Part shown: piece after piece, positions 1-64,000 of the stretch
Layout of the letters: each line of letters starts with the position of its first letter
Position numbering within the stretch: position 1 is the stretch's first letter
Source of the DNA: a bacterium
GTDB lineage: Bacteria; Myxococcota_A; UBA9160; UBA4427
Length of the DNA stretch: 64,000 bases
Reading direction: 5' to 3'
Assembly (NCBI GenBank): GCA_024742285.1
Contig: JANSYR010000014.1
Coordinates: 1-64,000 of the forward strand
The notes under the pieces: model-generated
What the model was told of the DNA's origin: nothing
Seen by the model: only the letters and a program-made list of their open reading frames with translations
Database searches by the model: none
Program-made: the position numbers and the translations under genes

Positions 1-341
1 ACGCGGACGCGGGTGCGCTCGGTCAGGTCGTAGGTCGCGCGGGCGCGGAGCCGGCTCTCCCACGCATCGACGCCGTCCTGATCGACGTAGGCCTGATAGA
101 GCCCGCCGAACTGGATCTCGTACCGGAAACGACCTTCCTGATCCAGCAGCTCGACGGAGGGACCGAACTGGAACGAGTTGGCCTCGTCCTCGTTCTGGTT
201 GTCCGAGAAATAGTTCGAGTTGTAGGTGTAGTTGCCGTCGATGCCGAGGCGCAGCTCCGCCGCGCGTCCCGCGCTCGGGAGAACGAGCGAGAGGAACGCG
301 ACGAGAGCGAGCGGGAGGATCGGAGGTCGGAGCGGCGTCAT
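1..341 (-). CDS. Outer-membrane beta-barrel protein of the polysaccharide locus (N-terminal part)
   Basis: Only the first 113 or so residues lie in the window; the gene runs off the left edge. It opens with a hydrophobic signal peptide (residues 1-27, ending near SAGRAA) and then alternates polar and aromatic residues (GNYTYNSNYFSDN, RYEIQFGGLYQAY), as outer-membrane barrel strands do. The ATG shares one base with the stop of the export lipoprotein gene, so the two are translationally coupled. Outer-membrane proteins of this type are known partners of Wza-like lipoproteins in XrtA/PEP-CTERM-associated polysaccharide loci. The family assignment is by composition and context. Confidence 0.65.
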   Translation of the reverse strand, partial: MTPLRPPILPLALVAFLSLVLPSAGRAAELRLGIDGNYTYNSNYFSDNQNEDEANSFQFGPSVELLDQEGRFRYEIQFGGLYQAYVDQDGVDAWESRLRARATYDLTERTRVR

Positions 342-976
342 CAATCCGGCACGATGATCGTGTCGCCCGCCTCCAGGACGAGATTCGAGTCGGGGGCCTC
401 CCCGTTCACGAACGCGTTGTAGTCGAAGTTGTATTCGACCTGGCCTTCGGGGGTGTTGCGGAGGACGCGGATGCGGCGCTTCTTGGCGAAGGGCGTCAGC
501 CCGCCCATCGCGGCGATCGCCTCGATCACCCGCGTGTTGCGCTGGAGCTCGACCTGGCCTTCGCGCTCGATGCCGCCACCGATCACGCTCACGACCTGGC
601 TGTTCATCTCGGTCACGGCGATGTCGACCCGGGGCTTGGCGATGTAGTCGCGCAGGCCATTCCGGATGACCGCGGCCAGCTCGGTCGGCGTGCGTCCCTC
701 GGCGCGGACGTCTCCCATGAGCGGGACCGAGACCTTGCCGTCGCTGCGGACCAGCAGCGGCCCGGACACGTCCTCGTGCTGCCAGACCGTGAGTTCGAGG
801 AGGTCCGGGACGCCGATCCGGTATTCGCGGTTCGCGTCTTCCTCGCTCATCGGCGGCGGGCTCGACGGCGGCGGCGCGAAGGGGTCGAAATTCGCGCAGC
901 CCGTCACGGCGAAGGCGGCGAGCGTGCTCGCGGCGACGAGGACGCGGAAGGAACGGGCAGGATGGGAAGGTCGCAT
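341..976 (-). CDS. Polysaccharide export lipoprotein (Wza/EpsE-like, SLBB fold)
   Basis: A 211-residue lipoprotein expected to form the outer-membrane export channel for the polysaccharide made by this locus. The signal peptide ends in a lipobox (VTGC) near residue 27. The body has the poly-export domain (EYRIGVPDLLELTVWQ, then SDGKVSVPLMGDVRAEGRT) followed by an SLBB-like segment (VSVIGGGIEREGQVEL) and the usual ending DTIIVPD. An in-frame ATG 24 bases upstream (1000) exists, but the start at 976 has GGAG six bases before it and gives a cleaner signal peptide. It lies between the deacetylase and the outer-membrane barrel gene in one leftward operon. The length matches short XrtA-type export proteins. 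Confidence 0.9.
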   Translation of the reverse strand: MRPSHPARSFRVLVAASTLAAFAVTGCANFDPFAPPPSSPPPMSEEDANREYRIGVPDLLELTVWQHEDVSGPLLVRSDGKVSVPLMGDVRAEGRTPTELAAVIRNGLRDYIAKPRVDIAVTEMNSQVVSVIGGGIEREGQVELQRNTRVIEAIAAMGGLTPFAKKRRIRVLRNTPEGQVEYNFDYNAFVNGEAPDSNLVLEAGDTIIVPD

Positions 977-1003
977 CGGAGTCTCCGTGGGAGGGCGCAT
1001 CGG

Positions 1004-2038
1004 TCAGGCGGCTCGGGCCGGTCGCTCGTCGATCAGCCAGCGGCCGAGGGTCGCGACGCTGGGACGGAGCTGCGCGCGGAAGAGCGCATTCGCGTAGTTC
1101 AACATGGGCAGGCGCGTGACGCAGGCGGGATCCGGGAAGGGCAGCTGGTCGATCGAGCGGCCTCCCCCGAAGCCGAGCTCGAAGCCTGCGTCGCGGACGG
1201 CTGCGCGCGCGCGCGCGTCCTCGGCCGCCGACGGATACGCGAAGACCGGGGGCGGGGCGTCGTCGCCGAGCTCCCGCTCGATCGTCTGCTTCGAGGTCGC
1301 GAGGTCGGAAGCGAGGTCGACCGGCTCGAGCCGCGTGGCGAGCGCGTGGACGTGTCCGTGGGCGCAGACCGCGAGACCTTCGCGCGCCAACGCCCGGAGC
1401 GCGTCCCAGCCGAGCACGCGGTGGACGCTCGGGACGTCCGCGAGGGAGGCGAGGGTGGCGTCGAGCCACTCCATCGCTTCGGCGTGGACGAGATCCTTCA
1501 CGCGCGTTCGGATCGCGCGGTGGGCGGCGCGGCGATCGCCGGGCTCTTCGAGCGGGAGCCGGCCGACGCCGGGGGCGTCGATCTCTCGTCGGTCCGTGCG
1601 GGCGAGGGTGGCGTGGAGCCGGTCCCACCAGAAGCCCGGGCCGGGCTGGTCGGGAAACGCGGTCGGGACGAAGAGTGCCGCCGGGACCCCCGCCCGCTTC
1701 AGGATGGGCCAGGCGTGCTCGGCGAAGTCGCGGTAGCCGTCGTCGAAGGTGAAGAGCACCGGGCGCGGGGGCAGTCGCCGCTCGCCGCGATGGGCGGCGA
1801 CCAGGTCGTCGAGGGAGATCGGCGAGTAGTGGCGCGCCACCAGCTCGACCTGGGCCCGGAAGTCTTCGGGCGAAGCACTCACGAGCCCCGGGTCGAGATC
1901 CGGCTCTTCTCCGGGCTCGGCGATCCGGTGATAGGCGACGATGCGGACGCGCTCGCTGTTCCGGTCGAGGGACTCGAGGAGGCCGAGCAGGCCGCTCCGG
2001 GCGAACGCATCCGCGGCGACACCGGCGAGGGCCTTCAT
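1004..2038 (-). CDS. Polysaccharide deacetylase family protein (NodB fold)
   Basis: A 344-residue carbohydrate esterase 4-type protein, probably removing acetyl groups from the nascent polysaccharide. The NodB signature LFTFDDGYRDF supplies the catalytic and metal-binding aspartates, and CAHGHVH is a histidine motif. The early VAYHRI segment is typical of the deacetylases found beside XrtA genes. I see no signal peptide. The ATG at 2038 overlaps the TGA of the chain-length gene as ATGA, which fixes the start; an upstream extension of the frame is antisense-like and rejected. Sugar specificity cannot be read from sequence. Confidence 0.9.
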   Translation of the reverse strand: MKALAGVAADAFARSGLLGLLESLDRNSERVRIVAYHRIAEPGEEPDLDPGLVSASPEDFRAQVELVARHYSPISLDDLVAAHRGERRLPPRPVLFTFDDGYRDFAEHAWPILKRAGVPAALFVPTAFPDQPGPGFWWDRLHATLARTDRREIDAPGVGRLPLEEPGDRRAAHRAIRTRVKDLVHAEAMEWLDATLASLADVPSVHRVLGWDALRALAREGLAVCAHGHVHALATRLEPVDLASDLATSKQTIERELGDDAPPPVFAYPSAAEDARARAAVRDAGFELGFGGGRSIDQLPFPDPACVTRLPMLNYANALFRAQLRPSVATLGRWLIDERPARAA

Positions 2039-3489
2039 CGGCTCGCCGACCCGCTGGGACCGGTCGCGTGGGTCGGGGGGACCCAGGTCGGTTCGGACTC
2101 CATGGCCAGCCGCTCCCGTCGAAGGGCGAGGATCGCCGCGACGAGGCCGGCGGCCAGGCCGAGTCCGAGTCCCGCGGCGAGCAGGAGCGGCGGACGCGGC
2201 CATACGGCGGAGGTGGGGAGCTGGGGCGGCGCGATCAGCCGCGCGGAGATGCCGAGCTCGCCGGACTCCGCGAGACGGCTCACGAGGCGCTGGTCGAGGA
2301 GCTCGGCGCGGCGCGTATCCGAGAGCTGGCGGACGCGCTCGAGCTCGTCGAGCAGGAGCGATTCCTCGCGCCGGTCGCGTTCGATCGACGACATGCGCGC
2401 GCGCTCGGATTCGTAGAGCTCCTGGAGTTGCGCCTCCAGACCCTTGGAGGCTTCGATGTCGCGCTTCAGCGCCTCCGGCGTCGCGGAGGCGGTCTGGTCG
2501 AGCTGTCGCCGAAGGACCGTGACCTCGCGCTGGGCGGCCTCGACGGCGGGATGGCGCGCGGTCAGCGTCAGCTTGACCCGGGCGAGCTCCGCTTCCGCGG
2601 CCCAGAGCTGCTCCTGGAGCGAGCGCGTCGCGGGGTCGAGGATCGCGAGCTGATCGCTGCCAGTCTCGAGCCGGTTCTCGAGCGTGATGCGTTCGTTGCG
2701 TACGTCCGCGAGCTGGCTCGCGAGACCGCGCAGGAGATCGGTCTGCGCCTGGGCGGTGTCGTCGGCACTGCCGGTGGTGCCCTTCTCGACGCGAAGCGCC
2801 GTCAGGTTCGCCTCGAGGGAGACCGCTTCTTCCTCGAGGACGTCGATCTCCGCCTGCTTCGCCCGGAGCTTCTCGCGCTGGACCGCGACCTCGTTGCTTC
2901 GAAGCGCCCGGAGATAGGCGTCGACGATCGCGTCGAGGAGCGCCACGCCGTGATTCGGATCCGGCCCGAGATAACCGAGAGCGACGACCTGGGTTCCGCT
3001 GACGGGCGAGGCGGTGACGCTGTCGACGGCGTCCGCGAGGGCGTTGTCCTCCTCGTCGAGATGCGCGGCGCGCGGGATCTTCGAGAGCGCGTCGGCGAGA
3101 ACCGATTCGCTCTGCATGACCTCGGCCTGGGTCGCCACGAAGGCCGAGCCCGTCGCATTGGCGCGCCCGGGCGATTCCACGCGGGTCATGTCGTGCCGCT
3201 CGAGCACGACCTGAGCACCGACGGGATAGAGCGGTGTGCTGACGGCCCAGACCAGCAGGGCGAGTACGAGACCGATCCCCCCGCCGCCCAGCAGGAGCTG
3301 CCGGCGTTCGCGGATCGCCTGCTCGAGGTCCTCGAGGCTGAGCGAGAAGACGGGCTCGTCGGGGCGCGTCCGCTGCTCCTGCGAGTAGAGGGACAGGACT
3401 TCCTGTACGCCGGCGCGGGTCAGCTCGAGGCGGACCTCGGGCTGGTCTTCGTTCGATTCCGACGGAGTCGGGAGATGCGGGTCGCTCAA
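2035..3489 (-). CDS. Polysaccharide chain-length determinant (Wzz/GNVR type)
   Basis: A 484-residue inner-membrane co-polymerase that would set polymer length. A cytoplasmic N-terminus of about 65 residues precedes the first membrane helix (LLLGGGGIGLVLALLVWAV, about 69-87). A long periplasmic coiled-coil region follows (about 190-400), then the proline-rich GNVR-type segment and a second membrane helix (LLLAAGLGLGLAAGLVAAIL, near 440). It is the first gene of the leftward operon and overlaps the deacetylase by 4 bases. The start appears to be TTG: no ATG or GTG is in frame nearby. No Walker motifs follow, so any tyrosine kinase is encoded elsewhere. Confidence 0.87.
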   Translation of the reverse strand: MSDPHLPTPSESNEDQPEVRLELTRAGVQEVLSLYSQEQRTRPDEPVFSLSLEDLEQAIRERRQLLLGGGGIGLVLALLVWAVSTPLYPVGAQVVLERHDMTRVESPGRANATGSAFVATQAEVMQSESVLADALSKIPRAAHLDEEDNALADAVDSVTASPVSGTQVVALGYLGPDPNHGVALLDAIVDAYLRALRSNEVAVQREKLRAKQAEIDVLEEEAVSLEANLTALRVEKGTTGSADDTAQAQTDLLRGLASQLADVRNERITLENRLETGSDQLAILDPATRSLQEQLWAAEAELARVKLTLTARHPAVEAAQREVTVLRRQLDQTASATPEALKRDIEASKGLEAQLQELYESERARMSSIERDRREESLLLDELERVRQLSDTRRAELLDQRLVSRLAESGELGISARLIAPPQLPTSAVWPRPPLLLAAGLGLGLAAGLVAAILALRRERLAMESEPTWVPPTHATGPSGSASR

Positions 3490-3849
3490 GGGGGGATCCG
3501 GGATGTGGGCGGTCGGGGGCCGACCGGGGGCGGTTGGAGCCGCAGATTAACGAAGGCTGAAAAGGGTGTTATTTACCACGATGATCGATCCGGAGAAACA
3601 ACTCAAGGAGCCCTCGGCACTCTGCGCGTGATCTGCCGATGGCCTGCGCCCAGGTGCGCGAATCCCTTCACGCGCCGCCGGCTTCGATGAAACAATGCAG
3701 GATTCGCCGACTGGATCACGCTCAAAACGCGTAGTAAAAATGCTACGGTCGAACTTCTTCTCGAATCCGATCTGTGTCCACGAGCGAGGCGGACGCATTG
3801 GCATCACGAGAACAGCGAACAGGGTTTCGCAGGAGCTCGAGGTGGGTCC
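3490..3849. other. AT-richer intergenic region between the divergent polysaccharide operons
   Basis: This 360-bp gap separates the leftward export operon from the rightward synthesis operon and must hold both promoters. It is visibly richer in A and T than the genes around it (for example 3575-3605 and 3720-3750). The short inverted repeat CGTAG-N8-CTACG at 3730-3747 could be an operator or chance. I could not identify a convincing sigma-70 or sigma-54 element, and I see no credible small gene. Confidence 0.5.
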
Positions 3850-4542
3850 GTGGTGGTGAGTGCTGAGCAGCTGAGCCGGCTATGGGCGTCGACGACCGAC
3901 GCCCTCCCGATTCGTTCGGGCTCGAACCAGCGCCACCGCACCCCCGGCTACCCCTACAAGAAGCGGGCACTCGACCTCCTGCTCTGTGGCCTGGCCCTGC
4001 CCGTGGCGCTCCCGATCCTGGCGGCCTGCGCCCTCGCGGTGAAGCTCACGAGTCGCGGCCCCGTCTTCTTCGTCCAGGAACGAACGGGATGGCGCGGTCG
4101 CCGCTTCCGCATGGTGAAGTTCCGGACGATGGTGGTCGGCGCCGCCGAGATGAAGGCGTCGCTCGCGGCGCGCAACAAGATGGGCGGCCCCGACTTCAAG
4201 ATCGAGAACGATCCCCGCGTTACCGTCGTCGGTCGTTTCCTGCGCAAGACCAGCCTCGACGAGGCACCGCAGCTCTGGAACATCCTCAAGGGCGACATGA
4301 GCCTGGTCGGCCCGAGACCCACCTCGTTCGCGGCGGAGACCTACGAGCTCTGGCACACCGAGCGCCTCGAGGTGCTGCCGGGTCTGACCGGACTGTGGCA
4401 GGTCCGCGGGCGCGGCCTCGTCGCCTTCGATGATCGGGTTCGTCTCGACATCGCCTACGTCCGCAATCGAAGCATCGCCCTCGACGTCTCGATCCTCCTC
4501 AGCACGATCCCCGCCGTGCTCTTCCAGCGCGGGGCCTACTGA
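3850..4542 (+). CDS. Initiating sugar-phosphate transferase (bacterial sugar transferase family)
   Basis: A 230-residue polyprenyl-phosphate glycosyl-1-phosphate transferase that should load the first sugar onto the lipid carrier. It is the short form: one membrane anchor near residues 40-65 (RALDLLLCGLALPVALPIL) and the catalytic domain, without the four extra helices of WcaJ. Family motifs are complete: FRMVKFRTM, GRFLRKTSLDEAPQLWN, GDMSLVGPRPT and LPGLTGLWQVRGRG. It is the first gene of the rightward synthesis operon. The start is a GTG, with a second in-frame GTG at 3856. The sugar cannot be deduced. Confidence 0.93.
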   Translation: MVVSAEQLSRLWASTTDALPIRSGSNQRHRTPGYPYKKRALDLLLCGLALPVALPILAACALAVKLTSRGPVFFVQERTGWRGRRFRMVKFRTMVVGAAEMKASLAARNKMGGPDFKIENDPRVTVVGRFLRKTSLDEAPQLWNILKGDMSLVGPRPTSFAAETYELWHTERLEVLPGLTGLWQVRGRGLVAFDDRVRLDIAYVRNRSIALDVSILLSTIPAVLFQRGAY

Positions 4543-4546
4543 ACCC

Positions 4547-5359
4547 ATGTTCCCCATCCTCCGAAGACATTGGGCGCTCTGGGCGGCCTGGACGGTCACC
4601 GCGTCGGTCCTCCTCTTCGCGAATCCAGCGATCGCGTTCGGCTGGCCCGAGCTCGTCGCCTGCGTCGGGTCGCTCGTGCTCTCGGCGGACCGGCGGACGC
4701 GTCGCGAGCTGCTGCTCGCGATCGGGCTCCCGGCGATCGGTCTGCTCGCCGTCGCCGATGCCCAGGACGCGTCCGTCTGGCGCCTCGTCATCGATTGGAC
4801 CGTCTTCATCGGCGCGGTCCTGCTCGGCGCGCGGGCCGTCGACGACCAGCACGAGCTCGAAGCGCTGGCCGGCCACCTGGCCCTCGGACCGGAGGCGGCC
4901 GCCTCGCTGCGCGAGCTCCACGCCGGGATCGAGTCGGAGATCGCCCGCGCGCGCCGTCACGACCGGAGCCTCCTCGTCCTCTCGCTCTCGCCCGAGCGCC
5001 GAGTCGGCGCCGAGGAGGGCGTGCACGAGAAGCTCCTCGCGGCCCGCGGCGTCCTGGAGACGGCGATGGTCCTGCGGGACGATCTCCACCGCTACGCGAA
5101 GGTCGCCGCGACCGAGGGCCGCGTGCTCTGCCTCGTGCCCGAGGCGGACCTCGATGCGGCGCCGGCGCTGGTCGAACGGCTCGCGAAGCGGGTCGAAGCG
5201 ACCCACGGACTCGTCCTCGAAGTCGGGGTCGCGGTCTTTCCCGGTGATGCACTGGTGGCCGACGACCTGATCGCCTTCGCCGACGATGCGAGGGAGCAGC
5301 GCGCGGCGCCTCGACCGGCGGCGGACGGGGCCGCGATCGCCCGCGACGCGTCGAGCTGA
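4547..5359 (+). CDS. Membrane-anchored protein with a degenerate GGDEF-like domain
   Basis: A 270-residue protein with two or three hydrophobic segments in the first 100 residues, then a soluble domain. That domain has the layout of a GGDEF fold: ARARRHDRSLLVLSL resembles its first strand region, and LEVGVAVFPGDALVADDLIAFADDA closely resembles its C-terminal end. No GGDEF or GGEEF signature is present, so diguanylate cyclase activity is unlikely. It lies 4 bases after the sugar transferase and overlaps the next glycosyltransferase by one base, so it is a fixed part of the operon. A role as a regulatory scaffold or nucleotide sensor is inferred. Confidence 0.7.
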   Translation: MFPILRRHWALWAAWTVTASVLLFANPAIAFGWPELVACVGSLVLSADRRTRRELLLAIGLPAIGLLAVADAQDASVWRLVIDWTVFIGAVLLGARAVDDQHELEALAGHLALGPEAAASLRELHAGIESEIARARRHDRSLLVLSLSPERRVGAEEGVHEKLLAARGVLETAMVLRDDLHRYAKVAATEGRVLCLVPEADLDAAPALVERLAKRVEATHGLVLEVGVAVFPGDALVADDLIAFADDAREQRAAPRPAADGAAIARDASS

Positions 5360-6618
5360 TGTCGACCGCGCACGCGCGCCACGGGGTCGGCCCCTGCGTC
5401 GCCTACGTCATGTCGCGCTTTCCCAAGCTGACGGAGACCTTCGTCCTCGACGAGATCCTCGCGCTCGAAGCGCGCGGCGTGCGGGTCGAGGTCTTCCCGC
5501 TCTGGCGGGAGCGCGGTGGCCCCGTCCATCCCGAAGCGGTCCCGGTCGTCGAGCGTGCGCACTTCACGCCGACCCTCGACCTCACGATCCTGCGCGACAA
5601 CGTCGCCGCGCTCTTCTCCCGGCCCGGCACCTATCTCCGGACCCTGGCGCGCCTCGTCGTCGCGAACCGATCGAGCCTCCGCTTCCTGCTCGGTGCGCTC
5701 GCAATCTTTCCCAAATCCGTGTCCTTCGCGCGGCGGATGCGCGCGCTCGGCGTGCAGCACGTGCACGCCCACTTCGCCAGTCACCCCGCCGCCTGCGCCT
5801 TCGTCGTCGGCCGCTTCGCGCGGATTCCCTGGAGCTTCACGGCGCACGGCTCGGACCTGCACCGCGAGCAGGCGATGCTCCCGGAGAAGGTCGCCGAGGC
5901 GGCCTGCGTCGTTGCGATCTCCGACTACAACCGGCGCTTCCTCCTCGACCATGCCGGGCCTTCGGCCGCACGGCACGCGGATCGGGTGCACGTGGTCCAT
6001 TGCGGCGTCGACGTCGATCGCTTCGGCGGCGATCGGGCCGCGGCGGGCGATGTGTTCGAGATCGTCTGCGTCGGGACGCTCCACGCCGTGAAGGGGCAGG
6101 GCTTCCTCGTCGACGCCTGCGCCGCCCTCGACAAGGAAGGGGTGGCCTGGCGCCTGCATCTCGTCGGGGACGGGGAAGATCGCGCGGCCCTCGAGGCGCG
6201 CGCCGGCCGCCTCGGGATCGCCGATCACGTCGTCTTCCACGGGGCCCTCGACCGCGCGGGCGTGCGTGGCGTACTCGCCGGCGCCGACGTGTCCGTCGCG
6301 CCGAGCGTGCCGACTTCCGACGGACGACGCGAGGGCATTCCCGTCGTGTTGATGGAGGCAGGTGCGACGGGACTCCCGCTGGTCGGCAGTCGCCTCTCCG
6401 GCCTCCCCGAGATCATCGAGGACGGCGTCACCGGCCTGCTCGTCGAGCCCGGCGACGTGGACGGCCTGGCCGCCGCCCTGGTCCGTCTCGCGTCCGATCC
6501 GGCGACCGCCTTGCGGATGGGCGCGGCGGCCCGCGCGCGGGTCGAGGACGAGTTCTCCCTCGAGCGAAACGTCGATCGATTGGTCGAGCTCTTCTTCGGC
6601 GGGGCGGCGCAGGCATGA
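5359..6618 (+). CDS. Glycosyltransferase family 4
   Basis: A 419-residue GT-B fold retaining glycosyltransferase of the polysaccharide pathway. The N-terminal domain starts AYVMSRFPKLTETFVLDEI, as in colanic-acid-type transferases. The C-terminal domain has VGTLHAVKGQGFLVDAC and the EX7E motif (EGIPVVLMEA), followed by GLPEIIEDGVTGLLVEPGD. The ATG overlaps the preceding stop by one base and the TGA overlaps the next start by four. Donor and acceptor are unknown. Confidence 0.92.
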   Translation: MSTAHARHGVGPCVAYVMSRFPKLTETFVLDEILALEARGVRVEVFPLWRERGGPVHPEAVPVVERAHFTPTLDLTILRDNVAALFSRPGTYLRTLARLVVANRSSLRFLLGALAIFPKSVSFARRMRALGVQHVHAHFASHPAACAFVVGRFARIPWSFTAHGSDLHREQAMLPEKVAEAACVVAISDYNRRFLLDHAGPSAARHADRVHVVHCGVDVDRFGGDRAAAGDVFEIVCVGTLHAVKGQGFLVDACAALDKEGVAWRLHLVGDGEDRAALEARAGRLGIADHVVFHGALDRAGVRGVLAGADVSVAPSVPTSDGRREGIPVVLMEAGATGLPLVGSRLSGLPEIIEDGVTGLLVEPGDVDGLAAALVRLASDPATALRMGAAARARVEDEFSLERNVDRLVELFFGGAAQA

Positions 6619-7787
6619 TCGATCTGCTCGTCGCGCTCTGTCTCGCCGCGATCGCGTTGCCCTTCGCGGCCTATCCCTTCCTGCTCTGGCTGCGCGCCAC
6701 CCTCGTGCCCGATCCCGTCGTCCGGGGCGACGTCACGCCGTCGGTCGATCTCGTGATCGCCGCCCACGACGAGGCCGCCTCGATCGGCGCGCGGATCGAG
6801 AACGCCCTCGCGCTCGACTATCCCGCGGATCGGCGGACGATCTGGATCGGCTCGGACGGCTCGACCGACGACACGGTCGCGATCGCCCGTCGCTACGAGG
6901 CGGAGGGCGTGCGGGTCCTGGACCTGCCGCGCGGAGGCAAGGCCGCCGCATTGCGCGCCCTGGTCGACGCCTCCGCGGAGGAGAGCGGCGGCGAGGTCCT
7001 CGCCTTCTCCGATGCCAACAGCGATTGGCCTGCGGACGCGCTCCGCAAGCTGGTGGCCCCCTTCGCGGACGAACGGGTCGGCGGCGTGGCCGGGGACCAG
7101 CGCTACGTCGAGGACGCCGGCGACGACGCGCTCGGCGAGCGCGGCTACTGGCGCTTCGATCGCGCGCTCAAGCGCTGGCAGACCCGGGCCGGGAATGCGA
7201 TTTCGTCGACGGGCGCGATCCACGCCGTGCGACGCCGCTGCTTCGAGGCGCCGCCGCCGGACGCGACCGACGACTTCATGATCTCGACAGGCGTGATCGC
7301 CGCGGGGGAGCGGCTCGTCTTCGCCGAGGACGCGATCGCCTGGGAGCCGACGGCGGAGCCCGTCGGCGGGGAGTTCCGGCGCAAGACGCGGATCATCACG
7401 CGTGGCCTCCGCGGCGTGCTCTATCGGCGGGCGCTGCTGAACCCGGCGCGGACGGGGCTCTACGCGTTCGAGCTCGCGGTGCACAAGCTGCTGCGGCGGC
7501 TCACCTGGATCCCGCTCCTCGGGCTCGTGCTGCTCGCGCCCTTCGCGGTCGGGCAAGGCGGTCCGTCGGCGCTCGTGACGGGCGGGGCGGCCCTCGCCGT
7601 GGCCGGCGGCGCTGCCGGGTTGGCGCTGCCCGGGCTGCGCGGGATCAAGCTCCTCTCGGTCGCGGCCTACGTCGTGATGGTGCAGGCGGCGTGCGCCTGG
7701 GCGACGATCGCCACGCTGTCGGGTCGCCGCGTCGCGCGCTGGGATCCGCAGCGCCCCGCGAACCCCGCGGCGGAGTCGTCCTCGTGA
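6615..7787 (+). CDS. Membrane glycosyltransferase family 2
   Basis: A 390-residue GT-A fold enzyme anchored by one N-terminal helix (residues 2-24) and several C-terminal helices (about 290-375). Nucleotide-sugar motifs are present: IAAHDEAASI, GSDGSTDDT and FSDANSD, the last serving as the DxD-type metal site. The arrangement resembles processive or polyprenyl-linked GT2 enzymes that elongate repeat units at the cytoplasmic face. It is coupled on both sides by ATGA/GTGA overlaps. Confidence 0.9.
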   Translation: MIDLLVALCLAAIALPFAAYPFLLWLRATLVPDPVVRGDVTPSVDLVIAAHDEAASIGARIENALALDYPADRRTIWIGSDGSTDDTVAIARRYEAEGVRVLDLPRGGKAAALRALVDASAEESGGEVLAFSDANSDWPADALRKLVAPFADERVGGVAGDQRYVEDAGDDALGERGYWRFDRALKRWQTRAGNAISSTGAIHAVRRRCFEAPPPDATDDFMISTGVIAAGERLVFAEDAIAWEPTAEPVGGEFRRKTRIITRGLRGVLYRRALLNPARTGLYAFELAVHKLLRRLTWIPLLGLVLLAPFAVGQGGPSALVTGGAALAVAGGAAGLALPGLRGIKLLSVAAYVVMVQAACAWATIATLSGRRVARWDPQRPANPAAESSS

Positions 7788-9130
7788 TCTACCTGACCGC
7801 GTTCATCCTCTTCCTGGTCTATCTGAACGCGCCGGCGGTGGCCGTGCGGGTCCACGGCGCGCCCTTCCTGTTCGCGGCGGCGGTCCCCATGGTCCTCGCG
7901 GTTCCGGTCGCCCATCGGGTGCTGATCCGCGGAGAGCCCCTTCGTTTCCCCCTCGTCCTCGCCGCAGCGGTGGCGCTCCTCGCCGTCCATACCGCGAGCG
8001 CGATCTTCTCCGCGCGCCCCTTCGAATCCCTCGATCAGGTCGAGACCTGGGCCCTCGAAGGCGTGCTCCTCGCGCTGCTGATCGCGAACGCGGTCCGCAC
8101 GCGGGACGAGGTGCGCGCGTCGGCGCTCGCCGTGGTGTCCGCCGGCGCCGTGATGGGCGCGATCGCGTGTCTCCAGCAGGCGCTCGGTCCCGCGGACTGG
8201 CCCTTCGCCGGCTTCGGCCAGCTCGACTCCGCGATCCGCGACGAGGGCGGACGCGTCGCCATCCGGCTCGCCGGTCCGATCGGCGAGACGAATCGCTTCG
8301 CGCAGATCATGGCCGTGCTCCTCCCGATCGGGACCGGGCTCGCGCTCGCGTCCCGGGGCTTCGCCCGGGTGGCGGCCTGGGCCGCGGTCGCCCTGATTGC
8401 CGCGGGCATGGCCTTCGCGTTCTCCCGCGGCGTGATCGTCGCGCTGGGTCTGGCCGTCCCCGTCGCCCTCGCGATCGGCATGCTGCGCTGGCGGCAGCTC
8501 GTCCTCGCCGGGCTCGTCGGCCTCGTCATGATCGCGGCGATGCCGCACTACGCCGAGCGCGTCCTCTCCATCGGGACGACGATCGCGCAGACGATCGGTC
8601 TCGAGCCCACGGGCATCCGCAACGCCGACGGTGCCGTCCGCGGACGCCTCACCGAGATGAAGTCGGCGGGTCTGCTCTTCCTCGAGTACCCGGTCCTCGG
8701 CGCCGGCCCGGGCATGGCCCCCTACGCCTACGAACGGCACGCCGGGGTCGTCGGCGGCAAGGTCCGCGCCGGGACGCGCCGCAGCCACAACCTCTATCTC
8801 CAGCTCGCCTCGGAGACCGGGATCATCGGCCTCGCCGCCTTCGGCTTCGTCGTCCTGGCCTCCTTCCGCGAGCTCGAGCGCGCCCGCCGGCGCTTCCTTT
8901 CGAACGATCGCGCACTCTGGGGGATCGTCTGCGGCCTCGAGCTCGCCCTCGTGATCTCGCTGACGAGCAGCCTCTTCCTGCATGCCGCCTACGTCCGTTA
9001 TTTCTGGGTCCTGATCGGACTGGCGACTGCGGCGAGCGCGCAGTCCGGGGCGCCCGCCCTCGCGGCGTTTCTCTCTCGCGCGCTTCGACAGACCGCCGAG
9101 CGGCTGCGCGCCGACGAGGCGCGGGCATGA
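7784..9130 (+). CDS. O-antigen ligase/polymerase-like membrane protein (Wzy_C type)
   Basis: A 448-residue protein with ten or more hydrophobic segments that would polymerise or ligate repeat units on the periplasmic side. The large periplasmic loop (about 260-350) ends in RSHNLYLQLASETGIIGL, a typical Wzy/WaaL motif with the conserved histidine, and FAFSRGVIVAL carries the usual conserved arginine. The GTG start overlaps the previous TGA. Polymerase is favoured over ligase because a flippase gene follows directly. Confidence 0.85.
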   Translation: MIYLTAFILFLVYLNAPAVAVRVHGAPFLFAAAVPMVLAVPVAHRVLIRGEPLRFPLVLAAAVALLAVHTASAIFSARPFESLDQVETWALEGVLLALLIANAVRTRDEVRASALAVVSAGAVMGAIACLQQALGPADWPFAGFGQLDSAIRDEGGRVAIRLAGPIGETNRFAQIMAVLLPIGTGLALASRGFARVAAWAAVALIAAGMAFAFSRGVIVALGLAVPVALAIGMLRWRQLVLAGLVGLVMIAAMPHYAERVLSIGTTIAQTIGLEPTGIRNADGAVRGRLTEMKSAGLLFLEYPVLGAGPGMAPYAYERHAGVVGGKVRAGTRRSHNLYLQLASETGIIGLAAFGFVVLASFRELERARRRFLSNDRALWGIVCGLELALVISLTSSLFLHAAYVRYFWVLIGLATAASAQSGAPALAAFLSRALRQTAERLRADEARA

Positions 9131-10659
9131 GCGATTCGCCCTCGCCCTCGCCCTCGCGTACGGCGACGTCGAAGCAGCTGCGCGGCTCGAGCCTCCTGCT
9201 CGTCGGAAGGCTGCTCTCGAAGCTCGTGAACTTCGGCGTCCAGGTCGCGATCGTGCGGCTCCTCAGCAAGGACGATTTCGGGGTCTTCGCCTATGGCCTG
9301 GCCCTCGTGCTCGCGGGTGAGCTGATCGTGAAGGCGGGCCTCGGTCGCGGGGCGAATCGTTTCGTGCCCTACCACGCCGAGCGGGGCGATCGCGAAGAGG
9401 TCATGGGGATCCTCGCGCTCGTGACGAGCGTGATCGTCGGACTCGGCCTCGCCGGCTTTGCCGTCCTGTGGTCGGTGGCGGACCTCGGCCTCGCGGGCAT
9501 GCCGACCGGCGAGCAGATCGGGGTCGTGCTGGTGCTCGCCTGGCTCGCGCCGGTGGGCGCCCTCGACACGATCGGGATCCAGACCCTGGCCTGCTTCGCG
9601 CGGCCCCGGGAGATCCTCGTCCGCAAGCACGTCCTCGGTCCTGCGCTGCGTGCGGCCGCCGTTCTCTTCGTCTTCGTCACGGGTGGGAACGTCGTCGATC
9701 TCGCGGTCGCCTATCTCGCGGGCGGCGTGATCGGTCTCGGCCTGTGTCTGCACCTGGCACTCCGACAGCTGGCCGCCCACGGCTTCCTCGCCGTCTCCCC
9801 GCGCGCGTGGCGCGTGCCGTGGCAGCCGCTGCTGCGCTTCTCGCTCCCCTTGATCTCCCAGGACGCCGTCTTCATCGTCCTCACCTTCGTGACGACGTCC
9901 CTGCTGATGGCGAGCGCCGGCGCCGAGGGCGTCGCGACCCTGCGCGCGGTCGTTCCGGCGGCGGCGCTGATCGGCCTGGTCGTGCAGAGCTTCGGCATGC
10001 TCTACATGCCGACCGCCATGCGGCTGCACGCCCAGGACGAGCGGGCGGGACTCCTCGAACACCACTGGCGCTCGGCGGCCTGGGTCACGGTCCTCTCGTT
10101 TCCGCTCTTCGGCCTGACCTTCGCCGTCGCGCCAGCGCTCGTGCCCGTCCTGCTCGGAGACGCGTACGCCGAGTCCGCGCGGATCCTCGCCGTGCTGGCG
10201 GTCGGTCACTACGTTTCGGTGTGCATGGCGTTCAACTCCGATGCGCTCCAGGTCTTCGCGCGGATCCGCGGTCTCGTCGCCGTCGACGTTGCGATGATGA
10301 TCCTCGGGGCGAGTCTGGCCTTCCTCCTGTGCCCGGAATACGGTGCCCTCGGCGCGGCGATTGCGATGAGCGTGTCCCGGGTGGTCGGTGCCTTCGCGCG
10401 GCACTTCCTGCTCTCGCGGACGCCCGGGATGGAGCGCATTCCGTCGGGTCAGCGCGTGGTCTGGGCCAAGGTGGCCCTCGCGACGGCGGCGGCGGTGGCG
10501 ATCGGCTGGCTCTGGCAGCCGCCCTTCGTCGTGCAGGTCGCGGCGCTCGCGATCCTCGGCCTCGCGCTGCTCCGTTCGACGGCGCCGACGCTCGACCTGA
10601 CCGGGTCCTTCCCCGAGCTGAACCGTCTTCCCTTCTTCGCGCGCCTGGTGGGCGTGTGA
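9127..10659 (+). CDS. Polysaccharide flippase (Wzx/MATE-like)
   Basis: A 510-residue protein with about 12-14 membrane segments. It starts with a family-typical amphipathic stretch (KQLRGSSLLLVGRLLSKLVNFG) leading to AIVRLLSKDDFGVFAYG. It should move lipid-linked repeat units across the inner membrane. The ATG overlaps the polymerase stop. The last 24 bases, including the TGA stop, form the first part of a 42-bp tandem repeat that extends into the next intergenic stretch. Confidence 0.9.
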   Translation: MSDSPSPSPSRTATSKQLRGSSLLLVGRLLSKLVNFGVQVAIVRLLSKDDFGVFAYGLALVLAGELIVKAGLGRGANRFVPYHAERGDREEVMGILALVTSVIVGLGLAGFAVLWSVADLGLAGMPTGEQIGVVLVLAWLAPVGALDTIGIQTLACFARPREILVRKHVLGPALRAAAVLFVFVTGGNVVDLAVAYLAGGVIGLGLCLHLALRQLAAHGFLAVSPRAWRVPWQPLLRFSLPLISQDAVFIVLTFVTTSLLMASAGAEGVATLRAVVPAAALIGLVVQSFGMLYMPTAMRLHAQDERAGLLEHHWRSAAWVTVLSFPLFGLTFAVAPALVPVLLGDAYAESARILAVLAVGHYVSVCMAFNSDALQVFARIRGLVAVDVAMMILGASLAFLLCPEYGALGAAIAMSVSRVVGAFARHFLLSRTPGMERIPSGQRVVWAKVALATAAAVAIGWLWQPPFVVQVAALAILGLALLRSTAPTLDLTGSFPELNRLPFFARLVGV

Positions 10660-10761
10660 TTCGGGCACTGCACGCGCTTCGCGCGCCTGGTGGGCGTGTG
10701 GTTCGGGCACTGCACGCGCTTCGCGCGCCTGGTGGGCGTGTGGTTCGGGCACTGCACGCGC
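10636..10761 (+). repeat. Three tandem 42-bp repeats over the 3' end of the flippase gene
   Basis: Copies lie at 10636-10677, 10678-10719 and 10720-10761. Copies 2 and 3 are identical. Copy 1 differs at one base only: position 10659 is A, giving the flippase stop TGA, whereas the matching base at 10701 and 10743 is G, giving TGG. The array therefore begins inside the gene and ends just before the next gene. The unit is a multiple of three, and each copy carries a GTG that could serve as a start codon. Confidence 0.97.
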
Positions 10762-10778
10762 GATGGATGGGCGCGTGA
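10656..10778 (+). CDS. Possible repeat-encoded 40-residue mini-ORF between flippase and lyase genes
   Basis: A short frame made almost entirely of the 42-bp repeat, encoding the unit VVRALHALRAPGGR in tandem and ending RWMGA. Its GTG start overlaps the flippase stop as GTGA, and its own TGA overlaps a GTG at 10775 that is in frame with the downstream lyase-like gene. It thus chains the two genes with the same coupling used throughout the operon. It may be a translated basic peptide, a device to carry ribosomes across the repeats, or chance. No family is recognisable. Confidence 0.35.
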   Translation: MIRALHALRAPGGRVVRALHALRAPGGRVVRALHARWMGA

Positions 10779-11896
10779 TCCGCGCCGCCCTTGCGCGGGC
10801 CCTCGGGGTGGCGATCCTCGTCGCTTGCCTGATGGTCGGCGTGGCGACTGCGTTCGGTAGCGCGCAGCCCACGCGCGAGGCGAAGTCCGGCGTCTGGCTC
10901 TCCGCCGAGGAGCTCGCGGCGCTGCCGACCTCGGGCCCGGCCTGGGAAGCGCTTCGGCGCGCGGCGCAGTCGCCCACGAACCGCCCCGACCTGTCGGACC
11001 AGGACGATGCGACGAACGTGCGGGTGCTCGCCAAGGCGCTCGTGGCGGCGCGGACCGGCGACGAGGACCTGCGCCGCGAGGTCGTGCGCGCGCTCGAGCG
11101 CGCACGGGGGACCGAGCGGGGAGCGAGTGTCCTCGCCGTGGCCCGCGAGCTGATCGCCTACGTGGTCGCCGCGGATCTGATCGGCCTCGACGGCCCGGAC
11201 CGGGCCGCGTTCGTCGCCTGGCTCGAAGACGTCCGCGATCGCGAGTTCCATCACCGGACGTTGCGCAGCACCCACGAGGATCGACCGAACAACTGGGGCA
11301 CCCACGCCGGGGCCTCGCGGCTCGCGGTCGCGATCTACCTCGGGGACCAGGACGAGATCGCCCGGGCGGCCTGGGTCTTCCGGGGCTGGGTCGGCGAGAC
11401 CCGCGGCTGGCACGGCTTCGAGTTCGGTCGCCTCTGGTGGCAGTCGAGCTATCTCTGGCGCTACGGCATCAACCCCGCCGGCGCAACGTATCGCGGACAC
11501 TCGATCGACGGCGTCCTTCCGGACGACCAGCGGCGTGGCGGCCCCTTCACCTGGCCGCCCCCGAAAGAGAACTACGTCTACGAGGCGCTCCAGGGGGCGG
11601 TCGTTCAGGCGGCGCTGCTCTCGCGCGCCGGCTACGACGCCTGGGAGTGGGGCGATCGCGCGATCCTGCGCGCCTTCCGCTGGCTCCACGACGAGGCGTC
11701 CTTCCCTGCGGTGGGCGACGACACCTGGCTCCCGCACATCGTGAACCGCATCTACGGCACGTCCTTCCCGGCCCCCTCGCCGTCGCGGCCCGGGAAGGGG
11801 ATCGGGTTCAGCGACTGGACTCACGCGAACCCCGTCGAGCCGCCCGTTGCGGCGCCGGTCGCGGCGAAGGAATCGCTCAGCCCTTCAGGTGACTGA
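10775..11896 (+). CDS. Secreted alginate-lyase-like protein
   Basis: A 373-residue protein from the GTG at 10775, or 377 from an in-frame ATG at 10763. It has a signal peptide (IRAALARALGVAILVACLMVGVATAF) and an all-alpha catalytic region like the alginate lyase superfamily, including the diagnostic RPNNWGTHAG segment with an Asn/His pair and a later GWHGFEFGRLWWQ. Lyases or hydrolases of this kind commonly sit at the end of exopolysaccharide operons and trim the polymer in the periplasm. The substrate need not be alginate. Its stop overlaps the convergent membrane protein gene by about 20 bases. Confidence 0.8.
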   Translation: MIRAALARALGVAILVACLMVGVATAFGSAQPTREAKSGVWLSAEELAALPTSGPAWEALRRAAQSPTNRPDLSDQDDATNVRVLAKALVAARTGDEDLRREVVRALERARGTERGASVLAVARELIAYVVAADLIGLDGPDRAAFVAWLEDVRDREFHHRTLRSTHEDRPNNWGTHAGASRLAVAIYLGDQDEIARAAWVFRGWVGETRGWHGFEFGRLWWQSSYLWRYGINPAGATYRGHSIDGVLPDDQRRGGPFTWPPPKENYVYEALQGAVVQAALLSRAGYDAWEWGDRAILRAFRWLHDEASFPAVGDDTWLPHIVNRIYGTSFPAPSPSRPGKGIGFSDWTHANPVEPPVAAPVAAKESLSPSGD

Positions 11897-12932
11897 GCAG
11901 CTCGCCGCGGACCTTCGGGTTCGAGAGCTTCCAGACGGCGCCGTCCACGAAGTAGTGGTGGATGGCGACGCACGAGATGAAGCCCTGGAAGAGCTGCTGC
12001 ATCGCCGGCGTCGAGTACCACCCGTGGCCGAACGCGTGCGCCGCGATCGGCGGACCGTGGAGGAAGAACGCGCCGGCGGCGGCGAGCGCCAGATAGACGA
12101 GGCCGATGTGGATCTTCATCCGTTTCGGCGTCGGCGAGGTCTTCGCTTCGTAGCGATTGGCTTCGACGCGGAGCGGGAAGGCCAGGTACTGGAGGGCGTG
12201 GGACATCTGCACCCAGGCGAAGCCTCCGGGCACGAAGTACCAGAACGGATACCAGACGTAGAGCGCGAGCCAGGGAAAGACGACGCGGAGGGGCAGTTGG
12301 CCGGCGCGTCGCCGTGCGGACCAGAAGGCCCAGCCGCCGGCGAGGAGGCTCGCGGCGGCGAGCGCGACGATCGTCTCGAAGACGGCGCCGTAGATCGCGA
12401 CGTAGCGCGCGGGCTCGATCCAGTCCGCCGGCGGGAGCCGGCCGGAGAGCGCATAGAGCACGTGGAGGGCCAGCAGGACGCGCATTCCGCCGCGGATGCA
12501 GTGACGCTCGAACGGGGTGAAGTCGAGGCCGAGGACGCGCGAGAACGCGGAGACCATCCCCCAGGCCTGGCCCGTGTAGTGCCAGGCCAGATAGACCGAG
12601 CTCGCGAAGACGAGGTTCCCGACGATCCAGGCGCGCTCGACGTCGGCGGCGGCGAGGGCCAGGACGCAGAGGAGCGCGGCGGGGACGTAGATCGCCGACC
12701 AGCGATTGCCGAGGATCTCCTCCTTCGACACGTAGAGCAGCCGGTACGACGCGGTGAAGTGCGTCGCGTTCACCAGGATCATGGGGACGAGCCAGTCGCC
12801 CTGGACGAAGCCGGCTTCCTGTCCGGTTGCGAAGGACCACGCGAGGATCGCGACCATCGCGACGAACGAAAGGCCGCCGGTCATGATGACGTCGAGGGTG
12901 GGCGTGGTGATCGAGGGCGCGCGCGCGGTCAT
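11877..12932 (-). CDS. Multi-pass membrane protein with conserved histidine motifs, function unknown
   Basis: About 351 residues with eight or so hydrophobic segments. Histidines sit at or near membrane boundaries: NATHFTASYRLLY, AWHYTGQAWGM, MSHALQYLAFPLRVE and a C-terminal IHHYFVDGAVWK. Such spacing suggests a metal-dependent membrane oxidase, desaturase or hydroxylase, or a heme-binding protein, but I cannot assign a family. A longer version starting at 12977 adds 15 residues without hydrophobic character and is less likely. It faces an alpha/beta hydrolase gene across a short promoter region. Confidence 0.75.
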   Translation of the reverse strand: MTARAPSITTPTLDVIMTGGLSFVAMVAILAWSFATGQEAGFVQGDWLVPMILVNATHFTASYRLLYVSKEEILGNRWSAIYVPAALLCVLALAAADVERAWIVGNLVFASSVYLAWHYTGQAWGMVSAFSRVLGLDFTPFERHCIRGGMRVLLALHVLYALSGRLPPADWIEPARYVAIYGAVFETIVALAAASLLAGGWAFWSARRRAGQLPLRVVFPWLALYVWYPFWYFVPGGFAWVQMSHALQYLAFPLRVEANRYEAKTSPTPKRMKIHIGLVYLALAAAGAFFLHGPPIAAHAFGHGWYSTPAMQQLFQGFISCVAIHHYFVDGAVWKLSNPKVRGELLSHLKG

Positions 12933-13065
12933 CGCAACTTCGGAAGGTAGCGGATCACCGCGTCCCTCCGTTCGCATCTTCCACGCAAGTGTCGCGCCGT
13001 TGTGTCATCGTGTCGCGAGCGCAACGAGACGCTGCACCGCGCTTCGCGTCGCCGAGGAGTCCCCG

Positions 13066-13977
13066 ATGTCCGAGACCGTTACGTCCCGTCCCGCCCCCAT
13101 CAAGATCCGTCTCATGCGTCCGGCCATCCGCGCCTTTGGCGCGGTGTCACGGATGCGCAGGCAACTGGTCCCGCCGCCGCAGGAGCCCGTCGAGCACGCC
13201 TACGGCGACGACCCGAAAGAGAAGCTCGTCCATCTCGCGCCGAAGCCCGGCGTGACCCCGCGCGGTGCCGTCCTCTACTTCCACGGCGGCGGCTGGATCA
13301 TCGGCGCGAAGGAGACCTACACGCCTTTCCTCGGCTTCCTCGCGGAGGCGGGCTACCCGGTCTTCAACATCGGCTACCCGCTCGCCCCCGAGAACCCGCA
13401 TCCGGGCATTCTCCGCTCGCTCTTCCGCGCCCTCGACTGGATCGCGGAGCACCATCCCGAGGTGACCGGCTACCACACGATGGGCGACTCGGCGGGGGGG
13501 AACCTCTGCGCGATGCTCGGGCTGCTCGCGCGCGACCCGAAGCGCGTCGCGGAGATCGATCCTGCGCGGACCGACGGGCTTCCGCTCACCTGCCACAGCA
13601 TCGTGTCGATCTACGGGGTCCTCGACCGCCTGAGCTGGATCGAGGACGGCTTCCCGGGCGCGGACATGATGCTCGAGTCCTATGCGGGGCCGGCGGCCTT
13701 CGAGCCCGAGGTCGATCCGGAGCTGGCGATCACGCCGATGGACCTCGACTGCGCATCGGCCCCGCCGACTCTGCTGACCGTCGGCACCGAGGATCCGCTG
13801 CTCCGATCGTCGCGGCTGATGGCGGAACGCCTGGGCGCGGGCGCCGGCAAGGTCCTGCTGCGCGAGTACCCCGGCGAGCCCCACGGCTTCTTCAACTTCG
13901 GGACGTCGGACGCCGCCGCTCAGATGAACGCGGACATCCTCGACTTTCTGGCGTCGGAGGACCCGGCGAGCGCCTGA
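13066..13977 (+). CDS. Alpha/beta hydrolase, hormone-sensitive-lipase type
   Basis: A 303-residue esterase-type protein. The oxyanion-hole motif HGGGW follows strand VLYF near residue 73, the nucleophile elbow is GDSAGG, the acid is in GTEDPLL and the catalytic histidine is in EPHGFF. It has no signal peptide. The ATG has GAGGAG seven bases upstream. It is a single-gene unit facing the histidine-rich membrane protein gene. Substrates are probably small carboxyl esters or lactones. Confidence 0.92.
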   Translation: MSETVTSRPAPIKIRLMRPAIRAFGAVSRMRRQLVPPPQEPVEHAYGDDPKEKLVHLAPKPGVTPRGAVLYFHGGGWIIGAKETYTPFLGFLAEAGYPVFNIGYPLAPENPHPGILRSLFRALDWIAEHHPEVTGYHTMGDSAGGNLCAMLGLLARDPKRVAEIDPARTDGLPLTCHSIVSIYGVLDRLSWIEDGFPGADMMLESYAGPAAFEPEVDPELAITPMDLDCASAPPTLLTVGTEDPLLRSSRLMAERLGAGAGKVLLREYPGEPHGFFNFGTSDAAAQMNADILDFLASEDPASA

Positions 13978-13989
13978 GGCGGACGCCTC
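13976..13989. terminator. Compact hairpin between convergent genes
   Basis: GAGGC-GGAC-GCCTC forms a perfect 5-bp stem with a 4-base loop. It begins within the hydrolase stop codon and ends two bases before the stop of the convergent fusion gene, so it could act in both directions. There is no long T-tract. Confidence 0.4.
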
Positions 13990-13990
13990 T

Positions 13991-16900
13991 TCACTCGAGA
14001 GGCAGGAGCTTCACGTTCCGGAACCAGACGGGATCGCCGTGGTCCTGGAGCGCGATGTGTCCGCGCAAGGCTTCGCCGAAGCCTTCGGTGCCGTCGAACT
14101 TGCTGGCGGCGAGGGCGGCGTCCCATTCCGGGCTGCCGCGGAGGAGGTCCGCGAGCAGGACGTCGTTCAGCCAGTGACGGACCCGGTCTCCCTCGACGCG
14201 GATTCGCGCCGTGTTCCATTCGCCCACGGGCCGCGCGGCGTTCCGGGCGAGGGACTGGAGGTCGTAGAGGTCCCCGGCGCGGTGACGTTCGATCTCGCCG
14301 TCCATGTGGCCCGCGTCGTCGAGGACCTGCATCTCGAGGGCGAGGTCCCAGGAGAGCGTCGTCGACTCGTCGGGCACGAGGTAGAAGATCCCGCTGTTGC
14401 CGCCCTCGCTGATCCGCCAGTCGATCCGGAGCTCGAAGTCGCCGAAGCGCTCGACCGTCATCAGATCGACCGCACCCCGGGTGAACGGATTCAGGTGGTT
14501 CCAGAGCAGTCCGGCGAACGAGACGTCGCGGGTGAAGTGGAGGGCGCCGTCGTCGATCTCCCAGTGTTCGATCCTGTCGTCGTCGGCACCGTAGATCTTC
14601 CAGCCGGCGAAGCTCTCGCCGTCGAAGAGAAGACGCCAGCCGGCGTCGCGCTCCGCTTCCGAGAGCGCGTTCGTGGGCGCTTCCGCGACCGGCGGGCGGG
14701 CGTCCTCCGCCGGCTCGCTCGGGGGCGCCTCCTCGGCGGGCGCGTCGGCCGGGACTTCGGCCTGCGACGCGGGGGCGTCTCGTTCCGAGGGGGCCGCGAC
14801 GGGCAGCGCGTTGAGCGTGTACCACGCCTCGTCGACCCAGAGCGGGTCGCCCTGCTCGGATCGCAGCGCCGGCGGAAGACGGAGGTAGACCACGCGGCCC
14901 GCTTCGAGCTCGGGGAGCACGAGGTGGAGGCGTCTCCGGTCCGGCGAGACCGTGACGCGGGAGATCGTCAGCGCGCGGAGGTCGTATTTCGGGCCGCCGT
15001 AGATCTCGGCGGGGACGTAGAACCAGTCGCGCGCGACGAAGTCTTCCGGCGCGGGCCGCGCGTCCTCCGCGAGCGGCCGGGTCAGCTGGATCTCGAAGCC
15101 GTCGGGACGGACGGAGACGGAGGCCGGCTCGAAAGCGATCTCGTCGGTGAAGCGGACGACTTCGAGGCCGAACCAGGGCTTCCCGTATTCGCCCCAGTTG
15201 CCGAGGCTGCCGATCTGTCCGGCGACGAAGCCGCCGCCCGGTGCAGCGACCAGCCGGTTGACGGGCGCCTCGAACCCACCGGAGAAGTGGAAGGCCGCGC
15301 CCTGGAGCGTTCCGTCGACCTCTTCGAGGAAGCCGCGCTTGAGACCGCCGTTGTAGATGTCGCCGAAGAGAACCTGTCCCGCGTAGGGACCCTCTTCGAG
15401 GAAAAGGGGCTGGGTCGGGGAGTTGCCGACCTCGTTCTGGGGAAGCCAGAGGGCGGGCGCCGCGACGGAGTCCGGGGGGGTCGTGTCCATCGGGGCGCGC
15501 CAGCCGTAGCGTGCTCCGCGCTCGACCCGGATCAGCTTGCTCGAGGGGATCCAGTCGCCCTGGTTGTCGGTCACGAAGAGCTCGCCGGCGGGGGAGAGGG
15601 CGAGGCCGTTCGGTGTCCGGAATCCGCTGGCGATGCGTTCGACACGGCCGGTCGCGACGTCGGCGCGGATCACGTGACCCCGGTCGGCGGTCTGCTTGCG
15701 ACAGCTCTTGCCGCCGTTCAGGACGCACACGGCGAGGCCCGCGTAGAGCGCATCGTCCTTGGCGACGAGACCGAAGCCGAATTCGTGGAAGTTCGAAGTG
15801 ACCGCCCAGTCGGAGGCGATCGTGCGGTACTCGTCGGTCCAGCCGTCGCCGTCCGCGTCGACGAGCTGCGTGATCTCCTGCTTCTGCATCACGTAGAGGG
15901 CGTCGCCCGAGACGGCGAGGCCGAGCGGTTCGTGCAGGCCCTCGGCGATCCGCTCGACGCGGACGCTCTCGCGCGGTCCGTCCCAGTCGTCGACGGCGAA
16001 GACCGCGCCGTCGGGATCCCAGGTCGAGACGGCGAGCCGCCCGTCGGGCAGCCAGGCGAGGCCGCCCACCTTGGGCGTGAAGTCGCCGCCGTGGATCGGC
16101 GTCGTCGCGAGGCTCGGGTGGAGTGTCTCCGGTGCCGGCTGCGTCTCGGATTGGAAGGTCCAGGTCGCTTCGGCGCCGCGGGTGTCGACGACGACGGCGG
16201 GCGGCTCCGAGGGCTGCGTATCGAGGATGATCTCGGCGAGGCGGGCGGCTTCCGCGACGGGGATGTGAGGGTGGGGCGTCATCATGGCGTCGCCCCATTC
16301 GCCGCTCCCGCCCTCGCGGATCCGGCGTACGAGCTGCTCGACGGTCACGCTTCGGTTCGCCCCGGCGTGTCGCAACGCGATCTCGCTCCAGGCGGGCCCG
16401 ACGACGCGCTCCCGTTCGTTGTGGCAGGTGTGGCAGTCGTGGCGGGCGAAGGGGTCGTCGCTCGCCTCGGGTGCTGCGGCGATCTCGAGCGGGCCGGTCG
16501 GGGTCGCGTAGCGATGGACCAGGCGTGCGCGTCGCGTGTCCTTCGGGAAGACGAGGCGGCCGTCCTGAGGGTCGACGCCCTGGAAGACTTCGAGGCCGGC
16601 TGCCTCGTCGATCGCGAACGCGACCGGCGGGCCCGGCGAGAGGACGAAGCGGCGCTCGATTCCGGCGGCCGGATCGACCGCGAAGCCCTCGATCTCCGGT
16701 CGCTCGACGAGCGTCCGGGTGCGTTCCCGCGCCGTGGGGTCGCGCAGGTCGTAGCGGAGCCAGAGCGCGCCGGTCCCGGGATCGAAGCCGTGGCCGCGCC
16801 AACGAACGTCGGCGACCTGCCACCCCGTCGGTGTCTCGATCGACCATGCGGGGGTCGCGGGCGGCTGCCAGTAGGCGTCGCCGCGGCTCGTCGGCTCCCG

Positions 16901-17290
16901 GCCGTGGGCGTTGTCGTAGACGGGGCCGGTGTAGTCGACGTCGCCGCGCCAGAAGAGGTGGGGCGCCGCCGTCTCCGCGCTCCAGGCCGCGCGGACGTCT
17001 TCGGTGAACGCAGCGGTCAGGATCCGCGGTCGACCGTCGAGGGCGCTGCGGCGGACCCAGGGCGAGTCGCCGCGGCCCGGGTAGGGGCGGCGTCCGTACT
17101 TCGCGCGGTCGACCGGTTCGCGTGGGGCGACCATGTGGCGGAGCGCCTGTCCGAACTCGGCGGGGGAGAGCTGCTCGATCTGGGCCCGGAAGTCCGGCGG
17201 CTGGTTCACGAGCCAGAGTCGGAAACCGGCCCAGAGGAGGAGAGGGAGCGCGACGAGGAGTGCTACGCCGACGAGGAGGAACCGCTTCAC
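13991..17290 (-). CDS. Periplasmic cytochrome c / sugar-dehydrogenase-like propeller / DUF1080 fusion
   Basis: A 1099-residue protein starting at GTG with an N-terminal membrane anchor (residues 3-29). A domain of about 240 residues precedes a heme c site CHTCH near residue 286, with likely distal Met/His ligands in DAMMTPHPH. A beta-propeller like PQQ-dependent sugar or sorbosone dehydrogenases follows (about 385-700: GGLAWLPDGRLAVSTWD, FRTPNGLALSPAGELFVTDNQGDWIP). After a proline/alanine/glutamate-rich linker (about 840-880), a DUF1080/3-keto-disaccharide hydrolase domain begins at GWRLLFDGESFAGW. It is the last gene of an operon with the TauD and amidohydrolase genes. Carbohydrate oxidation coupled to electron transfer is inferred. 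Confidence 0.85.
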   Translation of the reverse strand: MKRFLLVGVALLVALPLLLWAGFRLWLVNQPPDFRAQIEQLSPAEFGQALRHMVAPREPVDRAKYGRRPYPGRGDSPWVRRSALDGRPRILTAAFTEDVRAAWSAETAAPHLFWRGDVDYTGPVYDNAHGREPTSRGDAYWQPPATPAWSIETPTGWQVADVRWRGHGFDPGTGALWLRYDLRDPTARERTRTLVERPEIEGFAVDPAAGIERRFVLSPGPPVAFAIDEAAGLEVFQGVDPQDGRLVFPKDTRRARLVHRYATPTGPLEIAAAPEASDDPFARHDCHTCHNERERVVGPAWSEIALRHAGANRSVTVEQLVRRIREGGSGEWGDAMMTPHPHIPVAEAARLAEIILDTQPSEPPAVVVDTRGAEATWTFQSETQPAPETLHPSLATTPIHGGDFTPKVGGLAWLPDGRLAVSTWDPDGAVFAVDDWDGPRESVRVERIAEGLHEPLGLAVSGDALYVMQKQEITQLVDADGDGWTDEYRTIASDWAVTSNFHEFGFGLVAKDDALYAGLAVCVLNGGKSCRKQTADRGHVIRADVATGRVERIASGFRTPNGLALSPAGELFVTDNQGDWIPSSKLIRVERGARYGWRAPMDTTPPDSVAAPALWLPQNEVGNSPTQPLFLEEGPYAGQVLFGDIYNGGLKRGFLEEVDGTLQGAAFHFSGGFEAPVNRLVAAPGGGFVAGQIGSLGNWGEYGKPWFGLEVVRFTDEIAFEPASVSVRPDGFEIQLTRPLAEDARPAPEDFVARDWFYVPAEIYGGPKYDLRALTISRVTVSPDRRRLHLVLPELEAGRVVYLRLPPALRSEQGDPLWVDEAWYTLNALPVAAPSERDAPASQAEVPADAPAEEAPPSEPAEDARPPVAEAPTNALSEAERDAGWRLLFDGESFAGWKIYGADDDRIEHWEIDDGALHFTRDVSFAGLLWNHLNPFTRGAVDLMTVERFGDFELRIDWRISEGGNSGIFYLVPDESTTLSWDLALEMQVLDDAGHMDGEIERHRAGDLYDLQSLARNAARPVGEWNTARIRVEGDRVRHWLNDVLLADLLRGSPEWDAALAASKFDGTEGFGEALRGHIALQDHGDPVWFRNVKLLPLE

Positions 17291-17311
17291 GCCATGCTTC
17301 TCGGGATGGGA

Positions 17312-18226
17312 TCAAGCGGCTTCGCCGGCCCGGACGTAGCCGGGGTCGGGCTCGCGCTGCGGGTCGAAGAAGGGCACTTCGCCGTCGACGGTGCAGCGTC
17401 GGATCACGCGGCGCCGAGGGTAGTGGTCCGAGACGCCCCGATGGAGCGTCGTGCGCTCGTCCCAGATCGCGAGCTCCCCCGGCGACCACTTCCAGCGGAC
17501 GTGGAAGCGGGGCTGGTCGACGTGGGCATCGAGGAAGTCGAGGATCGCGTCGCTCTCGTCCGAGGGAAGCCCCACGATGTTGTGCATGACGCCGCGATCG
17601 GTCATGAAGAGGCTCCGCTTGCCGGTCTCCGGATGGGTCCGGACGAGCGGGTGTTGGAGCGCCGGATAGGCGGCCTTGATCTTGTCGGCGAGCTCCGGGA
17701 TCCCCGACTTACGCGCCGCGATCTCGACGAACTCCTCGTGACACGAGTGGACGCACTCGAGTCCATCGAGGAGCTTCTGCATCGCGGGAGACAGGGCCTC
17801 GTAGGCCTGCGTCGTCGAGGCCCACATCGTGTCGCCTCCCCAATCCGGCACCTCGAGCGCCGTCAGGAAGGCGACCACGGGCGGGCGCTCGAGCCAGGTC
17901 ACGTCGGTGTGCCACATGTCGACGCCCGGCGGATTCTCCGCGTCGTCCACGATCACCTGATGGCCGGGCTCGTCCGCGCCGAAGAGCTTCTCGATCGGAT
18001 AGAGCGAAGGTTCCCCGAACCGCCGGGCGAGGGCGAGCTGCTGGTCCCCGTCCAGGAACTGGTTCTGGAAGAACAGGACCTCGTTGGCGGCGAGCGCATG
18101 GCGCAGCGCATCGAAGTCCTCGTCCGAGAGCGGCTCCTTGAGGTCGATCCCGTCGACGATCGCGCCGAGGGCACCGGCGCGCGTCAGCTCGAAGCGCGTC
18201 AGCTCGGAAGGGAGGGACGTCGGCAT
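17312..18226 (-). CDS. TauD/TfdA-family Fe(II)/2-oxoglutarate dioxygenase
   Basis: A 304-residue non-heme iron oxygenase. The facial triad is visible: WHTDVTW near residue 106 supplies His and Asp, and TTLHRG supplies the distal His. RRRVIRRCTV near the C-terminus holds the arginine expected to bind 2-oxoglutarate. AAGG ATG spacing supports the start. It sits 9 bases after the amidohydrolase and 21 bases before the cytochrome fusion, so the three are probably cotranscribed. The family hydroxylates taurine, alkyl sulfates, phenoxy acids and others; the substrate here is unknown. Confidence 0.93.
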   Translation of the reverse strand: MPTSLPSELTRFELTRAGALGAIVDGIDLKEPLSDEDFDALRHALAANEVLFFQNQFLDGDQQLALARRFGEPSLYPIEKLFGADEPGHQVIVDDAENPPGVDMWHTDVTWLERPPVVAFLTALEVPDWGGDTMWASTTQAYEALSPAMQKLLDGLECVHSCHEEFVEIAARKSGIPELADKIKAAYPALQHPLVRTHPETGKRSLFMTDRGVMHNIVGLPSDESDAILDFLDAHVDQPRFHVRWKWSPGELAIWDERTTLHRGVSDHYPRRRVIRRCTVDGEVPFFDPQREPDPGYVRAGEAA

Positions 18227-18235
18227 GATCGCTCC

Positions 18236-19144
18236 TTACTCGGAGGCCTTCTCGAGCCCCAGCTTCTCGTCGAGCTTCAGGACCCGGAGGGCGTTGTCGC
18301 GCAGGAACTTCGGCCAGACCGGGTCCTTGAACGGATTGAACTCCCGCATCTCGGTGAACTGACGTTCCAGGGAGATGCCGGCGGGGAAGTAGCCGCAGTA
18401 GAGGATCTTGTCCGCACCGCGGGTGTTCGCGTACTTCACGATCTCTTCGGGGTAGTGCTTCGGCGCGAAGGCACTCGTGCAGTAGTGGAGGCCCGGCCAC
18501 TTGAGCATGAGCTTCATCGCGAGCTTCTCCCAGGGCTCGCAGCCGTGACGGGTCACGAGGGTGAGCTCGGGGAAGTCGTAACAGACGCGGTCGAGGTGCT
18601 CGACGTGTTGCGGGTAGCTGGGCATGCGGGGGCCGACGATCCCGGCGTTCATGAAGAGCGGGAGGTCGAGCTCGACGCACGTCGCGTAGAGCGGGTACAT
18701 CTTCGGATCGCAGATCGGCACCTGCGGAAACTGGCCGCACGGGAAGCAACCGACGGCGACGATGTCGTGCTCGGCCTTGGCTTCCTTGATCTGGCGGACG
18801 GTGCCCATCACGTCGTTCGTGTTGGTGGCTTCCATCGTGAGCACGAAGCGGTCGGGATGGCGCTTCTTCGCCTCGATGCCGTTGTCGGAGAGACTGCACA
18901 TTCCGACCTGGACGCCCCAATTGTCCATCTCGGCGAGGGTCCACTCGACCACGTCCGTGTCGGGGGGGACGATGTCGGGCACGTTCTTGAACATGTACTC
19001 CGCCGGGAACTCCATCTGGTCCAGCGTTTCCTTGTCCTTGTAGAGCGGGCGCATGAACTCGTACGCCGCCTTCTTCTTCTCGACGTCCGTGTAGGGGAAG
19101 CCTACGCCGCAGTCGATGATGCCGATGTCGTCGGGAAAACCCAT
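18236..19144 (-). CDS. Amidohydrolase-2-like TIM-barrel protein lacking the usual metal ligands
   Basis: A 302-residue protein of the ACMSD-like amidohydrolase group by overall pattern: IIDCGVGFPY at the start, TRHGCEPW in the middle, DKILYCGYFPAGISLERQ near the end. The first-strand HxH motif is replaced by CGVGF, and the usual late Asp (as in GSDYP) is replaced by YCGYFP. One conserved His (TRHG) remains. It may be a metal-free or differently liganded enzyme, or a non-catalytic partner. GGAGG four bases before ATG supports the start. It leads the operon with the dioxygenase and cytochrome fusion. Confidence 0.85.
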   Translation of the reverse strand: MGFPDDIGIIDCGVGFPYTDVEKKKAAYEFMRPLYKDKETLDQMEFPAEYMFKNVPDIVPPDTDVVEWTLAEMDNWGVQVGMCSLSDNGIEAKKRHPDRFVLTMEATNTNDVMGTVRQIKEAKAEHDIVAVGCFPCGQFPQVPICDPKMYPLYATCVELDLPLFMNAGIVGPRMPSYPQHVEHLDRVCYDFPELTLVTRHGCEPWEKLAMKLMLKWPGLHYCTSAFAPKHYPEEIVKYANTRGADKILYCGYFPAGISLERQFTEMREFNPFKDPVWPKFLRDNALRVLKLDEKLGLEKASE

Positions 19145-19211
19145 GTCGCCTCCGAGTGGGACGTTCGATTGTGTCGCGTTTGCGGCGGGGCCGCCAAGCG
19201 GCCCGGTGGCG

Positions 19212-19673
19212 TCAACGCGGCAGCAGCTCGTAGAGCCAGACCTCGTCGTATCGGCGCGGATCGCGCCGGAAGAACGACTGGGAGGTCCACGCCTCGGCGA
19301 AGCGCTCGAGCTCGGCGCCGTCCTCCACGCGCCGGGCGCGCAGGTCGTAGAGGCGTTCCTCGAGGCGGAGACGCACGCGCGGATCGTCGGCGATGTGCGT
19401 GGCCCACCGGGTCTCGGTTCCCCCCGCGTTGATGTAGATCCGGCCGTCGAGGACCGTGTACGCGAGGTTCACGCTGTAGGGCTCGGCCGGGTTGGTCTCG
19501 AGCTGGATCGTTCCGGCCTCGCCGGCGAAGCGCCAGTCGCCGGGCGTCTCGGCGACCTCGCCCGACAGGCGACCGCCGGGCAGCAGGCCGGCGGGACCCC
19601 CTTCGCCACCGCAGCCGATGGGCGCGAGCAGTACGAGAAAGGGGGCGAGAAGAATGAACAGGGCAGGGCGCAT
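19212..19673 (-). CDS. Small lipoprotein with a flavin-binding split-barrel-like domain
   Basis: A 153-residue predicted lipoprotein with lipobox PIGCGG after a 19-residue signal. The remainder (GTIQLETNPAEPYSVNLAY, GRIYINAGGTETRWATHI, DDPRVRLRL) resembles the beta-barrel of deazaflavin/FMN nitroreductase-like proteins, ending in an aromatic-rich tail. GGAGG lies 10 bases before the ATG. The cofactor and role are uncertain. It follows the cyclophilin gene on the same strand after 98 bp. Confidence 0.65.
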   Translation of the reverse strand: MRPALFILLAPFLVLLAPIGCGGEGGPAGLLPGGRLSGEVAETPGDWRFAGEAGTIQLETNPAEPYSVNLAYTVLDGRIYINAGGTETRWATHIADDPRVRLRLEERLYDLRARRVEDGAELERFAEAWTSQSFFRRDPRRYDEVWLYELLPR

Positions 19674-19771
19674 CGGTTCGGGACCTCCGTCGAGAGCGAG
19701 CCCCGAGTGTACGCCCTGCGAGGGGGCTCGCGTCCCGGCGCTTCGGCCTTCGCCGCGCCCCGATGGGCGCG

Positions 19772-20485
19772 CTACTCGACGATGCGCGCGCTCTTCAGGT
19801 AGTCGAGCTTCGGGAACTGCTTCTTCAGGTAGGCGTTGCCCTGGGCGGTGATCTGACGCTGGTTGGGGCCGGGACCGCGGGGGCCGCCTTCGCCGACCGC
19901 AAAGATCGAATCGACGATGTCCATGCCCTCGACGACCTGGGCGAAGGGCGCGAAGCCCTGCCGATCGAGTCCCTTGTTGTCGACCAGGTTGATGAAGAGC
20001 TGCGTCGTCCGCGAGTTCCGCTGGTTGCGCTTCGCGAAAGTGACGTAGCCACGCAGGTTCGACTGTTTGACCGGGTCGTCCTTGATCGCGCGTCGATTCC
20101 AGACGCGGGTCACGCGCGGATCGCCGTGAAGGCCGAACTGGGCCATGAAGCCCTGGATGACCCGGAAGAAGGCGATGTCTTCGTAGTAGCCGATCTTCAC
20201 CAGGTTGTAGAAGCGATCGACGCCGTTCGGTGACCACTCGCGGTGGACCTCGAGGACGATCTTCCCTTTCGTCGTGTCGAACTCGACCTTGAACTTCTCC
20301 GGCGCGGTCTCGGTCGCGTTGGTGGTCACGCGCGTCAGGTCTTCGTCCGAGAGCCTGTGCGGTGCCGGCGCTTCGGGCTTCTTCCCGGACTCCCCGGCTT
20401 CGTGGTGGCCGGCCGAGGCCGGAAGCGAGAGGAGGGCGATCGCGGCGAGGGCGAGGGCGCAGGCGATGACGGGACGACGGGACAT
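19772..20485 (-). CDS. Periplasmic cyclophilin-type peptidyl-prolyl isomerase
   Basis: A 237-residue protein with a signal peptide (cleavage near PASA-GHH) and a cyclophilin domain from about residue 65. It would catalyse proline isomerisation on secreted proteins. Signature segments include FFRVIQGFMAQFG, the NSRTTQLFINLVDN block and GFAPFAQVVEGMDIVDSIF. A glycine/proline-rich insert (GEGGPRGPGPNQ) precedes the last strand, as in several bacterial family members. ATG at 20485 has GGAGG upstream. Confidence 0.93.
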   Translation of the reverse strand: MSRRPVIACALALAAIALLSLPASAGHHEAGESGKKPEAPAPHRLSDEDLTRVTTNATETAPEKFKVEFDTTKGKIVLEVHREWSPNGVDRFYNLVKIGYYEDIAFFRVIQGFMAQFGLHGDPRVTRVWNRRAIKDDPVKQSNLRGYVTFAKRNQRNSRTTQLFINLVDNKGLDRQGFAPFAQVVEGMDIVDSIFAVGEGGPRGPGPNQRQITAQGNAYLKKQFPKLDYLKSARIVE

Positions 20486-20700
20486 GCGGATGGAACCTCC
20501 GGTCTTCGGATCGGGATGGAGCGGCCGGGCCGCTCGAGGCGTGCGACGAATCTACCGAATCGTCCCGTTCCATGGCGAACTGGACCGCTTTCGGGCGGCC
20601 GGCGCTCGGGGCGAGCCGCGCCGGACCTCTCGTCGTGTGACATTGACACCGCGTCGACGACTGACCTACCCAACGCGTTGCACCACAGGAGAACACTTCC

Positions 20701-22167
20701 ATGGCGGACGGCGCTCGCACGCGCGAAGACCTTCGGATCACGATCATGGGCGCCGGCCCCGGCGGCCTCTGCATGGCGATCAAGCTGCGCGAAGCCGGAT
20801 TCGAGAACTTCACGATCGTGGAGAAGGGCGACCAGATCGGCGGGACCTGGAACTGGAATCGCTATCCCGGCTGCGCCTGCGACATCCCGTCCCACCTCTA
20901 TTCCTTCTCCTTCGACGTGAAGCCCGACTGGTCGCGGCCGTACGCGCCCCAGCCCGAGATCCTCGAATACCTCGAAGGCATCGCCGAGAAGTACGGGATC
21001 CTGCCCTTCTGCCGTTTCGGTCAGGGCGTGGAGCGAGCGAACTGGGACGACGGGACGTCGACCTGGACGGTCACCCTCGCCGATGGGTCGAAGCTCGAGT
21101 CGGACGTCCTGGTGAGTGCGATCGGCATGTTCAACTCGATCGTGATGCCCGACATCCCGGGCCTCGACGAATTCGAGGGCACCGTGTTCCATTCCTCGCG
21201 CTGGGACTGGGAGCACTCCCTCGAAGGCGAGACCGTCGGTGTGATCGGCTCCGCAGCGAGTGCGGTCCAGCTCGTGCCCGAGATCGTGAAAGAGGCCGGG
21301 CAGGTCCACATGTTCCAACGCACGGCCAACTGGGTCCTTCCCAAGGAGGACGACCCGTACACCGAGGAGCAGCTCGAGCACTTCCGCAACGACCCGAGCG
21401 CGGCCGCGGAGGTTCGACAGACGATCTTCGACGGGATCGAGACCGGGCAGGCCTTCTACGACCGCGCGGTACGGGAAGAGACCCAGAAGGTCGTGCTCGA
21501 CGCGCTGGCCGTCGTCGAGGATCCCGAGGTCCGCGAGAAGCTGGTGCCGACCCACGAGTGGGGCTGCAAGCGACCGCTCTTCTCGAACGACTACTACGCC
21601 GCCTTCAACCGCGAGAACCTCGAGCTCGTGACCGAGGGGATCGAGCGGATCACGAAGGACGGCGTCGTCACCGCCGACGGTCGCGAGCGGAGGCTCGACA
21701 CCCTCGTCCTGGCGACGGGCTTCTCGTCGATCGAGTACCTGTCGGCGATTTCGGTGACCGGTCGTGGCGGTCTCGATCTCGAGGACGCCTGGTCCGACGG
21801 GGCCGTCGCCTACCAGGGCGTCACGACTTCGGGCTTCCCCAACCTCTTCATGCTCTACGGACCGAACACGAACCAGGGATCCCTGATCACGATGATCGAA
21901 TGGGAGGTCGATCACGCGGTCGATCACATCGAGCGGATCGTGGAGGAGAACCTCGCCTGGGTCGACGTCCGCGCCGATCTCCAGGCCGCGTACAACGAGC
22001 AGATGCAGAAGGACATCGAGGCGGTGGAGCCGTGGACCGACGGCTGCAACAACTACTACCGCCACGAAAGCGGTCGCGTCGTGACGCAGTGGCCCAAGAA
22101 CATGACGGCCTACCGCGAGCTGATCTCCGAGATCGACCCGGACGCCTTCGAAACGCAGAAGCGCTAG
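20701..22167 (+). CDS. Baeyer-Villiger-type flavin monooxygenase
   Basis: A 488-residue FAD/NADPH enzyme. The FAD Rossmann motif is IMGAGPGGLCMAI near residue 15. The type I BVMO fingerprint FxGxxxHxxxW[PD] is present as FEGTVFHSSRWD (158-169). The NADPH Rossmann motif is GVIGSAASAVQ, in which the usual second glycine is alanine. LYGPNTNQGS near the C-terminus is also typical. It should insert oxygen next to a ketone or oxygenate a soft heteroatom. It is read alone, with a 215-bp upstream region that should hold its promoter, and a Coq4-family gene converges on it from the right. Confidence 0.93.
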   Translation: MADGARTREDLRITIMGAGPGGLCMAIKLREAGFENFTIVEKGDQIGGTWNWNRYPGCACDIPSHLYSFSFDVKPDWSRPYAPQPEILEYLEGIAEKYGILPFCRFGQGVERANWDDGTSTWTVTLADGSKLESDVLVSAIGMFNSIVMPDIPGLDEFEGTVFHSSRWDWEHSLEGETVGVIGSAASAVQLVPEIVKEAGQVHMFQRTANWVLPKEDDPYTEEQLEHFRNDPSAAAEVRQTIFDGIETGQAFYDRAVREETQKVVLDALAVVEDPEVREKLVPTHEWGCKRPLFSNDYYAAFNRENLELVTEGIERITKDGVVTADGRERRLDTLVLATGFSSIEYLSAISVTGRGGLDLEDAWSDGAVAYQGVTTSGFPNLFMLYGPNTNQGSLITMIEWEVDHAVDHIERIVEENLAWVDVRADLQAAYNEQMQKDIEAVEPWTDGCNNYYRHESGRVVTQWPKNMTAYRELISEIDPDAFETQKR

Positions 22168-22237
22168 CGCTGGGATCGTCGCCGGATTCGCCCGAGCGCG
22201 ATCCAGGTTGCCGCTGCGATTCCCGCCAGCAGACTGA

Positions 22238-22996
22238 TCACGATCGAGCCCCCTCGGGCACGAGACCACGACCGGAGGGGGCCTGCACGTACCGGGTGTA
22301 GGTCGGCGGTGATCCCATCCCCAGGATCTCGCGCACCTCGGCGATCGGGCGCGGAAGCAGGGGCGCCCAGTCGACGGTCAGAAGGGGGCGAGTGCGTCGC
22401 CCGCGCTCGTCGGCGAGACGGATCAGCTCGCGGCCGCCCGGTACGCGGCGTCCGATCCCGAACTCGGTGAGGCGACGCAGCCACTCGAAGGATGGACTCC
22501 CGGTCTGGGGCACGCTGAAGGCGATCAGCTGGGCTTCGCCCAGCAGGTCGCGGTGGTAGCCCGTCAGGACGTGCCAGAGATCATGGGAGGCGCGCCCGTG
22601 CTGCTGGAACCGTCGAAAGGCGAGTCCCCGCTCGCCGTGCACTTCCCTCTCGACCGGCGCGACCGCTTCGTCGAGCGCTTCGGTCGAGATGTCTTCGCGT
22701 TGCATGAACTCGAGATAGGTCCGCCCGAGGGAGCCCGAGGGCAGACGGGCGAGCGAAGCGCGGTCCGTCAGAAGGTCGAAGAGCGAGGGCGCGCCCTCCG
22801 CGATCGCACGTCCGACCGGTTCTTCGAGGAAGGACCGGTAGCGCTCTTCCGTGTTCTCCCGATCGAAATGCATCACGAGGTGGGCGCCGTGGGCGGTCTG
22901 TTCCGGATCCCGCGCGATCGCCACGAGGGACCGAATCAGCCCACGCAGCCGACGGAGGCGGGAGCGGAAATCGGTTCGGTTCGGATCCTGGGCCAT
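22238..22996 (-). CDS. Coq4-family protein (first of two in the window)
   Basis: A 252-residue soluble protein related to ubiquinone biosynthesis protein Coq4. The family metal site HDxxH-x11-E is intact (H138, D139, H142, E154 in RASHDLWHVLTG then LLGE). The preceding SLGRTYLEFM matches the family's helical core. Coq4 proteins act on the quinone ring precursor in the C1 decarboxylation/hydroxylation step; a bacterial paralogue may act on another prenylated substrate. AAGGAG six bases before the ATG at 22996 fixes the start. It converges on the BVMO gene. Confidence 0.85.
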   Translation of the reverse strand: MAQDPNRTDFRSRLRRLRGLIRSLVAIARDPEQTAHGAHLVMHFDRENTEERYRSFLEEPVGRAIAEGAPSLFDLLTDRASLARLPSGSLGRTYLEFMQREDISTEALDEAVAPVEREVHGERGLAFRRFQQHGRASHDLWHVLTGYHRDLLGEAQLIAFSVPQTGSPSFEWLRRLTEFGIGRRVPGGRELIRLADERGRRTRPLLTVDWAPLLPRPIAEVREILGMGSPPTYTRYVQAPSGRGLVPEGARS

Positions 22997-23193
22997 CGAA
23001 GACTCCTTCTCGGCGGGCACGTCGCGAGCATCGGTCGATCGGCTCGCGACGCCTTGTCCGGCGCGGTCTCGATCGATGTCCGAAAGGGCCACGGCCCTTG
23101 TCCTCCGCGGCCACCGCCTGGCCGGATCGGCAAGGTCGCTTCGCCCTCGTTCTCGGGAACTTTGCGGGCGCGGAGCGGCACGGATAGCTTGCC

Positions 23194-24234
23194 ATGGTGG
23201 TCGACCGCGCTGAAACGATCCGGCCCGAGTCGGGGCAGACCTGTGCGATTCGCACGCTGTCGACCCTCGTCTCCGCGCTCGATCGGTGGAACGTCGACGT
23301 CGATGCGGTGCTGGCCACCGCGGGCCTCGCAGTCGACGAGATCGACGATTGGGAGAGGCGCATCACCGTCACTCAGTACGTGACCGTCTGGCGCGCCGCG
23401 CACGGGGCGACCGGTGACGACGCGATCGGTCTCCACGTGCTGGAGGGCTTCGACCTTCAGGACGTGCTCAGCAACATCGTCTACATCGCCTCTTCCAGCG
23501 CGACGCCGAGAGAGGCCTTCGAACGCGTCTCGCCCTTCATCCGCCAGCACCACACCGGCATGCGGGTGGACCTCTTCGAGGACGCGGGTCGGACCTTCTG
23601 TCGGATGGACGCTTCCTGCTGGGCCGGCGAGCGGATGCTCGTCGACCATTTCGTGGGCCTGATGGTCAAGATCGCACCCCACGTCGTCGGGGCGCAGCGC
23701 CTCGAGGAAGTCTGGTTCCGTCACGCGGAGCCCGCGTATGGCGACGAGTACGCGCGGATCCTCGACGCGACGGTTCGTTTCGACATGCCTCACGACGCGG
23801 TGGTCGGTCTTCCCGCCGATCTCGACCGGCCGCTGCCGCGGGCCGACGAAGTGCTCTGCACGATGCTGGAGCGACAGGCGGCCGACGCGCTCGAGCGGCT
23901 GCCCCGGATCTCGACCTTCGCGAGCTCGGTGCGCGCGCGGATCGAGTCGCTGCTCTCGACGGGCGACCTGACGGCGGAGCGCGTGGCGGACTCGCTCGGT
24001 CTCTCGGCACGCACGCTAAGGCGCCGACTCCGGGACGAAGGCGTGACCTACCAGGCCCTGCTCGACGGGGTCCGCTGCGAGCGGGCCCGCGCGGCGCTCG
24101 CCCGGCCCGGGGCCTCGGTCGGGGAGGTCGCGTTCGAGCTCGGGTTCTCCGATACCTCGGCTTTCCACAAGGCCTTCCGTCGCTGGACCGGCCAACGGCC
24201 GAGTGACGTCGCGGCAGAGGCGAGCGAGCCGTAG
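23194..24234 (+). CDS. AraC-family transcriptional regulator
   Basis: A 346-residue regulator with an N-terminal arabinose-binding-like sensor domain of the OruR/ArgR type (residues about 20-210) and a C-terminal AraC DNA-binding domain (about 245-340). The two helix-turn-helix segments are TAERVADSLGLSARTLRRRL and VGEVAFELGFSDTSAFHKAF, followed by the family ending FRRWTGQRPSD. It is transcribed away from the Coq4 gene across about 200 bp and precedes a cupin gene by 63 bp; either could be its target. Confidence 0.92.
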   Translation: MVVDRAETIRPESGQTCAIRTLSTLVSALDRWNVDVDAVLATAGLAVDEIDDWERRITVTQYVTVWRAAHGATGDDAIGLHVLEGFDLQDVLSNIVYIASSSATPREAFERVSPFIRQHHTGMRVDLFEDAGRTFCRMDASCWAGERMLVDHFVGLMVKIAPHVVGAQRLEEVWFRHAEPAYGDEYARILDATVRFDMPHDAVVGLPADLDRPLPRADEVLCTMLERQAADALERLPRISTFASSVRARIESLLSTGDLTAERVADSLGLSARTLRRRLRDEGVTYQALLDGVRCERARAALARPGASVGEVAFELGFSDTSAFHKAFRRWTGQRPSDVAAEASEP

Positions 24235-24297
24235 CCGTGCCACGCTCTCCTTCGTCCGCCGAAGCGCGCCGCGGACGGCGCAGGAGGATTCCGACCC

Positions 24298-24708
24298 ATG
24301 CCCATCGATCCCGGCCCCCACGATCTCGACCGCTTGCGCCCGATTCTCGCGCCCGACGGGAACGCGACCCTCCACGAGACGTCCCCGGACTTCTATCAGA
24401 AGCTCGACGACGAGTTTCCGACGTTCAAGGGTCATCATCTCATCCAGAAATTCGACTTCGATTCGCCCTGGCCGACCTGGGAAATGCACCCGGAGGCCGA
24501 CGAATTCGTGTACCTCCTCTCAGGAGACGTGGAGTTCCGGGTCAAGGCGCCCGGGGCGTCCGAGACGAGGATCCGCGTTTCGAAGCCCGGGTGTTACGTG
24601 ATGGTGCCGCGCGGGCATTGGCATACCGCGGAGCCGCTTCAGCCGACGTCGATGCTCTTCGTCACGGCCGGAGAGGGCACCCGGAACGAAATCGAGCCCC
24701 CCGAGTAG
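24298..24708 (+). CDS. Small single-domain cupin protein
   Basis: A 136-residue beta-barrel protein. Cupin motif 1 is EMHPEADEFVYLLSGDVEFRV, with His and Glu ligands; motif 2 is GCYVMVPRGHWHTA. The sequence resembles small cupins related to 3-hydroxyanthranilate dioxygenase or ectoine synthase, but the exact group is unclear. A strong AGGAGG precedes the ATG. It probably binds a transition metal and acts as a dioxygenase, isomerase or sensor. Confidence 0.85.
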   Translation: MPIDPGPHDLDRLRPILAPDGNATLHETSPDFYQKLDDEFPTFKGHHLIQKFDFDSPWPTWEMHPEADEFVYLLSGDVEFRVKAPGASETRIRVSKPGCYVMVPRGHWHTAEPLQPTSMLFVTAGEGTRNEIEPPE

Positions 24709-24760
24709 CGGCCCCGACCTCGTGTCCGGGAGCGCGCCGCGGGGACGCCAGGAGCGGCCG

Positions 24761-27220
24761 GTGACGAGCGACGACTACGAACACATGGGGGCGTTCTACC
24801 TGGGACGCCCGGTGGACGCGGAGAGCGGCGAGACCCTCCCGGCTCCGCTGCTCTACGACTCGAAGGACCTCACGACCCACGCGGTCCTCCTCGGCATGAC
24901 CGGCAGCGGGAAGACCGGCCTCGCGATCTCGCTCCTCGAGGAGGCGCTGATCGACGGGGTTCCGGTGATCGCGATCGATCCGAAGGGCGACCTGGGCAAC
25001 CTCATGCTCTCGTTCCCGGATCTCGCTCCGTCGGACTTTCGGCCCTGGATCGACGAGGCGGCGGCGGCCCGGGAGGGTGACACGCCGGACGCCTTCGCGG
25101 CGAAGCAGGCGGCCGCCTGGCGAGCGGGCCTGGCCGACTGGGGCCAGTCACCGGATCGGATCGCGCGGCTCGAAGCCGCCGGGGAGCGCGTCCTGTATAC
25201 GCCCGGCAGTCGCGCGGGGACGCCGCTCTCGATGCTGCGGGCCCTCGACGCGCCGCCCGCGGCCCTGCTCGAGGACGAGGAGACCTTCCGCGAGCGGGTC
25301 GAGGCGAGCGTGGCGGGTCTGCTCGGCCTCCTGGGCATCGCCGCGGACCCCCTCCAGAGTCGGGAATCGATCCTGCTCTCGACCCTGGTCGATCGCGCCT
25401 GGCGCGAGGGACGCTCCCTGGATCTCGTCGCGCTGATCCAGCAGATCCAGAAGCCGCCGGTCGAGCGGGTCGGCGTGATGGAGATCGAGACCTTCTTCCC
25501 CGCGGCGGATCGCATGGGGCTGGCGATGCGGCTGAACAACCTGCTCGCGTCGCCCAGCTACGCGGCGTGGATGGAGGGGCAGCCGATGGACGTGTCGGCG
25601 CTGCTTCGTGCGCCCGACGGAAGGCCACGGCTCTCGATCATCTCGATCGCCCATCTCGGCGAAGCGGAGCGCATGTTTGTCGTCACGCGGCTGCTCACCG
25701 AGATCGTCTCCTGGATGCGCACGCAGTCCGGCTCGCCTTCGCTTCGTGCGCTCGTCTACATGGACGAGGTCTTCGGCTATTTCCCGCCGACGGAGAATCC
25801 GCCGTGCAAGCGGCCGATGCTGACGCTCCTGAAGCAGGCGAGGGCCTACGGCGTGGGCTGCGTCCTCGCGACCCAGAATCCGGTCGACCTCGACTACAAG
25901 GGGCTCTCGAACTGCGGGACGTGGTTCCTGGGCCGGCTGCAGACCGAGCGCGACAAAGCGCGGGTGATCGACGGGCTCGAGAGCGCCGCGAGTGGCGTCG
26001 CCGCGCGCATGGATCGCGCGACGCTCGACCGGACCCTGTCCGGTCTCGCGCCGCGGACCTTCGTCGTGAACAACGTGCACGAGGACGAACCGGTCCTGAT
26101 GAAGTCGCGCTGGGCGCTTTCCTATCTGGCGGGGCCGCTCTCGCGGGCGCAGATCAAGCAGCTCGGGGAAGCGCAGCCGCCTCCGTCGCCGCCGCCCGTC
26201 GCTTCTGCGGTGGAGGCCGCGGCGAAGACGTCGGCCCCCGACGCGGCGCCCGAAGCGGCACGGGTCGTGCTCCCGGCGTCGGCCAACGAGTCCGTATTGC
26301 CGATCGCCGAGCCGCTCGCCCCGGGCGATCGCGTCGTGTACCGACCGGTCCTGCTCACGCGCGTGTCGGCCCACTACGCCAACGCGCGAGCCGGGGTCGA
26401 CGAGTGGACGAAGGTCGTGCTCGCAGCGCCGCTCGCGAGCGACCTCGAGGGCGCACCCTGGGAGGGGGCCGACCGACTCGTCGGATGGCCCGAGCTCGAC
26501 GAGACGCCGCGCGAGGGCGCAGCCTTCGGCGCGGTGCCTGCGGCGGCGGAGCGGGAGAAGAGCTTCACGCGGTGGGCCAAGCAGGCGAAGACGGCGGTCT
26601 ACCGCGATCACCCGATCTCGCTCTTCAAGTCGAAGAAGCCGAAGGCGGTCTCCGCGATCGGCGAGAGCGAGGGGGCATTTCTCGGCCGCCTCGCGGACCT
26701 GCGTCGAGAAGGCCGCGAGGCCGAGCTCGAGAAGCTGCGCAAGAAATACGCACCGAAGCTCGCGCGGCTCCAGGAGAAGATCGATCGCGCCGTCGAGCGG
26801 GTCGCGCGCGAAGAGGAGCAGTACGAGGATCGTCGGAACCAGACCATGGTCTCCGGCCTCGCGACCGTCGTGGGGGCGCTCTTCGGTCGCAAGCTCGCGA
26901 GCGTCGGCAACGTCCGCCGCGCCGCGAGCACCGCGAAGAACGTGAGCCGGACCCAGCGCGAGCGCGGGGACATCGCCCGCGCCGAGGCGCGCGTCGAGGA
27001 GTACCAGCAGGAGCTGGCCGATCTCGACGCCGACTTCCAGGAAGCGTTGGCCGAGGCGGAGGATCGCGCGGCCGACTTCGAGCCCGAGGTCGAGTCGCTG
27101 CGCATCAACACGAAGAAGGCCGACCTCGACGTCGAGCGGATCGCGCTGGTCTGGGTGCCCTTCCGATCTTCGGCGGACGGATTCCCGGAGCCACTGGCCC
27201 GGCTCGAGAAGATCGAGTGA
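24761..27220 (+). CDS. HerA-like ATPase with C-terminal coiled coil
   Basis: An 819-residue ATP-binding protein of the HerA/FtsK superfamily. Walker A is GMTGSGKTG (about residues 45-53), ALVYMDEVFGY (about 330) is Walker B, and ATQNPVDLDYKGL follows as in HerA relatives. An Ala/Pro linker near 485-520 leads to an unassigned domain and a charged coiled-coil region (about 640-780). It may translocate DNA or another polymer; no nuclease such as NurA is adjacent. The GTG at 24761 has AGGAG at good spacing; an in-frame GTG at 24722 would add 13 residues. Its stop overlaps the DUF3465 gene as GTGA. Confidence 0.87.
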   Translation: MTSDDYEHMGAFYLGRPVDAESGETLPAPLLYDSKDLTTHAVLLGMTGSGKTGLAISLLEEALIDGVPVIAIDPKGDLGNLMLSFPDLAPSDFRPWIDEAAAAREGDTPDAFAAKQAAAWRAGLADWGQSPDRIARLEAAGERVLYTPGSRAGTPLSMLRALDAPPAALLEDEETFRERVEASVAGLLGLLGIAADPLQSRESILLSTLVDRAWREGRSLDLVALIQQIQKPPVERVGVMEIETFFPAADRMGLAMRLNNLLASPSYAAWMEGQPMDVSALLRAPDGRPRLSIISIAHLGEAERMFVVTRLLTEIVSWMRTQSGSPSLRALVYMDEVFGYFPPTENPPCKRPMLTLLKQARAYGVGCVLATQNPVDLDYKGLSNCGTWFLGRLQTERDKARVIDGLESAASGVAARMDRATLDRTLSGLAPRTFVVNNVHEDEPVLMKSRWALSYLAGPLSRAQIKQLGEAQPPPSPPPVASAVEAAAKTSAPDAAPEAARVVLPASANESVLPIAEPLAPGDRVVYRPVLLTRVSAHYANARAGVDEWTKVVLAAPLASDLEGAPWEGADRLVGWPELDETPREGAAFGAVPAAAEREKSFTRWAKQAKTAVYRDHPISLFKSKKPKAVSAIGESEGAFLGRLADLRREGREAELEKLRKKYAPKLARLQEKIDRAVERVAREEEQYEDRRNQTMVSGLATVVGALFGRKLASVGNVRRAASTAKNVSRTQRERGDIARAEARVEEYQQELADLDADFQEALAEAEDRAADFEPEVESLRINTKKADLDVERIALVWVPFRSSADGFPEPLARLEKIE

Positions 27221-27684
27221 GTCCGCGCCTGCGCCGTGCGCTGCTGGGCATCGTCGCTGCGGTCGCGCTGGCGATCGCGCAGCAGGCGGGGTGGATCGGC
27301 GGCGACGCGGCGCCTTCGTCCGCGCCCGTCGCGGCGGCGCCGCATGCGGAAGGCGGAAACGCCGCGCTCGAGCGCGCCCTCGAGGCCCGCGCGTCCGGGG
27401 TCATGATGACCGTCGATGCGCGGGTCGTGAAGGTCCTGCCCGACGATCTCGACGGTTCCCGTCACCAGCGCTTCCTGCTCGACGTCGGTCGCGGCCGGAC
27501 GGTCCTCGTCGCCCACAACATCGATCTCGCCGAGCGGGTTCCCCTCGATCGCCAGGACACGGTCCGGATCCGCGGCCAGTTCGAGTGGAACGACAAGGGC
27601 GGCGTCCTGCACTGGACCCACCACGATCCGCGTGGCCGGCACCCCGGCGGCTGGATCGAGCACGCGGGGCGCCGCTTCGAGTAG
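27217..27684 (+). CDS. Exported DUF3465 family protein
   Basis: A 155-residue protein with an N-terminal signal or anchor (RALLGIVAAVALAIA) and a DUF3465 domain. Recognisable family segments are DDLDGSRHQRFLLDV, VAHNIDLAERVPL, FEWNDKGGVLHWTHHDP and GGWIEH. The function of DUF3465 is unknown; its conserved histidines and tryptophans suggest an OB-like ligand-binding barrel. The GTG start overlaps the stop of the HerA-like ATPase gene, so the two are coupled. The last 15 bases, with the TAG stop, are the start of a 38-bp tandem repeat. Confidence 0.85.
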   Translation: MSPRLRRALLGIVAAVALAIAQQAGWIGGDAAPSSAPVAAAPHAEGGNAALERALEARASGVMMTVDARVVKVLPDDLDGSRHQRFLLDVGRGRTVLVAHNIDLAERVPLDRQDTVRIRGQFEWNDKGGVLHWTHHDPRGRHPGGWIEHAGRRFE

Positions 27685-27783
27685 CCGCTCGCGCGCCGCG
27701 AGGCCGGCGCCGCTTCGAGTCGCTGCTCGCGCGCCGCGAGGCCGGCGCCGCTTCGAGTCGCTGCTCGCGCGCCGCGAGACCGG
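27670..27783 (+). repeat. Three tandem 38-bp repeats over the 3' end of the DUF3465 gene
   Basis: Copies lie at 27670-27707, 27708-27745 and 27746-27783. Copy 1 contains the gene's GAG TAG ending; the matching positions in copies 2 and 3 read GAG TCG. Apart from that A-to-C change, copies 1 and 2 differ at one other base, and copies 2 and 3 differ at one base near the end. The unit is not a multiple of three. Confidence 0.96.
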
Positions 27784-27826
27784 CTACGGTCGGGCGGACG
27801 TCGGGAGCAGCGAGGAGCAGGTGAAC

Positions 27827-28720
27827 ATGGCATCCGAATCGAATTCGGCCCCTCGCTCACGGGGCGAGCCGACCGGCGGATCGAAGGTCTGGTTGATCAC
27901 GGGTTGCTCGACGGGCATCGGTCGCGAGATCGCGCGGGCTGCGCTCGAGGCCGGCGACCGGGTGGGCGTCTCGGCGCGAGATCCCGCGGCGGTCGAGGCG
28001 CTCGTCGCCGAGGCGCCCGATCGCGCGCTCGCCGTCGCCCTCGACGTGACCCGGCCCGACCAGGTCCGCGCCGCGGTCGCCGAGACGGAGGCGCGCTTCG
28101 GCCGGATCAACGTACTCGTGAACAACGCGGGCTATGGCTACGTCAGCTCGGTGGAGGAAGGGGTCGACGCGGACGTGCGCCGCATGTTCGACACGAACTT
28201 CTTCGGCGCGATCGACCTGATCAAGGCGGTTCTGCCCGGCATGCGGGCGCGACGCTCCGGACTGATCGTGAACATGTCGTCGGTCACGGGCTACGTCGCG
28301 CGGCCCGGCAACGTCTACTACAGCACCTCCAAGTTCGCGCTCGAGAGTCTCTCGGAGGGGCTCGCCGAGGAGCTCGCGCCCTTCGGCATCCGCGTGAGCG
28401 CCGTGGCGCCCGGTGTGTTTCGGACGGACTGGAACGCGCGCTCGATGCAGGAGTCGCCGGAGACGATCGACGACTACGCACCGACGGTCGGCGAGCGGCG
28501 TGCGCTCCTGCGCGCCGGGCCGAAGGGGTTCGGGGGCGACCCGCGCAAGGTCGGGGACGCGGTCGTGATGTTGTCGCGGCTCGAGTCGCCGCCGCTCCGC
28601 CTGCTGCTTGGCGCCGACGCGATCGCGGCCGCGCGCGGGAAGATCGACGCGCTCGCGGAGACGATCGGGCGCTGGGAGGCCTACGGCGTCGCGGCCGGGG
28701 AAGACGACACCCCGAAATGA
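27827..28720 (+). CDS. Short-chain dehydrogenase/reductase
   Basis: A 297-residue classical SDR. The cofactor motif is TGCSTGIG near residue 23, NNAG follows strand LVNN, the catalytic Ser is in VNMSSVTG and the Tyr/Lys pair is YSTSK. The DVTRPDQ segment after strand 3 is typical. NAD(P)-dependent oxidation or reduction of an unknown alcohol/ketone is expected. GAGGAG nine bases before ATG supports the start; an in-frame GTG two codons earlier is less well spaced. Confidence 0.93.
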   Translation: MASESNSAPRSRGEPTGGSKVWLITGCSTGIGREIARAALEAGDRVGVSARDPAAVEALVAEAPDRALAVALDVTRPDQVRAAVAETEARFGRINVLVNNAGYGYVSSVEEGVDADVRRMFDTNFFGAIDLIKAVLPGMRARRSGLIVNMSSVTGYVARPGNVYYSTSKFALESLSEGLAEELAPFGIRVSAVAPGVFRTDWNARSMQESPETIDDYAPTVGERRALLRAGPKGFGGDPRKVGDAVVMLSRLESPPLRLLLGADAIAAARGKIDALAETIGRWEAYGVAAGEDDTPK

Positions 28721-28787
28721 ACGCGGCCCGCCGGAACGCCGGCAGACCGCATCGGAATCGAGTGCTCGCGTCGGGGACGCGAAGACG

Positions 28788-29078
28788 TCAATTCGTCATT
28801 CTGTGTTCGGGAACGGCGTAGCCGGCGTTCAGCAGGGCCGTGACCACGTCGTCGATCGAGAGCTTCTCGTCGTCGAAGGTCACGCTCACGGTGTTCTCGT
28901 TCATGTCGGTCTCGACCGACGCCACGCCGAGTTTCTGGACGGCCGCACGGGCCTTCGCGGACGAGCCGCCTCAGGTGACGCCCGGCGTCTCGAGCACGTA
29001 CGAGACGTCGGCGGCCGCCGCCGTACCCGCGAACGCGAGCACACTGGCGAAGGCCAGGATGGACTTCAGGATCTTCAT
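28788..29078 (-). CDS. Exported heavy-metal-associated (HMA) protein, probable selenoprotein with in-frame UGA
   Basis: A 96-residue frame if the TGA at 28973-28971 is read as selenocysteine (residue 36). It has a clear signal peptide (KILKSILAFASVLAFAGTAAAA) and then an HMA domain: YVLETPGVT-U-GGSSAKARAAVQKLG, TVSVTFDDEKLSIDDVV, LLNAGYAVPE. In MerP/CopZ-type domains that position is the first Cys of GMTCxxC; here the second Cys is Ser. The frame stays open and domain-like for 60 codons after the TGA, and a SECIS-like hairpin follows it. The alternative is a TGC-to-TGA nonsense mutation, giving a pseudogene. GGAGGAG lies upstream of the ATG. Confidence 0.7.
28938..28956 (-). promoter_or_regulatory. 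Candidate bacterial SECIS hairpin downstream of the in-frame UGA
   Basis: Counting from the base after the UGA, nucleotides 15-33 can fold as GAAGGCC / CGUGC / GGCCGUC. That is six pairs with one A-G mismatch and a 5-base loop with G in its second position. Bacterial SECIS elements are known to be small hairpins about this far after the UGA, with a G among the first two loop bases. Folding was done by eye. Confidence 0.45.
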
Positions 29079-29249
29079 CGGATCTCCTCCCGTCGGGAAT
29101 ACGGACGACGCCGGAGTCTGGTTTCCAGGCGCCGTCCCCCGAGAATCGGCCCGTCGGAGGCGTCGCTTGATGACGCTCCTCACGCTTCGGGGCGCGATCC
29201 CGCCATCGATCGGACCATTCGGGCGTCGTCGGGTCGGGCGAAGACCGGG

Positions 29250-30134
29250 TCAGGGTGCCGGCCAGGGCGTCAGCGGGAGCCCCGGGCTGGGCAGACCCTC
29301 GACCGCGCAGACCCGCCCCGGCGCGAGCTCGGTCGTGAAGATCGTGCGCCGATCGGCGCCGCCGAAGCAGACGTTCGTCGGATAGGCGCCGTCGCCGAGC
29401 TCGACGCGGTCGACCTCCCGGCCGTCGGGGTCGAACACGCGAATACAGTGATCCATCGGGCAGGCGCAGTAGAGCCGACCGTCGACGTCGAAGGCGAAGC
29501 CGTCCCCGGGCGATTCGCCGGGCAGCTGCTCGATCCACCAGTCGCTCTCCCCGGTCTCGCCGTCGATCCACATCAGTCCGCGTCCCTCGACGATCAACAG
29601 TCGCCCGTCGGGGGAGAGGGCGACGCCGTTGTCGTAGTCGAAGCCGCCGGCGAGCTTGCGCAGTCCGTTGGCGAGGTCGTAGCGCCAGAAGCGTCCCTGT
29701 CCGCCTTCGCTCTGGGTGCCGCCGTGGGGCGGGGGGTCGGTGAAGAAGACCGTGCCGTCCGGCGCGACGATCAGGTCGTTCGGTGCCTGGAGGCCTTCGT
29801 GGGCGAGGGTGATGACCTCGCCGTCGGGGAAGACGCGCTGGAGGCCGGGCGGGCCGGGGGTGTACGGGATCTTCGACGCGTCGAGGCCCAGGGCGTCGGC
29901 GAATTGCGTGAAGTCGATGCAGCCGTTGTTGCAGACGAGGAAGCCGCCGTCGCTCGCGAGCTGCGCGCTGTTCCCGCCGCCGAGGAAGGCGACCAGCTCT
30001 TCGGTCTTCCCGCTCGCGGGATCGATTCGCAGGAGCCCGCCGGGCGAGATTCGCGAGATGACCAACGTGCCATCGGGGCACCAGACCGGCCCCTCGCCGA
30101 GGGGCGCCGAGTTCGTGACGACTTCGTATTTCAT
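29250..30134 (-). CDS. SMP-30/gluconolactonase-like beta-propeller lactonase
   Basis: A 294-residue six-bladed propeller of the SGL family. Metal ligands are at the expected places: Glu in LGEGPVW near residue 14, Asn in QAPNDLIV, Asn/Asp in DYDNGVALSPDG and Asp in GDGFAFDVDG. It should hydrolyse a lactone using a divalent metal. There is no signal peptide, so it is cytoplasmic. It faces an SDR gene across about 100 bp, and a sugar or cyclic-ester pathway is possible. Confidence 0.9.
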   Translation of the reverse strand: MKYEVVTNSAPLGEGPVWCPDGTLVISRISPGGLLRIDPASGKTEELVAFLGGGNSAQLASDGGFLVCNNGCIDFTQFADALGLDASKIPYTPGPPGLQRVFPDGEVITLAHEGLQAPNDLIVAPDGTVFFTDPPPHGGTQSEGGQGRFWRYDLANGLRKLAGGFDYDNGVALSPDGRLLIVEGRGLMWIDGETGESDWWIEQLPGESPGDGFAFDVDGRLYCACPMDHCIRVFDPDGREVDRVELGDGAYPTNVCFGGADRRTIFTTELAPGRVCAVEGLPSPGLPLTPWPAP

Positions 30135-30237
30135 GCGGTTAGGATGGCTCAGCGATCGGCCTGCTGCCGCCGGCCGGCGTTCTGATAGTCTGGCCGGGGG
30201 CGACGGCGCGACTCGCGCCGAGGACGAGGAGATTCGA

Positions 30238-31056
30238 GTGGGCGAAGCGGAAGGGCGCGGGCGATTCGAGGGGCGCGTGGCCCTCGTGACCGGGGCGTCC
30301 TACGAGCCGAGCATCGGACGCGCGACCGCGACCGCGCTGGCGCGCGAGGGCGCGCGCGTCGTGATCAACGGTCGGAAGGCCGAGCCCCTCGCCGAAGCCG
30401 AGTCGGTGCTGCGCGACGAAGGACTCGCCGTGCGCGCGCTGCGCGGTGATGCCGAGGACGAGGGTTTCTGCGCCGAGCTGGCTGCCTTCGCCCAGGACAC
30501 GTTCGGGGGCGTCGACCTCGTCGTGCCGACGGTCGGTGGGATCCGGGCGCTCGCGCCGCCGCGGACGATCGACCGCGAAGCACTCCGAGACACCCTCGAG
30601 CTGAATACCTGGGGCCCGCTCGCGCTCACCCAGGCCGCGCTCGCCCACGGACTCTCCGAAGGCGGCGCCGTCATCTTCGTTTCCAGCGGCACGGTCTACA
30701 AGACCACGCCGATCATGCTGGCCTATGCCGCGGCGAAGTCGGCGCTCAACGCGATGACACGGACGATCGCGCGAGACCTCGCGGAGCTGGGGATCCGGGT
30801 GAACGCGGTCGCCCCCGGCTTCACGAAGACGCTCGGGACCGAGGATCTCTGGGGCGAGGACGATGGCGCCGGCGCCGCCGCGAGCCTGCCGGTCGGCCGG
30901 TTGACCGAGGCCGTCGACATCGCCCACGCCATCCTCTTCCTGCTCTCGGACGAAGCGAGACAGATCACGGGACAGATTCTCGACGTCGACGGGGGCAATC
31001 ACCTGATGGGCGGCGGTGCGACGCCGATGGCGGACCGCACGTCGCGCGGCAGCTAG
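30238..31056 (+). CDS. Short-chain dehydrogenase/reductase with atypical NNAG site
   Basis: A 272-residue SDR. The start is GTG with GAGGAG six bases before it. The nucleotide loop TGASYEPSIG is longer than in classical SDRs and resembles enoyl-reductase-type spacing. The usual NNAG after strand 4 is VPTVGG. Catalytic Ser (VSSGT) and YAAAK are present, and the end IDDVDGG-type segment (QILDVDGGNHLMGG) is normal. It starts a rightward run of genes including a sterol-desaturase-type hydroxylase 20 bp downstream. Confidence 0.9.
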   Translation: MGEAEGRGRFEGRVALVTGASYEPSIGRATATALAREGARVVINGRKAEPLAEAESVLRDEGLAVRALRGDAEDEGFCAELAAFAQDTFGGVDLVVPTVGGIRALAPPRTIDREALRDTLELNTWGPLALTQAALAHGLSEGGAVIFVSSGTVYKTTPIMLAYAAAKSALNAMTRTIARDLAELGIRVNAVAPGFTKTLGTEDLWGEDDGAGAAASLPVGRLTEAVDIAHAILFLLSDEARQITGQILDVDGGNHLMGGGATPMADRTSRGS

Positions 31057-31076
31057 GCTCGGGGCGGAGGCTCGAC

Positions 31077-32003
31077 ATGTCCTCTTCACTTCGCTCGCTC
31101 GCCCGCCACGTCGTCTTTCCGGCGACCCTCGTCGCGATGCTCTTCGTCGGCGACCGGATCCTCTCGAGTGACCGGCCGCCCGAGAGCGTGATCGTCATCT
31201 GGTTCGGGCTGATGCCCTGGATCGTCTTCCTCGAACGGTGGCTGCCGCGCTACCCGGACTGGAACCGTTCCCACGGTGACGTCCTGACCGACGTGATCTA
31301 CTTCCCGACGAACATCCTGATCGCCGGTGGCCTGTCCGCACTCTGGGCCGTGCTCTACCTGAAGGCGGCGATCGCACTCCAGCAGGCGATCGGGAGCCCC
31401 TTCTGGCCGGCGGCGTGGCCGGTCGCCGTCCAGGTCGTGTTCGCCTGCGCGATCGCCGAGCTCTTCGCCTACTGGCCCCATCGTTGGATGCACGAGAACC
31501 CGTTCCTCTGGCGCTTCCACTCGGTTCACCACTCGCCGAGCCGCGTGTACTGGTTGAACGGGCTGCGGGCCCATCCGGGAGAGCACGTGTTCCGTGGCTT
31601 CCTGTCCGGGATCCCGCTCGCCGTTCTCGGCGCGCCGCCGGAGGTCCTCGCCTGGTGGACGATCCTCACCCGCGTGGGCGGACTCTTCCAGCACGCGAAC
31701 ATCGACTTCGCGCTCGGGCCCTTCGCCTGGCTCTTCTCGATCGGCGAGCTCCACCGCTGGCACCACGCCGCCGCCAAGGACGAGTGCGACCACAACTACG
31801 GTGACACCTTCATCGTCTGGGACACGGTCTTCGGTACGCGCTACCTCCCGAAGGATCGCCCCGCGCCCGAGGAGGTCGGGATCCGCGGGATGGAGGCGTT
31901 CCCGATGAGCTGGTGGGGGCAGATGCGCGCGCCGTTCCGCTTCGGCGCGATCGCCGAGGAGAGTCGCGCGATCGCCGCGGATGCGGAGCCGGGCGCGCGC
32001 TAG
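31077..32003 (+). CDS. Fatty acid hydroxylase / sterol desaturase superfamily membrane protein
   Basis: A 308-residue di-iron membrane oxygenase candidate. Several hydrophobic helices surround the histidine clusters HRWMHENP, FHSVHHSP and LHRWHHAAAKDECDHNYGD, which match the eight-histidine pattern of the family. It would hydroxylate or desaturate a lipid, sterol-like or carotenoid substrate in the inner membrane. GGCGGAGG precedes the ATG. Its place after an SDR and before DUF1990 and SnoaL-like genes fits a lipid-modifying cluster. Confidence 0.92.
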   Translation: MSSSLRSLARHVVFPATLVAMLFVGDRILSSDRPPESVIVIWFGLMPWIVFLERWLPRYPDWNRSHGDVLTDVIYFPTNILIAGGLSALWAVLYLKAAIALQQAIGSPFWPAAWPVAVQVVFACAIAELFAYWPHRWMHENPFLWRFHSVHHSPSRVYWLNGLRAHPGEHVFRGFLSGIPLAVLGAPPEVLAWWTILTRVGGLFQHANIDFALGPFAWLFSIGELHRWHHAAAKDECDHNYGDTFIVWDTVFGTRYLPKDRPAPEEVGIRGMEAFPMSWWGQMRAPFRFGAIAEESRAIAADAEPGAR

Positions 32004-32089
32004 TCCAGGGGGCGGGACTCCGACCGCGCGCGCTGGCGCGATCGCGCTGCGCACGGCATCGTCTTCGCCTCGAAGGGGTTGCGCAGCGG

Positions 32090-32674
32090 ATGTTCTACGC
32101 GAGATGGCCGGCGGACGAGCGCGTTCGCGCCGATCTGCGCCCGGTGGCCGAGGCGCCGGTCACGCATCCCCACGAAGGGGTGACGCGGGAGGATGTCGTC
32201 TCGGCGCCGCCGGGCTTCGTCCTCGATCGCTACGGCGTCGACCTCGGCGAAGGGGCCCGCGCCTTCGAGGCCGCCTGCGAGGGATTGCGCGCGTTCGCGA
32301 ACTATCCGGCCTCGTTCACCCGGGTCGTCCGCCTCGAAGGGACGTTCGCGCTCGGGACCGTCTTCGGGACGGTGGCCTCGCATTTCGGTTTCGCGTCGAT
32401 GAACCCCTGCCGGATCACGTGCGTGATCGACGACCCGGACGCGGGTCGCTTCGGATTCTGCCTCGGGACCCTGCCGGGCCACGCGGCGGCGGGGGAGGAG
32501 CGCTTCCTCGTCTCGATCGACCCCCGAACCGGGCGTGTTCGCTACGACGTACAGGCGATCTCGAGGCCCGCTGTCTGGCTGGCTCGCCTCGGACGCCCGC
32601 TGATGCGGCGGGTCCAGGGACGGTTCCGGGCCGAGTCGTGCGCCGCGATGCAGCGATTGGCGGAGTTCGACTGA
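32090..32674 (+). CDS. DUF1990 family protein
   Basis: A 194-residue protein matching DUF1990 by its sequence order: FTRVVRLEGTFALGTVFG, FASMNPCRITCVIDD, FGFCLGTLPGHAAAGEERFLV and YDVQAISRPAVWLARLG. The fold is related to START/SRPBCC ligand-binding domains and the function is unknown. The ATG at 32090 lacks a strong ribosome site. Codon use and GC match neighbouring genes. Confidence 0.85.
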   Translation: MFYARWPADERVRADLRPVAEAPVTHPHEGVTREDVVSAPPGFVLDRYGVDLGEGARAFEAACEGLRAFANYPASFTRVVRLEGTFALGTVFGTVASHFGFASMNPCRITCVIDDPDAGRFGFCLGTLPGHAAAGEERFLVSIDPRTGRVRYDVQAISRPAVWLARLGRPLMRRVQGRFRAESCAAMQRLAEFD

Positions 32675-32710
32675 GCGGGCGAACGTCGGAACGAGACGAG
32701 GAGACGCGCC

Positions 32711-33184
32711 ATGCCCGATGCGATCGACTATTTCCGGATCCAGAACCTGCTCCACCTCTACTCGGAGGCCGTCGACCGCGGCGCCTTCGAGGAGGTGGGC
32801 GAACTCTTCCGCCACGCCGACGTCTACTTCCCCGGCGAGGACGCGCCCGCCGTGAAGGCGGGCAGCGGGGACTTCGGGGCCCACCTCGCGAAGTGGACGC
32901 GGCGCTTCGACGAGACCGGCGGGACCCCGCGGACCCGGCACCTCTGCACCAACCTGATCATCGAGTTCGACGACGACGCCCACGCCCGCACGCGGACCTA
33001 CTTCGTGGTCTTCCAGGGAACCGAGAAGGTCTCGCTCCAGCCGATCATCACCGGCAGCTATCACGATCGTCTCGAGAAGGTCGACGGCGACTGGCGATTC
33101 ACCGAACGCCGGGAGCTGGTCGGCGAGACCGGCGACCTCTCGGATCACCTGCTGCAGTCCTACGCGGGGCCGACCGGGTCGTAG
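32711..33184 (+). CDS. SnoaL-like / NTF2-fold protein
   Basis: A 157-residue protein of the SnoaL_4-like group: a helical start (IDYFRIQNLLHLYSEAVD), then RHADVYFPGE, RHLCTNLIIEFDD and GDWRFTERREL. Members act as small-molecule isomerases, cyclases, dehydratases or ligand binders. GAGGAG precedes the ATG. The 3' end, including the TAG stop, is part of a 38-bp direct repeat. It precedes the second Coq4 and BVMO genes. Confidence 0.88.
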   Translation: MPDAIDYFRIQNLLHLYSEAVDRGAFEEVGELFRHADVYFPGEDAPAVKAGSGDFGAHLAKWTRRFDETGGTPRTRHLCTNLIIEFDDDAHARTRTYFVVFQGTEKVSLQPIITGSYHDRLEKVDGDWRFTERRELVGETGDLSDHLLQSYAGPTGS

Positions 33185-33233
33185 CGAGGCCTTCGGTCGC
33201 CGCGGCGACGACCGGGTCGTAGCGAGGCCCTCG
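33171..33233 (+). repeat. 38-bp-spaced direct repeat over the SnoaL-like gene 3' end
   Basis: A 25-base segment at 33171-33195, containing the gene's final codons and TAG stop, recurs at 33209-33233 with a single mismatch. The spacing is 38 bp, the same as in the array at 27670-27783. Here both copies keep TAG. Confidence 0.9.
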
Positions 33234-33266
33234 GCAGCGCCTCCTCGGTCGCGATAGGCTCTTCCC

Positions 33267-34043
33267 ATGGCAGAAGGTACGATCACGCAGACCGAACCCG
33301 AAGCGCCGACGTGGGGCTGGAAGCTCGACTTCGCGATGCTCCGGGAGGCGGGCGAGATCCGGAAGCGCGATCCGAAGGCGTTCCGCGGCGCGGTGCTGAC
33401 CTTCTTCGGCTTCGGGGGACGGGACGACGGCTGGATCCTGCGCACGATGCGCGCGCATCCGACGGGGGCGGTGATCCTGCGCGAACGGCGACCGCTGCCG
33501 GCCGGGATCCTCGAGCCCGAGCGCTGGGCCGAGCTTCCCGAGGGCAGCCTCGGGCGCACGTACTACGAGCACTGCCGACACAACGATCTCGACCCGAAGG
33601 TGATCTCGGAGGAGAGCGAGAAGGTGGCGGCGGAGATCCCCGCGACGGCGGAGCACCGCTTCCTCTACAACCGTACCCGGGACAGCCACGACTTCTGGCA
33701 CGTACTCACGGGCTACGGGATCGACATGGCGGGGGAGGCGGGCATCATCGCGTGGACCTACGGGATGATGCGCAACAAGGCGTACCTGCTGATCTGCGTG
33801 CTCAACGCGATGATGTGCACCCGGCGCGGCCGTCCCGACGTGTTCCGCACCGTCTGGCAGGGGTTTCGATACGGACGCCGCTCCCCCCAGCTCCTCGCGG
33901 TCGATTGGGAGCCTCTCGTGGCGCGGCCGCTCGAGGAGGTGCGGGCCGAGCTCGGCCTCGAGCGGCGCCCCGACTACGCGTTCTTCCACATGGCCGATGC
34001 CCCGGGCGCTCCGGACGCGCTTCCTCCGCCGCCGGCGGTCTAG
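33267..34043 (+). CDS. Coq4-family protein (second of two in the window)
   Basis: A 258-residue paralogue of the Coq4-like protein at 22.2-23.0 kb. The HDxxH-x11-E metal site is again perfect (H141, D142, H145, E157 in RDSHDFWHVLTG then MAGE), and SLGRTYYEH matches the same upstream helix. The C-terminal LLAVDWEPLVARPLEEVRAEL also aligns with the first copy. It differs in an 80-residue N-terminal part. It sits 66 bp before a Baeyer-Villiger-type monooxygenase on the same strand. Specialised quinone or prenyl-substrate chemistry is inferred. Confidence 0.85.
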   Translation: MAEGTITQTEPEAPTWGWKLDFAMLREAGEIRKRDPKAFRGAVLTFFGFGGRDDGWILRTMRAHPTGAVILRERRPLPAGILEPERWAELPEGSLGRTYYEHCRHNDLDPKVISEESEKVAAEIPATAEHRFLYNRTRDSHDFWHVLTGYGIDMAGEAGIIAWTYGMMRNKAYLLICVLNAMMCTRRGRPDVFRTVWQGFRYGRRSPQLLAVDWEPLVARPLEEVRAELGLERRPDYAFFHMADAPGAPDALPPPPAV

Positions 34044-34108
34044 CCCGCCCCGGCGTTTCGCGTCCGCGACGTCTCGCGACCGTCGTCCAGCGGGGTAGCA
34101 TCGACCGA

Positions 34109-36019
34109 ATGCATCTTCCCGCCGACGACGAGACCCTCCGCGCCCACCTCGAACACGCGAACCTGCCCGCGCTCCTGCCGGCGATCGTCCAGCTGACCGG
34201 GGACACGGGTCTGCTGTCGCGGTTCGCGCCGCCGACGACGCCGATGATGGGGGCCGTCGATGGCGATCTGTCCGAGGACGTCCGGGAGGAGATCCGGCAG
34301 GTCGCGTTCGACGCACTGGTCGCCTACCGGGACGGGGACGGGTCGCTTCCGCCTTTGCCCACCCATGAGACGCTGGTGGCGATGATGAACTGGTGCGCCG
34401 GGGAGTCGATCCCGGCGGAGTACGTCCCGCTCGCGATCGAGGAGGGCGCCCTCGAGGAGGACGACCCGCGCCATTTCGCCTGGAACGAGCGGCCGGCCCC
34501 GAAGGTCCTCGAGGATTTCCACGTCGTGGTGGTCGGCAGCGGCTTCGGGGGGATCTGTGCCGGCATCCGTCTCGGACAGGCGGGGATCCCGTACACGATC
34601 TGCGAGAAGAACGCGGAGCTCGGCGGGACCTGGCACGAGAACAGCTATCCCGACCTTCGCGTGGACGTCGCGAACCACTTCTACTCCTTCTCGTTCGCCA
34701 ACAATCCGGACTGGTCGAACCACTTCTCGATGCGGGACGAGATCAAGGCGTACGCGGAGGACGTCGCGAGCGAGTACGGCGTCGACGGTCACGTCCGGTT
34801 CGGAACCGAGGTCGTACGCGCCGACTACGACGAGGAGAGCGCGCTCTGGAAGGTGCGCATCCGTGGCGCGGACGGGCAGGAAGAAGTGTTGACGGCCAAC
34901 GCGCTGATCAGCGCCGTCGGCATGCTCAACCGGCCCCAGGTCCCCGACCTCGCCGGCCTCGACACGTTCGCCGGCCCCGCGTTCCACTCGTCGTCCTGGG
35001 ATCACGGCCTCGACCTGTCCGGGAAGCGGGTCGGCGTGATCGGTACCGGCGCGAGCGCGATGCAGTTCGTACCGAGGATCGCCGAGGACGTCTCACGCCT
35101 CACGATCTTCCAGCGGGCGGCCCATTGGGTGAGCTTCAACCCGAACTACCGCGCCAAGACGGAGGAGGGCTTTCGCTGGTGTCTGCGCCACATCCCCTTC
35201 CATCACAGCTGGTACCGGTTCCTGATGTTCTGGGCGGGCGCCGACAAAGCGTTTCCGGTCTTCCAGATCGATCCCGAATGGACGGACCCGGAGAACTCCA
35301 CGAGTCTGGCGAACGACTTCTTCCGGCAGGGGGCAATCGCGCACATGAAGGAGCAGCTCGGGGGCGACGAGGCGCTGATCGCGAAGTGTCTCCCCGACTA
35401 CCCTCCGCTCGGCAAGCGGCCGCTCATGGACAACGGCTGGTACTCGACCCTGGTCGAGGACCACGTCGACCTCGAGACCGCCGGGATCGAGCGGGTCGTG
35501 CCCGAGGGCGTCGTGACGAAGGATGGCCGGACGATCGAGCTGGACGTGCTGGTCCTGGCGACCGGGTTCCACGCGGGGAAGTTCCTCTGGCCGATGGAGA
35601 TCGTCGGGCGGGGCGGGGCCGTCCTCCACGATCGCTGGGACGGGGGCGAGAATCCCCGGGCCTATCTCGGGATCACGGTGCCCGACTTCCCGAACCTCTT
35701 CTGCCTCTACGGTCCGAACACGAACCCGGTCGTGGGAAGCGTGATCTACATGCTCGAGTGCCAGACGACCTACGTCCTGGGCTGTCTGCGCGAAATGATC
35801 GAAGGGGGGCACCGCGCGATCGACTGTCGCAAGGACGTCCACGACGCGTTCAACGACCGGCTCGACGCGAAGATGGAGTCGATGGTCTGGCGCCATCCGA
35901 AGGTGAAGAGCTACTACAACAACTCCGAAGGTCGCGTGATCACGAACGCCCCCTGGACCATGTACGAGTACTGGGACATGACGCGCCGCGTGGACCTGAA
36001 GGACTACGACATCGCCTAG
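34109..36019 (+). CDS. Baeyer-Villiger monooxygenase with N-terminal extension (HAPMO-like)
   Basis: A 636-residue flavoprotein. About 135 residues without obvious motifs precede the FAD site VVVGSGFGGICAGI, the layout of 4-hydroxyacetophenone monooxygenase. The BVMO fingerprint is FAGPAFHSSSWD (from about residue 287), and the NADPH site is GVIGTGASAMQF. C-terminal LYGPNTNP is also family-typical. It should convert ketones to esters or lactones with NADPH and oxygen. It is probably cotranscribed with the preceding Coq4-family gene. Confidence 0.93.
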   Translation: MHLPADDETLRAHLEHANLPALLPAIVQLTGDTGLLSRFAPPTTPMMGAVDGDLSEDVREEIRQVAFDALVAYRDGDGSLPPLPTHETLVAMMNWCAGESIPAEYVPLAIEEGALEEDDPRHFAWNERPAPKVLEDFHVVVVGSGFGGICAGIRLGQAGIPYTICEKNAELGGTWHENSYPDLRVDVANHFYSFSFANNPDWSNHFSMRDEIKAYAEDVASEYGVDGHVRFGTEVVRADYDEESALWKVRIRGADGQEEVLTANALISAVGMLNRPQVPDLAGLDTFAGPAFHSSSWDHGLDLSGKRVGVIGTGASAMQFVPRIAEDVSRLTIFQRAAHWVSFNPNYRAKTEEGFRWCLRHIPFHHSWYRFLMFWAGADKAFPVFQIDPEWTDPENSTSLANDFFRQGAIAHMKEQLGGDEALIAKCLPDYPPLGKRPLMDNGWYSTLVEDHVDLETAGIERVVPEGVVTKDGRTIELDVLVLATGFHAGKFLWPMEIVGRGGAVLHDRWDGGENPRAYLGITVPDFPNLFCLYGPNTNPVVGSVIYMLECQTTYVLGCLREMIEGGHRAIDCRKDVHDAFNDRLDAKMESMVWRHPKVKSYYNNSEGRVITNAPWTMYEYWDMTRRVDLKDYDIA

Positions 36020-36040
36020 CGGCCAGCGAGGGCGCGCGCC

Positions 36041-36070
36041 GTCGCGAAGGCGACCCGGGACTTGTCCGGG
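36041..36070. terminator. Weak hairpins between convergent BVMO and GFA genes
   Basis: GTCGC-GAAG-GCGAC at 36041-36054 is a 5-bp stem with a 4-base loop. It is followed at once by the imperfect hairpin CCGGGAC-TT-GTCCGG. The site separates convergent genes, so a terminator is plausible, but there is no T-tract. Confidence 0.3.
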
Positions 36071-36073
36071 GGC

Positions 36074-36475
36074 CTATCCGGGGACCTTGTCGAAGGTCGG
36101 GATGCCCTCCGGAATCTGGTGGTAGCCCTGCGCGTCGCAGGTGAAGATCGCCATGTCGGGGCCGTCGAAGTTCGAGCGGTCGTCGAGGGTGCCGACCTTG
36201 ACGAGGACCATGCCCGGCATCGCGATCGACGCGATGTGGGTCCCGCAGTTCGGACAGAACTGACGGGTGACCGCGTTCTCGAGGTCGTCGCGGGAGAAGT
36301 CCTTGAGCTCCCCGTCCGTGACCTTGAAGCTGGCCTCCGGGACGGCGAAGGTGAGGAGCGAGTCTCCGCCCGTGATGTACTGGCACTCTCGACAGAAGCA
36401 CTGTGCCTTCATGGCGATCTCGCCGTCGATCTCGTACCGGACCTGCCTGCAATAGCAGCCGCCTTCCATGCTCAT
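36074..36475 (-). CDS. GFA-family (glutathione-dependent formaldehyde-activating-like) zinc protein
   Basis: A 133-residue protein with the zinc ligands of the GFA family: GGCYCRQVRY, CFCREC and FCPNCGTHI. Many members are not formaldehyde enzymes and their substrates are unknown. GGAGG with 7-8 bases of spacing supports the ATG at 36475; a second ATG two codons later is also possible. It follows an SDR on the same strand after 37 bp. Confidence 0.9.
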   Translation of the reverse strand: MSMEGGCYCRQVRYEIDGEIAMKAQCFCRECQYITGGDSLLTFAVPEASFKVTDGELKDFSRDDLENAVTRQFCPNCGTHIASIAMPGMVLVKVGTLDDRSNFDGPDMAIFTCDAQGYHQIPEGIPTFDKVPG

Positions 36476-36512
36476 CCCTGGACCCTCCTCTCGGCCTACC
36501 GCGGGCCGAATG

Positions 36513-37283
36513 CTAGTTGCTGCGCATCCCGCCCGCGATCGCGTAGTCCTCTCCGGTCACGTAGGACGACGCATCACTCGCCAGGAAGAGCGTCAGCCCC
36601 ACGATCTCGTCCGGATCGGCGACGCGCTTCATGAGCGTCGCCTCGGCGGAACGATCGACGAAACCGTCGTCGTACTTGGCGGTGCCCTTCATCATCTCGG
36701 TCAGGAAGGGCCCGGGAGAGATCGCGTTCACGCGCACGCCGAGAGACACCCACTCGGAGGCCATCGTCTTCGTGAAGTTGAGGAGCGCGGCCTTCAGGCC
36801 CGTGTAGGTCCCGACGCCGGGTCCGGCCGAATAGGCGCCGAGGGTCGAGACGTTGATGATGCTGCCCCCGCCCGCTTCGCCCATCCGCGGGGCACAGAGT
36901 GCGGCCAGGCGGATCGGACCCTTCAGGTTCACGTCGCAGAGCTTGTCGAAGTAGGCCTCGCTGATCTCCGTGATCGGCGTCATCGCGGGGTTGATGCCCG
37001 CGTTGTTGACGAGCACGTCGATCCGGCCGAATTCGTCGTAGACCCGGTCGACGAGGGCGGGCAGCGCGTCCCACTCGCCGAGGTGGCAGGCGATGGGCAG
37101 TGCTCGCCGGCCGGTGGCCGCCTCGACTTCCTTCGCGACCTGGTCGCAGAGGTCCTGCTTCCGGCTCACGACGACCACGTCGCTGCCCGCTTCCGCGAGG
37201 CCCTGGACCATCGCGCGGCCGAGGCCCTTGGTGGCGCCGGTGACGAGGCTGACGCGGTCGGTGAGGTCGAATCGGTCGGGCAC
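36513..37283 (-). CDS. Short-chain dehydrogenase/reductase
   Basis: A 256-residue classical SDR. Motifs are TGATKGLG, NNAGINPAM, the catalytic Ser in INVSTLG and the active-site pair in TYTGLK. The C-terminal DASSYVTGEDYAIAGG is the usual ending. The GTG start at 37283 has AAAGGA seven bases upstream. Substrate unknown. It is divergent from the PIG-L-type secreted protein gene. Confidence 0.92.
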   Translation of the reverse strand: MPDRFDLTDRVSLVTGATKGLGRAMVQGLAEAGSDVVVVSRKQDLCDQVAKEVEAATGRRALPIACHLGEWDALPALVDRVYDEFGRIDVLVNNAGINPAMTPITEISEAYFDKLCDVNLKGPIRLAALCAPRMGEAGGGSIINVSTLGAYSAGPGVGTYTGLKAALLNFTKTMASEWVSLGVRVNAISPGPFLTEMMKGTAKYDDGFVDRSAEATLMKRVADPDEIVGLTLFLASDASSYVTGEDYAIAGGMRSN

Positions 37284-37501
37284 GGGGGGTCCTTTCGGGT
37301 GGAGCCGGATCCTAACGGAGGGGGCGGCGGGACGCCGGCGGCCCCGGTCGATGCCGGACGTCCGGGATCCTCTTCGTCGGATGCGGGTCGGCCGTGCCAT
37401 GCGCAACTCGTCGGCAGATCACCTCCGCTTGATCGGTGACCCGCTTCGACTAACGTGGGAAGAGGGGGGAGCGCGACGAGATCGCACGAAGGCGGAGTGG
37501 T

Positions 37502-39847
37502 ATGCGGGCGGGAAGGCGAGGACGGCGACGCGATCCGGGGCTCCTCCGCGTCGCGGTCATGCTCCTCGGTGGGGTCCTGGGGGTGATCCCCGGGCTCGCG
37601 GCCTTCGCCGACGGGCAGCTGCAGATCGTCGCTCACGAAGACGACGATCTCTATTTCATGACTCCGGCCGTGCCCGACGGCCTCGCGACCGGCGCCCCGA
37701 GCTGGACCGTGTTCCTGACCGCTGGCGACGCCGGTCGGACCGATGGGCACTGGCAGTCCCGGGAGCTCGGGATCCGCGCGGCCTACGCGTCGATGATGGC
37801 GGCGGCCGATCTGTGGAGCAGCGATCCGATCGAGGTCGGGGGAAACCTGATCACGAGCTTCACCCTCGACGCGGCACCCCAGGTGCGCGTCGTCTTCCTT
37901 CGCCTGCCGGACGGGAATCCCGGCGGCACCGGCTACGGCATCACGGGCAACCAGAGCCTCCGTTACCTCTGGGAGGGGGCGATTCCGACGATCGCGAGCG
38001 TCGACGGTGCCGACACCTACTCCCGGACGGAGCTGATCGATGCCCTCGACGCCCTCGTCCGGAGCTTCGATCCCGACGTCCTCCGGATCCAGGACATGAC
38101 GGCCTACCACGGCAGCGATCACTCGGATCATTTCCATGCGGGCCGCTTCGCCTTCGAAGCCCACCTCGCGAGCGGCAATCGCCACCGCCTGCGCGCCTAC
38201 CGCGCCTACAACATCGATACCCAGGCGGTGAACCTCTCCGCGGACGAGATCGCCGAGTCGAACGCCATCATCACGACCTACGGCGCCTTCGACCCCGGCG
38301 TCGGGCCGACGGGTTGGAACCAGCGGGAGATTCCGCTCGCCGACGCCGACGGGACCCACGCGGTGCTGATTCCGAACGTCGGCGGGAGCAGCGGCCTCTG
38401 TCTCGACGTGACCGACGCCGGTGGGCCAGGGGAGTCGATCGGGTTCGCGACCTGCGCCGACGTGGCCGAGCAATCCTTCCTCCTGACCGAGCGCGACCTG
38501 CGACACGGCGACCACTGCCTGGTCTCGCCTGCGATCGGCGGACTGCCCGGAAGCGTCGGCTTCGCACCCTGTGGCCTGGGGCCGGGGCAGACCTGGACCT
38601 TCTTCACGGACGGCCACATCCGCGGACCGGGGGGAGAGTGCGTTGCCCCGGCGGGGGGCACCCTCGTCCTCGAGCCCTGCGACGGGGGCAGCCGGATCTG
38701 GGAGGTGGCGACGCTCCCGGGCTTCCTGGCGAGCGCGGGCGCGGACTTCTCGGGCATCGAGTTCGGGACGGACCCGTCGCGCTACCGGAGCCTCACGTTT
38801 GGAGACCTCGACGGCGACGGGCTGGAAGACGGTTGCGCCCGGCGCGCGCTGGGCATCGACTGCGCCCTCGCGATCGGCGACGGGCTCTTCGGGCCGTCGG
38901 CTCCCTGGCACCCGAACTTCGGCGACGACGACAGCTGGGGCCCGCCCGAGCACGGAACCACGATCCGGCTCGGGGACGTCGACGGCGACGGACGCGCCGA
39001 TCTCTGCGGGCGCGGCGGTCTCGGGATCTACTGCGTCCGTTCCGACGGCACGGGCTTCACCGACTTCCGGCTCTGGACCTCGACCTTCTCCGACGCGGAC
39101 GGCGGAACCGCCCCGCAGACCTACGGGTCGCTTCGACTGGGAGACATCGACGGCGACGGAGACGCCGACCTCTGCGGCCATCGCGCGGGCGGCGTGGCCT
39201 GCCTCCGCAGCAACGGCACGACCTTCGACGCGCCGACCTTCTGGGAGACGTCCGCCTGGGAGGCGGCGCTCGGACTCCCCGCCGATCAGGTGGGACGGAC
39301 GATGATGCTCGGGGACGTCGACGGCGACGGCGCCGACGATCTCTGCGAGCGCGGGACGACCGGCGTCTTCTGCGCGATCGCGGACCCGGCGGCGAGCGTG
39401 TTTCGCGATCGTGCGATGCGATCCCAGAGCGAGTATTCGGACGCGCTCGGTTGGGGAGGCGCGGAAGGCTACTGGGGCACGCTCCGTCTCGGTGACTTCT
39501 CCGGCGACGGGCAGGCCGATCTCTGCGGACGCGGCGGGGCCGGCGTGCTCTGCCTCTACTCGATGGACGGACGCTTCTCCGCGCCGAATCACCTGCTTTC
39601 CGACGCCTTCTCGAACGCGGCGGGCTTCCTTCCGCCCGAACGGGCGACGACGTTCGCGATGGCCGACGTCGACGGAGACGGTCGCGCGGATCTCTGTGCG
39701 TCGGGGGTCGGTGCGCTCGAGTGCGCGGTCCTCGAGGATGCGTCGGCGGCCCCGGAGCCCGGATTCGGGGTCGGCGTGGCCGTGCTCGCCCTCTCTCTCC
39801 TCCCCGCATCGGCGTCGCGTCGCTCCGGCTCACTCCGGCGGCGGTAG
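37502..39847 (+). CDS. Secreted PIG-L deacetylase-like / lectin / FG-GAP repeat protein with PEP-CTERM-like tail
   Basis: A 781-residue exported protein with a signal peptide ending near residue 37. A PIG-L (LmbE-like) deacetylase domain follows: AHEDDDLYFM replaces AHPDDE, with HSDHFHAGR as the second metal motif. A ricin-type lectin-like region with QxW elements (GLCLDV, QTWTF) spans about 285-400. Six FG-GAP/VCBS-type repeats (about 435-745) each carry DxDGDG-like calcium sites and a C-x8-C pair. The last residues, PEP plus a hydrophobic stretch plus RRSGSLRRR, form a PEP-CTERM-like sorting signal. The 3' end overlaps the convergent M20 gene by 18 bases. Confidence 0.87.
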   Translation: MRAGRRGRRRDPGLLRVAVMLLGGVLGVIPGLAAFADGQLQIVAHEDDDLYFMTPAVPDGLATGAPSWTVFLTAGDAGRTDGHWQSRELGIRAAYASMMAAADLWSSDPIEVGGNLITSFTLDAAPQVRVVFLRLPDGNPGGTGYGITGNQSLRYLWEGAIPTIASVDGADTYSRTELIDALDALVRSFDPDVLRIQDMTAYHGSDHSDHFHAGRFAFEAHLASGNRHRLRAYRAYNIDTQAVNLSADEIAESNAIITTYGAFDPGVGPTGWNQREIPLADADGTHAVLIPNVGGSSGLCLDVTDAGGPGESIGFATCADVAEQSFLLTERDLRHGDHCLVSPAIGGLPGSVGFAPCGLGPGQTWTFFTDGHIRGPGGECVAPAGGTLVLEPCDGGSRIWEVATLPGFLASAGADFSGIEFGTDPSRYRSLTFGDLDGDGLEDGCARRALGIDCALAIGDGLFGPSAPWHPNFGDDDSWGPPEHGTTIRLGDVDGDGRADLCGRGGLGIYCVRSDGTGFTDFRLWTSTFSDADGGTAPQTYGSLRLGDIDGDGDADLCGHRAGGVACLRSNGTTFDAPTFWETSAWEAALGLPADQVGRTMMLGDVDGDGADDLCERGTTGVFCAIADPAASVFRDRAMRSQSEYSDALGWGGAEGYWGTLRLGDFSGDGQADLCGRGGAGVLCLYSMDGRFSAPNHLLSDAFSNAAGFLPPERATTFAMADVDGDGRADLCASGVGALECAVLEDASAAPEPGFGVGVAVLALSLLPASASRRSGSLRRR

Positions 39848-41149
39848 CAGCTCCTTCACTGCGGCGACCGTCGCGCGGACTCCCGTCGTGACCGAGCCCC
39901 GTGGTTCGATCCGGAATCCGGGTGAGTGGTGGAAGGGCAGGGGCGGCCCGCCGGCGTCCGCGGCCTCGACGGCTTCGGGCGGCGAACCCCCGACCGAGAG
40001 GAAGGCGCTCGGTACGTCGTGCTCGGTCGAACCGTATTCGGCAAAGTCCTCGGCGCCCATGCTGTCGCGCGTCCGCGTGTAGAGGCCGTCGGGTCCGAGC
40101 TCCGCCAGGATCGGCGCGCGAAGGCGCGCGATCAACGCATCGTCGTTCACGACCGGCGGCGTCGAGGCGAGGATCTCGAGGGTGGGCAGCCGGTCGTCCG
40201 AGACGCCGTGGGTCCGTGCCACGCCCCGGGCGATCCGCTCGATGCCCTCGATCAGGTGGTCGCGGACGCGCACCGCGTCCGAGCGGACCGTGAGCTCGAG
40301 CTTCACTTCGTCGGCGATGATGTTGTGCTTCACGCCGCCGTGGATCGAGCCGACCGTGACGACCGCATTGTCGATCGGGCTGATCTCGCGGCTGACCAGG
40401 CTCTGGAGCGCGACCACGATCTGGGCCGCCACGTAGACGGCATCCTTGCCGTTCTGGGGCGCGGCGCCGTGCGCCTGGGCGCCGAAGACCATGAGGTCGA
40501 TGCTGTCGGACGAAGCGGCACTGGCCCCCTCGTGCAGGACGACGCGACCGGTCGGGCCGCCGCTGTGGACGTGGAGACCGAGCGCGAAGTCGGGGACGCC
40601 GAAGCGGTCGTAGAGCCCGTCGGCGAGCATGGCCTTCGCCCCGCCGATCCGCTCCTCGGCGGGCTGGCCGACGAACACGATCGTCCCGGACCAGGCGTCG
40701 CGGTGCTTCGCGAGCCAGCGCGCGCTGCCTACCAGGCTCGTCATGTGCATGTCGTGCCCGCAGGCGTGCATCACCGGGACGACTTCGCCGTCCTGGCGCT
40801 CCTGGGTCGCGGTCGATGCGAAGTCCAGGCCCGAGTCCTCCCGGATCGGGAGTCCGTCCATGTCGGCACGAATCAGGACTCGAGGGCCGGGGCCGTTCGC
40901 GAGTACGCCGACCACCCCGGTTCCGCCGACGCCCTGCGTGACCTCCGCCCCCGCGCTTCGCAGCTCCTTCGCGAGGCGCTTCGACGTCTCGAATTCGAGG
41001 TAGGAGAGCTCGGGGTTGCGGTGGAAGTGCTCGAAGAGCGGTTCGAGATGGCGGTCGTAGTCGCGCGCGACGGCGTCGGCCACGGATTCCCCGAGCGCCG
41101 CCGCGGGCAGGAGGAGGACGAGAGCGACGAGCGCCGGGCCGCTTCGCAT
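39830..41149 (-). CDS. Exported M20-family amidohydrolase/peptidase
   Basis: A 439-residue M20D-type metalloenzyme with a signal peptide (cleavage near ALG-ES). Metal ligands are in HACGHDMH, PAEERIGGA, the LHVHSG region and MGAEDF; ADMDGLPI precedes them as usual. These enzymes hydrolyse N-acyl amino acids or other amides, here in the periplasm. Two bases separate it from the upstream SnoaL-like gene, so they form an operon. Confidence 0.92.
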   Translation of the reverse strand: MRSGPALVALVLLLPAAALGESVADAVARDYDRHLEPLFEHFHRNPELSYLEFETSKRLAKELRSAGAEVTQGVGGTGVVGVLANGPGPRVLIRADMDGLPIREDSGLDFASTATQERQDGEVVPVMHACGHDMHMTSLVGSARWLAKHRDAWSGTIVFVGQPAEERIGGAKAMLADGLYDRFGVPDFALGLHVHSGGPTGRVVLHEGASAASSDSIDLMVFGAQAHGAAPQNGKDAVYVAAQIVVALQSLVSREISPIDNAVVTVGSIHGGVKHNIIADEVKLELTVRSDAVRVRDHLIEGIERIARGVARTHGVSDDRLPTLEILASTPPVVNDDALIARLRAPILAELGPDGLYTRTRDSMGAEDFAEYGSTEHDVPSAFLSVGGSPPEAVEAADAGGPPLPFHHSPGFRIEPRGSVTTGVRATVAAVKELLPPPE

Positions 41150-41151
41150 GC

Positions 41152-41715
41152 TCAGACGCGCAGCTCGGCGATGTCGTCCTTCGAGAGCTTCCTGTCGGCG
41201 ATCCCGGCGAAGCCGTCGCCGCCCGTGTAGCTCTCCTCGCCGATCAGGAGACCCGCTTCCCGGTCGACGGGCCAGACGATCCCCATGCGGGCCTCGTAGA
41301 GGTAGTACGCCTGATCGTCGTCGACCTCGATCCCCTGCGCCTTCAGGGCGTAGCCGGGATAGGCCATGCGCATCACGCCCTCGGTCACGACGCAGTCGCG
41401 ATCGGCGATCACGCGCTGGCAGTCGAGCTCGAGGCGGTGGGCACCGCTCTGGACGATCGTCAGGTCGTAGAACTGACGGACCGCGTCCTTGCTGCCGTCG
41501 GGATTCATGACCTCCGTGTGCGGATCGTCATGCATCACGTACTTCGGCTTCTCGACGAGGGTCGCGACGACCCCCTCGATGTCCGCCTTCGCCTCGCACT
41601 TCATGTGCTCGAGGACGAGCTCGAGATTCCGACGGACGATCGGGTCTTCTTCCTCGGCGAGTCGCTTCTCGACGAGGGTCCAGGTGTTGTTCGGGTCGAG
41701 CTTGGGTTCCGGCAT
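41152..41715 (-). CDS. SnoaL-like / NTF2-fold protein
   Basis: A 187-residue protein with the NTF2-like order: helical start (NNTWTLVEKRLAEEEDPI), CEAKADIEGVVATLVEKPKYVMHDD, AVRQFYDLTI and a beta-rich end. The ATG at 41715 has AGGAG eight bases upstream, so a longer start 11 codons earlier is rejected. It lies 60 bp after the acyl-CoA dehydrogenase genes on the same strand and may belong to that operon, perhaps as an isomerase or hydratase. Confidence 0.82.
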   Translation of the reverse strand: MPEPKLDPNNTWTLVEKRLAEEEDPIVRRNLELVLEHMKCEAKADIEGVVATLVEKPKYVMHDDPHTEVMNPDGSKDAVRQFYDLTIVQSGAHRLELDCQRVIADRDCVVTEGVMRMAYPGYALKAQGIEVDDDQAYYLYEARMGIVWPVDREAGLLIGEESYTGGDGFAGIADRKLSKDDIAELRV

Positions 41716-41776
41716 CGGCGGGGCTCCTCTCGGGTGTCGCCCGAGCATAGACCCCGCCGAGCGGGACCGCGCCCGG

Positions 41777-42940
41777 CTACCGGCTCTTCGGCAGGCCGAG
41801 CTCCACCTCGGCGACCAGGCTCCGCAGGATCTCCGCCGTGCCGCCGTAGATCGTGTTGACCGGCGTCTGGCGGAAGGCCTCGTCGAAGTTGCCCCCGGCG
41901 AGCGCGCCGTCCTCGTCCTCCTCGAGGAGACCAGCAGGGCCGACGAGGTCCATCCAGCGCTGGGCGTCGTCGAGGTAGGACGTTCCGGAGAACGACTTCG
42001 TCATCGCGCCCTTGCCTCCGAGGTCCTTGCCCTCGGCGGCGAGCCAGGTCGAGCGATGGCGCAGGAGGCGCGAGACCTCGGCGTGGATCGCCGTCTGCCC
42101 GAGCTGTTCCTTGATGCGCCCGTCGTCGAAGGGGCGCTGGCCGTCGGGCCCGACCTCGAGCGACCACGCTCCGGCCTGCTGGATGAAGCGCTCCTGGAGG
42201 TCGGCGTAGCCCATCGCCTGCTCGAGCCCGAGAGCGAAGCGGACCACGGACCAGCCCTTGTCGACCTCGCCGACCCGATTCACGTCCGGCACGCGCACGT
42301 CGGTCAGCGACACGCCGTTGCTGCGCTCGCCGCCCATGGTGTGGATCGCGGTGACCTCGACGCCCTCGACGTCGGTCGGCACGAGGAAGATCGTGAGGCC
42401 GCGGTGCGGGCGATCCTGGGTGCTCGTCCGCGTGAGCATGAAGATGTATTGCGCCGTGTGGGCGGTCGTCGTCCACATCTTCTCGCCGTTGATCAGCCAG
42501 TCGTCGCCGTCGCGGGTCGCCAGCGTCCGCGCGCCCGCGACGTCCGAGCCCGAGCCCGGCTCGGAGTAGCCGAGGGCGAAGGCGATCTCGCCGTTCGCGA
42601 TCTTCGGGACGAAGTGCTCCCGGTGGTAGTCGGTGCCCATCGCCATCAGGGTGTGGCCGATGAAGCCGTTGTTGAGCAGCCCGATCCACGGGAAGCCCGC
42701 CTTGCAGAGCTCCCAGTAGAGCGTGAGGATCTCGTAGGGGTCGCGGCCGCCGCCGCCGTACTCCCTGGGCCAGCCGGCCGAGACCCAGCCCGCCGCGGCG
42801 AGCTTGCGGTAGAGCTCCCAGTTGTGGCCGCCGCCGTCCTCGGCGGCTTCCTTGCGATCCTCTTCGCTGAAGTTCTCCGCGAGAAAGGCGCGGATCTCCC
42901 GCTTGACTTCTTCCGCCTTCTCTCCGAGTCGGAAATCCAT
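41777..42940 (-). CDS. Acyl-CoA dehydrogenase (large-type subunit)
   Basis: A 387-residue FAD-dependent dehydrogenase. FALGYSEPGSGSDVAG and WLINGEKMWTTTAH bind FAD; the C-terminal segment is NTIYGGTAEILRSLVAE. The Glu of the medium-chain enzymes' YEGT motif is Gly here, as in many FadE proteins of steroid catabolism that work as heteromers. Its ATG overlaps the stop of the preceding acyl-CoA dehydrogenase by one base, which suggests an alpha/beta pair. A CoA-linked side chain is the likely substrate. Confidence 0.92.
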   Translation of the reverse strand: MDFRLGEKAEEVKREIRAFLAENFSEEDRKEAAEDGGGHNWELYRKLAAAGWVSAGWPREYGGGGRDPYEILTLYWELCKAGFPWIGLLNNGFIGHTLMAMGTDYHREHFVPKIANGEIAFALGYSEPGSGSDVAGARTLATRDGDDWLINGEKMWTTTAHTAQYIFMLTRTSTQDRPHRGLTIFLVPTDVEGVEVTAIHTMGGERSNGVSLTDVRVPDVNRVGEVDKGWSVVRFALGLEQAMGYADLQERFIQQAGAWSLEVGPDGQRPFDDGRIKEQLGQTAIHAEVSRLLRHRSTWLAAEGKDLGGKGAMTKSFSGTSYLDDAQRWMDLVGPAGLLEEDEDGALAGGNFDEAFRQTPVNTIYGGTAEILRSLVAEVELGLPKSR

Positions 42941-44025
42941 TACTGCGCACCTCCGAGGAGCGACGGGGCCTGGCCGCTCCCGTCGCGATCGAAGCAGAGT
43001 TCCGCGACGGTCTGGAGCTCTTCGGTGGCGCCGCCCGCGATCGACGAGAGGGCCCGCGCGCGGCGGTAGAAGAGCTGGATGTCGTATTCGGTCGAGAAGC
43101 CGTATCCGCCGTGGGTGTGGAGGGCGATGTCCGCGTTTCGGATCGCCGTCTGCGAGCCCCAGGCGAAAGCCATCGAGCAGAGCATCTCGAAGCGATCGGG
43201 GTCCTCGGTGTCGGCCCAGGCCGCTTCCTGACAGAGCAGCTCTGCGCCGTCGGTGCGGATCGCGCATTCGGCGAGCGGATGGGCGATCGCCTGGAAGCCA
43301 CCGATCGGCACGCCGAACTGGATCCGTTCCCGGGCGTACTCGGAGCCGATCTGCAGGGCGCGCTGGGCGATCCCCGTCAGCCAGAAGCCGGCGAGGAGCT
43401 TCCACTCGGCGTCGGCCCGGCGCATGGCCGCGGCCGCGTCGTCTCCGGTCGCGAGCACGAGGGCGTCGGTTCCGAAATCGAGGTTCCAGTGGGCGAGGGC
43501 ACCGCCGCCGATGTCCTGCACGCGATCGGAGCGGCGGGCCTTCCCGTTCTCCGCGACGAAGAGCGCGTCCCCGTCGAGGGCGAGGACGGACTCCGCGATC
43601 GTGCCGAAGGGGATCAGCGTGCGTCCGCCCGCGGTCGTCGCGGTTCCGAGGACCGCGTTCGGGCGGGGCAGGGCGATCGACGCGGCGGGCTCGCCCTCGG
43701 CGAGGCGGGCGCGCAGGGCGTGCTCCGGCGCGATCTTCGCGAGCAGCCGTCCGACCGTCGCGACCTCGAGGAAGGGCACCGGGGCGAGCGCGCGTCCGGA
43801 GAGGTTCGCGACGAGGCCGAGGTCGAGCAGCGACATCTCGAGACCGCCGGCGGTCTCCGGCAGGCCCATCACGTTCGCGCCGAGCTCGCAGTACTGCGCC
43901 CAGAGCGACTCGGAGTAGCCGGTGTCCTCGTGATCGCGGACGTGGGTCGTCGGACATTCCTTCTCGAGCATCTCGGAGAAGGTGTCGACGAGAATCTGTT
44001 GGGATTCGTCGAGGGAGAGATCCAT
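42940..44025 (-). CDS. Acyl-CoA dehydrogenase (partner subunit)
   Basis: A 361-residue acyl-CoA dehydrogenase homologue with weaker FAD signatures. The N-terminal helix MDLSLDESQQILVDTFSEML and GLPETAGGLEMSLLDL are typical, and the C-terminal HTHGGYGFSTEYDIQLFYRRA is well conserved. The middle domain lacks the GxSEPGSGSD block seen in its partner, so it may not bind FAD alone. ChsE-type enzymes work as heterotetramers of two such subunits, one carrying most of the flavin site. The direct overlap with the next gene supports this. Confidence 0.92.
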   Translation of the reverse strand: MDLSLDESQQILVDTFSEMLEKECPTTHVRDHEDTGYSESLWAQYCELGANVMGLPETAGGLEMSLLDLGLVANLSGRALAPVPFLEVATVGRLLAKIAPEHALRARLAEGEPAASIALPRPNAVLGTATTAGGRTLIPFGTIAESVLALDGDALFVAENGKARRSDRVQDIGGGALAHWNLDFGTDALVLATGDDAAAAMRRADAEWKLLAGFWLTGIAQRALQIGSEYARERIQFGVPIGGFQAIAHPLAECAIRTDGAELLCQEAAWADTEDPDRFEMLCSMAFAWGSQTAIRNADIALHTHGGYGFSTEYDIQLFYRRARALSSIAGGATEELQTVAELCFDRDGSGQAPSLLGGAQ

Positions 44026-44081
44026 GGTTCTTTCTCGTTCGGCTGGCTGGGGGAGGTGGGGCGGGGCGTCGCGCTCGGACT

Positions 44082-44519
44082 CTAGCCCCGATCCGCGTCG
44101 TCGAGGACTTCGAAGCGGGGGACCGGGCCCTGCCCTGGAAGGTCCTCGAAACGGACTTCGACCGCCTGGTCGATCGCGATCGTCTCGGGATCCGCGTCCA
44201 GCAGGTCGCAGACCATCCGGACGCCCTCGTCGAGCTCGATCGTCGCGATCACGTAGGGCACGTGATCCTTCCAGGCGGGGTGGAAGGCGCGGTGCGAGAC
44301 GGTATAGGAATGGACGCGTCCGCGCCCGGAGACCGTCTGCCAGTCCGAAGCGTCGGAGTGGCAGGCGGGACAGCGCAGCTGGGGGTAGTGGCGGAGCAGG
44401 CCGCAGTCCGTGCAGCGCTGGATCGCGAGGCGGCCCTCCGCGATCGCGTCCCAGAAGCCCTGGCTGATCTCGGTCCTGGGAATCGGCGGGCGCGCCGGCG
44501 TGTCGTCGGTCGTCGTCAT
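44082..44519 (-). CDS. DUF35 zinc-ribbon/OB-fold acyl-CoA-binding protein
   Basis: A 145-residue protein with the zinc ribbon CTDCGLLRHYPQLRCPAC and a following OB fold (GRVHSYTVSHRAFHPAW, PYVIATIELDEGVRMVCDLLD). Such proteins, or ChsH2-type DUF35 domains, bind thiolase-like Ltp proteins and form steroid side-chain aldolases. The ATG overlaps the stop of the thiolase-like gene, which supports a complex. Confidence 0.92.
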   Translation of the reverse strand: MTTTDDTPARPPIPRTEISQGFWDAIAEGRLAIQRCTDCGLLRHYPQLRCPACHSDASDWQTVSGRGRVHSYTVSHRAFHPAWKDHVPYVIATIELDEGVRMVCDLLDADPETIAIDQAVEVRFEDLPGQGPVPRFEVLDDADRG

Positions 44520-45703
44520 GCGCTCTCTCCCAGGATCAACGCCGCGCCCTCGTGGAAATCGCCCTCGCCGGTGACGAGGACGCGCGCGCAGTCCCGGACC
44601 TGGCGGGCGGGTTCGACCTCCCGCCGGAGCTGGCGGACCGCTTCGCTCACCAGGTTCGCCCCCGAGCAGTGGCCTTCCGAGAGGAGCCCGCCGGAGGTGT
44701 TCACCGGAAGCACTCCCCCGAGTGCGATCCGTCCGTCCCGAACGAACCCGCCGCCCTCGCCGGCCGCGCAGAAGCCGCACGCCTCGAGGCTCGCGAGCAC
44801 GATCCAGGTGAAGCCGTCGTAGATCTGGGCGCAGTCGATGGCGTCGGGTCCCAGGCCCGCCATGGCGTAGGCCCGCTCGGCCGCGCGTTCGAGTCCCTCG
44901 ATCCGCGTGAGATCCCGCTTGTGGGTGATCGAGGTCGGCGGATCACCGTGTCCCTCACCGACGCCGAGGATTGGGACGGCGGGCTTCTTCGCGTCCTTCG
45001 CCCGCTCTGCGCTCGTGATCACGAGGGCGGTCGCGCCATCGGTCTCGAGGGAGCAGTCGAAGAGACGGAGCGGATCCGAGATGAAGGGCGAGGCCTGGTG
45101 CTGCTCCAGGGTCATCGTCTTCTCGTGCATGAGGGCGCGCGGGTTCAGGTTGGCGTGGCCGCGGACGGCGACGGCGATGTGGCCGAAGTCCTCGCTCGTG
45201 GTGCCGTATTCGTGCATGTGCCGACGGGCGGCCTGGGCGAACCACTGGGCGGCGACCGTATTGCCGAAGGGGCGCTCGAACTCGTCGATCTGGCGCATGA
45301 CCGGGTGGGGCGGGATCGCGCCCTCGCTGGTCTTCGACACGCGCTGGGCGGAGTAGCCGCGGCGACCGGCGACGAGCAGGACGTTCGTCGCGATCCCCGC
45401 GGCGACGGCGAGGGCCGCGCTCTGGATCGCCGACACGAAGCTCGCGCCGCCGGTCCGGATCGTGGAGGAAAAGGCGAGGTTCGGGAGGCCGAGCTCGAGG
45501 ATGAAATCCTCGGCGACGGTCCCCGCGAGCTCGTTCGGCATCACGCCGTCGATGTCCGCCGGCGTGAGCCCGGCATCGGCGATCGCTTCGTGGGCGGCCT
45601 CGAGATGGAGGCCCAGGGTCGTGAGCTCGGTTCCGCGGGTGAACGGGGTCTGGCCGATGCCGACGATGGCGGTCTTTGCGCGGAGGGACGCGAGGGAGGG
45701 CAT
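44516..45703 (-). CDS. Thiolase-like protein (lipid-transfer/Ltp type)
   Basis: A 395-residue thiolase-superfamily protein of the SCP2/acetyl-CoA acetyltransferase group: IVGIGQTPFTRGTE at the start, IRTGGASFVSAIQ, HMHEYGTTSEDFG, CAQIYDGFTWIV and the NTSGGLLSEGH block near the end. The canonical nucleophilic Cys position is not occupied (TGGASF), as in Ltp2-type aldolases rather than true thiolases. The tight coupling to a DUF35 gene is the known Ltp2-ChsH2 arrangement. The start at 45703 lacks a strong ribosome site. Confidence 0.9.
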   Translation of the reverse strand: MPSLASLRAKTAIVGIGQTPFTRGTELTTLGLHLEAAHEAIADAGLTPADIDGVMPNELAGTVAEDFILELGLPNLAFSSTIRTGGASFVSAIQSAALAVAAGIATNVLLVAGRRGYSAQRVSKTSEGAIPPHPVMRQIDEFERPFGNTVAAQWFAQAARRHMHEYGTTSEDFGHIAVAVRGHANLNPRALMHEKTMTLEQHQASPFISDPLRLFDCSLETDGATALVITSAERAKDAKKPAVPILGVGEGHGDPPTSITHKRDLTRIEGLERAAERAYAMAGLGPDAIDCAQIYDGFTWIVLASLEACGFCAAGEGGGFVRDGRIALGGVLPVNTSGGLLSEGHCSGANLVSEAVRQLRREVEPARQVRDCARVLVTGEGDFHEGAALILGESA

Positions 45704-45809
45704 GTCGCAACCTGAGCGGAGAGGGCTTTCGATCATAACGGATTCGACGCGCGCGGGATCGCGGGGCAACCTACCCGCGAGGGCGCGAAACGCCCTTTGG
45801 AGGAAAGAC

Positions 45810-46754
45810 GTGCGCGTGGGCATCTTCGTTTCGGAGACGTGGGGACCGGGGTCGACGCTCGACGAGATCCGTGCGCGCGCGGTGCAGGCGGAGCGCCTGG
45901 GCTACCCGAGCGCGTGGGTGCCCTACCTGCCGTGGTCCCTGGACGCGTTCGCTTCGATGCAGGCGGCGGGGGCAGCAACGTCGCGGATCGAGATCGGGTC
46001 CGCGGTGATCCCGACCTTCTTCTTCCATCCCCTGGCCATGGCGCGTCAGGCGGTGACGGCCCAGGCGGCGATCGGCCGCCCGCTCCATCTCGGGATCGGC
46101 TGCTCGAACCCGGCGATCGTCGCCATGCACGGGCTCGCCTTCGAGCGTCCCGCGCGTCACGTGCAGGAATACCTCGAGATCCTGAACGCGGCCTTCGAGG
46201 TCGGGGCGAAGCCCGCGGGTCCGCGAGAGCAGGCCGGCTTCGTCCAGCACGCGGGAGAGATCTTCGAGCTCGGCTCGATCTACGGAACGCCCGGTGCTGC
46301 GCCGATGGGCTCGGTCCTGGTCGGCGCGATCGGACCGAAGATGCTCGAGGTCACGGGGACCTTCGCGGACGGCGTGATCGGGACCTGGTGCGACGAAGGC
46401 GCGATCGAACGCGACGTCGCGCCCCCGGTGCGCGCGGCCGCCAAGGCGGCGGGCCGTCGGGCGCCGGTCGTGGCGAGCGTGATCGCGACGGCGATCGTAC
46501 CCAGGGCGCGCACGGAAGAGGCGCGCGAGGCTGCGCAGGCGGAGTTCGGCTTCTACGAGCAGAACATGCCCTACAAGCGGGTCATCGATTCGGGAGATGC
46601 CGAGCGGATCGCGGACGTGGCCGTGATTGGGGACGAGGAAGAGGTCGCGCGGAGGCTGCGCGCGTACCGGGACGCGGGACTGACCGACTTCCTGGCCGCG
46701 CCGTACACGGTCGCGGGGGCGAGCTGGGCGTCGACGGCGGAGAAGCTCGCTTCG

Positions 46755-46766
<12 letters not shown>
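45810..46766 (+). CDS. Luciferase-like flavin-dependent oxidoreductase
   Basis: A 318-residue TIM-barrel oxidoreductase of the bacterial luciferase/LLM class. Typical segments are RAVQAERLGYPSAWVPY, RIEIGSAVIPTFFFHPLAMARQA, RPLHLGIGCSNP, VLVGAIGPKMLEV and a late ADGVIGTW. The GTG start is preceded by GGAGGAAAG. It uses FMN or F420; the sequence does not decide. It is divergent from the thiolase operon. Its final codons and TGA stop are directly repeated 42 bp downstream. Confidence 0.9.
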
Positions 46767-46812
<46 letters not shown>

Positions 46813-46834
46813 CGCGCTTGGCGCGGGAGACGGT

Positions 46835-47389
46835 CTAGGGCTCGGACTTCGCGGCGGATCGGAGGGCTTCCATACGGACCCATCCCGATCCGCCGGTCAT
46901 GCCCGCGCCGCAGTCCTCGAGGCGCCACACGTGAAGCCATCCGCCCTCCCGATCGAGAACGCGGACGCGGCAGCGGGGGTCGAGTCGGCCGATCTCGGGC
47001 CAGTCCGACCCCGCCCCCATGTGGACGCGGGCGTTCGCGCGGTCGACTTCACCGATCTCCCAGTCCGGCTCGGTGGTTCCGGGGCTCAACCCGGCAACGG
47101 TCGCCACGCCGGCGACGAGGGCGAGCGAGACGAGCGCGGGCCCGATCGCGCGGCGCCAATTCGGCGGCTGCACGGCTGGACCCGGCCGGACCAGCACGAG
47201 GCTCGGCGGCGTCGCCTCGCGCGGCCAGTCGCGATAGACCCAGCCCGCGGCGGCGAGCCAGCCGACCCCCGTCCAGCCGAGCCCCAGGTTGAGGAAGAGG
47301 ATCGCGTTCGCTCGGCGATGCTCGATGCTCTCCGCCAGCACCCACGGCGCCAGGTAGAAGATGAAGAGCGCGAGAACGAGAAATTCCAT
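46835..47389 (-). CDS. Membrane protein with superinfection-immunity-like domain and SH3-like tail
   Basis: A 184-residue protein. The first 55 residues hold two helices with the signature of the superinfection immunity family (HRRANAILFLNLGLGWTGVGWL), named after phage T4 Imm. A third helix lies near residues 82-103. The periplasmic C-terminus (about 115-175) looks like a bacterial SH3 domain: ARVHMGAGSDWPEIGRL then GGWLHVWRLEDCG. Most bacterial members of the first family are of unknown function and need not relate to phage. It is downstream of the P450 and VOC genes. Confidence 0.75.
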   Translation of the reverse strand: MEFLVLALFIFYLAPWVLAESIEHRRANAILFLNLGLGWTGVGWLAAAGWVYRDWPREATPPSLVLVRPGPAVQPPNWRRAIGPALVSLALVAGVATVAGLSPGTTEPDWEIGEVDRANARVHMGAGSDWPEIGRLDPRCRVRVLDREGGWLHVWRLEDCGAGMTGGSGWVRMEALRSAAKSEP

Positions 47390-47491
47390 CGCGCCCCAAG
47401 AATAGGTCTCGCGACGAAATGGGCCGTGCAGCCGACGGTTCCCGCGGGAGGCGGAGCGTCGGGACAGCGCAGGTCCGTGACCGGTCGGGGG

Positions 47492-47971
47492 CTATGCGGT
47501 GCCGGGTCCGGCGGCGGGCATCGTGAGGAACTCGATCAGCAGCGGATCGCCCTCGCGCTCGAGGTACGCGAAGACCGTGTCCGCGGTGAACTGCTTGTAC
47601 CAGATCGGGCGGTAGCCGAGCGGCGCGACCTTCTCGATCCAGGCGTCGGTGTCGTCCACGCGATAGCGCAGATGATGCATGCCCTCGCGGCCCGCTTCGA
47701 TGAACTCGCGGTGGGGGCTGTGTCCGTCCTTCCACTCGATGAACTCGATCTCGAGATCACCGGAGTGACCGAAGAGGATCGAGAGCGTGACGTCTTCCTT
47801 GCGACCGCGGTAGTCGGCGTCCTCGACGGAGCCGTCCATCTCGGTCCAGGGACCGAACATCGCGCCATAGCGCGCCTTGGTCTCCGCGATCGAGCGGACG
47901 ACGAAGCCCACCTGGTCGATCGGGGGGAGACCCAGGGTTCCGAGGTCGGCAGGCGTATCGGTGGCGGACAC
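47492..47971 (-). CDS. VOC-superfamily (glyoxalase-like) protein
   Basis: A 159-residue protein with paired beta-alpha-beta-beta-beta units typical of the vicinal oxygen chelate fold: IDQVGFVVRSIAETKARY, then HHLRYRVDDTDAWIEKVAPLGY, with a closing YLEREGDPLLIEFL. Metal ligands would be the His in HHLRY and a late Glu. The first-strand His of many members is replaced (QVGF). The GTG start has AAAGGA six bases upstream. It lies 46 bp after the P450 gene and is probably cotranscribed with it. Confidence 0.88.
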   Translation of the reverse strand: MSATDTPADLGTLGLPPIDQVGFVVRSIAETKARYGAMFGPWTEMDGSVEDADYRGRKEDVTLSILFGHSGDLEIEFIEWKDGHSPHREFIEAGREGMHHLRYRVDDTDAWIEKVAPLGYRPIWYKQFTADTVFAYLEREGDPLLIEFLTMPAAGPGTA

Positions 47972-48017
47972 GGCGATTCCTTTCGCAGGAGGCAGGGAGG
48001 CAGGAGAGGGTCGGAGG

Positions 48018-49205
48018 CTAGGGACGGAAAGTGACCGGCATCGCGGAGTAGCCCTTCACGAACTCGGTCGCGTAGGTCTCGAGACCGGAAGAGTCGACTT
48101 CATAGTTCGGGAAGCGCTTCAGGATCTCGTTGATCGCGAGCTCGCCTTCCTTGCGGGCGACGTGGAGGCCGATGCAGGCGTGGTGGCCGTGGGAGAAGCC
48201 GAGGGAGCGCGGCGGATTGCGCTTCATGTCGTACTTCTCCGGATCCGGGAACTCGCGGTCGTCGCGATTCGCGGCGGTATAGAGCAGAACGATCACCTGG
48301 CCCTCGCCGATCGTCACGCCGTGCCGCTCGACGGGCTTCGTCACCAGCCGGCACATGTTCTGGGTCGGCATGTCGATCCGGACCGCTTCGTTGAAGGCCG
48401 GGACCGCGAGATCGGGATCGGCGGCGAGCTCGGTCCGCTGATCGGGATTCTCCTCGAGCCGGAGCATCAGGTTCGCGAGGACCTTCGGCAGCGTGTCGGT
48501 TCCGCCGATCAGGAGCAGCGAGAGATGGGAGCCGATCGCGTCGTCGTCGAGGGCGCCGCCTTCGAGGTCGCGATAGTCGCGCAGGACGCTGATCGCGTTC
48601 GGCTCGGCGGGCGGGTTGGCGCGCTGCTCGGCGGAGATCCGGCGCAGGTAGTCGTTCATCTCGCCCATCGCGACCAGGCCGTCTTCGGTCATGCCCGAAT
48701 GGCCCGGCTCGCGACGGAAGAACCGACCGACGACGTCGCGGAGGTAGTCCCCGTCCTCCTCCGGGAGGCCGATCACCTTGCAGCCGACGTTCATCGCGAG
48801 GGGCTGCGCGAAGTCCTCGACGAACTCGTGCTGGCCGCCGTCGGCGAAGGGCTCGAGGAGCCGGTCGACCACCCCCTGGATCCACGGCGAGAGGGCACGG
48901 ATCTTGGCGGGCATGAAGTGCTTGCGAAGTCCGCCCCGCAAGCGCGAGTGCTCCGGCGGATCCATGTGGTTGAGCAGCGGCAGGACCGGCTGTACCCGGG
49001 TGAGGAGGTGGGCGTTCGTCGCGCCCTGGGCGTTCGAGACGAAATCCCCGGCGCAGGCCCACCAGACGTCCTCGAAGCGCGAGAGCGCGAAGGCGTCGTA
49101 GGCCTCGAGGTAGTGGACCGGCGACTCGTCGCGGAGTCGCTTGTAGATCCCGTGGTTGTCGCCGTGGATCACGTCGTCGGAGAAGGGGTCGTATTGGACG
49201 GTCAT
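48018..49205 (-). CDS. Cytochrome P450
   Basis: A 395-residue soluble bacterial P450. The heme-thiolate loop LGFSHGHHACIGLHVARKE places the Cys near residue 344. The ExxR pair is in NEAVRID, and the I-helix is LLIGGTDTLP, a variant of AGxDT. PPEHSRLRGGLRKHF is the usual C-helix segment. It needs ferredoxin partners not seen nearby. It resembles P450s that hydroxylate terpenoids, steroids or fatty acids; the substrate is not determinable. It leads a unit with the VOC gene. Confidence 0.95.
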   Translation of the reverse strand: MTVQYDPFSDDVIHGDNHGIYKRLRDESPVHYLEAYDAFALSRFEDVWWACAGDFVSNAQGATNAHLLTRVQPVLPLLNHMDPPEHSRLRGGLRKHFMPAKIRALSPWIQGVVDRLLEPFADGGQHEFVEDFAQPLAMNVGCKVIGLPEEDGDYLRDVVGRFFRREPGHSGMTEDGLVAMGEMNDYLRRISAEQRANPPAEPNAISVLRDYRDLEGGALDDDAIGSHLSLLLIGGTDTLPKVLANLMLRLEENPDQRTELAADPDLAVPAFNEAVRIDMPTQNMCRLVTKPVERHGVTIGEGQVIVLLYTAANRDDREFPDPEKYDMKRNPPRSLGFSHGHHACIGLHVARKEGELAINEILKRFPNYEVDSSGLETYATEFVKGYSAMPVTFRP

Positions 49206-49329
49206 GGGTCTCCTCGAGCCGCAATCGTACGGCCCTCGGCCGGGAGCGTCGAGGGATCGAGGGCGGCACGGGAGCGCTTCGCGCGGTGGCGGCGCTACCG
49301 TCCGGCCGCCGAACCCATCAGGAGAGACC

Positions 49330-50355
49330 ATGTCCGACCCGAGACTCGACCCCCGCCTCCGCGCCATGCTCGCCCAGATGCCTTCGGGACAGGGAGGCGA
49401 CGTGAAGGATCGCGAGGAGCTCCTCGCCCGCATGAACAGCGAGACCGCCCGCGAAGGGGCGGCGGCCTTCCGCAACTTCATGGACCTCTGCGACAACGAG
49501 GACGTCGCCCCCTCCGAGGGCCTCACGATCGAGACCCGCGAGTTCACCTCGGCGCCGGACGGCAACACGATCAAGGTCCAGCTGATCTGCCACGCCGACG
49601 GCGAGACCCGACCGGGCGTGTACTACATCCACGGCGGCGGGATGATGACCCTGTCGTGCTTCGACGGGAACTACCGGGCCTGGGGCAAGATCATCGCCGC
49701 CCGGGGCGTCAACGTCGCGATGGTCGACTTCCGCAATTGTGTCGTCGCCTCGTCGGCGCCGGAGGTCGAGCCCTTCCCGGCGGGCCTGAACGACTGCGTC
49801 TCCGGACTCGACTGGCTCGTCGAGCACGCCGACGAGCTCGGCTTCGACCGTGATCGTCTGATCGTGGCGGGGGAGAGCGGGGGCGGGAACCTGACGCTGG
49901 CGACGGCCCTGCGTCTGAACAGGGAAGGTCGCGCGGACCTCGTCGGCGGATTCTTCGCTCTTTGTCCCTACATCGCCGGCGAGTGGCCGCAGGAGCGCTT
50001 CCCGTCGTCGATCGAGAACAACGGGCTGCTCCTCGATCTCCACAACAACGTGGGCAAGCACTCCTACGGGATCGAAGCCTTCGAGAAGCAGGATCCCCTC
50101 GCCTGGCCGATCTTCGCGAGCGAAGACGACGTGCGCGGCCTGCCGCCGGTCGTGATCAGCGTGAACGAGGCAGACCCGCTCCGGGACGAGGGAATCCACT
50201 TCTACCGCCTGCTGCTCGAAGCCGGCGTCGAGGCCCGCTGTCGTCAGGTCATGGGGACGATCCACGGGACCGAGATCTTCCCGATCGCCTGCCCCGAGAT
50301 CAGCCGCGACACGGCGAGTGCGATCGCCGACTTCTGTCGCCGGCCCGGACGCTAG
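49330..50355 (+). CDS. Alpha/beta hydrolase, hormone-sensitive-lipase type
   Basis: A 341-residue esterase-type enzyme. Oxyanion motif HGGGM follows VYYI near residue 99; the nucleophile is in AGESGGGN; the acid is in NEADPLRDEG and the His in IHGTEIF. About 80 extra N-terminal residues contain charged helices. GGAGAG precedes the ATG. It is divergent from the P450 gene, and an ester or lactone made by the nearby monooxygenases could be its substrate (inference). Confidence 0.92.
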   Translation: MSDPRLDPRLRAMLAQMPSGQGGDVKDREELLARMNSETAREGAAAFRNFMDLCDNEDVAPSEGLTIETREFTSAPDGNTIKVQLICHADGETRPGVYYIHGGGMMTLSCFDGNYRAWGKIIAARGVNVAMVDFRNCVVASSAPEVEPFPAGLNDCVSGLDWLVEHADELGFDRDRLIVAGESGGGNLTLATALRLNREGRADLVGGFFALCPYIAGEWPQERFPSSIENNGLLLDLHNNVGKHSYGIEAFEKQDPLAWPIFASEDDVRGLPPVVISVNEADPLRDEGIHFYRLLLEAGVEARCRQVMGTIHGTEIFPIACPEISRDTASAIADFCRRPGR

Positions 50356-50381
50356 GCCGAGTCCGTCCGCCTGCGCGGCGC

Positions 50382-51647
50382 TCAGGGCATCGCGAGGACC
50401 TGGACCACGGTCGACGCCCACGGAAGATCGCTGTACTCGCTCGTCTCGGTCTGCTGCATCACGACGACGACGGTCTCGTTCGCCGGGCTGATCCAGAATT
50501 GCGTGCCGAAGCGCCCGCTCCACCAGTAGTCGCCGTTCGTCGAAGGCATGAGCGTGACCGTCTCGTCCGCGACGACGCTCACGCCGAGCCCCCAGCCGAG
50601 TCCCTCGAGACCCATGTCCGCGAGGACGCCCTCGGCCACGTGCAGCCGTGTCATCTCGGCGACGGTCTCTTCGCGCAGGACGCGCACGCCCTCGAGCGCG
50701 CCGCCGTTCGCGAGCATCATCGCGAAGCGCAGATAGTCGGGGCCGGTCCCGACCATGCCGCCGCCGCCCGGGGTCCAACCGCGCCCGTAGTACTCGTCGA
50801 AGCGGGTCTCCCGAACGAGCTCGCCCGCTTCGTCGTGGGTGTACATCCGGGCGAAGGGAGCGTCCGGGGGGACGTCGTCGACGAAGCCGGTCGCGGTCAT
50901 GCCGAGGGGCTCGAAGATCCGCTCGCGCAGAAAGGCGTCGAAGGGCTGGCCCGAGGCGACCTCGACGACCCGTGCGAGCACGTCCGCCGACCAGCCGTAG
51001 CGCCAACGCTCGCCGGGGCGTTCGTAGAGCGGGCGCGAGGCGACGTGATCGATCCGGTCGGCGAGCGTGCCGAGACCGGCGATCTCGATGTCCGGAGATC
51101 GCCAGAGCCGGTCGAGCGGGTCGTCGGTCTCGGCGTAGCCGCCGATCCCGGACGTGAAGGTCAGCAGGTGTCGGACCGTGATCGGCATTTCGAGGAAGTC
51201 GGTCTCGAACTCCCCCTCCGCGTCTCGCCCGGTCACGACCATCGGGGAGGCGAAGGCCGGAAGGATTCCGGCGACCGGGTCGTCGAGCCCGAGGCGTCCG
51301 TCGTCGACGAGGACGAGCGCGGCGACCGCGGTGATCGCCTTGCTCATCGAAGCGAGATGGAAACGCGTGTCGAGGGTCATCGGCGCTTGCTTCTCGAGAT
51401 CCGCCATCCCCGTCGTGCGCGCGTAGACGACGCGTCCCTCTCGCGCGACGAGGGCGACGAATCCCGCCCGGGCGCCGCTGGCGACCCGGTAGTCGAGCAC
51501 GCGATCGATCGCGAATCGCCGCCAGGCCGAGAGCTCGCCGCGATCCGGCGCCTCCCCGATCGCGGGCAAGGGCGGCTCGTCTCCCCCGCAGCCGATCAGC
51601 AAGAGAAGGAGGACGAGGAACGCGCGTCCGGACGGTCTTCTACTCAT
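50382..51647 (-). CDS. Serine hydrolase lipoprotein of the beta-lactamase/DD-peptidase family
   Basis: A 421-residue predicted lipoprotein with lipobox LLIGCGG near residue 20. The catalytic SxxK is SMSK in HLASMSKAITAVAAL, and the second motif is probably RYGWSADVL, where YxN is expected. TFTSGIGGY and GWTPGGGGMVGTGPDYLRFA are typical of the esterase/LACTB-like group. It probably hydrolyses esters or amides in the periplasm. The ATG overlaps the stop of the aldo/keto reductase gene. Confidence 0.92.
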   Translation of the reverse strand: MSRRPSGRAFLVLLLLLIGCGGDEPPLPAIGEAPDRGELSAWRRFAIDRVLDYRVASGARAGFVALVAREGRVVYARTTGMADLEKQAPMTLDTRFHLASMSKAITAVAALVLVDDGRLGLDDPVAGILPAFASPMVVTGRDAEGEFETDFLEMPITVRHLLTFTSGIGGYAETDDPLDRLWRSPDIEIAGLGTLADRIDHVASRPLYERPGERWRYGWSADVLARVVEVASGQPFDAFLRERIFEPLGMTATGFVDDVPPDAPFARMYTHDEAGELVRETRFDEYYGRGWTPGGGGMVGTGPDYLRFAMMLANGGALEGVRVLREETVAEMTRLHVAEGVLADMGLEGLGWGLGVSVVADETVTLMPSTNGDYWWSGRFGTQFWISPANETVVVVMQQTETSEYSDLPWASTVVQVLAMP

Positions 51648-52738
51648 CGGTCTCCTCCACCCCCGAGCCGGCTCACGCGGTTCCGGAGCCTTCCCAGCTT
51701 CCGGCGCAGCTTCGTGCGGAGCGGGAGGCCCGGCGTGCGATCGATCGTGAGCGCGGCGAAGGCGCTGCCGACCTCGTCGGCGGTCTCGGGCGGAAGCGAC
51801 ACCTCCCACGCCGCCGCGTGTTCCGCGACCTGGGCCTCGCTCGAGGCGCCGACGATCGGCGCGGTGATGCGCGGTTGCGCGAGGACCCAGGCGAGGGCGA
51901 GGGAGCTCGGCGCGACGCCGAGCGCCCGGGCCGCCGGCGAGAGGTGTCGCTCTACAGCGGCTCGGAGGGGCCGTTCGTTCGGAGGCGCGAAGAGCGGATC
52001 ACGCTCGGCTCTCGTCCGCCGCCACTGTGCGTCTTCCACGAAGCGGGCGGACAGGGCGCCCCCTTCGAGGGGCGTGTAGGCGAGCACGCCGAGGCCGCCG
52101 GCCTCCGCGGCGGGGAGGAGCGCGGTTTCGGCGCCGCGCTCGAGGAGGCTGTAGTGGAGCTGCAGGGAGGCGAGCCTGGAGCGGGGCGCGGCGCTCGCGA
52201 AGTGCGCCAGGCTCTTCGAGAGCTCGTGCGGCTCGAAGTTCGACACGCCGATGTTCCGGATCTTCCCTTCCTCGCGCAGGCGCTCGAGCTCGCCGAGCGC
52301 GTCGCCGAGGGGGACGCGCAGATCCGGCTGATGGATCTGGCAGAGATCGAGGACGTCGGTCCGGAGGCGCGCGAGGCTCTCTTCGACGTCGCGTCGGATC
52401 GAGGCCGGCCGCGAGTCGCGACGGACCGTTCGTCTCCGTCCATCGAGCTCGGCCGAGAAGAGGATCTCGCCGTGCTCGTCGTCCCAGCGGAGGCCGACCT
52501 TCGAGAGGAGCTCGACGCGGTCGCGCCGTCCTGCGAGCGCCCGCCCCAGAAACGATTCGACCTCGCCGAAATCGTAGAGGGGGGCCGTGTCGATCGACGT
52601 CATGCCAGCGTCGATCGCCGCGTCGAGGATCCGGGCACGCGTGGCCTCGTCCTGCCGGCTGCGCCCCATGCTGCCGAAGACGAGGGTCGAGATCTCGAGA
52701 TCCGATCGGCCGAGTCGTCTTCGTCGTGTGCTCGTCAT
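51644..52738 (-). CDS. Aldo/keto reductase
   Basis: A 364-residue TIM-barrel NADPH reductase. The catalytic tetrad is visible: Asp and Tyr in SIDTAPLYDFGEVE, Lys in ELLSKVG and His in CQIHQPD. IRNIGVSNFEPHEL is the family signature. The C-terminus is longer than usual and basic (LRTKLRRKLGRLRNRVSRL). It forms a two-gene operon with the serine hydrolase lipoprotein. Confidence 0.92.
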   Translation of the reverse strand: MTSTRRRRLGRSDLEISTLVFGSMGRSRQDEATRARILDAAIDAGMTSIDTAPLYDFGEVESFLGRALAGRRDRVELLSKVGLRWDDEHGEILFSAELDGRRRTVRRDSRPASIRRDVEESLARLRTDVLDLCQIHQPDLRVPLGDALGELERLREEGKIRNIGVSNFEPHELSKSLAHFASAAPRSRLASLQLHYSLLERGAETALLPAAEAGGLGVLAYTPLEGGALSARFVEDAQWRRTRAERDPLFAPPNERPLRAAVERHLSPAARALGVAPSSLALAWVLAQPRITAPIVGASSEAQVAEHAAAWEVSLPPETADEVGSAFAALTIDRTPGLPLRTKLRRKLGRLRNRVSRLGGGGDR

Positions 52739-52888
52739 CCGCCGTACTTCGTGGGTGTGTCACCGAGTGTATCGCCGATGGGAAACGAAGCCTCGCTCCG
52801 GCCGGCGGCTCGATTCGGGGTCGGCGACCGGAAACTCGTCGTCGCGCGGCGATGTTATGCTTTCGCGGATCCAGCAGGGAGAGTGCGC

Positions 52889-55800
52889 TTGACGACGATC
52901 ATGGTCTCGCTTCGGAGATGGGGCTCTGCCCACTGTATTCCCTCGATCCTCGTCGCCGCGCTGGTGACCGTCGCGCCGCTCGCATCGAACGCGCAGACCG
53001 TCGACCCGCTCCCCGTGGTCGACGCCTCCGGCGCCGAGATCGCCGTCCTCGACCCGTTGGTGGGCCGTGTCGACGAGATCGAGCCGGCCGACGGGGCTGC
53101 GATCGCTCCGGTCGAGGCGGCTCTGAACGGATTCGGCCTGACCGATGGGGTCGAGGTGGTCCTCGAGTCGAGTGTCGACCCCGAGTCCGGTCGAGAGGTG
53201 CTCTCCGATGGAACCGTCCTCGGTGAGGCGCCGGCGACGAGCGAGCCGGAAGCCGAGGCGAGTCGCCGACCGGGGCATCCGACGATCGTCCGGTTCACCA
53301 CGCGCTCCGGTTACACCACGCGCTACCGACGCGGGACGTCGATCTTGCTGATGGGGAGTGCGGCGACGTACACCCTGAGCGACGGGAGCTCCTGGCGATC
53401 CGGCGCAGGGGTCACGACGACCGGCAGCGCCCTCTACGATCGGACCGAGGTCGACGGCGACACGGTTCGACACTACCTGCGCTTCACGGGCGAGCCGCTC
53501 CTCTATCGACAGACGGACTACGACTCCGGTGACCACTCATCGGCCGGGACCCTGCACGCCGCCGGAGAGCTCTATTTCGAAGCGACGATCGGGTCTCCGA
53601 CGGCCCAGCTTCGGGGCGGCGCGTTGATCGTCTCGAACGGCTTCGCGAACTACCAGGACGAGCGATTCAATCATTGGGATGCGATCGAAGGCTCGGTCGT
53701 GCCTTTCTCGCTCCCCTACACCCTGGTCGGCGGGGTCTGGAACGCGACGACCTTCCAGGGGGACTTCGACTACCGGAGAGAGGCGGGCTGGGTCGACTTC
53801 GCCAACCCGATCTCGACGCCGCGACTGGTCTCCCTCGCGGTTCAGGGGCCCGGGCGAATCGCCGGGTCGTCGACGGTCGAGTTCTTCGCCACCGGCACCT
53901 ACGACAACGGGGTGACCGACAACTTCAATGCGGACGCCCTCTGGACGGCGACGTCACCTTCCATCGCTTCGGTCGATGCAGGACGATTGACCGTCGGCGC
54001 CGTGCCCGTCGAGGGGATCGAAGTCACGATCACTGCGATCCTCACGACGCCGAACGGGCCGCTCTTCGGCTCCAACACCGTCGAGGTCCTCCCGCGGAAC
54101 GTGCTCGAAGGCGCCGCCGGGACCTGGCCGACATTCCAGGGCAATCGCAGGCACGACGGCTACGTCCCGATGCAAGTCGATCCCGACGACTTCCGCGTAC
54201 GCTTCGAGCGAGCGTACGCGCTCGAGGGCTCGCTCCATCCCGTCGCGGCGGGTGACGGCATGGTCTTCGCGACGGTCCCGAGCCGGTTCCGGGCGGGGAC
54301 GCATCTCGTGGCGCTCGACGCGCGAGATGGTGAAGTCGTCTGGTCCCGGGATCTCGGGGAAGCCTCGTCGGTCAACCCACCGGCCTATTTCTATGGGACC
54401 GTCTACGTCCAGACTGGAAAGAGCACGTCGAGCGCGGCGCTGCCGCCGCTCGTCCGGGCATTCGACGGCGAGACCGGCGACGAGATCTGGAGAGCGAGCT
54501 TCGGTGCGCAATGGGAGCGCTACAAGGCGCCGACGCCCTTCGACGGTCACGTCTACGTGAACGGTGGCTACTACGGCGGGATGTACAGCTTCGACGCATT
54601 CACCGGCGAGAACGAGTGGTTCGCGCAGCTGCCCCAGTACGACAACTGGACGCCCGCGGTCGAAGACGACTACGCGTACGCGTACGTCGGAGGTGACTTC
54701 TTCGCGATCGACCGTGCCACGGGGGAGCAGTTCCTGCAGATCGACGATCCCGGTTGGACCTGGCGCGGGTACGACATGGATCTCGCACCGGTGCTCGGGG
54801 GCAGGGACGACGTCTTCGTGATCAACGGAGGTCGGCTGATCCGCTTCGATCTCGAGACGGAGCGAATCGGATACGTCCAGAACTACGGTTTCGACGGGCA
54901 GCCTTCGATCCGCGACGGGGTCGTCTACGGCGTGACGTCGCAGGGACTCACTGGATTGGAACAGGAGACCGGCACGCCGATCTGGAGCTGGTCTCCCGGT
55001 CCGGGCCGCACGCTCGTCGGGCAGATGATCGTGACGGACTCGCATATCTTCGTCGGGGACGGGACGCGCACCTACGCCGTGGAGATCGCTTCGCGTCGCA
55101 ACGACTGGACGATCGACCGCGCGGGTCACATGTCGCTCGCCGACGACACGCTCTACATCGCGAACGAGCAGACGATCACGGCGGTTTCGATGCCGGCCTA
55201 CATCCCGGTTGATCCCGTGTCGATGTCGATCACCGGTCCGTCCTCGGTTCCGGAGAACTCGACCGCCCACTACACGGCGTGGGTCACCTACGAAGACGGG
55301 CGCGTGCGGGAGCGGACGGCGCTCGCGGACTGGCGGATCGACCCCGCGACGATGGCGGCGATCGACGAGGGGATCCTCACGGTTCCCGAGCTCTTCGTGC
55401 CCGAGCAGGACATCGAGATCCTCGCGACGTATACCGAGGACGACGTCGTCGTGATGGCCTCTACCGACGCCCGGGTCGTGATCGACGGATCGATCGACGA
55501 CTTCATCCGTCGGAATCTGGAGGCAGCTCGGCTCCTTCGTTCGAGCCTCGACGGGATCCTGTCGGAGGCTCGACAGCGGGAGGAAGCCGCGCTCGCCGTC
55601 CTCGACGAAGTGGCGAAGAAGCAGCGCGAAGGACCGCCGACGCCGGACGCGGCGGCCGCTGCCAGGGGTCATACCGCCATGGTCCTCAAGAAGGCGACCT
55701 TGACCGAAGACCTGGTGGCGGGCTCGATCGACGAGCTCGATCGGGCGGTCGCGGCGCTCGACGACGCGCCCAAGCCGGACCCGGGAGACGACGGGAAGGA

Positions 55801-55918
55801 CGACGAGTCCGGCGCTGCGGCGGTCGGTGCCGTGGATCCCGCGACGCCTGCGTCGTCCATGCCGGAGAAATGGTACTCGCAAGGGGTGGACTTCCTGATG
55901 GGGCTGATCGGGTTCTAG
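52889..55918 (+). CDS. Large secreted protein: Ig-like domains and PQQ-type beta-propeller
   Basis: About 1009 residues from a TTG with AGGGAG seven bases upstream, or 1005 from the ATG at 52901. A signal peptide ends near ASNAQT. A unique region with beta-rich sequence follows (about 140-310), then an Ig-like (Big_2-type) domain (SLAVQGPGRIAGSSTVEFF). A propeller of PQQ/quinoprotein-like blades begins at WPTFQGNRRHDG and runs to about 770 (VALDARDGEVVWSRDLG, AFDGETGDEIWRASFG). A second Ig-like domain and a C-terminal helical segment with an acidic linker end the protein. No cofactor or enzyme site is evident; a surface or scaffold role is likely. Confidence 0.85.
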   Translation: MTTIMVSLRRWGSAHCIPSILVAALVTVAPLASNAQTVDPLPVVDASGAEIAVLDPLVGRVDEIEPADGAAIAPVEAALNGFGLTDGVEVVLESSVDPESGREVLSDGTVLGEAPATSEPEAEASRRPGHPTIVRFTTRSGYTTRYRRGTSILLMGSAATYTLSDGSSWRSGAGVTTTGSALYDRTEVDGDTVRHYLRFTGEPLLYRQTDYDSGDHSSAGTLHAAGELYFEATIGSPTAQLRGGALIVSNGFANYQDERFNHWDAIEGSVVPFSLPYTLVGGVWNATTFQGDFDYRREAGWVDFANPISTPRLVSLAVQGPGRIAGSSTVEFFATGTYDNGVTDNFNADALWTATSPSIASVDAGRLTVGAVPVEGIEVTITAILTTPNGPLFGSNTVEVLPRNVLEGAAGTWPTFQGNRRHDGYVPMQVDPDDFRVRFERAYALEGSLHPVAAGDGMVFATVPSRFRAGTHLVALDARDGEVVWSRDLGEASSVNPPAYFYGTVYVQTGKSTSSAALPPLVRAFDGETGDEIWRASFGAQWERYKAPTPFDGHVYVNGGYYGGMYSFDAFTGENEWFAQLPQYDNWTPAVEDDYAYAYVGGDFFAIDRATGEQFLQIDDPGWTWRGYDMDLAPVLGGRDDVFVINGGRLIRFDLETERIGYVQNYGFDGQPSIRDGVVYGVTSQGLTGLEQETGTPIWSWSPGPGRTLVGQMIVTDSHIFVGDGTRTYAVEIASRRNDWTIDRAGHMSLADDTLYIANEQTITAVSMPAYIPVDPVSMSITGPSSVPENSTAHYTAWVTYEDGRVRERTALADWRIDPATMAAIDEGILTVPELFVPEQDIEILATYTEDDVVVMASTDARVVIDGSIDDFIRRNLEAARLLRSSLDGILSEARQREEAALAVLDEVAKKQREGPPTPDAAAAARGHTAMVLKKATLTEDLVAGSIDELDRAVAALDDAPKPDPGDDGKDDESGAAAVGAVDPATPASSMPEKWYSQGVDFLMGLIGF

Positions 55919-55923
55919 GGCGT

Positions 55924-55940
55924 CCGCCTCGCGAGGGCGG
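55924..55940 (+). terminator. Hairpin after the secreted propeller gene
   Basis: CCGCC-TCGCGAG-GGCGG is a perfect 5-bp GC stem starting six bases after the stop codon and followed by TTCGTCT. It is a plausible terminator without a long T-tract. Confidence 0.35.
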
Positions 55941-56048
55941 TTCGTCTCCGACGGCGACCTGGATTCGCGGCGCCCCCGATCGGAGCGGGGCGTGATTGCG
56001 ATACGCTTCCGCCGCCGCACGTCGCGGCGATTCTCGGGAGAGCCCCCC

Positions 56049-57230
56049 ATGAAGACCGACTTCGCGAGCCGACGTCTTCGCGAGCGACGCGAAGAGCTCG
56101 CCGCGCTGCGGGTCGCGACGATCGGGGGCGCGAACGTCGAACACGGGTACTCGCTCCCGGGCGAATTCGAGGCGGACGCGAAGTACTCGGTCCCGCCCCA
56201 GCCGCGTCAGGCCGGGGGCAGTTCGGTGAATCACGCCTGTCGGCTGCTCGCCCTGGGCGTCGAGGTGCATCCGGTGCTGCCCCTCGCCAAGGCCGACCCG
56301 CAGAGCAGCGTGATCGTCGACGCGCTCGACGCCGCGGCGCGCACGGGCGGCGCCGCGTTCCACACCCGGGATCTCTTCGTGCCGGGCGGCGAGCTCGTCA
56401 CGCCGTACACGACGATCATCCGACAGGGCGCCTCCCGCGCCGTTCTCAACGAGTTCTCTCCGGACCTGATGGCGGCCTTCCCGGAGCACGTCGAGCGGCA
56501 CCTGAAGCGACTCGGATCGCCGCGCGGTCGACCGGACGTGGTCGTCGTCGGTCACGTCCACGCGGACCGCAAGCGCAAGTCGCGGGGCGAGGTCGGTTTC
56601 GCCGGCGAGATCACCGAACGGGTCCTGGCCGCACCCGAGCTGCAGGGCATTCCCAAGGTCGTGAATTTCGGCAGCGCCCAATTCAAGCTCGGTACGAAGC
56701 GATGGGAGAAGACGCTGCGCGACCACGTGGACGTGTTCCAGCTCGACATCGGCGAGGTGCGCCGCTTCTGCCGCGACGCCGACCTCCCGGACGGCTCCCT
56801 CGCCTCGATCCTCGGCTGGTTCCGGGATCGCTGTACGGTGGTCGTTTCCCTGGAGCGTTTCGGCGCGATCGGCCAGCTCGCAGGCAGCGACCGACCGGTG
56901 GCGGCCTGGCCCTACCTGATCGAGGAGGTGGTCGACTCGACCGGGGCCGGGGATGCGATGGGCGCCGGGATCGTCGCGAGCCTCGCCCTCGACCGCTTCG
57001 TACTGGAGTCCGACGACGGACCGGAATCGCCGCTCGCGATGGCCCTCGCGGCGGGACGGGCCTGCGCGGCCCACGCCTGCACGACGATCGGTGGCGCCGC
57101 GGACTGCCCCGACCTCGATCGTCTGGTGGCCTTCGAGAAGAAGGGGCGGCTCCCCGGCCGAAAGCGCGGCGTCCAGACCGACCTGTCCGAGCACGAGCTC
57201 TTCCTGATCGATCGTGCCTTCGACGCCTAG
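56049..57230 (+). CDS. PfkB-family carbohydrate kinase
   Basis: A 393-residue ribokinase-like enzyme. The N-terminal substrate region has VATIGGANVEHGYS and QAGGSSVNHACRLLALG. The C-terminal PfkB signature DSTGAGDAMGAGIVASLAL holds the catalytic Asp and anion hole. A long insertion between the halves is unusual. GGGAGAG precedes the ATG at 56049. It phosphorylates a sugar, nucleoside or sugar acid. Its 3' end overlaps the convergent MFS gene by 4 bases; the neighbouring sugar-acid-type genes make a related substrate possible. Confidence 0.9.
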   Translation: MKTDFASRRLRERREELAALRVATIGGANVEHGYSLPGEFEADAKYSVPPQPRQAGGSSVNHACRLLALGVEVHPVLPLAKADPQSSVIVDALDAAARTGGAAFHTRDLFVPGGELVTPYTTIIRQGASRAVLNEFSPDLMAAFPEHVERHLKRLGSPRGRPDVVVVGHVHADRKRKSRGEVGFAGEITERVLAAPELQGIPKVVNFGSAQFKLGTKRWEKTLRDHVDVFQLDIGEVRRFCRDADLPDGSLASILGWFRDRCTVVVSLERFGAIGQLAGSDRPVAAWPYLIEEVVDSTGAGDAMGAGIVASLALDRFVLESDDGPESPLAMALAAGRACAAHACTTIGGAADCPDLDRLVAFEKKGRLPGRKRGVQTDLSEHELFLIDRAFDA

Positions 57231-58507
57231 CGCTCCGCCGAATCGCTGCGCGCCCGCTCGGAGATCGCGATCGCCCCGAACACGACGATCAGGAGCGCCA
57301 CGAAGCCGGCGAGGGTGTGGAAGGCGCGTTCGTTCGCGGCCTGGAGCAGCGGGGCCTGCTCCGCCGCCGAGAGCGTCGCGAAGGCGTCGGCGCTCCCCGC
57401 CAGCTCGTTCTTGACCGAGTCGGTGATCGAGCCCAGGGCTGGGAGCACGTACTGGATCGAGAGCGCCCCCGCGACGCCCATCAGTCCGATGAAGAGCTCG
57501 CCGCCCTTCGGATAGCGCTCGGAGACGTTCGCGAGCATGGTGGGCCACAGGAAGCAGACGCCGAGCCCCCAGACCGTCGCGGCGAGGAAGCCGCTGATCG
57601 GCGAGTCCGCGAGGGGAAGGATCCAGAGCCCGATCACCGCGAGCACCGCGGAGCCCCACAGCATCGTGAGGTTGGAGAGGCGATGGGCGATCGGGCCGGC
57701 GAAGTGCCGGAACACGAACATCATCGCGGACACGTAGATCACGATCCACGCGCCGCGGATCCCGATCGACTTCGTGAGCGCGAAGTCGAACCACTGATTC
57801 GGGGCGAGCTCGGCGGCGGCGGTGAGCAGCATGCACGCCCACCACACGAGGAACATCGGGTGCCTCGGGATCTCCGAGAACATTCCGCGCATCGAGACGC
57901 CGAGTGTCGCCCGTTCCGTGCGTGGGAAGGGCGTCCCGACGAAGAGAGCGATACAGCCCGCGGCGGGCAACAGGACGACGGCGAGCTGCGCGCGCCAGCC
58001 GAAGCCCTGGGACGCACCGAAGAGCGCGACGAGGGTCCCGAGGAGGATCCCCGCCGGCCACCAGGCGTGGACGATGTTCAGACGATTCGTCTTGTCCTCG
58101 GGATGGAGTGCGGCGGTGAGCGGATTGACCGCCGCCTCCATGAAGCCCCACCCGAGGCCCGACAGGAGGAAGCCCGCGCGGATGAGGCCGGTCGCGCCTT
58201 CTCCCGAGCCGCTGATCGCCAGCCCGGTTCCCGCGGCGAAGCAGAGCGCGCAGGCGAAGAGGGCCCGCCCCATGCCGATCGTGTCGAGGAAGACGCTCGC
58301 GAGGAGCAGGGTCGTTCCGAATCCGAGGAAGGCGGTTCCGAGCAGGCTGCCGGCCAGGGTCGCGGAGCCCGGGGAGAGCTCGGCGACGACGTCCGCGATG
58401 ATGGCGCCCCGGAGCGCGAAGCTCGTTCCGGCGGTGAAGAGCGCGAGGGACGAGAGGACGAAGATCTTGCGGCGGGGATAGGACGCGGGCGCGGGCGTGT
58501 CGGGCAT
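57227..58507 (-). CDS. Major facilitator superfamily transporter
   Basis: A 426-residue permease with 12 hydrophobic segments. GLGWGFMEAAVNPLTAALHPEDKTNRLNIVHAWWPAG (in parts) resembles the fucose/sugar permease (FHS) group, in which the N-P and H-W-W elements are conserved. The second half begins after residue 210. It lies 30 bp after the Nramp-like gene in the leftward operon led by the enolase-superfamily gene, so uptake of that pathway's substrate is likely. The ATG lacks a strong ribosome site. Confidence 0.9.
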   Translation of the reverse strand: MPDTPAPASYPRRKIFVLSSLALFTAGTSFALRGAIIADVVAELSPGSATLAGSLLGTAFLGFGTTLLLASVFLDTIGMGRALFACALCFAAGTGLAISGSGEGATGLIRAGFLLSGLGWGFMEAAVNPLTAALHPEDKTNRLNIVHAWWPAGILLGTLVALFGASQGFGWRAQLAVVLLPAAGCIALFVGTPFPRTERATLGVSMRGMFSEIPRHPMFLVWWACMLLTAAAELAPNQWFDFALTKSIGIRGAWIVIYVSAMMFVFRHFAGPIAHRLSNLTMLWGSAVLAVIGLWILPLADSPISGFLAATVWGLGVCFLWPTMLANVSERYPKGGELFIGLMGVAGALSIQYVLPALGSITDSVKNELAGSADAFATLSAAEQAPLLQAANERAFHTLAGFVALLIVVFGAIAISERARSDSAER

Positions 58508-58536
58508 TCGTCGCAGGATAGCCGGAGGCGAGGATG

Positions 58537-59943
58537 CTATGCGAGCGCGTCGCGGACGTAGGAGACGAGGAAGACCGCGAGGAAGCCGGTCACGCCGAAC
58601 ATGGCCGCCAGCCAGAGCCGGCCGAGCGGACCGCTGGGCCGGTCGTCGCCGAGATAGGCGCGACTGCGCTGGAGCAGGCAGAAGCCGAGATACGCCGCGG
58701 GCAGGAAGAGACCGCAGACGATGTTGGTCGGGATGGCGACCCAGACGGCGATGTCGCTCCAGTAGACGCAGCCGAGGACGCCGGGGACCGGGAGCCAGGT
58801 CGCGAAGCGGTGGGCGCGGCTGCCGACCGTCACGTCGAAGAGCTCCACGGCGACGAACCCGCAGGTCAGCATCTGGAGCGTGATCGAGGACATCGCCATC
58901 CCGAGCACGCCGAGCCCGAAGACGAGCCGCCCGGCCACCGGTCCGACCGCCTGGGCGAGGACCTGCGCGGCTTCGACCGGCGAGAGACGCATGCCCTCGT
59001 AGCTCGGGTCGAGATGGAGCGTGTTGGCCGTCGCGATCACGACGAGGCTGACCGCGATCGCGTAGGGCACGAACATGCCCATCAAGAGGTCGACGATCGC
59101 GAGCTCCCGGTGCTCCCGACCCCAGCCCTTCGCGAGCAGCGTGTACGGATAGAGGAAGACCATGTTCACCCCGACCGCCGCGGAGAGGCCGGACAGGACG
59201 AGGGTCGCCGCGGCGACGCCGTTCCGGGTCTCCGGGAGCGAGGTGGGGAAGAGTCCCCGGAAGAGCGCGGCCGGCTCGGGGAGCCCCGTCCGGATCACGA
59301 CCCAGGCGAAGCAGAGGACGATCCCCCAGACCATCAGCCGCAGCACGCGCTCGTAGGTCCGCACCGCCGCGGGCGATCGCCCGTAGAGACCGCTCACGAA
59401 GATCGCCCAGACGAGCACGAAGAGACCCGCCGCGAAGGGCGGAACGCCTTCGAAGCCGACGACCTCGGCCATGTCGACCAGCACCGCCGAGGCGAGGGCG
59501 TACTGGGCGAACTGCCAGATGATCGAAGCGAGCAGCGCCCCGATCGCCCACGCCCAGGCGAAGAAGGGGCCCGCGTGCGCCCGCATCGCCGGCCAGGGGC
59601 GGACGCCGGTCGAGAGGGTCTGCCACGCGATCGCAGTCAGCATCACCAGGCCGAGGGCCATACCGACCGGAGCGACCCAGAGGAGATCCACGCCGAAGAT
59701 CGCACCGGCGAAGAGGGCGGACGAAACCGTCCCGCCCCCGAGCGTCATCGCGCTCTGGAGATAGCCCGGTCCGAGCATGCGCAGGTAGCCCCGCATGCGC
59801 GCGCCGAAGGGCCGCGCGGCGAGGCTTCGTAACGCGGCGCGTTCCCACTGCAGCGCGCCGGGGTCCGGCGCGCTCGCGAGTCGAAGCCCCTGCCAGTCGT
59901 CCGGACCCCCGCCGTCGTCCGTTCCGTCGTCCGCTTCGCTCAA
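58537..59943 (-). CDS. Nramp-like membrane transporter lacking the canonical metal-binding motifs
   Basis: A 468-residue protein with about 11 membrane segments in Nramp order. TM1 reads GPGYLQSAMTLGGGTVSSAL where Nramp transporters have DPGN, and the TM6 MPH motif is replaced by VNM in AAVGVNMVFLYPY. The metal site is therefore absent. A 50-residue acidic N-terminus precedes TM1. It starts at TTG, overlapping the enolase stop as TTGA, with GAGGAG eight bases upstream. Transport of something other than manganese or iron, perhaps the enolase substrate, is inferred. Confidence 0.85.
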   Translation of the reverse strand: MSEADDGTDDGGGPDDWQGLRLASAPDPGALQWERAALRSLAARPFGARMRGYLRMLGPGYLQSAMTLGGGTVSSALFAGAIFGVDLLWVAPVGMALGLVMLTAIAWQTLSTGVRPWPAMRAHAGPFFAWAWAIGALLASIIWQFAQYALASAVLVDMAEVVGFEGVPPFAAGLFVLVWAIFVSGLYGRSPAAVRTYERVLRLMVWGIVLCFAWVVIRTGLPEPAALFRGLFPTSLPETRNGVAAATLVLSGLSAAVGVNMVFLYPYTLLAKGWGREHRELAIVDLLMGMFVPYAIAVSLVVIATANTLHLDPSYEGMRLSPVEAAQVLAQAVGPVAGRLVFGLGVLGMAMSSITLQMLTCGFVAVELFDVTVGSRAHRFATWLPVPGVLGCVYWSDIAVWVAIPTNIVCGLFLPAAYLGFCLLQRSRAYLGDDRPSGPLGRLWLAAMFGVTGFLAVFLVSYVRDALA

Positions 59944-61382
59944 GCGAGTGGCTCCTCGAGCACGTCATCGGTCAGGCGCCGTGCATCCCAGTCGACAGGC
60001 GCGGAATAGCCGTAGCCGGTCGAGTCGGCGCATGCCAGCGACAGCGCGCCGTCTTCGATCCGCAGCACGATCCGATTCCCGCGTCGTTCGTAGAGATCCG
60101 GGTGGGCCTCGAGCGCGGCTTCGGCCTCGCGTTCCGGGAGGACGTCGAGGCCGGGAAAGAAGTGGTGACCATTGCGTTCGCTGTGCGCGAGGCCGAGGGC
60201 GGCCACCGTCGCGAGGTCCTGCTGGAGCGGGAGCATCGGCAGGTTCGTCAGGTCCTCGCTGGTCTGGAACGATCCGTCGTCGCGCGCCAGGATCAGGGCC
60301 CGGTTCGCGAGTGCGCGGAACACGCCCTTGCAGTTCTTGACCGAGACGCCGCGGTAGCCGAAGCCGGTCGCCCGCGCGAATGCGTCGTCGGTGTCGTCGG
60401 CCTCGTCGATCAGGAGCGGTACCCGTTCGGCGAGGGCGCGCACGTCCGCGGCCGTGTCGGGATCGAGCGTCCGCGCGCGGGGCAGGGGCTGTTCGAGATA
60501 GACGAGGGACTCGACCAGGCGACGCCCGTCGGGATCCGCTTCGAGCCGGTCGAGGAGGGCGCCGACACTCGCGACGTCGTCGTAGCTCTCGTTCGCATCG
60601 AGGCTGTAGATGGGCCCCGAGACCCCGGCCTCCTCGACGACGCGGACGATCTCGCAGAGTCGTTCGGCGTCGTTCTCCGGCTCGCCCCCGGCTTTCAGCT
60701 TGAAGGCACGGAGTCCGAAGCGAGCGATGTCTTCCTCGAGGGCGACCGGGTGGCCGTCGTCGCCGCGCATCGCCGGCGACACGTCCGCGGTCCGAAGCGG
60801 GTCGAGCCCGCCGACCGTGTGGCGGACGAGGACGGAGGATCGCCGCGGTGCCGTGACGAGGGACTCGCTCCTCGCCCGGGCCTCGCCGGCGAGCTCCGGC
60901 AGGAGCGCCGCCGCGTCGAATCCGAATCGATCCTGCTCGATCGCTTCGGCGAACGAGACCCCACCCGCACGGCAGGTGGCGTCGATCATCGCCCGCTCGA
61001 CCAGGGCCACGCCGAACCCGTCGACCAGGCGGACGCCGCTCGCGAGATCGCCGTCGAGGCAGCGGCGATGGGCGCCGTGCCAGACGGAGAAGGGCGTGCC
61101 CGCGCCGCCGACCCACGCCCGGGCCGCGCGGTCCGCGCTCCGGAAGAGCGTCGCCACGTCGTCCCGGACCGACTTGTGGGGATCCTTCTCGAACCACTTC
61201 GGCACGCAGAGGTCGGCGGAGAAGCCTTCGCTCGCGGCGCCGTCGACCCGGGCGCACACCCTGGCGACCAGGACCGGCGCTTCGGTCAGCGTGACGATCC
61301 CGAAACGGAAGGGGAGGCGGGTGCGACATCGCGTCGCCCGGAACTCGACCTCTTCGATCTCGATCTCGATCTCGGCGGGCAC
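59940..61382 (-). CDS. Enolase-superfamily (mandelate racemase/muconate lactonizing-like) enzyme
   Basis: A 480-residue sugar-acid dehydratase or racemase candidate. The catalytic KxK is FKLKAGG (near residues 228-230). Metal ligands are in SLDANESYD, YLEQPLPR and LLIDEADDTDD, and a second Lys is in GVSVKNCKG. The GTG at 61382 has GGAGGAG upstream. An in-frame ATG at 61442 lies inside the operator and near the predicted transcription start, so it is unlikely. It leads the leftward operon with the Nramp-like and MFS transporter genes. Confidence 0.9.
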   Translation of the reverse strand: MPAEIEIEIEEVEFRATRCRTRLPFRFGIVTLTEAPVLVARVCARVDGAASEGFSADLCVPKWFEKDPHKSVRDDVATLFRSADRAARAWVGGAGTPFSVWHGAHRRCLDGDLASGVRLVDGFGVALVERAMIDATCRAGGVSFAEAIEQDRFGFDAAALLPELAGEARARSESLVTAPRRSSVLVRHTVGGLDPLRTADVSPAMRGDDGHPVALEEDIARFGLRAFKLKAGGEPENDAERLCEIVRVVEEAGVSGPIYSLDANESYDDVASVGALLDRLEADPDGRRLVESLVYLEQPLPRARTLDPDTAADVRALAERVPLLIDEADDTDDAFARATGFGYRGVSVKNCKGVFRALANRALILARDDGSFQTSEDLTNLPMLPLQQDLATVAALGLAHSERNGHHFFPGLDVLPEREAEAALEAHPDLYERRGNRIVLRIEDGALSLACADSTGYGYSAPVDWDARRLTDDVLEEPLA

Positions 61383-61434
61383 GATCGGGAGGCTCCTCCG
61401 ACAAGGGGCCCGGGCGAAGCATGGTTCCGCCCGG

Positions 61435-61471
61435 TTGACCATTAACTAACCTTTTAGTTAAATATCCGCAA
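61435..61471. promoter_or_regulatory. Divergent promoter with palindromic TetR-type operator
   Basis: A perfect inverted repeat TTAACTAA-CCTT-TTAGTTAA lies at 61442-61461, strikingly AT-rich in this genome. On the + strand it sits between TTGACC (61435-61440) and TTAAAT (61458-61463) with 17-base spacing, a good sigma-70-type promoter for the TetR gene. On the - strand TTGCGG (61471-61466) and TAGTTA (61448-61443), also 17 apart, could serve the enolase gene. Binding of the adjacent TetR would block both. Confidence 0.75.
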
Positions 61472-61527
61472 CCCGACCGGCGCGCGCGAGGCGCGGGGCC
61501 CGTTCCGGGCCGAAACGGAGACCCCGC

Positions 61528-62250
61528 TTGCCGAACGCCCGCCCCGCTCGCGCTCGAACCGCGCCGACGAAGCCCCGACGCCCGGCGCGCCGCGGGACGT
61601 CGGGGCGTCCGAGGGACGCCGCCGCCAGTCGCGCCACGATCCTTGCCGCGGCGACGGAGGCCTTCGCGGAGAAGGGGCTCGGGGGCGCGCGGGTCGACGA
61701 GATCGCGGCGCGTGCCGGCGTCAACAAGGCGCTCCTCTACCACTACTTCGGGAACAAGGAAGCGCTCTTCGTCGCCGTCCTGGAGGCGACCTACGAGGGG
61801 ATCCGCGGGGCCGAAGCGGCGCTCGATCTCGAGGCGCTGTCGCCGCGCGAAGCGATGGCGCGTCTCGTCGACTTCACCTGGGACTACTACCTCGAACATC
61901 CCGAGTTCATCCATCTGGTGAACAGCGAGAATCTCCACCGCGCGGACCATCTCGCGCGAAGCGAGCACGTCGGCCGGCTCCACCATCCGCTCGTGGGTCG
62001 GATCCGGGAGATCCTGAAGCGCGGCGTCGCGCTCGGCGTCTTTCGGCCGGGCGTGGATCCGGTCCAGCTCTACATCACGATCGCGTCCCTCGGATACTTC
62101 TATCTGAGCAACGCGCACACCCTCGGCGTCGTGTTCGAGCGCGACCTGCTCGCGCCGCGCGCGCGGGGAGCGCGGCGACGTCACATCCACGAGGTGGTCG
62201 AAGGGTACTTGCGACCGGCGGCGGCAGAGGCCGGGGAGGTCCGGCGATGA
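61528..62250 (+). CDS. TetR-family transcriptional regulator
   Basis: A 240-residue repressor. A basic N-terminal tail of about 28 residues precedes the helix-turn-helix domain (ILAAATEAFAEKGLGGARVDEIAARAGVNKALLYHYFGNKEALF, in parts), followed by a ligand-binding region with DYYLEHPEFIHLVNSEN. The start is TTG with GGAG seven bases upstream. It overlaps the aldolase gene as ATGA. It probably represses both its own operon and the divergent enolase operon through the palindrome, with a pathway metabolite as inducer (inference). Confidence 0.92.
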   Translation: MPNARPARARTAPTKPRRPARRGTSGRPRDAAASRATILAAATEAFAEKGLGGARVDEIAARAGVNKALLYHYFGNKEALFVAVLEATYEGIRGAEAALDLEALSPREAMARLVDFTWDYYLEHPEFIHLVNSENLHRADHLARSEHVGRLHHPLVGRIREILKRGVALGVFRPGVDPVQLYITIASLGYFYLSNAHTLGVVFERDLLAPRARGARRRHIHEVVEGYLRPAAAEAGEVRR

Positions 62251-63206
62251 CGGCCGATGCGCATCCCGGGACGCTCCTGCGCCGCGGGCGGAAGATCACG
62301 GGCATGAGTGCGGTGCTGCTCCCGATCGATGCGGGCGGAGGCATCGACTGGCGCTCGTTCGAGCGCCTGCTCGAGCGGACGGTCGCAGCGGGGCTCGTGC
62401 CCGCGGTGAACATGGACACGGGCTACGTCCAGCTCCTCGACGAGGCGGAGCGGCTCGCGGTGCTCGACGCGACCCGGGCGATCGCGGGGGGCGACTTCGT
62501 CGCGGGGGCGCACGTGGCGGACGCGCCCGGCGACGCCTGGGATCGCGACGCGACGGTGCGCGCAATGGAGCCGGTCGAGGCGCGGGGCGGCCTGCCGGTC
62601 GTCTTTCCGTCGAACGGGCTGACGGCTTTCGAGGGGCCGGACTGGGCGGGGGCCCACGCCCGGCTCGGCGAGACGAGCGACCGGTTCCTGGCCTTCGAGC
62701 TCGGACCGATGTTCGTGCCCTACGGTCGGATCTACGACCTCGAGGCCTACCGCGCCTTGCTCGACGTCCCACAGTGCCTCGGCGCGAAGCACTCGTCGCT
62801 CTCCCGTGCGCTCGAGTGGGAGCGGCTCGCCCTTCGCGATGCCCATCGCCCCGACTTTCGCGTCCTGACCGGCAACGATCTCGCGATCGACATGGTGATG
62901 TACGGCAGCGACTACCTGCTCGGGCTCTCCGCCTTCGCGCCCGAAGCCTTCGCGAAGCGCGATGCGCTCTGGTCCGCCGACGATCCGGCCTTCTACGCGT
63001 GGAACGACCTGCTCCAGTACCTGGGCTTCTTCGCCTTCCGGGATCCGGTCCCCGCCTACAAGCACGATGCGGCGATCTTCCTCCATCTGCGCGGTCGGAT
63101 CAGCGAGCCCGCGACCCACCCCGTTGCCCCGACACGACCGGCGAGCGACCGCGAAGTCCTCGCCGAGATCGCCGATCGACTCGACCGTCTGGAGGATCCG
63201 ACGTGA
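62247..63206 (+). CDS. DapA/N-acetylneuraminate-lyase family aldolase
   Basis: A 319-residue class I aldolase of the dihydrodipicolinate synthase family. The Schiff-base Lys is K181 in GAKHSSLSR. MSAVLLPID near the start and VLTGNDLAIDMVMYGSDYLLGL near the end follow the family layout. Many members cleave 2-keto-3-deoxy sugar acids, the product type made by enolase-superfamily dehydratases, which fits the divergent gene. It is coupled to the TetR gene upstream and the OYE gene downstream. Confidence 0.9.
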   Translation: MTADAHPGTLLRRGRKITGMSAVLLPIDAGGGIDWRSFERLLERTVAAGLVPAVNMDTGYVQLLDEAERLAVLDATRAIAGGDFVAGAHVADAPGDAWDRDATVRAMEPVEARGGLPVVFPSNGLTAFEGPDWAGAHARLGETSDRFLAFELGPMFVPYGRIYDLEAYRALLDVPQCLGAKHSSLSRALEWERLALRDAHRPDFRVLTGNDLAIDMVMYGSDYLLGLSAFAPEAFAKRDALWSADDPAFYAWNDLLQYLGFFAFRDPVPAYKHDAAIFLHLRGRISEPATHPVAPTRPASDREVLAEIADRLDRLEDPT

Positions 63207-64000
63207 GCGCCCTTCGCGCGATCAAGATGACCCGCCTCGGCACGCGAGAGAAGCTCGAGGCGCGGCTTGCCGAGCTCGGCGTCTCGCTCCCGATCGACGA
63301 CGCCGTCGACGCGTCCGGTCCCCTGGCCCAGTCCTTCGACGTCGCCGGGCACGCGGTCGCGAATCGTTTCAGCGTCCTGCCCATGGAGGGCTGGGACGGG
63401 ACCGCCGACGGCCGGCCGACGGAGCTGGTCGAGCGTCGGTGGCGCCGCTTCGGCGAGAGCGGGGCGGGGCTCGTATGGGGCGGTGAGGCCTACGCCGTCC
63501 GCCCGGACGGTCGCGCGAACCCGCAGCAGCTCTGCGCGAATGCCGGGACCGAGGCCGACCTCGTCCGCCTGCGCGAGACCCTCCTGGCCGGGGCCGCGGA
63601 CCACGGTCACGCCGCGCCCTTCCTCGGCCTCCAGCTCACCCACTCCGGTCGCTTCGCCCGACCGGAGGGCACCCCGGCGCCGCGGATCGCGTTCCGGCAT
63701 CCCGTGCTCGACGCGCGGGTCGGGGTCGCAGACGCGTCGTCTGTTCTCTCGGATGCGGAGCTCGACGATCTGATCGCCGAGTACGCCACCGTCGCTCGCG
63801 CGGCGGAGCGGGCGGGCTTCGACTTCGTCGACGTGAAGGCCTGCCACGGGTATCTCGGTCACGAGCTCCTCTCGGCCCGCATGCGTCCCGGCCCCTACGG
63901 CGGCGACCTCGAAGGCCGGGCGCGTTTCCTGCTGCGTTCGATCGAGGCGGTCCGCGCCGCCGCGCCGTCGCTCGCGATCGGCGTGCGGCTCTCGGTCTTC
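63203..64000 (+). CDS. Old-yellow-enzyme family NADH:flavin oxidoreductase (N-terminal part)
   Basis: The first 266 residues of an FMN TIM-barrel enzyme; the gene runs off the right edge. NRFSVLPMEGWDGTADGRP replaces the usual N-terminal FMN segment. LGLQLTHSGRFARPEG is the conserved beta-strand, and AGFDFVDVKACHGYLGHELLS carries the HGY-type active-site motif. The GTG start overlaps the aldolase stop. It probably reduces an enoyl- or keto-type substrate in the same pathway. Confidence 0.92.
   Translation, partial: MSALRAIKMTRLGTREKLEARLAELGVSLPIDDAVDASGPLAQSFDVAGHAVANRFSVLPMEGWDGTADGRPTELVERRWRRFGESGAGLVWGGEAYAVRPDGRANPQQLCANAGTEADLVRLRETLLAGAADHGHAAPFLGLQLTHSGRFARPEGTPAPRIAFRHPVLDARVGVADASSVLSDAELDDLIAEYATVARAAERAGFDFVDVKACHGYLGHELLSARMRPGPYGGDLEGRARFLLRSIEAVRAAAPSLAIGVRLSVF

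Follow-up and report, generated by a model that had tools for sequence, protein, structure and literature searches.

Overlaps of the NTGA kind, in which the stop codon of one gene shares bases with the start codon of the next, couple translation by termination–reinitiation (Huber et al. 2019, PMC6728339; 2023, PMC10666635). Reporter work has shown that short overlaps couple tightly, whereas re-initiation is nearly lost across gaps of about 20 nt (PMC10666635). In the MIRU repeats, a mini-ORF coupled to its neighbor allows the insertion to be carried within an operon almost without effect (Supply et al. 1997, per PMC12548453). Beyond MIRU, we found no direct precedent in the open-access literature for the tandem duplication of overlapping stop/start sites. 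Here we describe a tandem array of a 42-bp unit that separates a flippase gene from the alginate-lyase-like gene next to it, in a bacterial DNA stretch of 64,000 nucleotides (the window). In our reading, to which we give a probability of roughly four in five, the array arose recently, and at this locus alone, by a tandem duplication of the 4-bp flippase/lyase stop/start junction; the duplication was tolerated, and the mini-ORF crossing the array is a by-product.

The array and its bridging frame

The genes around the array follow the order sugar transferase (PF02397), unassigned gene, two glycosyltransferases, O-antigen ligase (PF04932), flippase and alginate-lyase-like gene, and form an exopolysaccharide operon. 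From position 4547 onward, neighbors overlap by 1, 4, 4, and 4 bp, including the 4-bp ATGA (9127–9130) shared by the ligase and flippase genes, and the flippase and lyase are the sole separated pair in this run. Flippase orthologues in four congeners are 55–88% identical.

Tandem Repeats Finder reports a period of 42 with 3.0 copies and a 98% match at 10635–10761 (Table 1). Pairwise, the three copies differ by 1, 1, and 0 bases. The only variable base is an A/G at 10659, 10701, and 10743, with A in copy 1 and G in copies 2 and 3, so that the flippase TGA (10657–10659) reads TGG in the later copies. Copies so nearly identical at such a length are not a product of chance. A preliminary description of the locus had already recognized three 42-bp copies whose single difference is the stop codon, and this is what we see, with the array beginning one base earlier, at 10635. 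That description also pointed out that an A-to-G change at 10659 would extend the flippase. This is true as frame arithmetic, the next stop lying at 10860, and we saw no sign that such an extension is of importance. Decoding of TGA as Trp, which would give a flippase with three FARLVGVWFGHCTR repeats, was rejected because the flippases of relatives have a stop at the same place.

Table 1 Features of the flippase–lyase junction and examples of the dispersed hairpin element
Feature	Position	Strand	Remarks
Flippase (polysaccharide biosynthesis protein)	9127–10659	+	Pfam PF01943 (1e-9) and PF13440
Copy 1 of the 42-bp unit	10635–10676	+	Includes flippase stop TGA 10657–10659 and junction J1, GTGA 10656–10659
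Copy 2 of the 42-bp unit	10677–10718	+	TGG replaces TGA
Copy 3 of the 42-bp unit	10719–10760	+	Same sequence as copy 2
Bridging mini-ORF	10656–10778	+	40 codons; VIRALHALRAPGGRVVRALHALRAPGGRVVRALHARWMGA, then stop
Degenerate fourth junction copy (J4)	10754–10795	+	GTGA 10775–10778; contains the orthologous lyase start, as aligned
Alginate-lyase-like protein	10775–11896	+	Pfam PF05426 (6.8e-13); orthologous start GTG 10775, alternative ATG 10763
Hairpin element, own genome	L036:8467–8537; L031:9131–9204		
Hairpin element, own genome	G000:C2:121673–121775; G000:C3:178907–178998; G000:C3:53428–53512		

GTGA occurs at 10656–10659 and again at 10775–10778, 119 bp apart. The frame opened by GTG 10656 runs for 40 codons and closes at TGA 10776–10778, in keeping with the earlier claim that a 40-residue frame joins the GTGA of the flippase stop to a GTGA in the lyase frame. 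Among random 40-codon frames in the window 70% are open, and the open state of this one is unremarkable. The mini-ORF has poor, non-coding codon usage, with a codon score of −10.7 in sum and a GC3 of 0.625; the flippase scores about +0.3 per codon. A Pfam search gave a sub-threshold match to UBA_HYPK alone (16.3 bits, cut-off 27), and the mini-ORF was rejected as a real gene on this result and the negative codon score. A structured RNA at the array was likewise rejected (fold z-score −0.87, no Rfam match).

The junction in relatives

We compared nine genomes of the genus, the present one included. The lyase is present in five of them, and the flippase adjoins it in all five. In each of the other four, the flippase stop and lyase start overlap by 4 bp, as GTGA in G003 and G004 and as ATGA in G007 and G008. 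The 4-bp overlap recurs in two MAG contigs (L039 and L045), and in a third (L041) the two genes closely abut. Six of the seven relatives that have the pair therefore show the direct overlap, and all seven lack a tandem array at the junction. The comparison with related genomes proposed in the preliminary description thus gives a direct 4-bp overlap as the ancestral state. L045 is a Pseudomonadaceae MAG and L041 a Gammaproteobacteria MAG; the occurrence of the pair under other class or phylum labels suggests either that the pair was transferred or that the contigs were misbinned.

The flippase C terminus, FARLVGV-stop, agrees with the FARLVG(A/V)-stop of the relatives. Alignment with G003 holds through the end of the flippase to J1 (10656), where similarity is lost, and resumes at J4 (10775) into the lyase; upstream of J4 it fades within about 15–20 bp. 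Read from GTG 10775 (VIR..., to PTR), the lyase N terminus aligns with that of G003 across 34 residues without a gap, and 14 bp, GGCGCGTGATCCGC, are common to J4 and the G003 junction. By these alignments, the first GTGA is the orthologous flippase end and the second the orthologous lyase start. Because the ends match relatives at J1 and J4, the one ancestral GTGA now flanks a 119-bp insert on either side.

The second GTGA lies 35 bp from the junction of copy 3, within a fourth copy at 10754–10795 that was overlooked in the preliminary description. J4 is identical to the 42-bp unit at 26 of 42 positions, and the 403 other GTGA-anchored sites in the window (both strands, copy 1 aside) reach 22 at most. 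At only 62% identity, the case for J4 as a probable duplicate draws on its position and the orthology of the lyase start, and not on sequence alone. Most plausibly, J4 is either the original junction or an old copy, and would have diverged after its left half stopped encoding flippase. The lyase-like ORF has, in the frame of GTG 10775, a further possible start at ATG 10763. The lyase could start there instead, and this is a point against the duplicated-junction explanation.

Origin of the array

Ancestrally, one GTGA served as both flippase stop and lyase start. Parting the two genes while keeping both intact requires a GTGA for each, so that the NTGA must be copied, presumably by replication slippage or unequal exchange. 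The resulting insert of 119 bp (42 + 42 + 35) automatically opens with a start codon overlapping the flippase stop and closes with a stop codon overlapping the lyase start. Its length leaves a remainder of 2 on division by 3 and stops are scarce in GC-rich DNA, so the 40-codon mini-ORF bridges both ends. Ribosomes finishing the flippase could most likely re-start on the mini-ORF and then on the lyase. Coupling would be reduced, not abolished, and the duplication would be tolerated with a near-neutral fate, the mini-ORF having no function of its own.

We took 112 real 4-bp overlaps from the own genome and simulated, for each, one tandem duplication of 20–120 bp spanning it. A bridging mini-ORF resulted in 33% of cases; in 31% the downstream gene was extended in frame, and 36% gave neither outcome. 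Where the length left a remainder of 2 on division by 3, 99% bridged. In the sampled 1.26 Mb of the own genome, 18 of 532 same-strand gene pairs that do not overlap are joined by a bridging mini-ORF, whatever its length. Since bridging arises in about a third of simulated duplications and open frames are cheap, selection is not needed to account for a conserved hand-over. The preliminary description had proposed that ribosome hand-over was preserved, or selected to be preserved. The first part stands insofar as both mini-ORF ends lie on NTGA overlaps within a tightly packed operon, where hand-over is possible; selection is unsupported in view of the ancestral overlap, the simulated one-third bridging, and the poor codon usage.

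We therefore consider it unlikely that the mini-ORF is itself selected, with copy number and frame kept to maintain or tune flippase–lyase coupling as a variable-number device. The overlap is conserved in relatives, so coupling may matter; the frame connects the two junctions exactly; and a G-rich stretch ahead of each GTG offers weak anti-SD pairing (−5.4 to −6.0 kcal/mol). These energies are ordinary, however, as a quarter of random sites reach −5.7 or lower. The codon usage is non-coding, random duplications and existing gene pairs yield bridging frames anyway, and the arrangement is found in one genome only. The bolder proposal that a copy-number-variable junction array is a self-made translational relay setting the flippase-to-lyase ratio is very improbable; were it true, overlapping operon junctions would be expandable into adjustable relays.

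It is also quite improbable that the array is an assembly artefact and that the true copy number is lower, perhaps one. The source genome is a draft of about 6.5 Mb in 56 contigs, probably metagenome-assembled, which leaves room for such an error. But copy 1 is unlike copies 2 and 3, a single short read could span the 126-bp array, the contig carrying it is 197 kb long, and many comparable arrays with differing copies occur in the own genome. Even with one copy, the two GTGA sites would stay 35 bp apart.

We examined how such arrays are placed genome-wide, in 1.26 Mb of 6.55 Mb, with gene calls from a finder of our own that locates starts only approximately. Of the 19 strongest tandem arrays outside genes, 16 touch a stop codon, where random placement predicts 22%, and 2 touch a start codon, where it predicts 26%. 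The 42-bp array belongs to a common class of stop-anchored arrays in its own genome, and it is the only one among the 26 strongest to reach both a stop and a start. The class comprises several different unit families. Another array in the window, at 27668–27784 (3 × 38 bp), carries the stop TAG in copy 1 only.

A dispersed hairpin element underlies some of the stop-anchored arrays, though not the 42-bp array. The element has the consensus C-TRR-TCCTCCGCC-TGCGGGCGCTC-GGCGG and lies in the sense orientation directly after stop codons. Of 26 matches to its core in the 1.26 Mb, 25 fall outside genes, and 0.5 matches are expected in all. Eleven lie exactly 9 nt past the stop, and most others are later copies in tandem arrays. 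The stem covaries and the 11-nt loop is invariant. Exact 17-mers number 74 in the own genome, 65 in G003, and 12 in G004, with none in the other six congeners and none for the reversed control. The single locus searched against Rfam gave no match. The element looks like an undescribed REP-like family; RAYT-type mobilization was rejected, as the Y1 transposase (PF01797) had no match in the genomes that carry the hairpin. That the 119-bp insert is a dispersed MIRU-type mobile element targeting stop/start sites can practically be dismissed: it has the anatomy of MIRU, with a mini-ORF overlapping both neighbors by 4 bp, and the own genome does contain dispersed stop-anchored repeats, but the unit has no match beyond its three local copies in the own genome or eight congeners, and it consists of local flippase end and junction sequence that is single-copy in relatives.

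Comparison with known systems

Under the duplicated junction that we favor, the array is a clean before/after example of an overlapping gene pair being pulled apart. Bridging mini-ORFs that form without selection in about one-third of events call for caution in assigning function to coupled mini-ORFs, and MIRU-like arrangements could have a simple origin in junction duplication. Depending on whether the lyase starts at ATG 10763 or at GTG 10775, 103 or 115 nt part it from the flippase, and without the mini-ORF the pair would therefore be expected to be uncoupled; with it, a two-step passage is possible, so that a bridging frame would be of consequence if the pair depends on coupling. By analogy with what is thought of mycobacterial MIRU mini-ORFs, this one may still couple translation, and such coupling, if true, would also explain how duplications of this kind survive in operons.

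Among described systems, termination–reinitiation pairs share the NTGA kind of overlap with the ancestral junction and with both ends of the mini-ORF. The 4- or 1-nt stop/start overlap typical of them is present directly in six relatives and here only by way of the mini-ORF. Unlike known pairs, this locus places two NTGA overlaps in series through a non-conserved mini-ORF, and coupling is predicted. The likeness to MIRU lies in a short tandem repeat between operon genes and a mini-ORF with −4 spacing to its neighbor, its 40 codons overlapping the flanking stop and start (GTGA 10656 and 10775). MIRU, however, is a dispersed and apparently mobile family, whereas the 42-bp unit occurs at one locus only among the own genome and eight congeners and derives from local genes; homology to mycobacterial MIRU is moot because the unit originates in the local flippase–lyase junction. 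With its head-to-tail, near-identical copies, the array resembles the bacterial minisatellites (VNTRs) that arise by slippage, and similar arrays are common in its own genome. Unlike an ordinary minisatellite, it spans the overlapping stop/start site of an operon.

Follow-up and report, generated by a model that had tools for sequence, protein, structure and literature searches.

The minus strand of the window (the whole stretch of 64,000 nt analyzed here) carries at 28788-29078 a gene whose product is very probably a translated selenoprotein, judging from sequence comparison. An initial annotation had taken it for a probable selenoprotein, and this reading is now supported by a conserved UGA, Cys at the same column in two homologues, a constrained hairpin downstream and the Sec genes of the genome. 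The features of the locus are as follows.

28788..29078, minus strand: very probable selenoprotein gene, coding for a 96-aa exported HMA-domain protein, with the ATG start at 29078 and the terminal stop TGA at 28790-28788 (translation, Pfam HMA, orthologues, selection)
28971..28973, minus strand: in-frame UGA, very probably read as Sec (U36), where the HMA metal-binding loop has its first Cys (21-member alignment)
29010..29078, minus strand: signal peptide, approximately residues 1-23, without a lipobox Cys (read from the sequence; the layout is common to all members)
29084..29090, minus strand: Shine-Dalgarno-like GGAGGAG, 5 nt ahead of the ATG (sequence)
28938..28956, minus strand: SECIS-like hairpin with its core GGCC-CGUGC-GGCC at 28953-28941 (invariant core, consensus fold, bSECIS constraints)

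Retranslation reproduced both the coordinates and the description given initially. Read from 29078 to 28788, the minus strand gives MKILKSILAFASVLAFAGTAAAADVSYVLETPGVT-TGA-GGSSAKARAAVQKLGVASVETDMNENTVSVTFDDEKLSIDDVVTALLNAGYAVPEHRMTN-TGA, in which a signal peptide and the start of an HMA domain lead to the TGA at 28973-28971, precisely at the first metal-binding Cys position, and the frame then stays open, with a match to HMA, up to the next stop. With the TGA taken as U, the product is MKILKSILAFASVLAFAGTAAAADVSYVLETPGVT-U-GGSSAKARAAV...VPEHRMTN (96 aa). Its N terminus resembles an ordinary signal peptide, a sign of export to the periplasm, and G-rich stretches are found ahead of the start codon in most of the orthologues. 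When U is taken as Cys, Pfam HMA (PF00403) spans residues 32-87 with an E value of 1.8e-11 and a score of 44.7 bits, above the gathering threshold of 24.8. The predicted fold is the beta-alpha-beta-beta-alpha-beta of HMA domains (pLDDT 72, a moderate confidence due to an alignment of only two sequences), and its structure matches are MerP, CopZ and Atx1. HMA domains are textbook CxxC chaperones of soft metals, this loop being the mark of the metal-binding members and not of the whole fold family. Here, the loop is UGG[T/S], with Thr or Ser at the second ligand position; the Ser in place of the partner Cys, which had been pointed out as unusual, was confirmed and fits the family pattern. Since the mature protein contains no Cys at all, the selenolate is its sole thiol-type group.

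We searched 80 genomes of the order and found the gene in 21, the source genome included; two further matches (L038 and L039), to HMA domains that belong to long proteins and have ordinary CxxC sites, were left out of this count. Exactly one in-frame TGA, at an identical column, is present in 19 of the 21 members (the source genome plus 18 others), and the remaining two have Cys codons there, TGT in L025 and TGC in the distant L037, i.e., the UGA/Cys pairing that the initial annotation had suggested looking for. A TGA in one column of 19 out of 21 members is not a chance outcome, and its maintenance in the genomes of 18 other species means that it is no base error. Past the TGA, every frame runs on for ca. 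60 to 68 codons to a second stop, and the motif TPGV[V/T/K]-U-GG[T/S] runs through the family with few exceptions. In the closest pair of members, pN/pS is 0.39 upstream of the TGA and 0.35 downstream, so both halves are under selection as protein. The Sec form seems to be restricted to the order, as no additional Sec members were found in 91 genomes of the class or 379 of the phylum, and no relatives were found on viral contigs. A scan of genome contigs with a Cys-codon pattern, which could not pick up TGA forms, gave as its sole match a Cys homologue in the public MAG OFTM229 (L040:1063-1359); the contig of the TGT form (G039:C512) is apparently the same one. In another class of the phylum there is a distant exported HMA protein (L090, G360:C497) with a normal CAMC site, and the TGA reported for it by the search does not sit at the Cys column.

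The hairpin downstream of the UGA, proposed initially for its bacterial SECIS placement and for the G at loop position two, is present as described. In this sequence it has a 4-bp stem and a 5-nt loop (CGUGC, with G as the second base), and two outer pairs, beyond an A.G mismatch, extend it to 28956-28938. There are 17 nt from the UGA to the stem and a 21-nt spacer to the loop. Constraints published for bSECIS elements are a loop of 3-9 nt, an upper stem of 4-16 bp, a G among the first two bases of the loop, a UGA-to-loop distance of 16-37 nt and an MFE of <= -7.5 (PMC13188914); all the values found here (loop of 5 nt, stem of 4 bp plus 2 past the mismatch, G as the second loop base, a distance of 21 nt, -7.8 kcal/mol) lie within them. 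Folding energy is unexceptional when compared to shuffled sequences (z = -0.49), and therefore the case for the hairpin rests on its conservation. Across the family it takes the form GGCC-CGUG[C/A]-GGCC, and bases 18-30 past the TGA read GGCCCGTG[C/A]GGCC in 20/20 close members, the TGT copy included. Among these 20, same-residue pairs have 100% identical codons at +6 to +10 relative to the UGA, against a mean of 46% and a maximum of 69% in other 5-codon windows (log10 P of about -48 under independent codon choice, a figure that overstates the case because relatedness is ignored). Codon +6 encodes K, R, M, T or A and yet its third base is G without exception. The consensus fold consists of the 4-bp stem, the 5-nt loop and the two outer pairs, one of which is altered on both sides in four sequences with pairing kept; covariation is otherwise nearly absent because the stem is invariant. 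Altogether, the hairpin, including its silent sites, is under strong constraint at the RNA level. An Rfam scan across the locus gave no match, a result that says little on bacterial SECIS elements. Elsewhere in the source genome the motif occurs at chance level (7 places versus 9 for a reversed control), none of these other copies has a TGA at equal spacing, and the genome yielded no further selenoprotein that has this element. As for the TGT homologue (L025/L040), it retains the invariant GGCCCGTGAGGCC hairpin, best read as a fossil SECIS that would have been left by a recent change from Sec to Cys; because of the poor resolution of the family tree, the direction of this change rests mainly on the retained hairpin.

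The source assembly (6.5 Mb, 95% complete) contains the components whose presence had been proposed as a check of the selenoprotein reading, namely, a tRNA-Sec gene (67.8 bits; SeC(tca) by ARAGORN, anticodon tca), SelA (522.9 bits), SelB (655 aa, 283.9 bits) and SelD (259.4 bits). Of the 19 genomes with the TGA form, 18 had SelB above the cut-off, and the remaining one is 76% complete; outside this group, the count was 45 of 61 genomes of the order (63/80 overall). This association with the gene is consistent but weak (Fisher p=0.06) because Sec is widely used in the order. A genome from the same genus (G007) gave two SelB-like matches above the cut-off (G007:C428 and G007:C211), perhaps by contamination (6%) or by a real duplication.

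These data bear directly on two other ways of explaining the in-frame TGA. It might be an ordinary stop, in which case the gene would be a pseudogene or a 35-residue signal-peptide product would be all that is made. The gene, like most members of the family, does use TGA as its terminal stop as well, but an internal TGA fixed in 19 species, purifying selection on the frame behind it, Cys in the column of homologues and a downstream hairpin constrained at silent sites make this explanation very improbable; in practice, conservation has already refuted it. Even less probable is the decoding of UGA as some other residue (e.g., Trp, through an altered code) or a generic read-through. A frame open across the TGA is what this would produce, but the column holds Cys in the homologues and never Trp, the same codon terminates the gene in most members, and the genome has all four components for Sec.

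In both sequence and fold, the nearest relatives of the protein are metallochaperones of the MerP, CopZ and Atx1 types. MerP (TIGR02052) is its best NCBIfam match (45.6 bits, E=7.7e-12), and the two share a signal peptide, a single HMA domain and a similar length; the best solved-structure match is 1osd, and the nearest plasmid matches are annotated as merP, with 34-38% identity. However, the score is about half of the curated cut-off (92.55), UGG[T/S] takes the place of the CxxC of MerP, and the gene is not located beside mer genes. MerT was above the cut-off in none of the 19 TGA-bearing genomes, and the 20 neighborhoods compared had no conserved adjoining genes. A MerP of a mer operon, acting as the periplasmic partner in mercury import by MerT, was therefore rejected as the identity of the protein. 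Two NCBIfam families show that HMA-type selenoproteins are already known, and the single-Sec UGG[T/S] form is a variant among them. NF041115 is likewise small and HMA-related and contains Sec in its metal loop, but it has two (UxxU) where this protein has one, and with 26.8 bits versus a cut-off of 95 it was rejected. NF045683 (MerT/CopZ fusion-like, heavy-metal transport) is again a selenoprotein containing a CopZ/HMA domain, although fused to a membrane transporter, and scores 20.4 here versus a cut-off of 375. A 2026 catalogue of 119 selenoprotein families has no single-Sec UxxT/UxxS HMA family (PMC13188914). The GOS survey of 2008 names a "Mercuric transport protein MerP" selenoprotein, with two metagenome sequences and no motif given (PMC2398784), and that name is absent from the 2026 catalogue (PMC13188914). 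It is possible that this was an earlier record of the same family.

Regarding function, we judge a role of the selenolate as metal ligand to be the most likely, followed by a redox role. In known metallochaperones, the Met and the second Cys of GMxCxxC matter, and both are missing here, where GV[V/T/K]UGG[T/S] is found instead; this counts against the metal-ligand reading, as does the lack of conserved metal-handling genes adjoining the gene in the 20 neighborhoods. In the redox alternative, which we consider less likely, U-G-G-T/S would work as a UxxT/UxxS-like site for the reduction of peroxides or would form selenenylsulfides with periplasmic thiols, on an HMA scaffold no longer able to bind metal. 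Thr or Ser does replace the metal-binding partner Cys throughout the Sec form, several redox selenoproteins are listed with UxxT/UxxS sites, and most uncharacterized selenoproteins have been argued to be redox proteins (PMC13188914). Nevertheless, the fold is that of HMA and not thioredoxin-like, the mature protein lacks a second Cys, and no conserved redox partner gene was found in the same 20 neighborhoods.

On balance, we rather favor a lineage-specific periplasmic HMA selenoprotein with a lone selenolate as soft-metal ligand, which would be a scavenger or carrier independent of mer. SelB, recruited by the GGCC-CGUG[C/A]-GGCC hairpin, would deliver Sec-tRNA at the UGA, and the full-length product would then be exported to the periplasm. 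There, the selenolate that opens the U-G-G-T/S loop, predicted to be the only Cys/Sec-type chalcogen of the mature protein, may bind soft metals, e.g., Hg(II), Cu(I) or an organomercurial. Another protomer, a small thiol or a partner protein would supply the second ligand, and the protein could act with high affinity. More tentatively, the free-standing periplasmic HMA proteins with a lone selenolate (UGG[T/S]), found in one order only and with Sec in nearly all members, could be a new selenoprotein family, a soft-metal trap or carrier outside the mer operon.

An HMA family that has one Sec and has given up the other position provides a test of whether metal capture can do with one selenolate, the alternative being that the fold has been recruited for redox chemistry. 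The near absence of Cys forms suggests that the function depends on selenium. Ordinary gene callers can be expected to truncate or miss a gene with this UGA, and thus the selenoproteome of the lineage is probably under-counted. In the window, a short-chain dehydrogenase and an SMP-30-type lactonase are encoded directly beside the gene. Upstream, there are an AraC-type regulator (23194-24234), a small cupin protein (24298-24708) and a HerA/DUF87-type ATPase (24722-27220), and all of these are ordinary.
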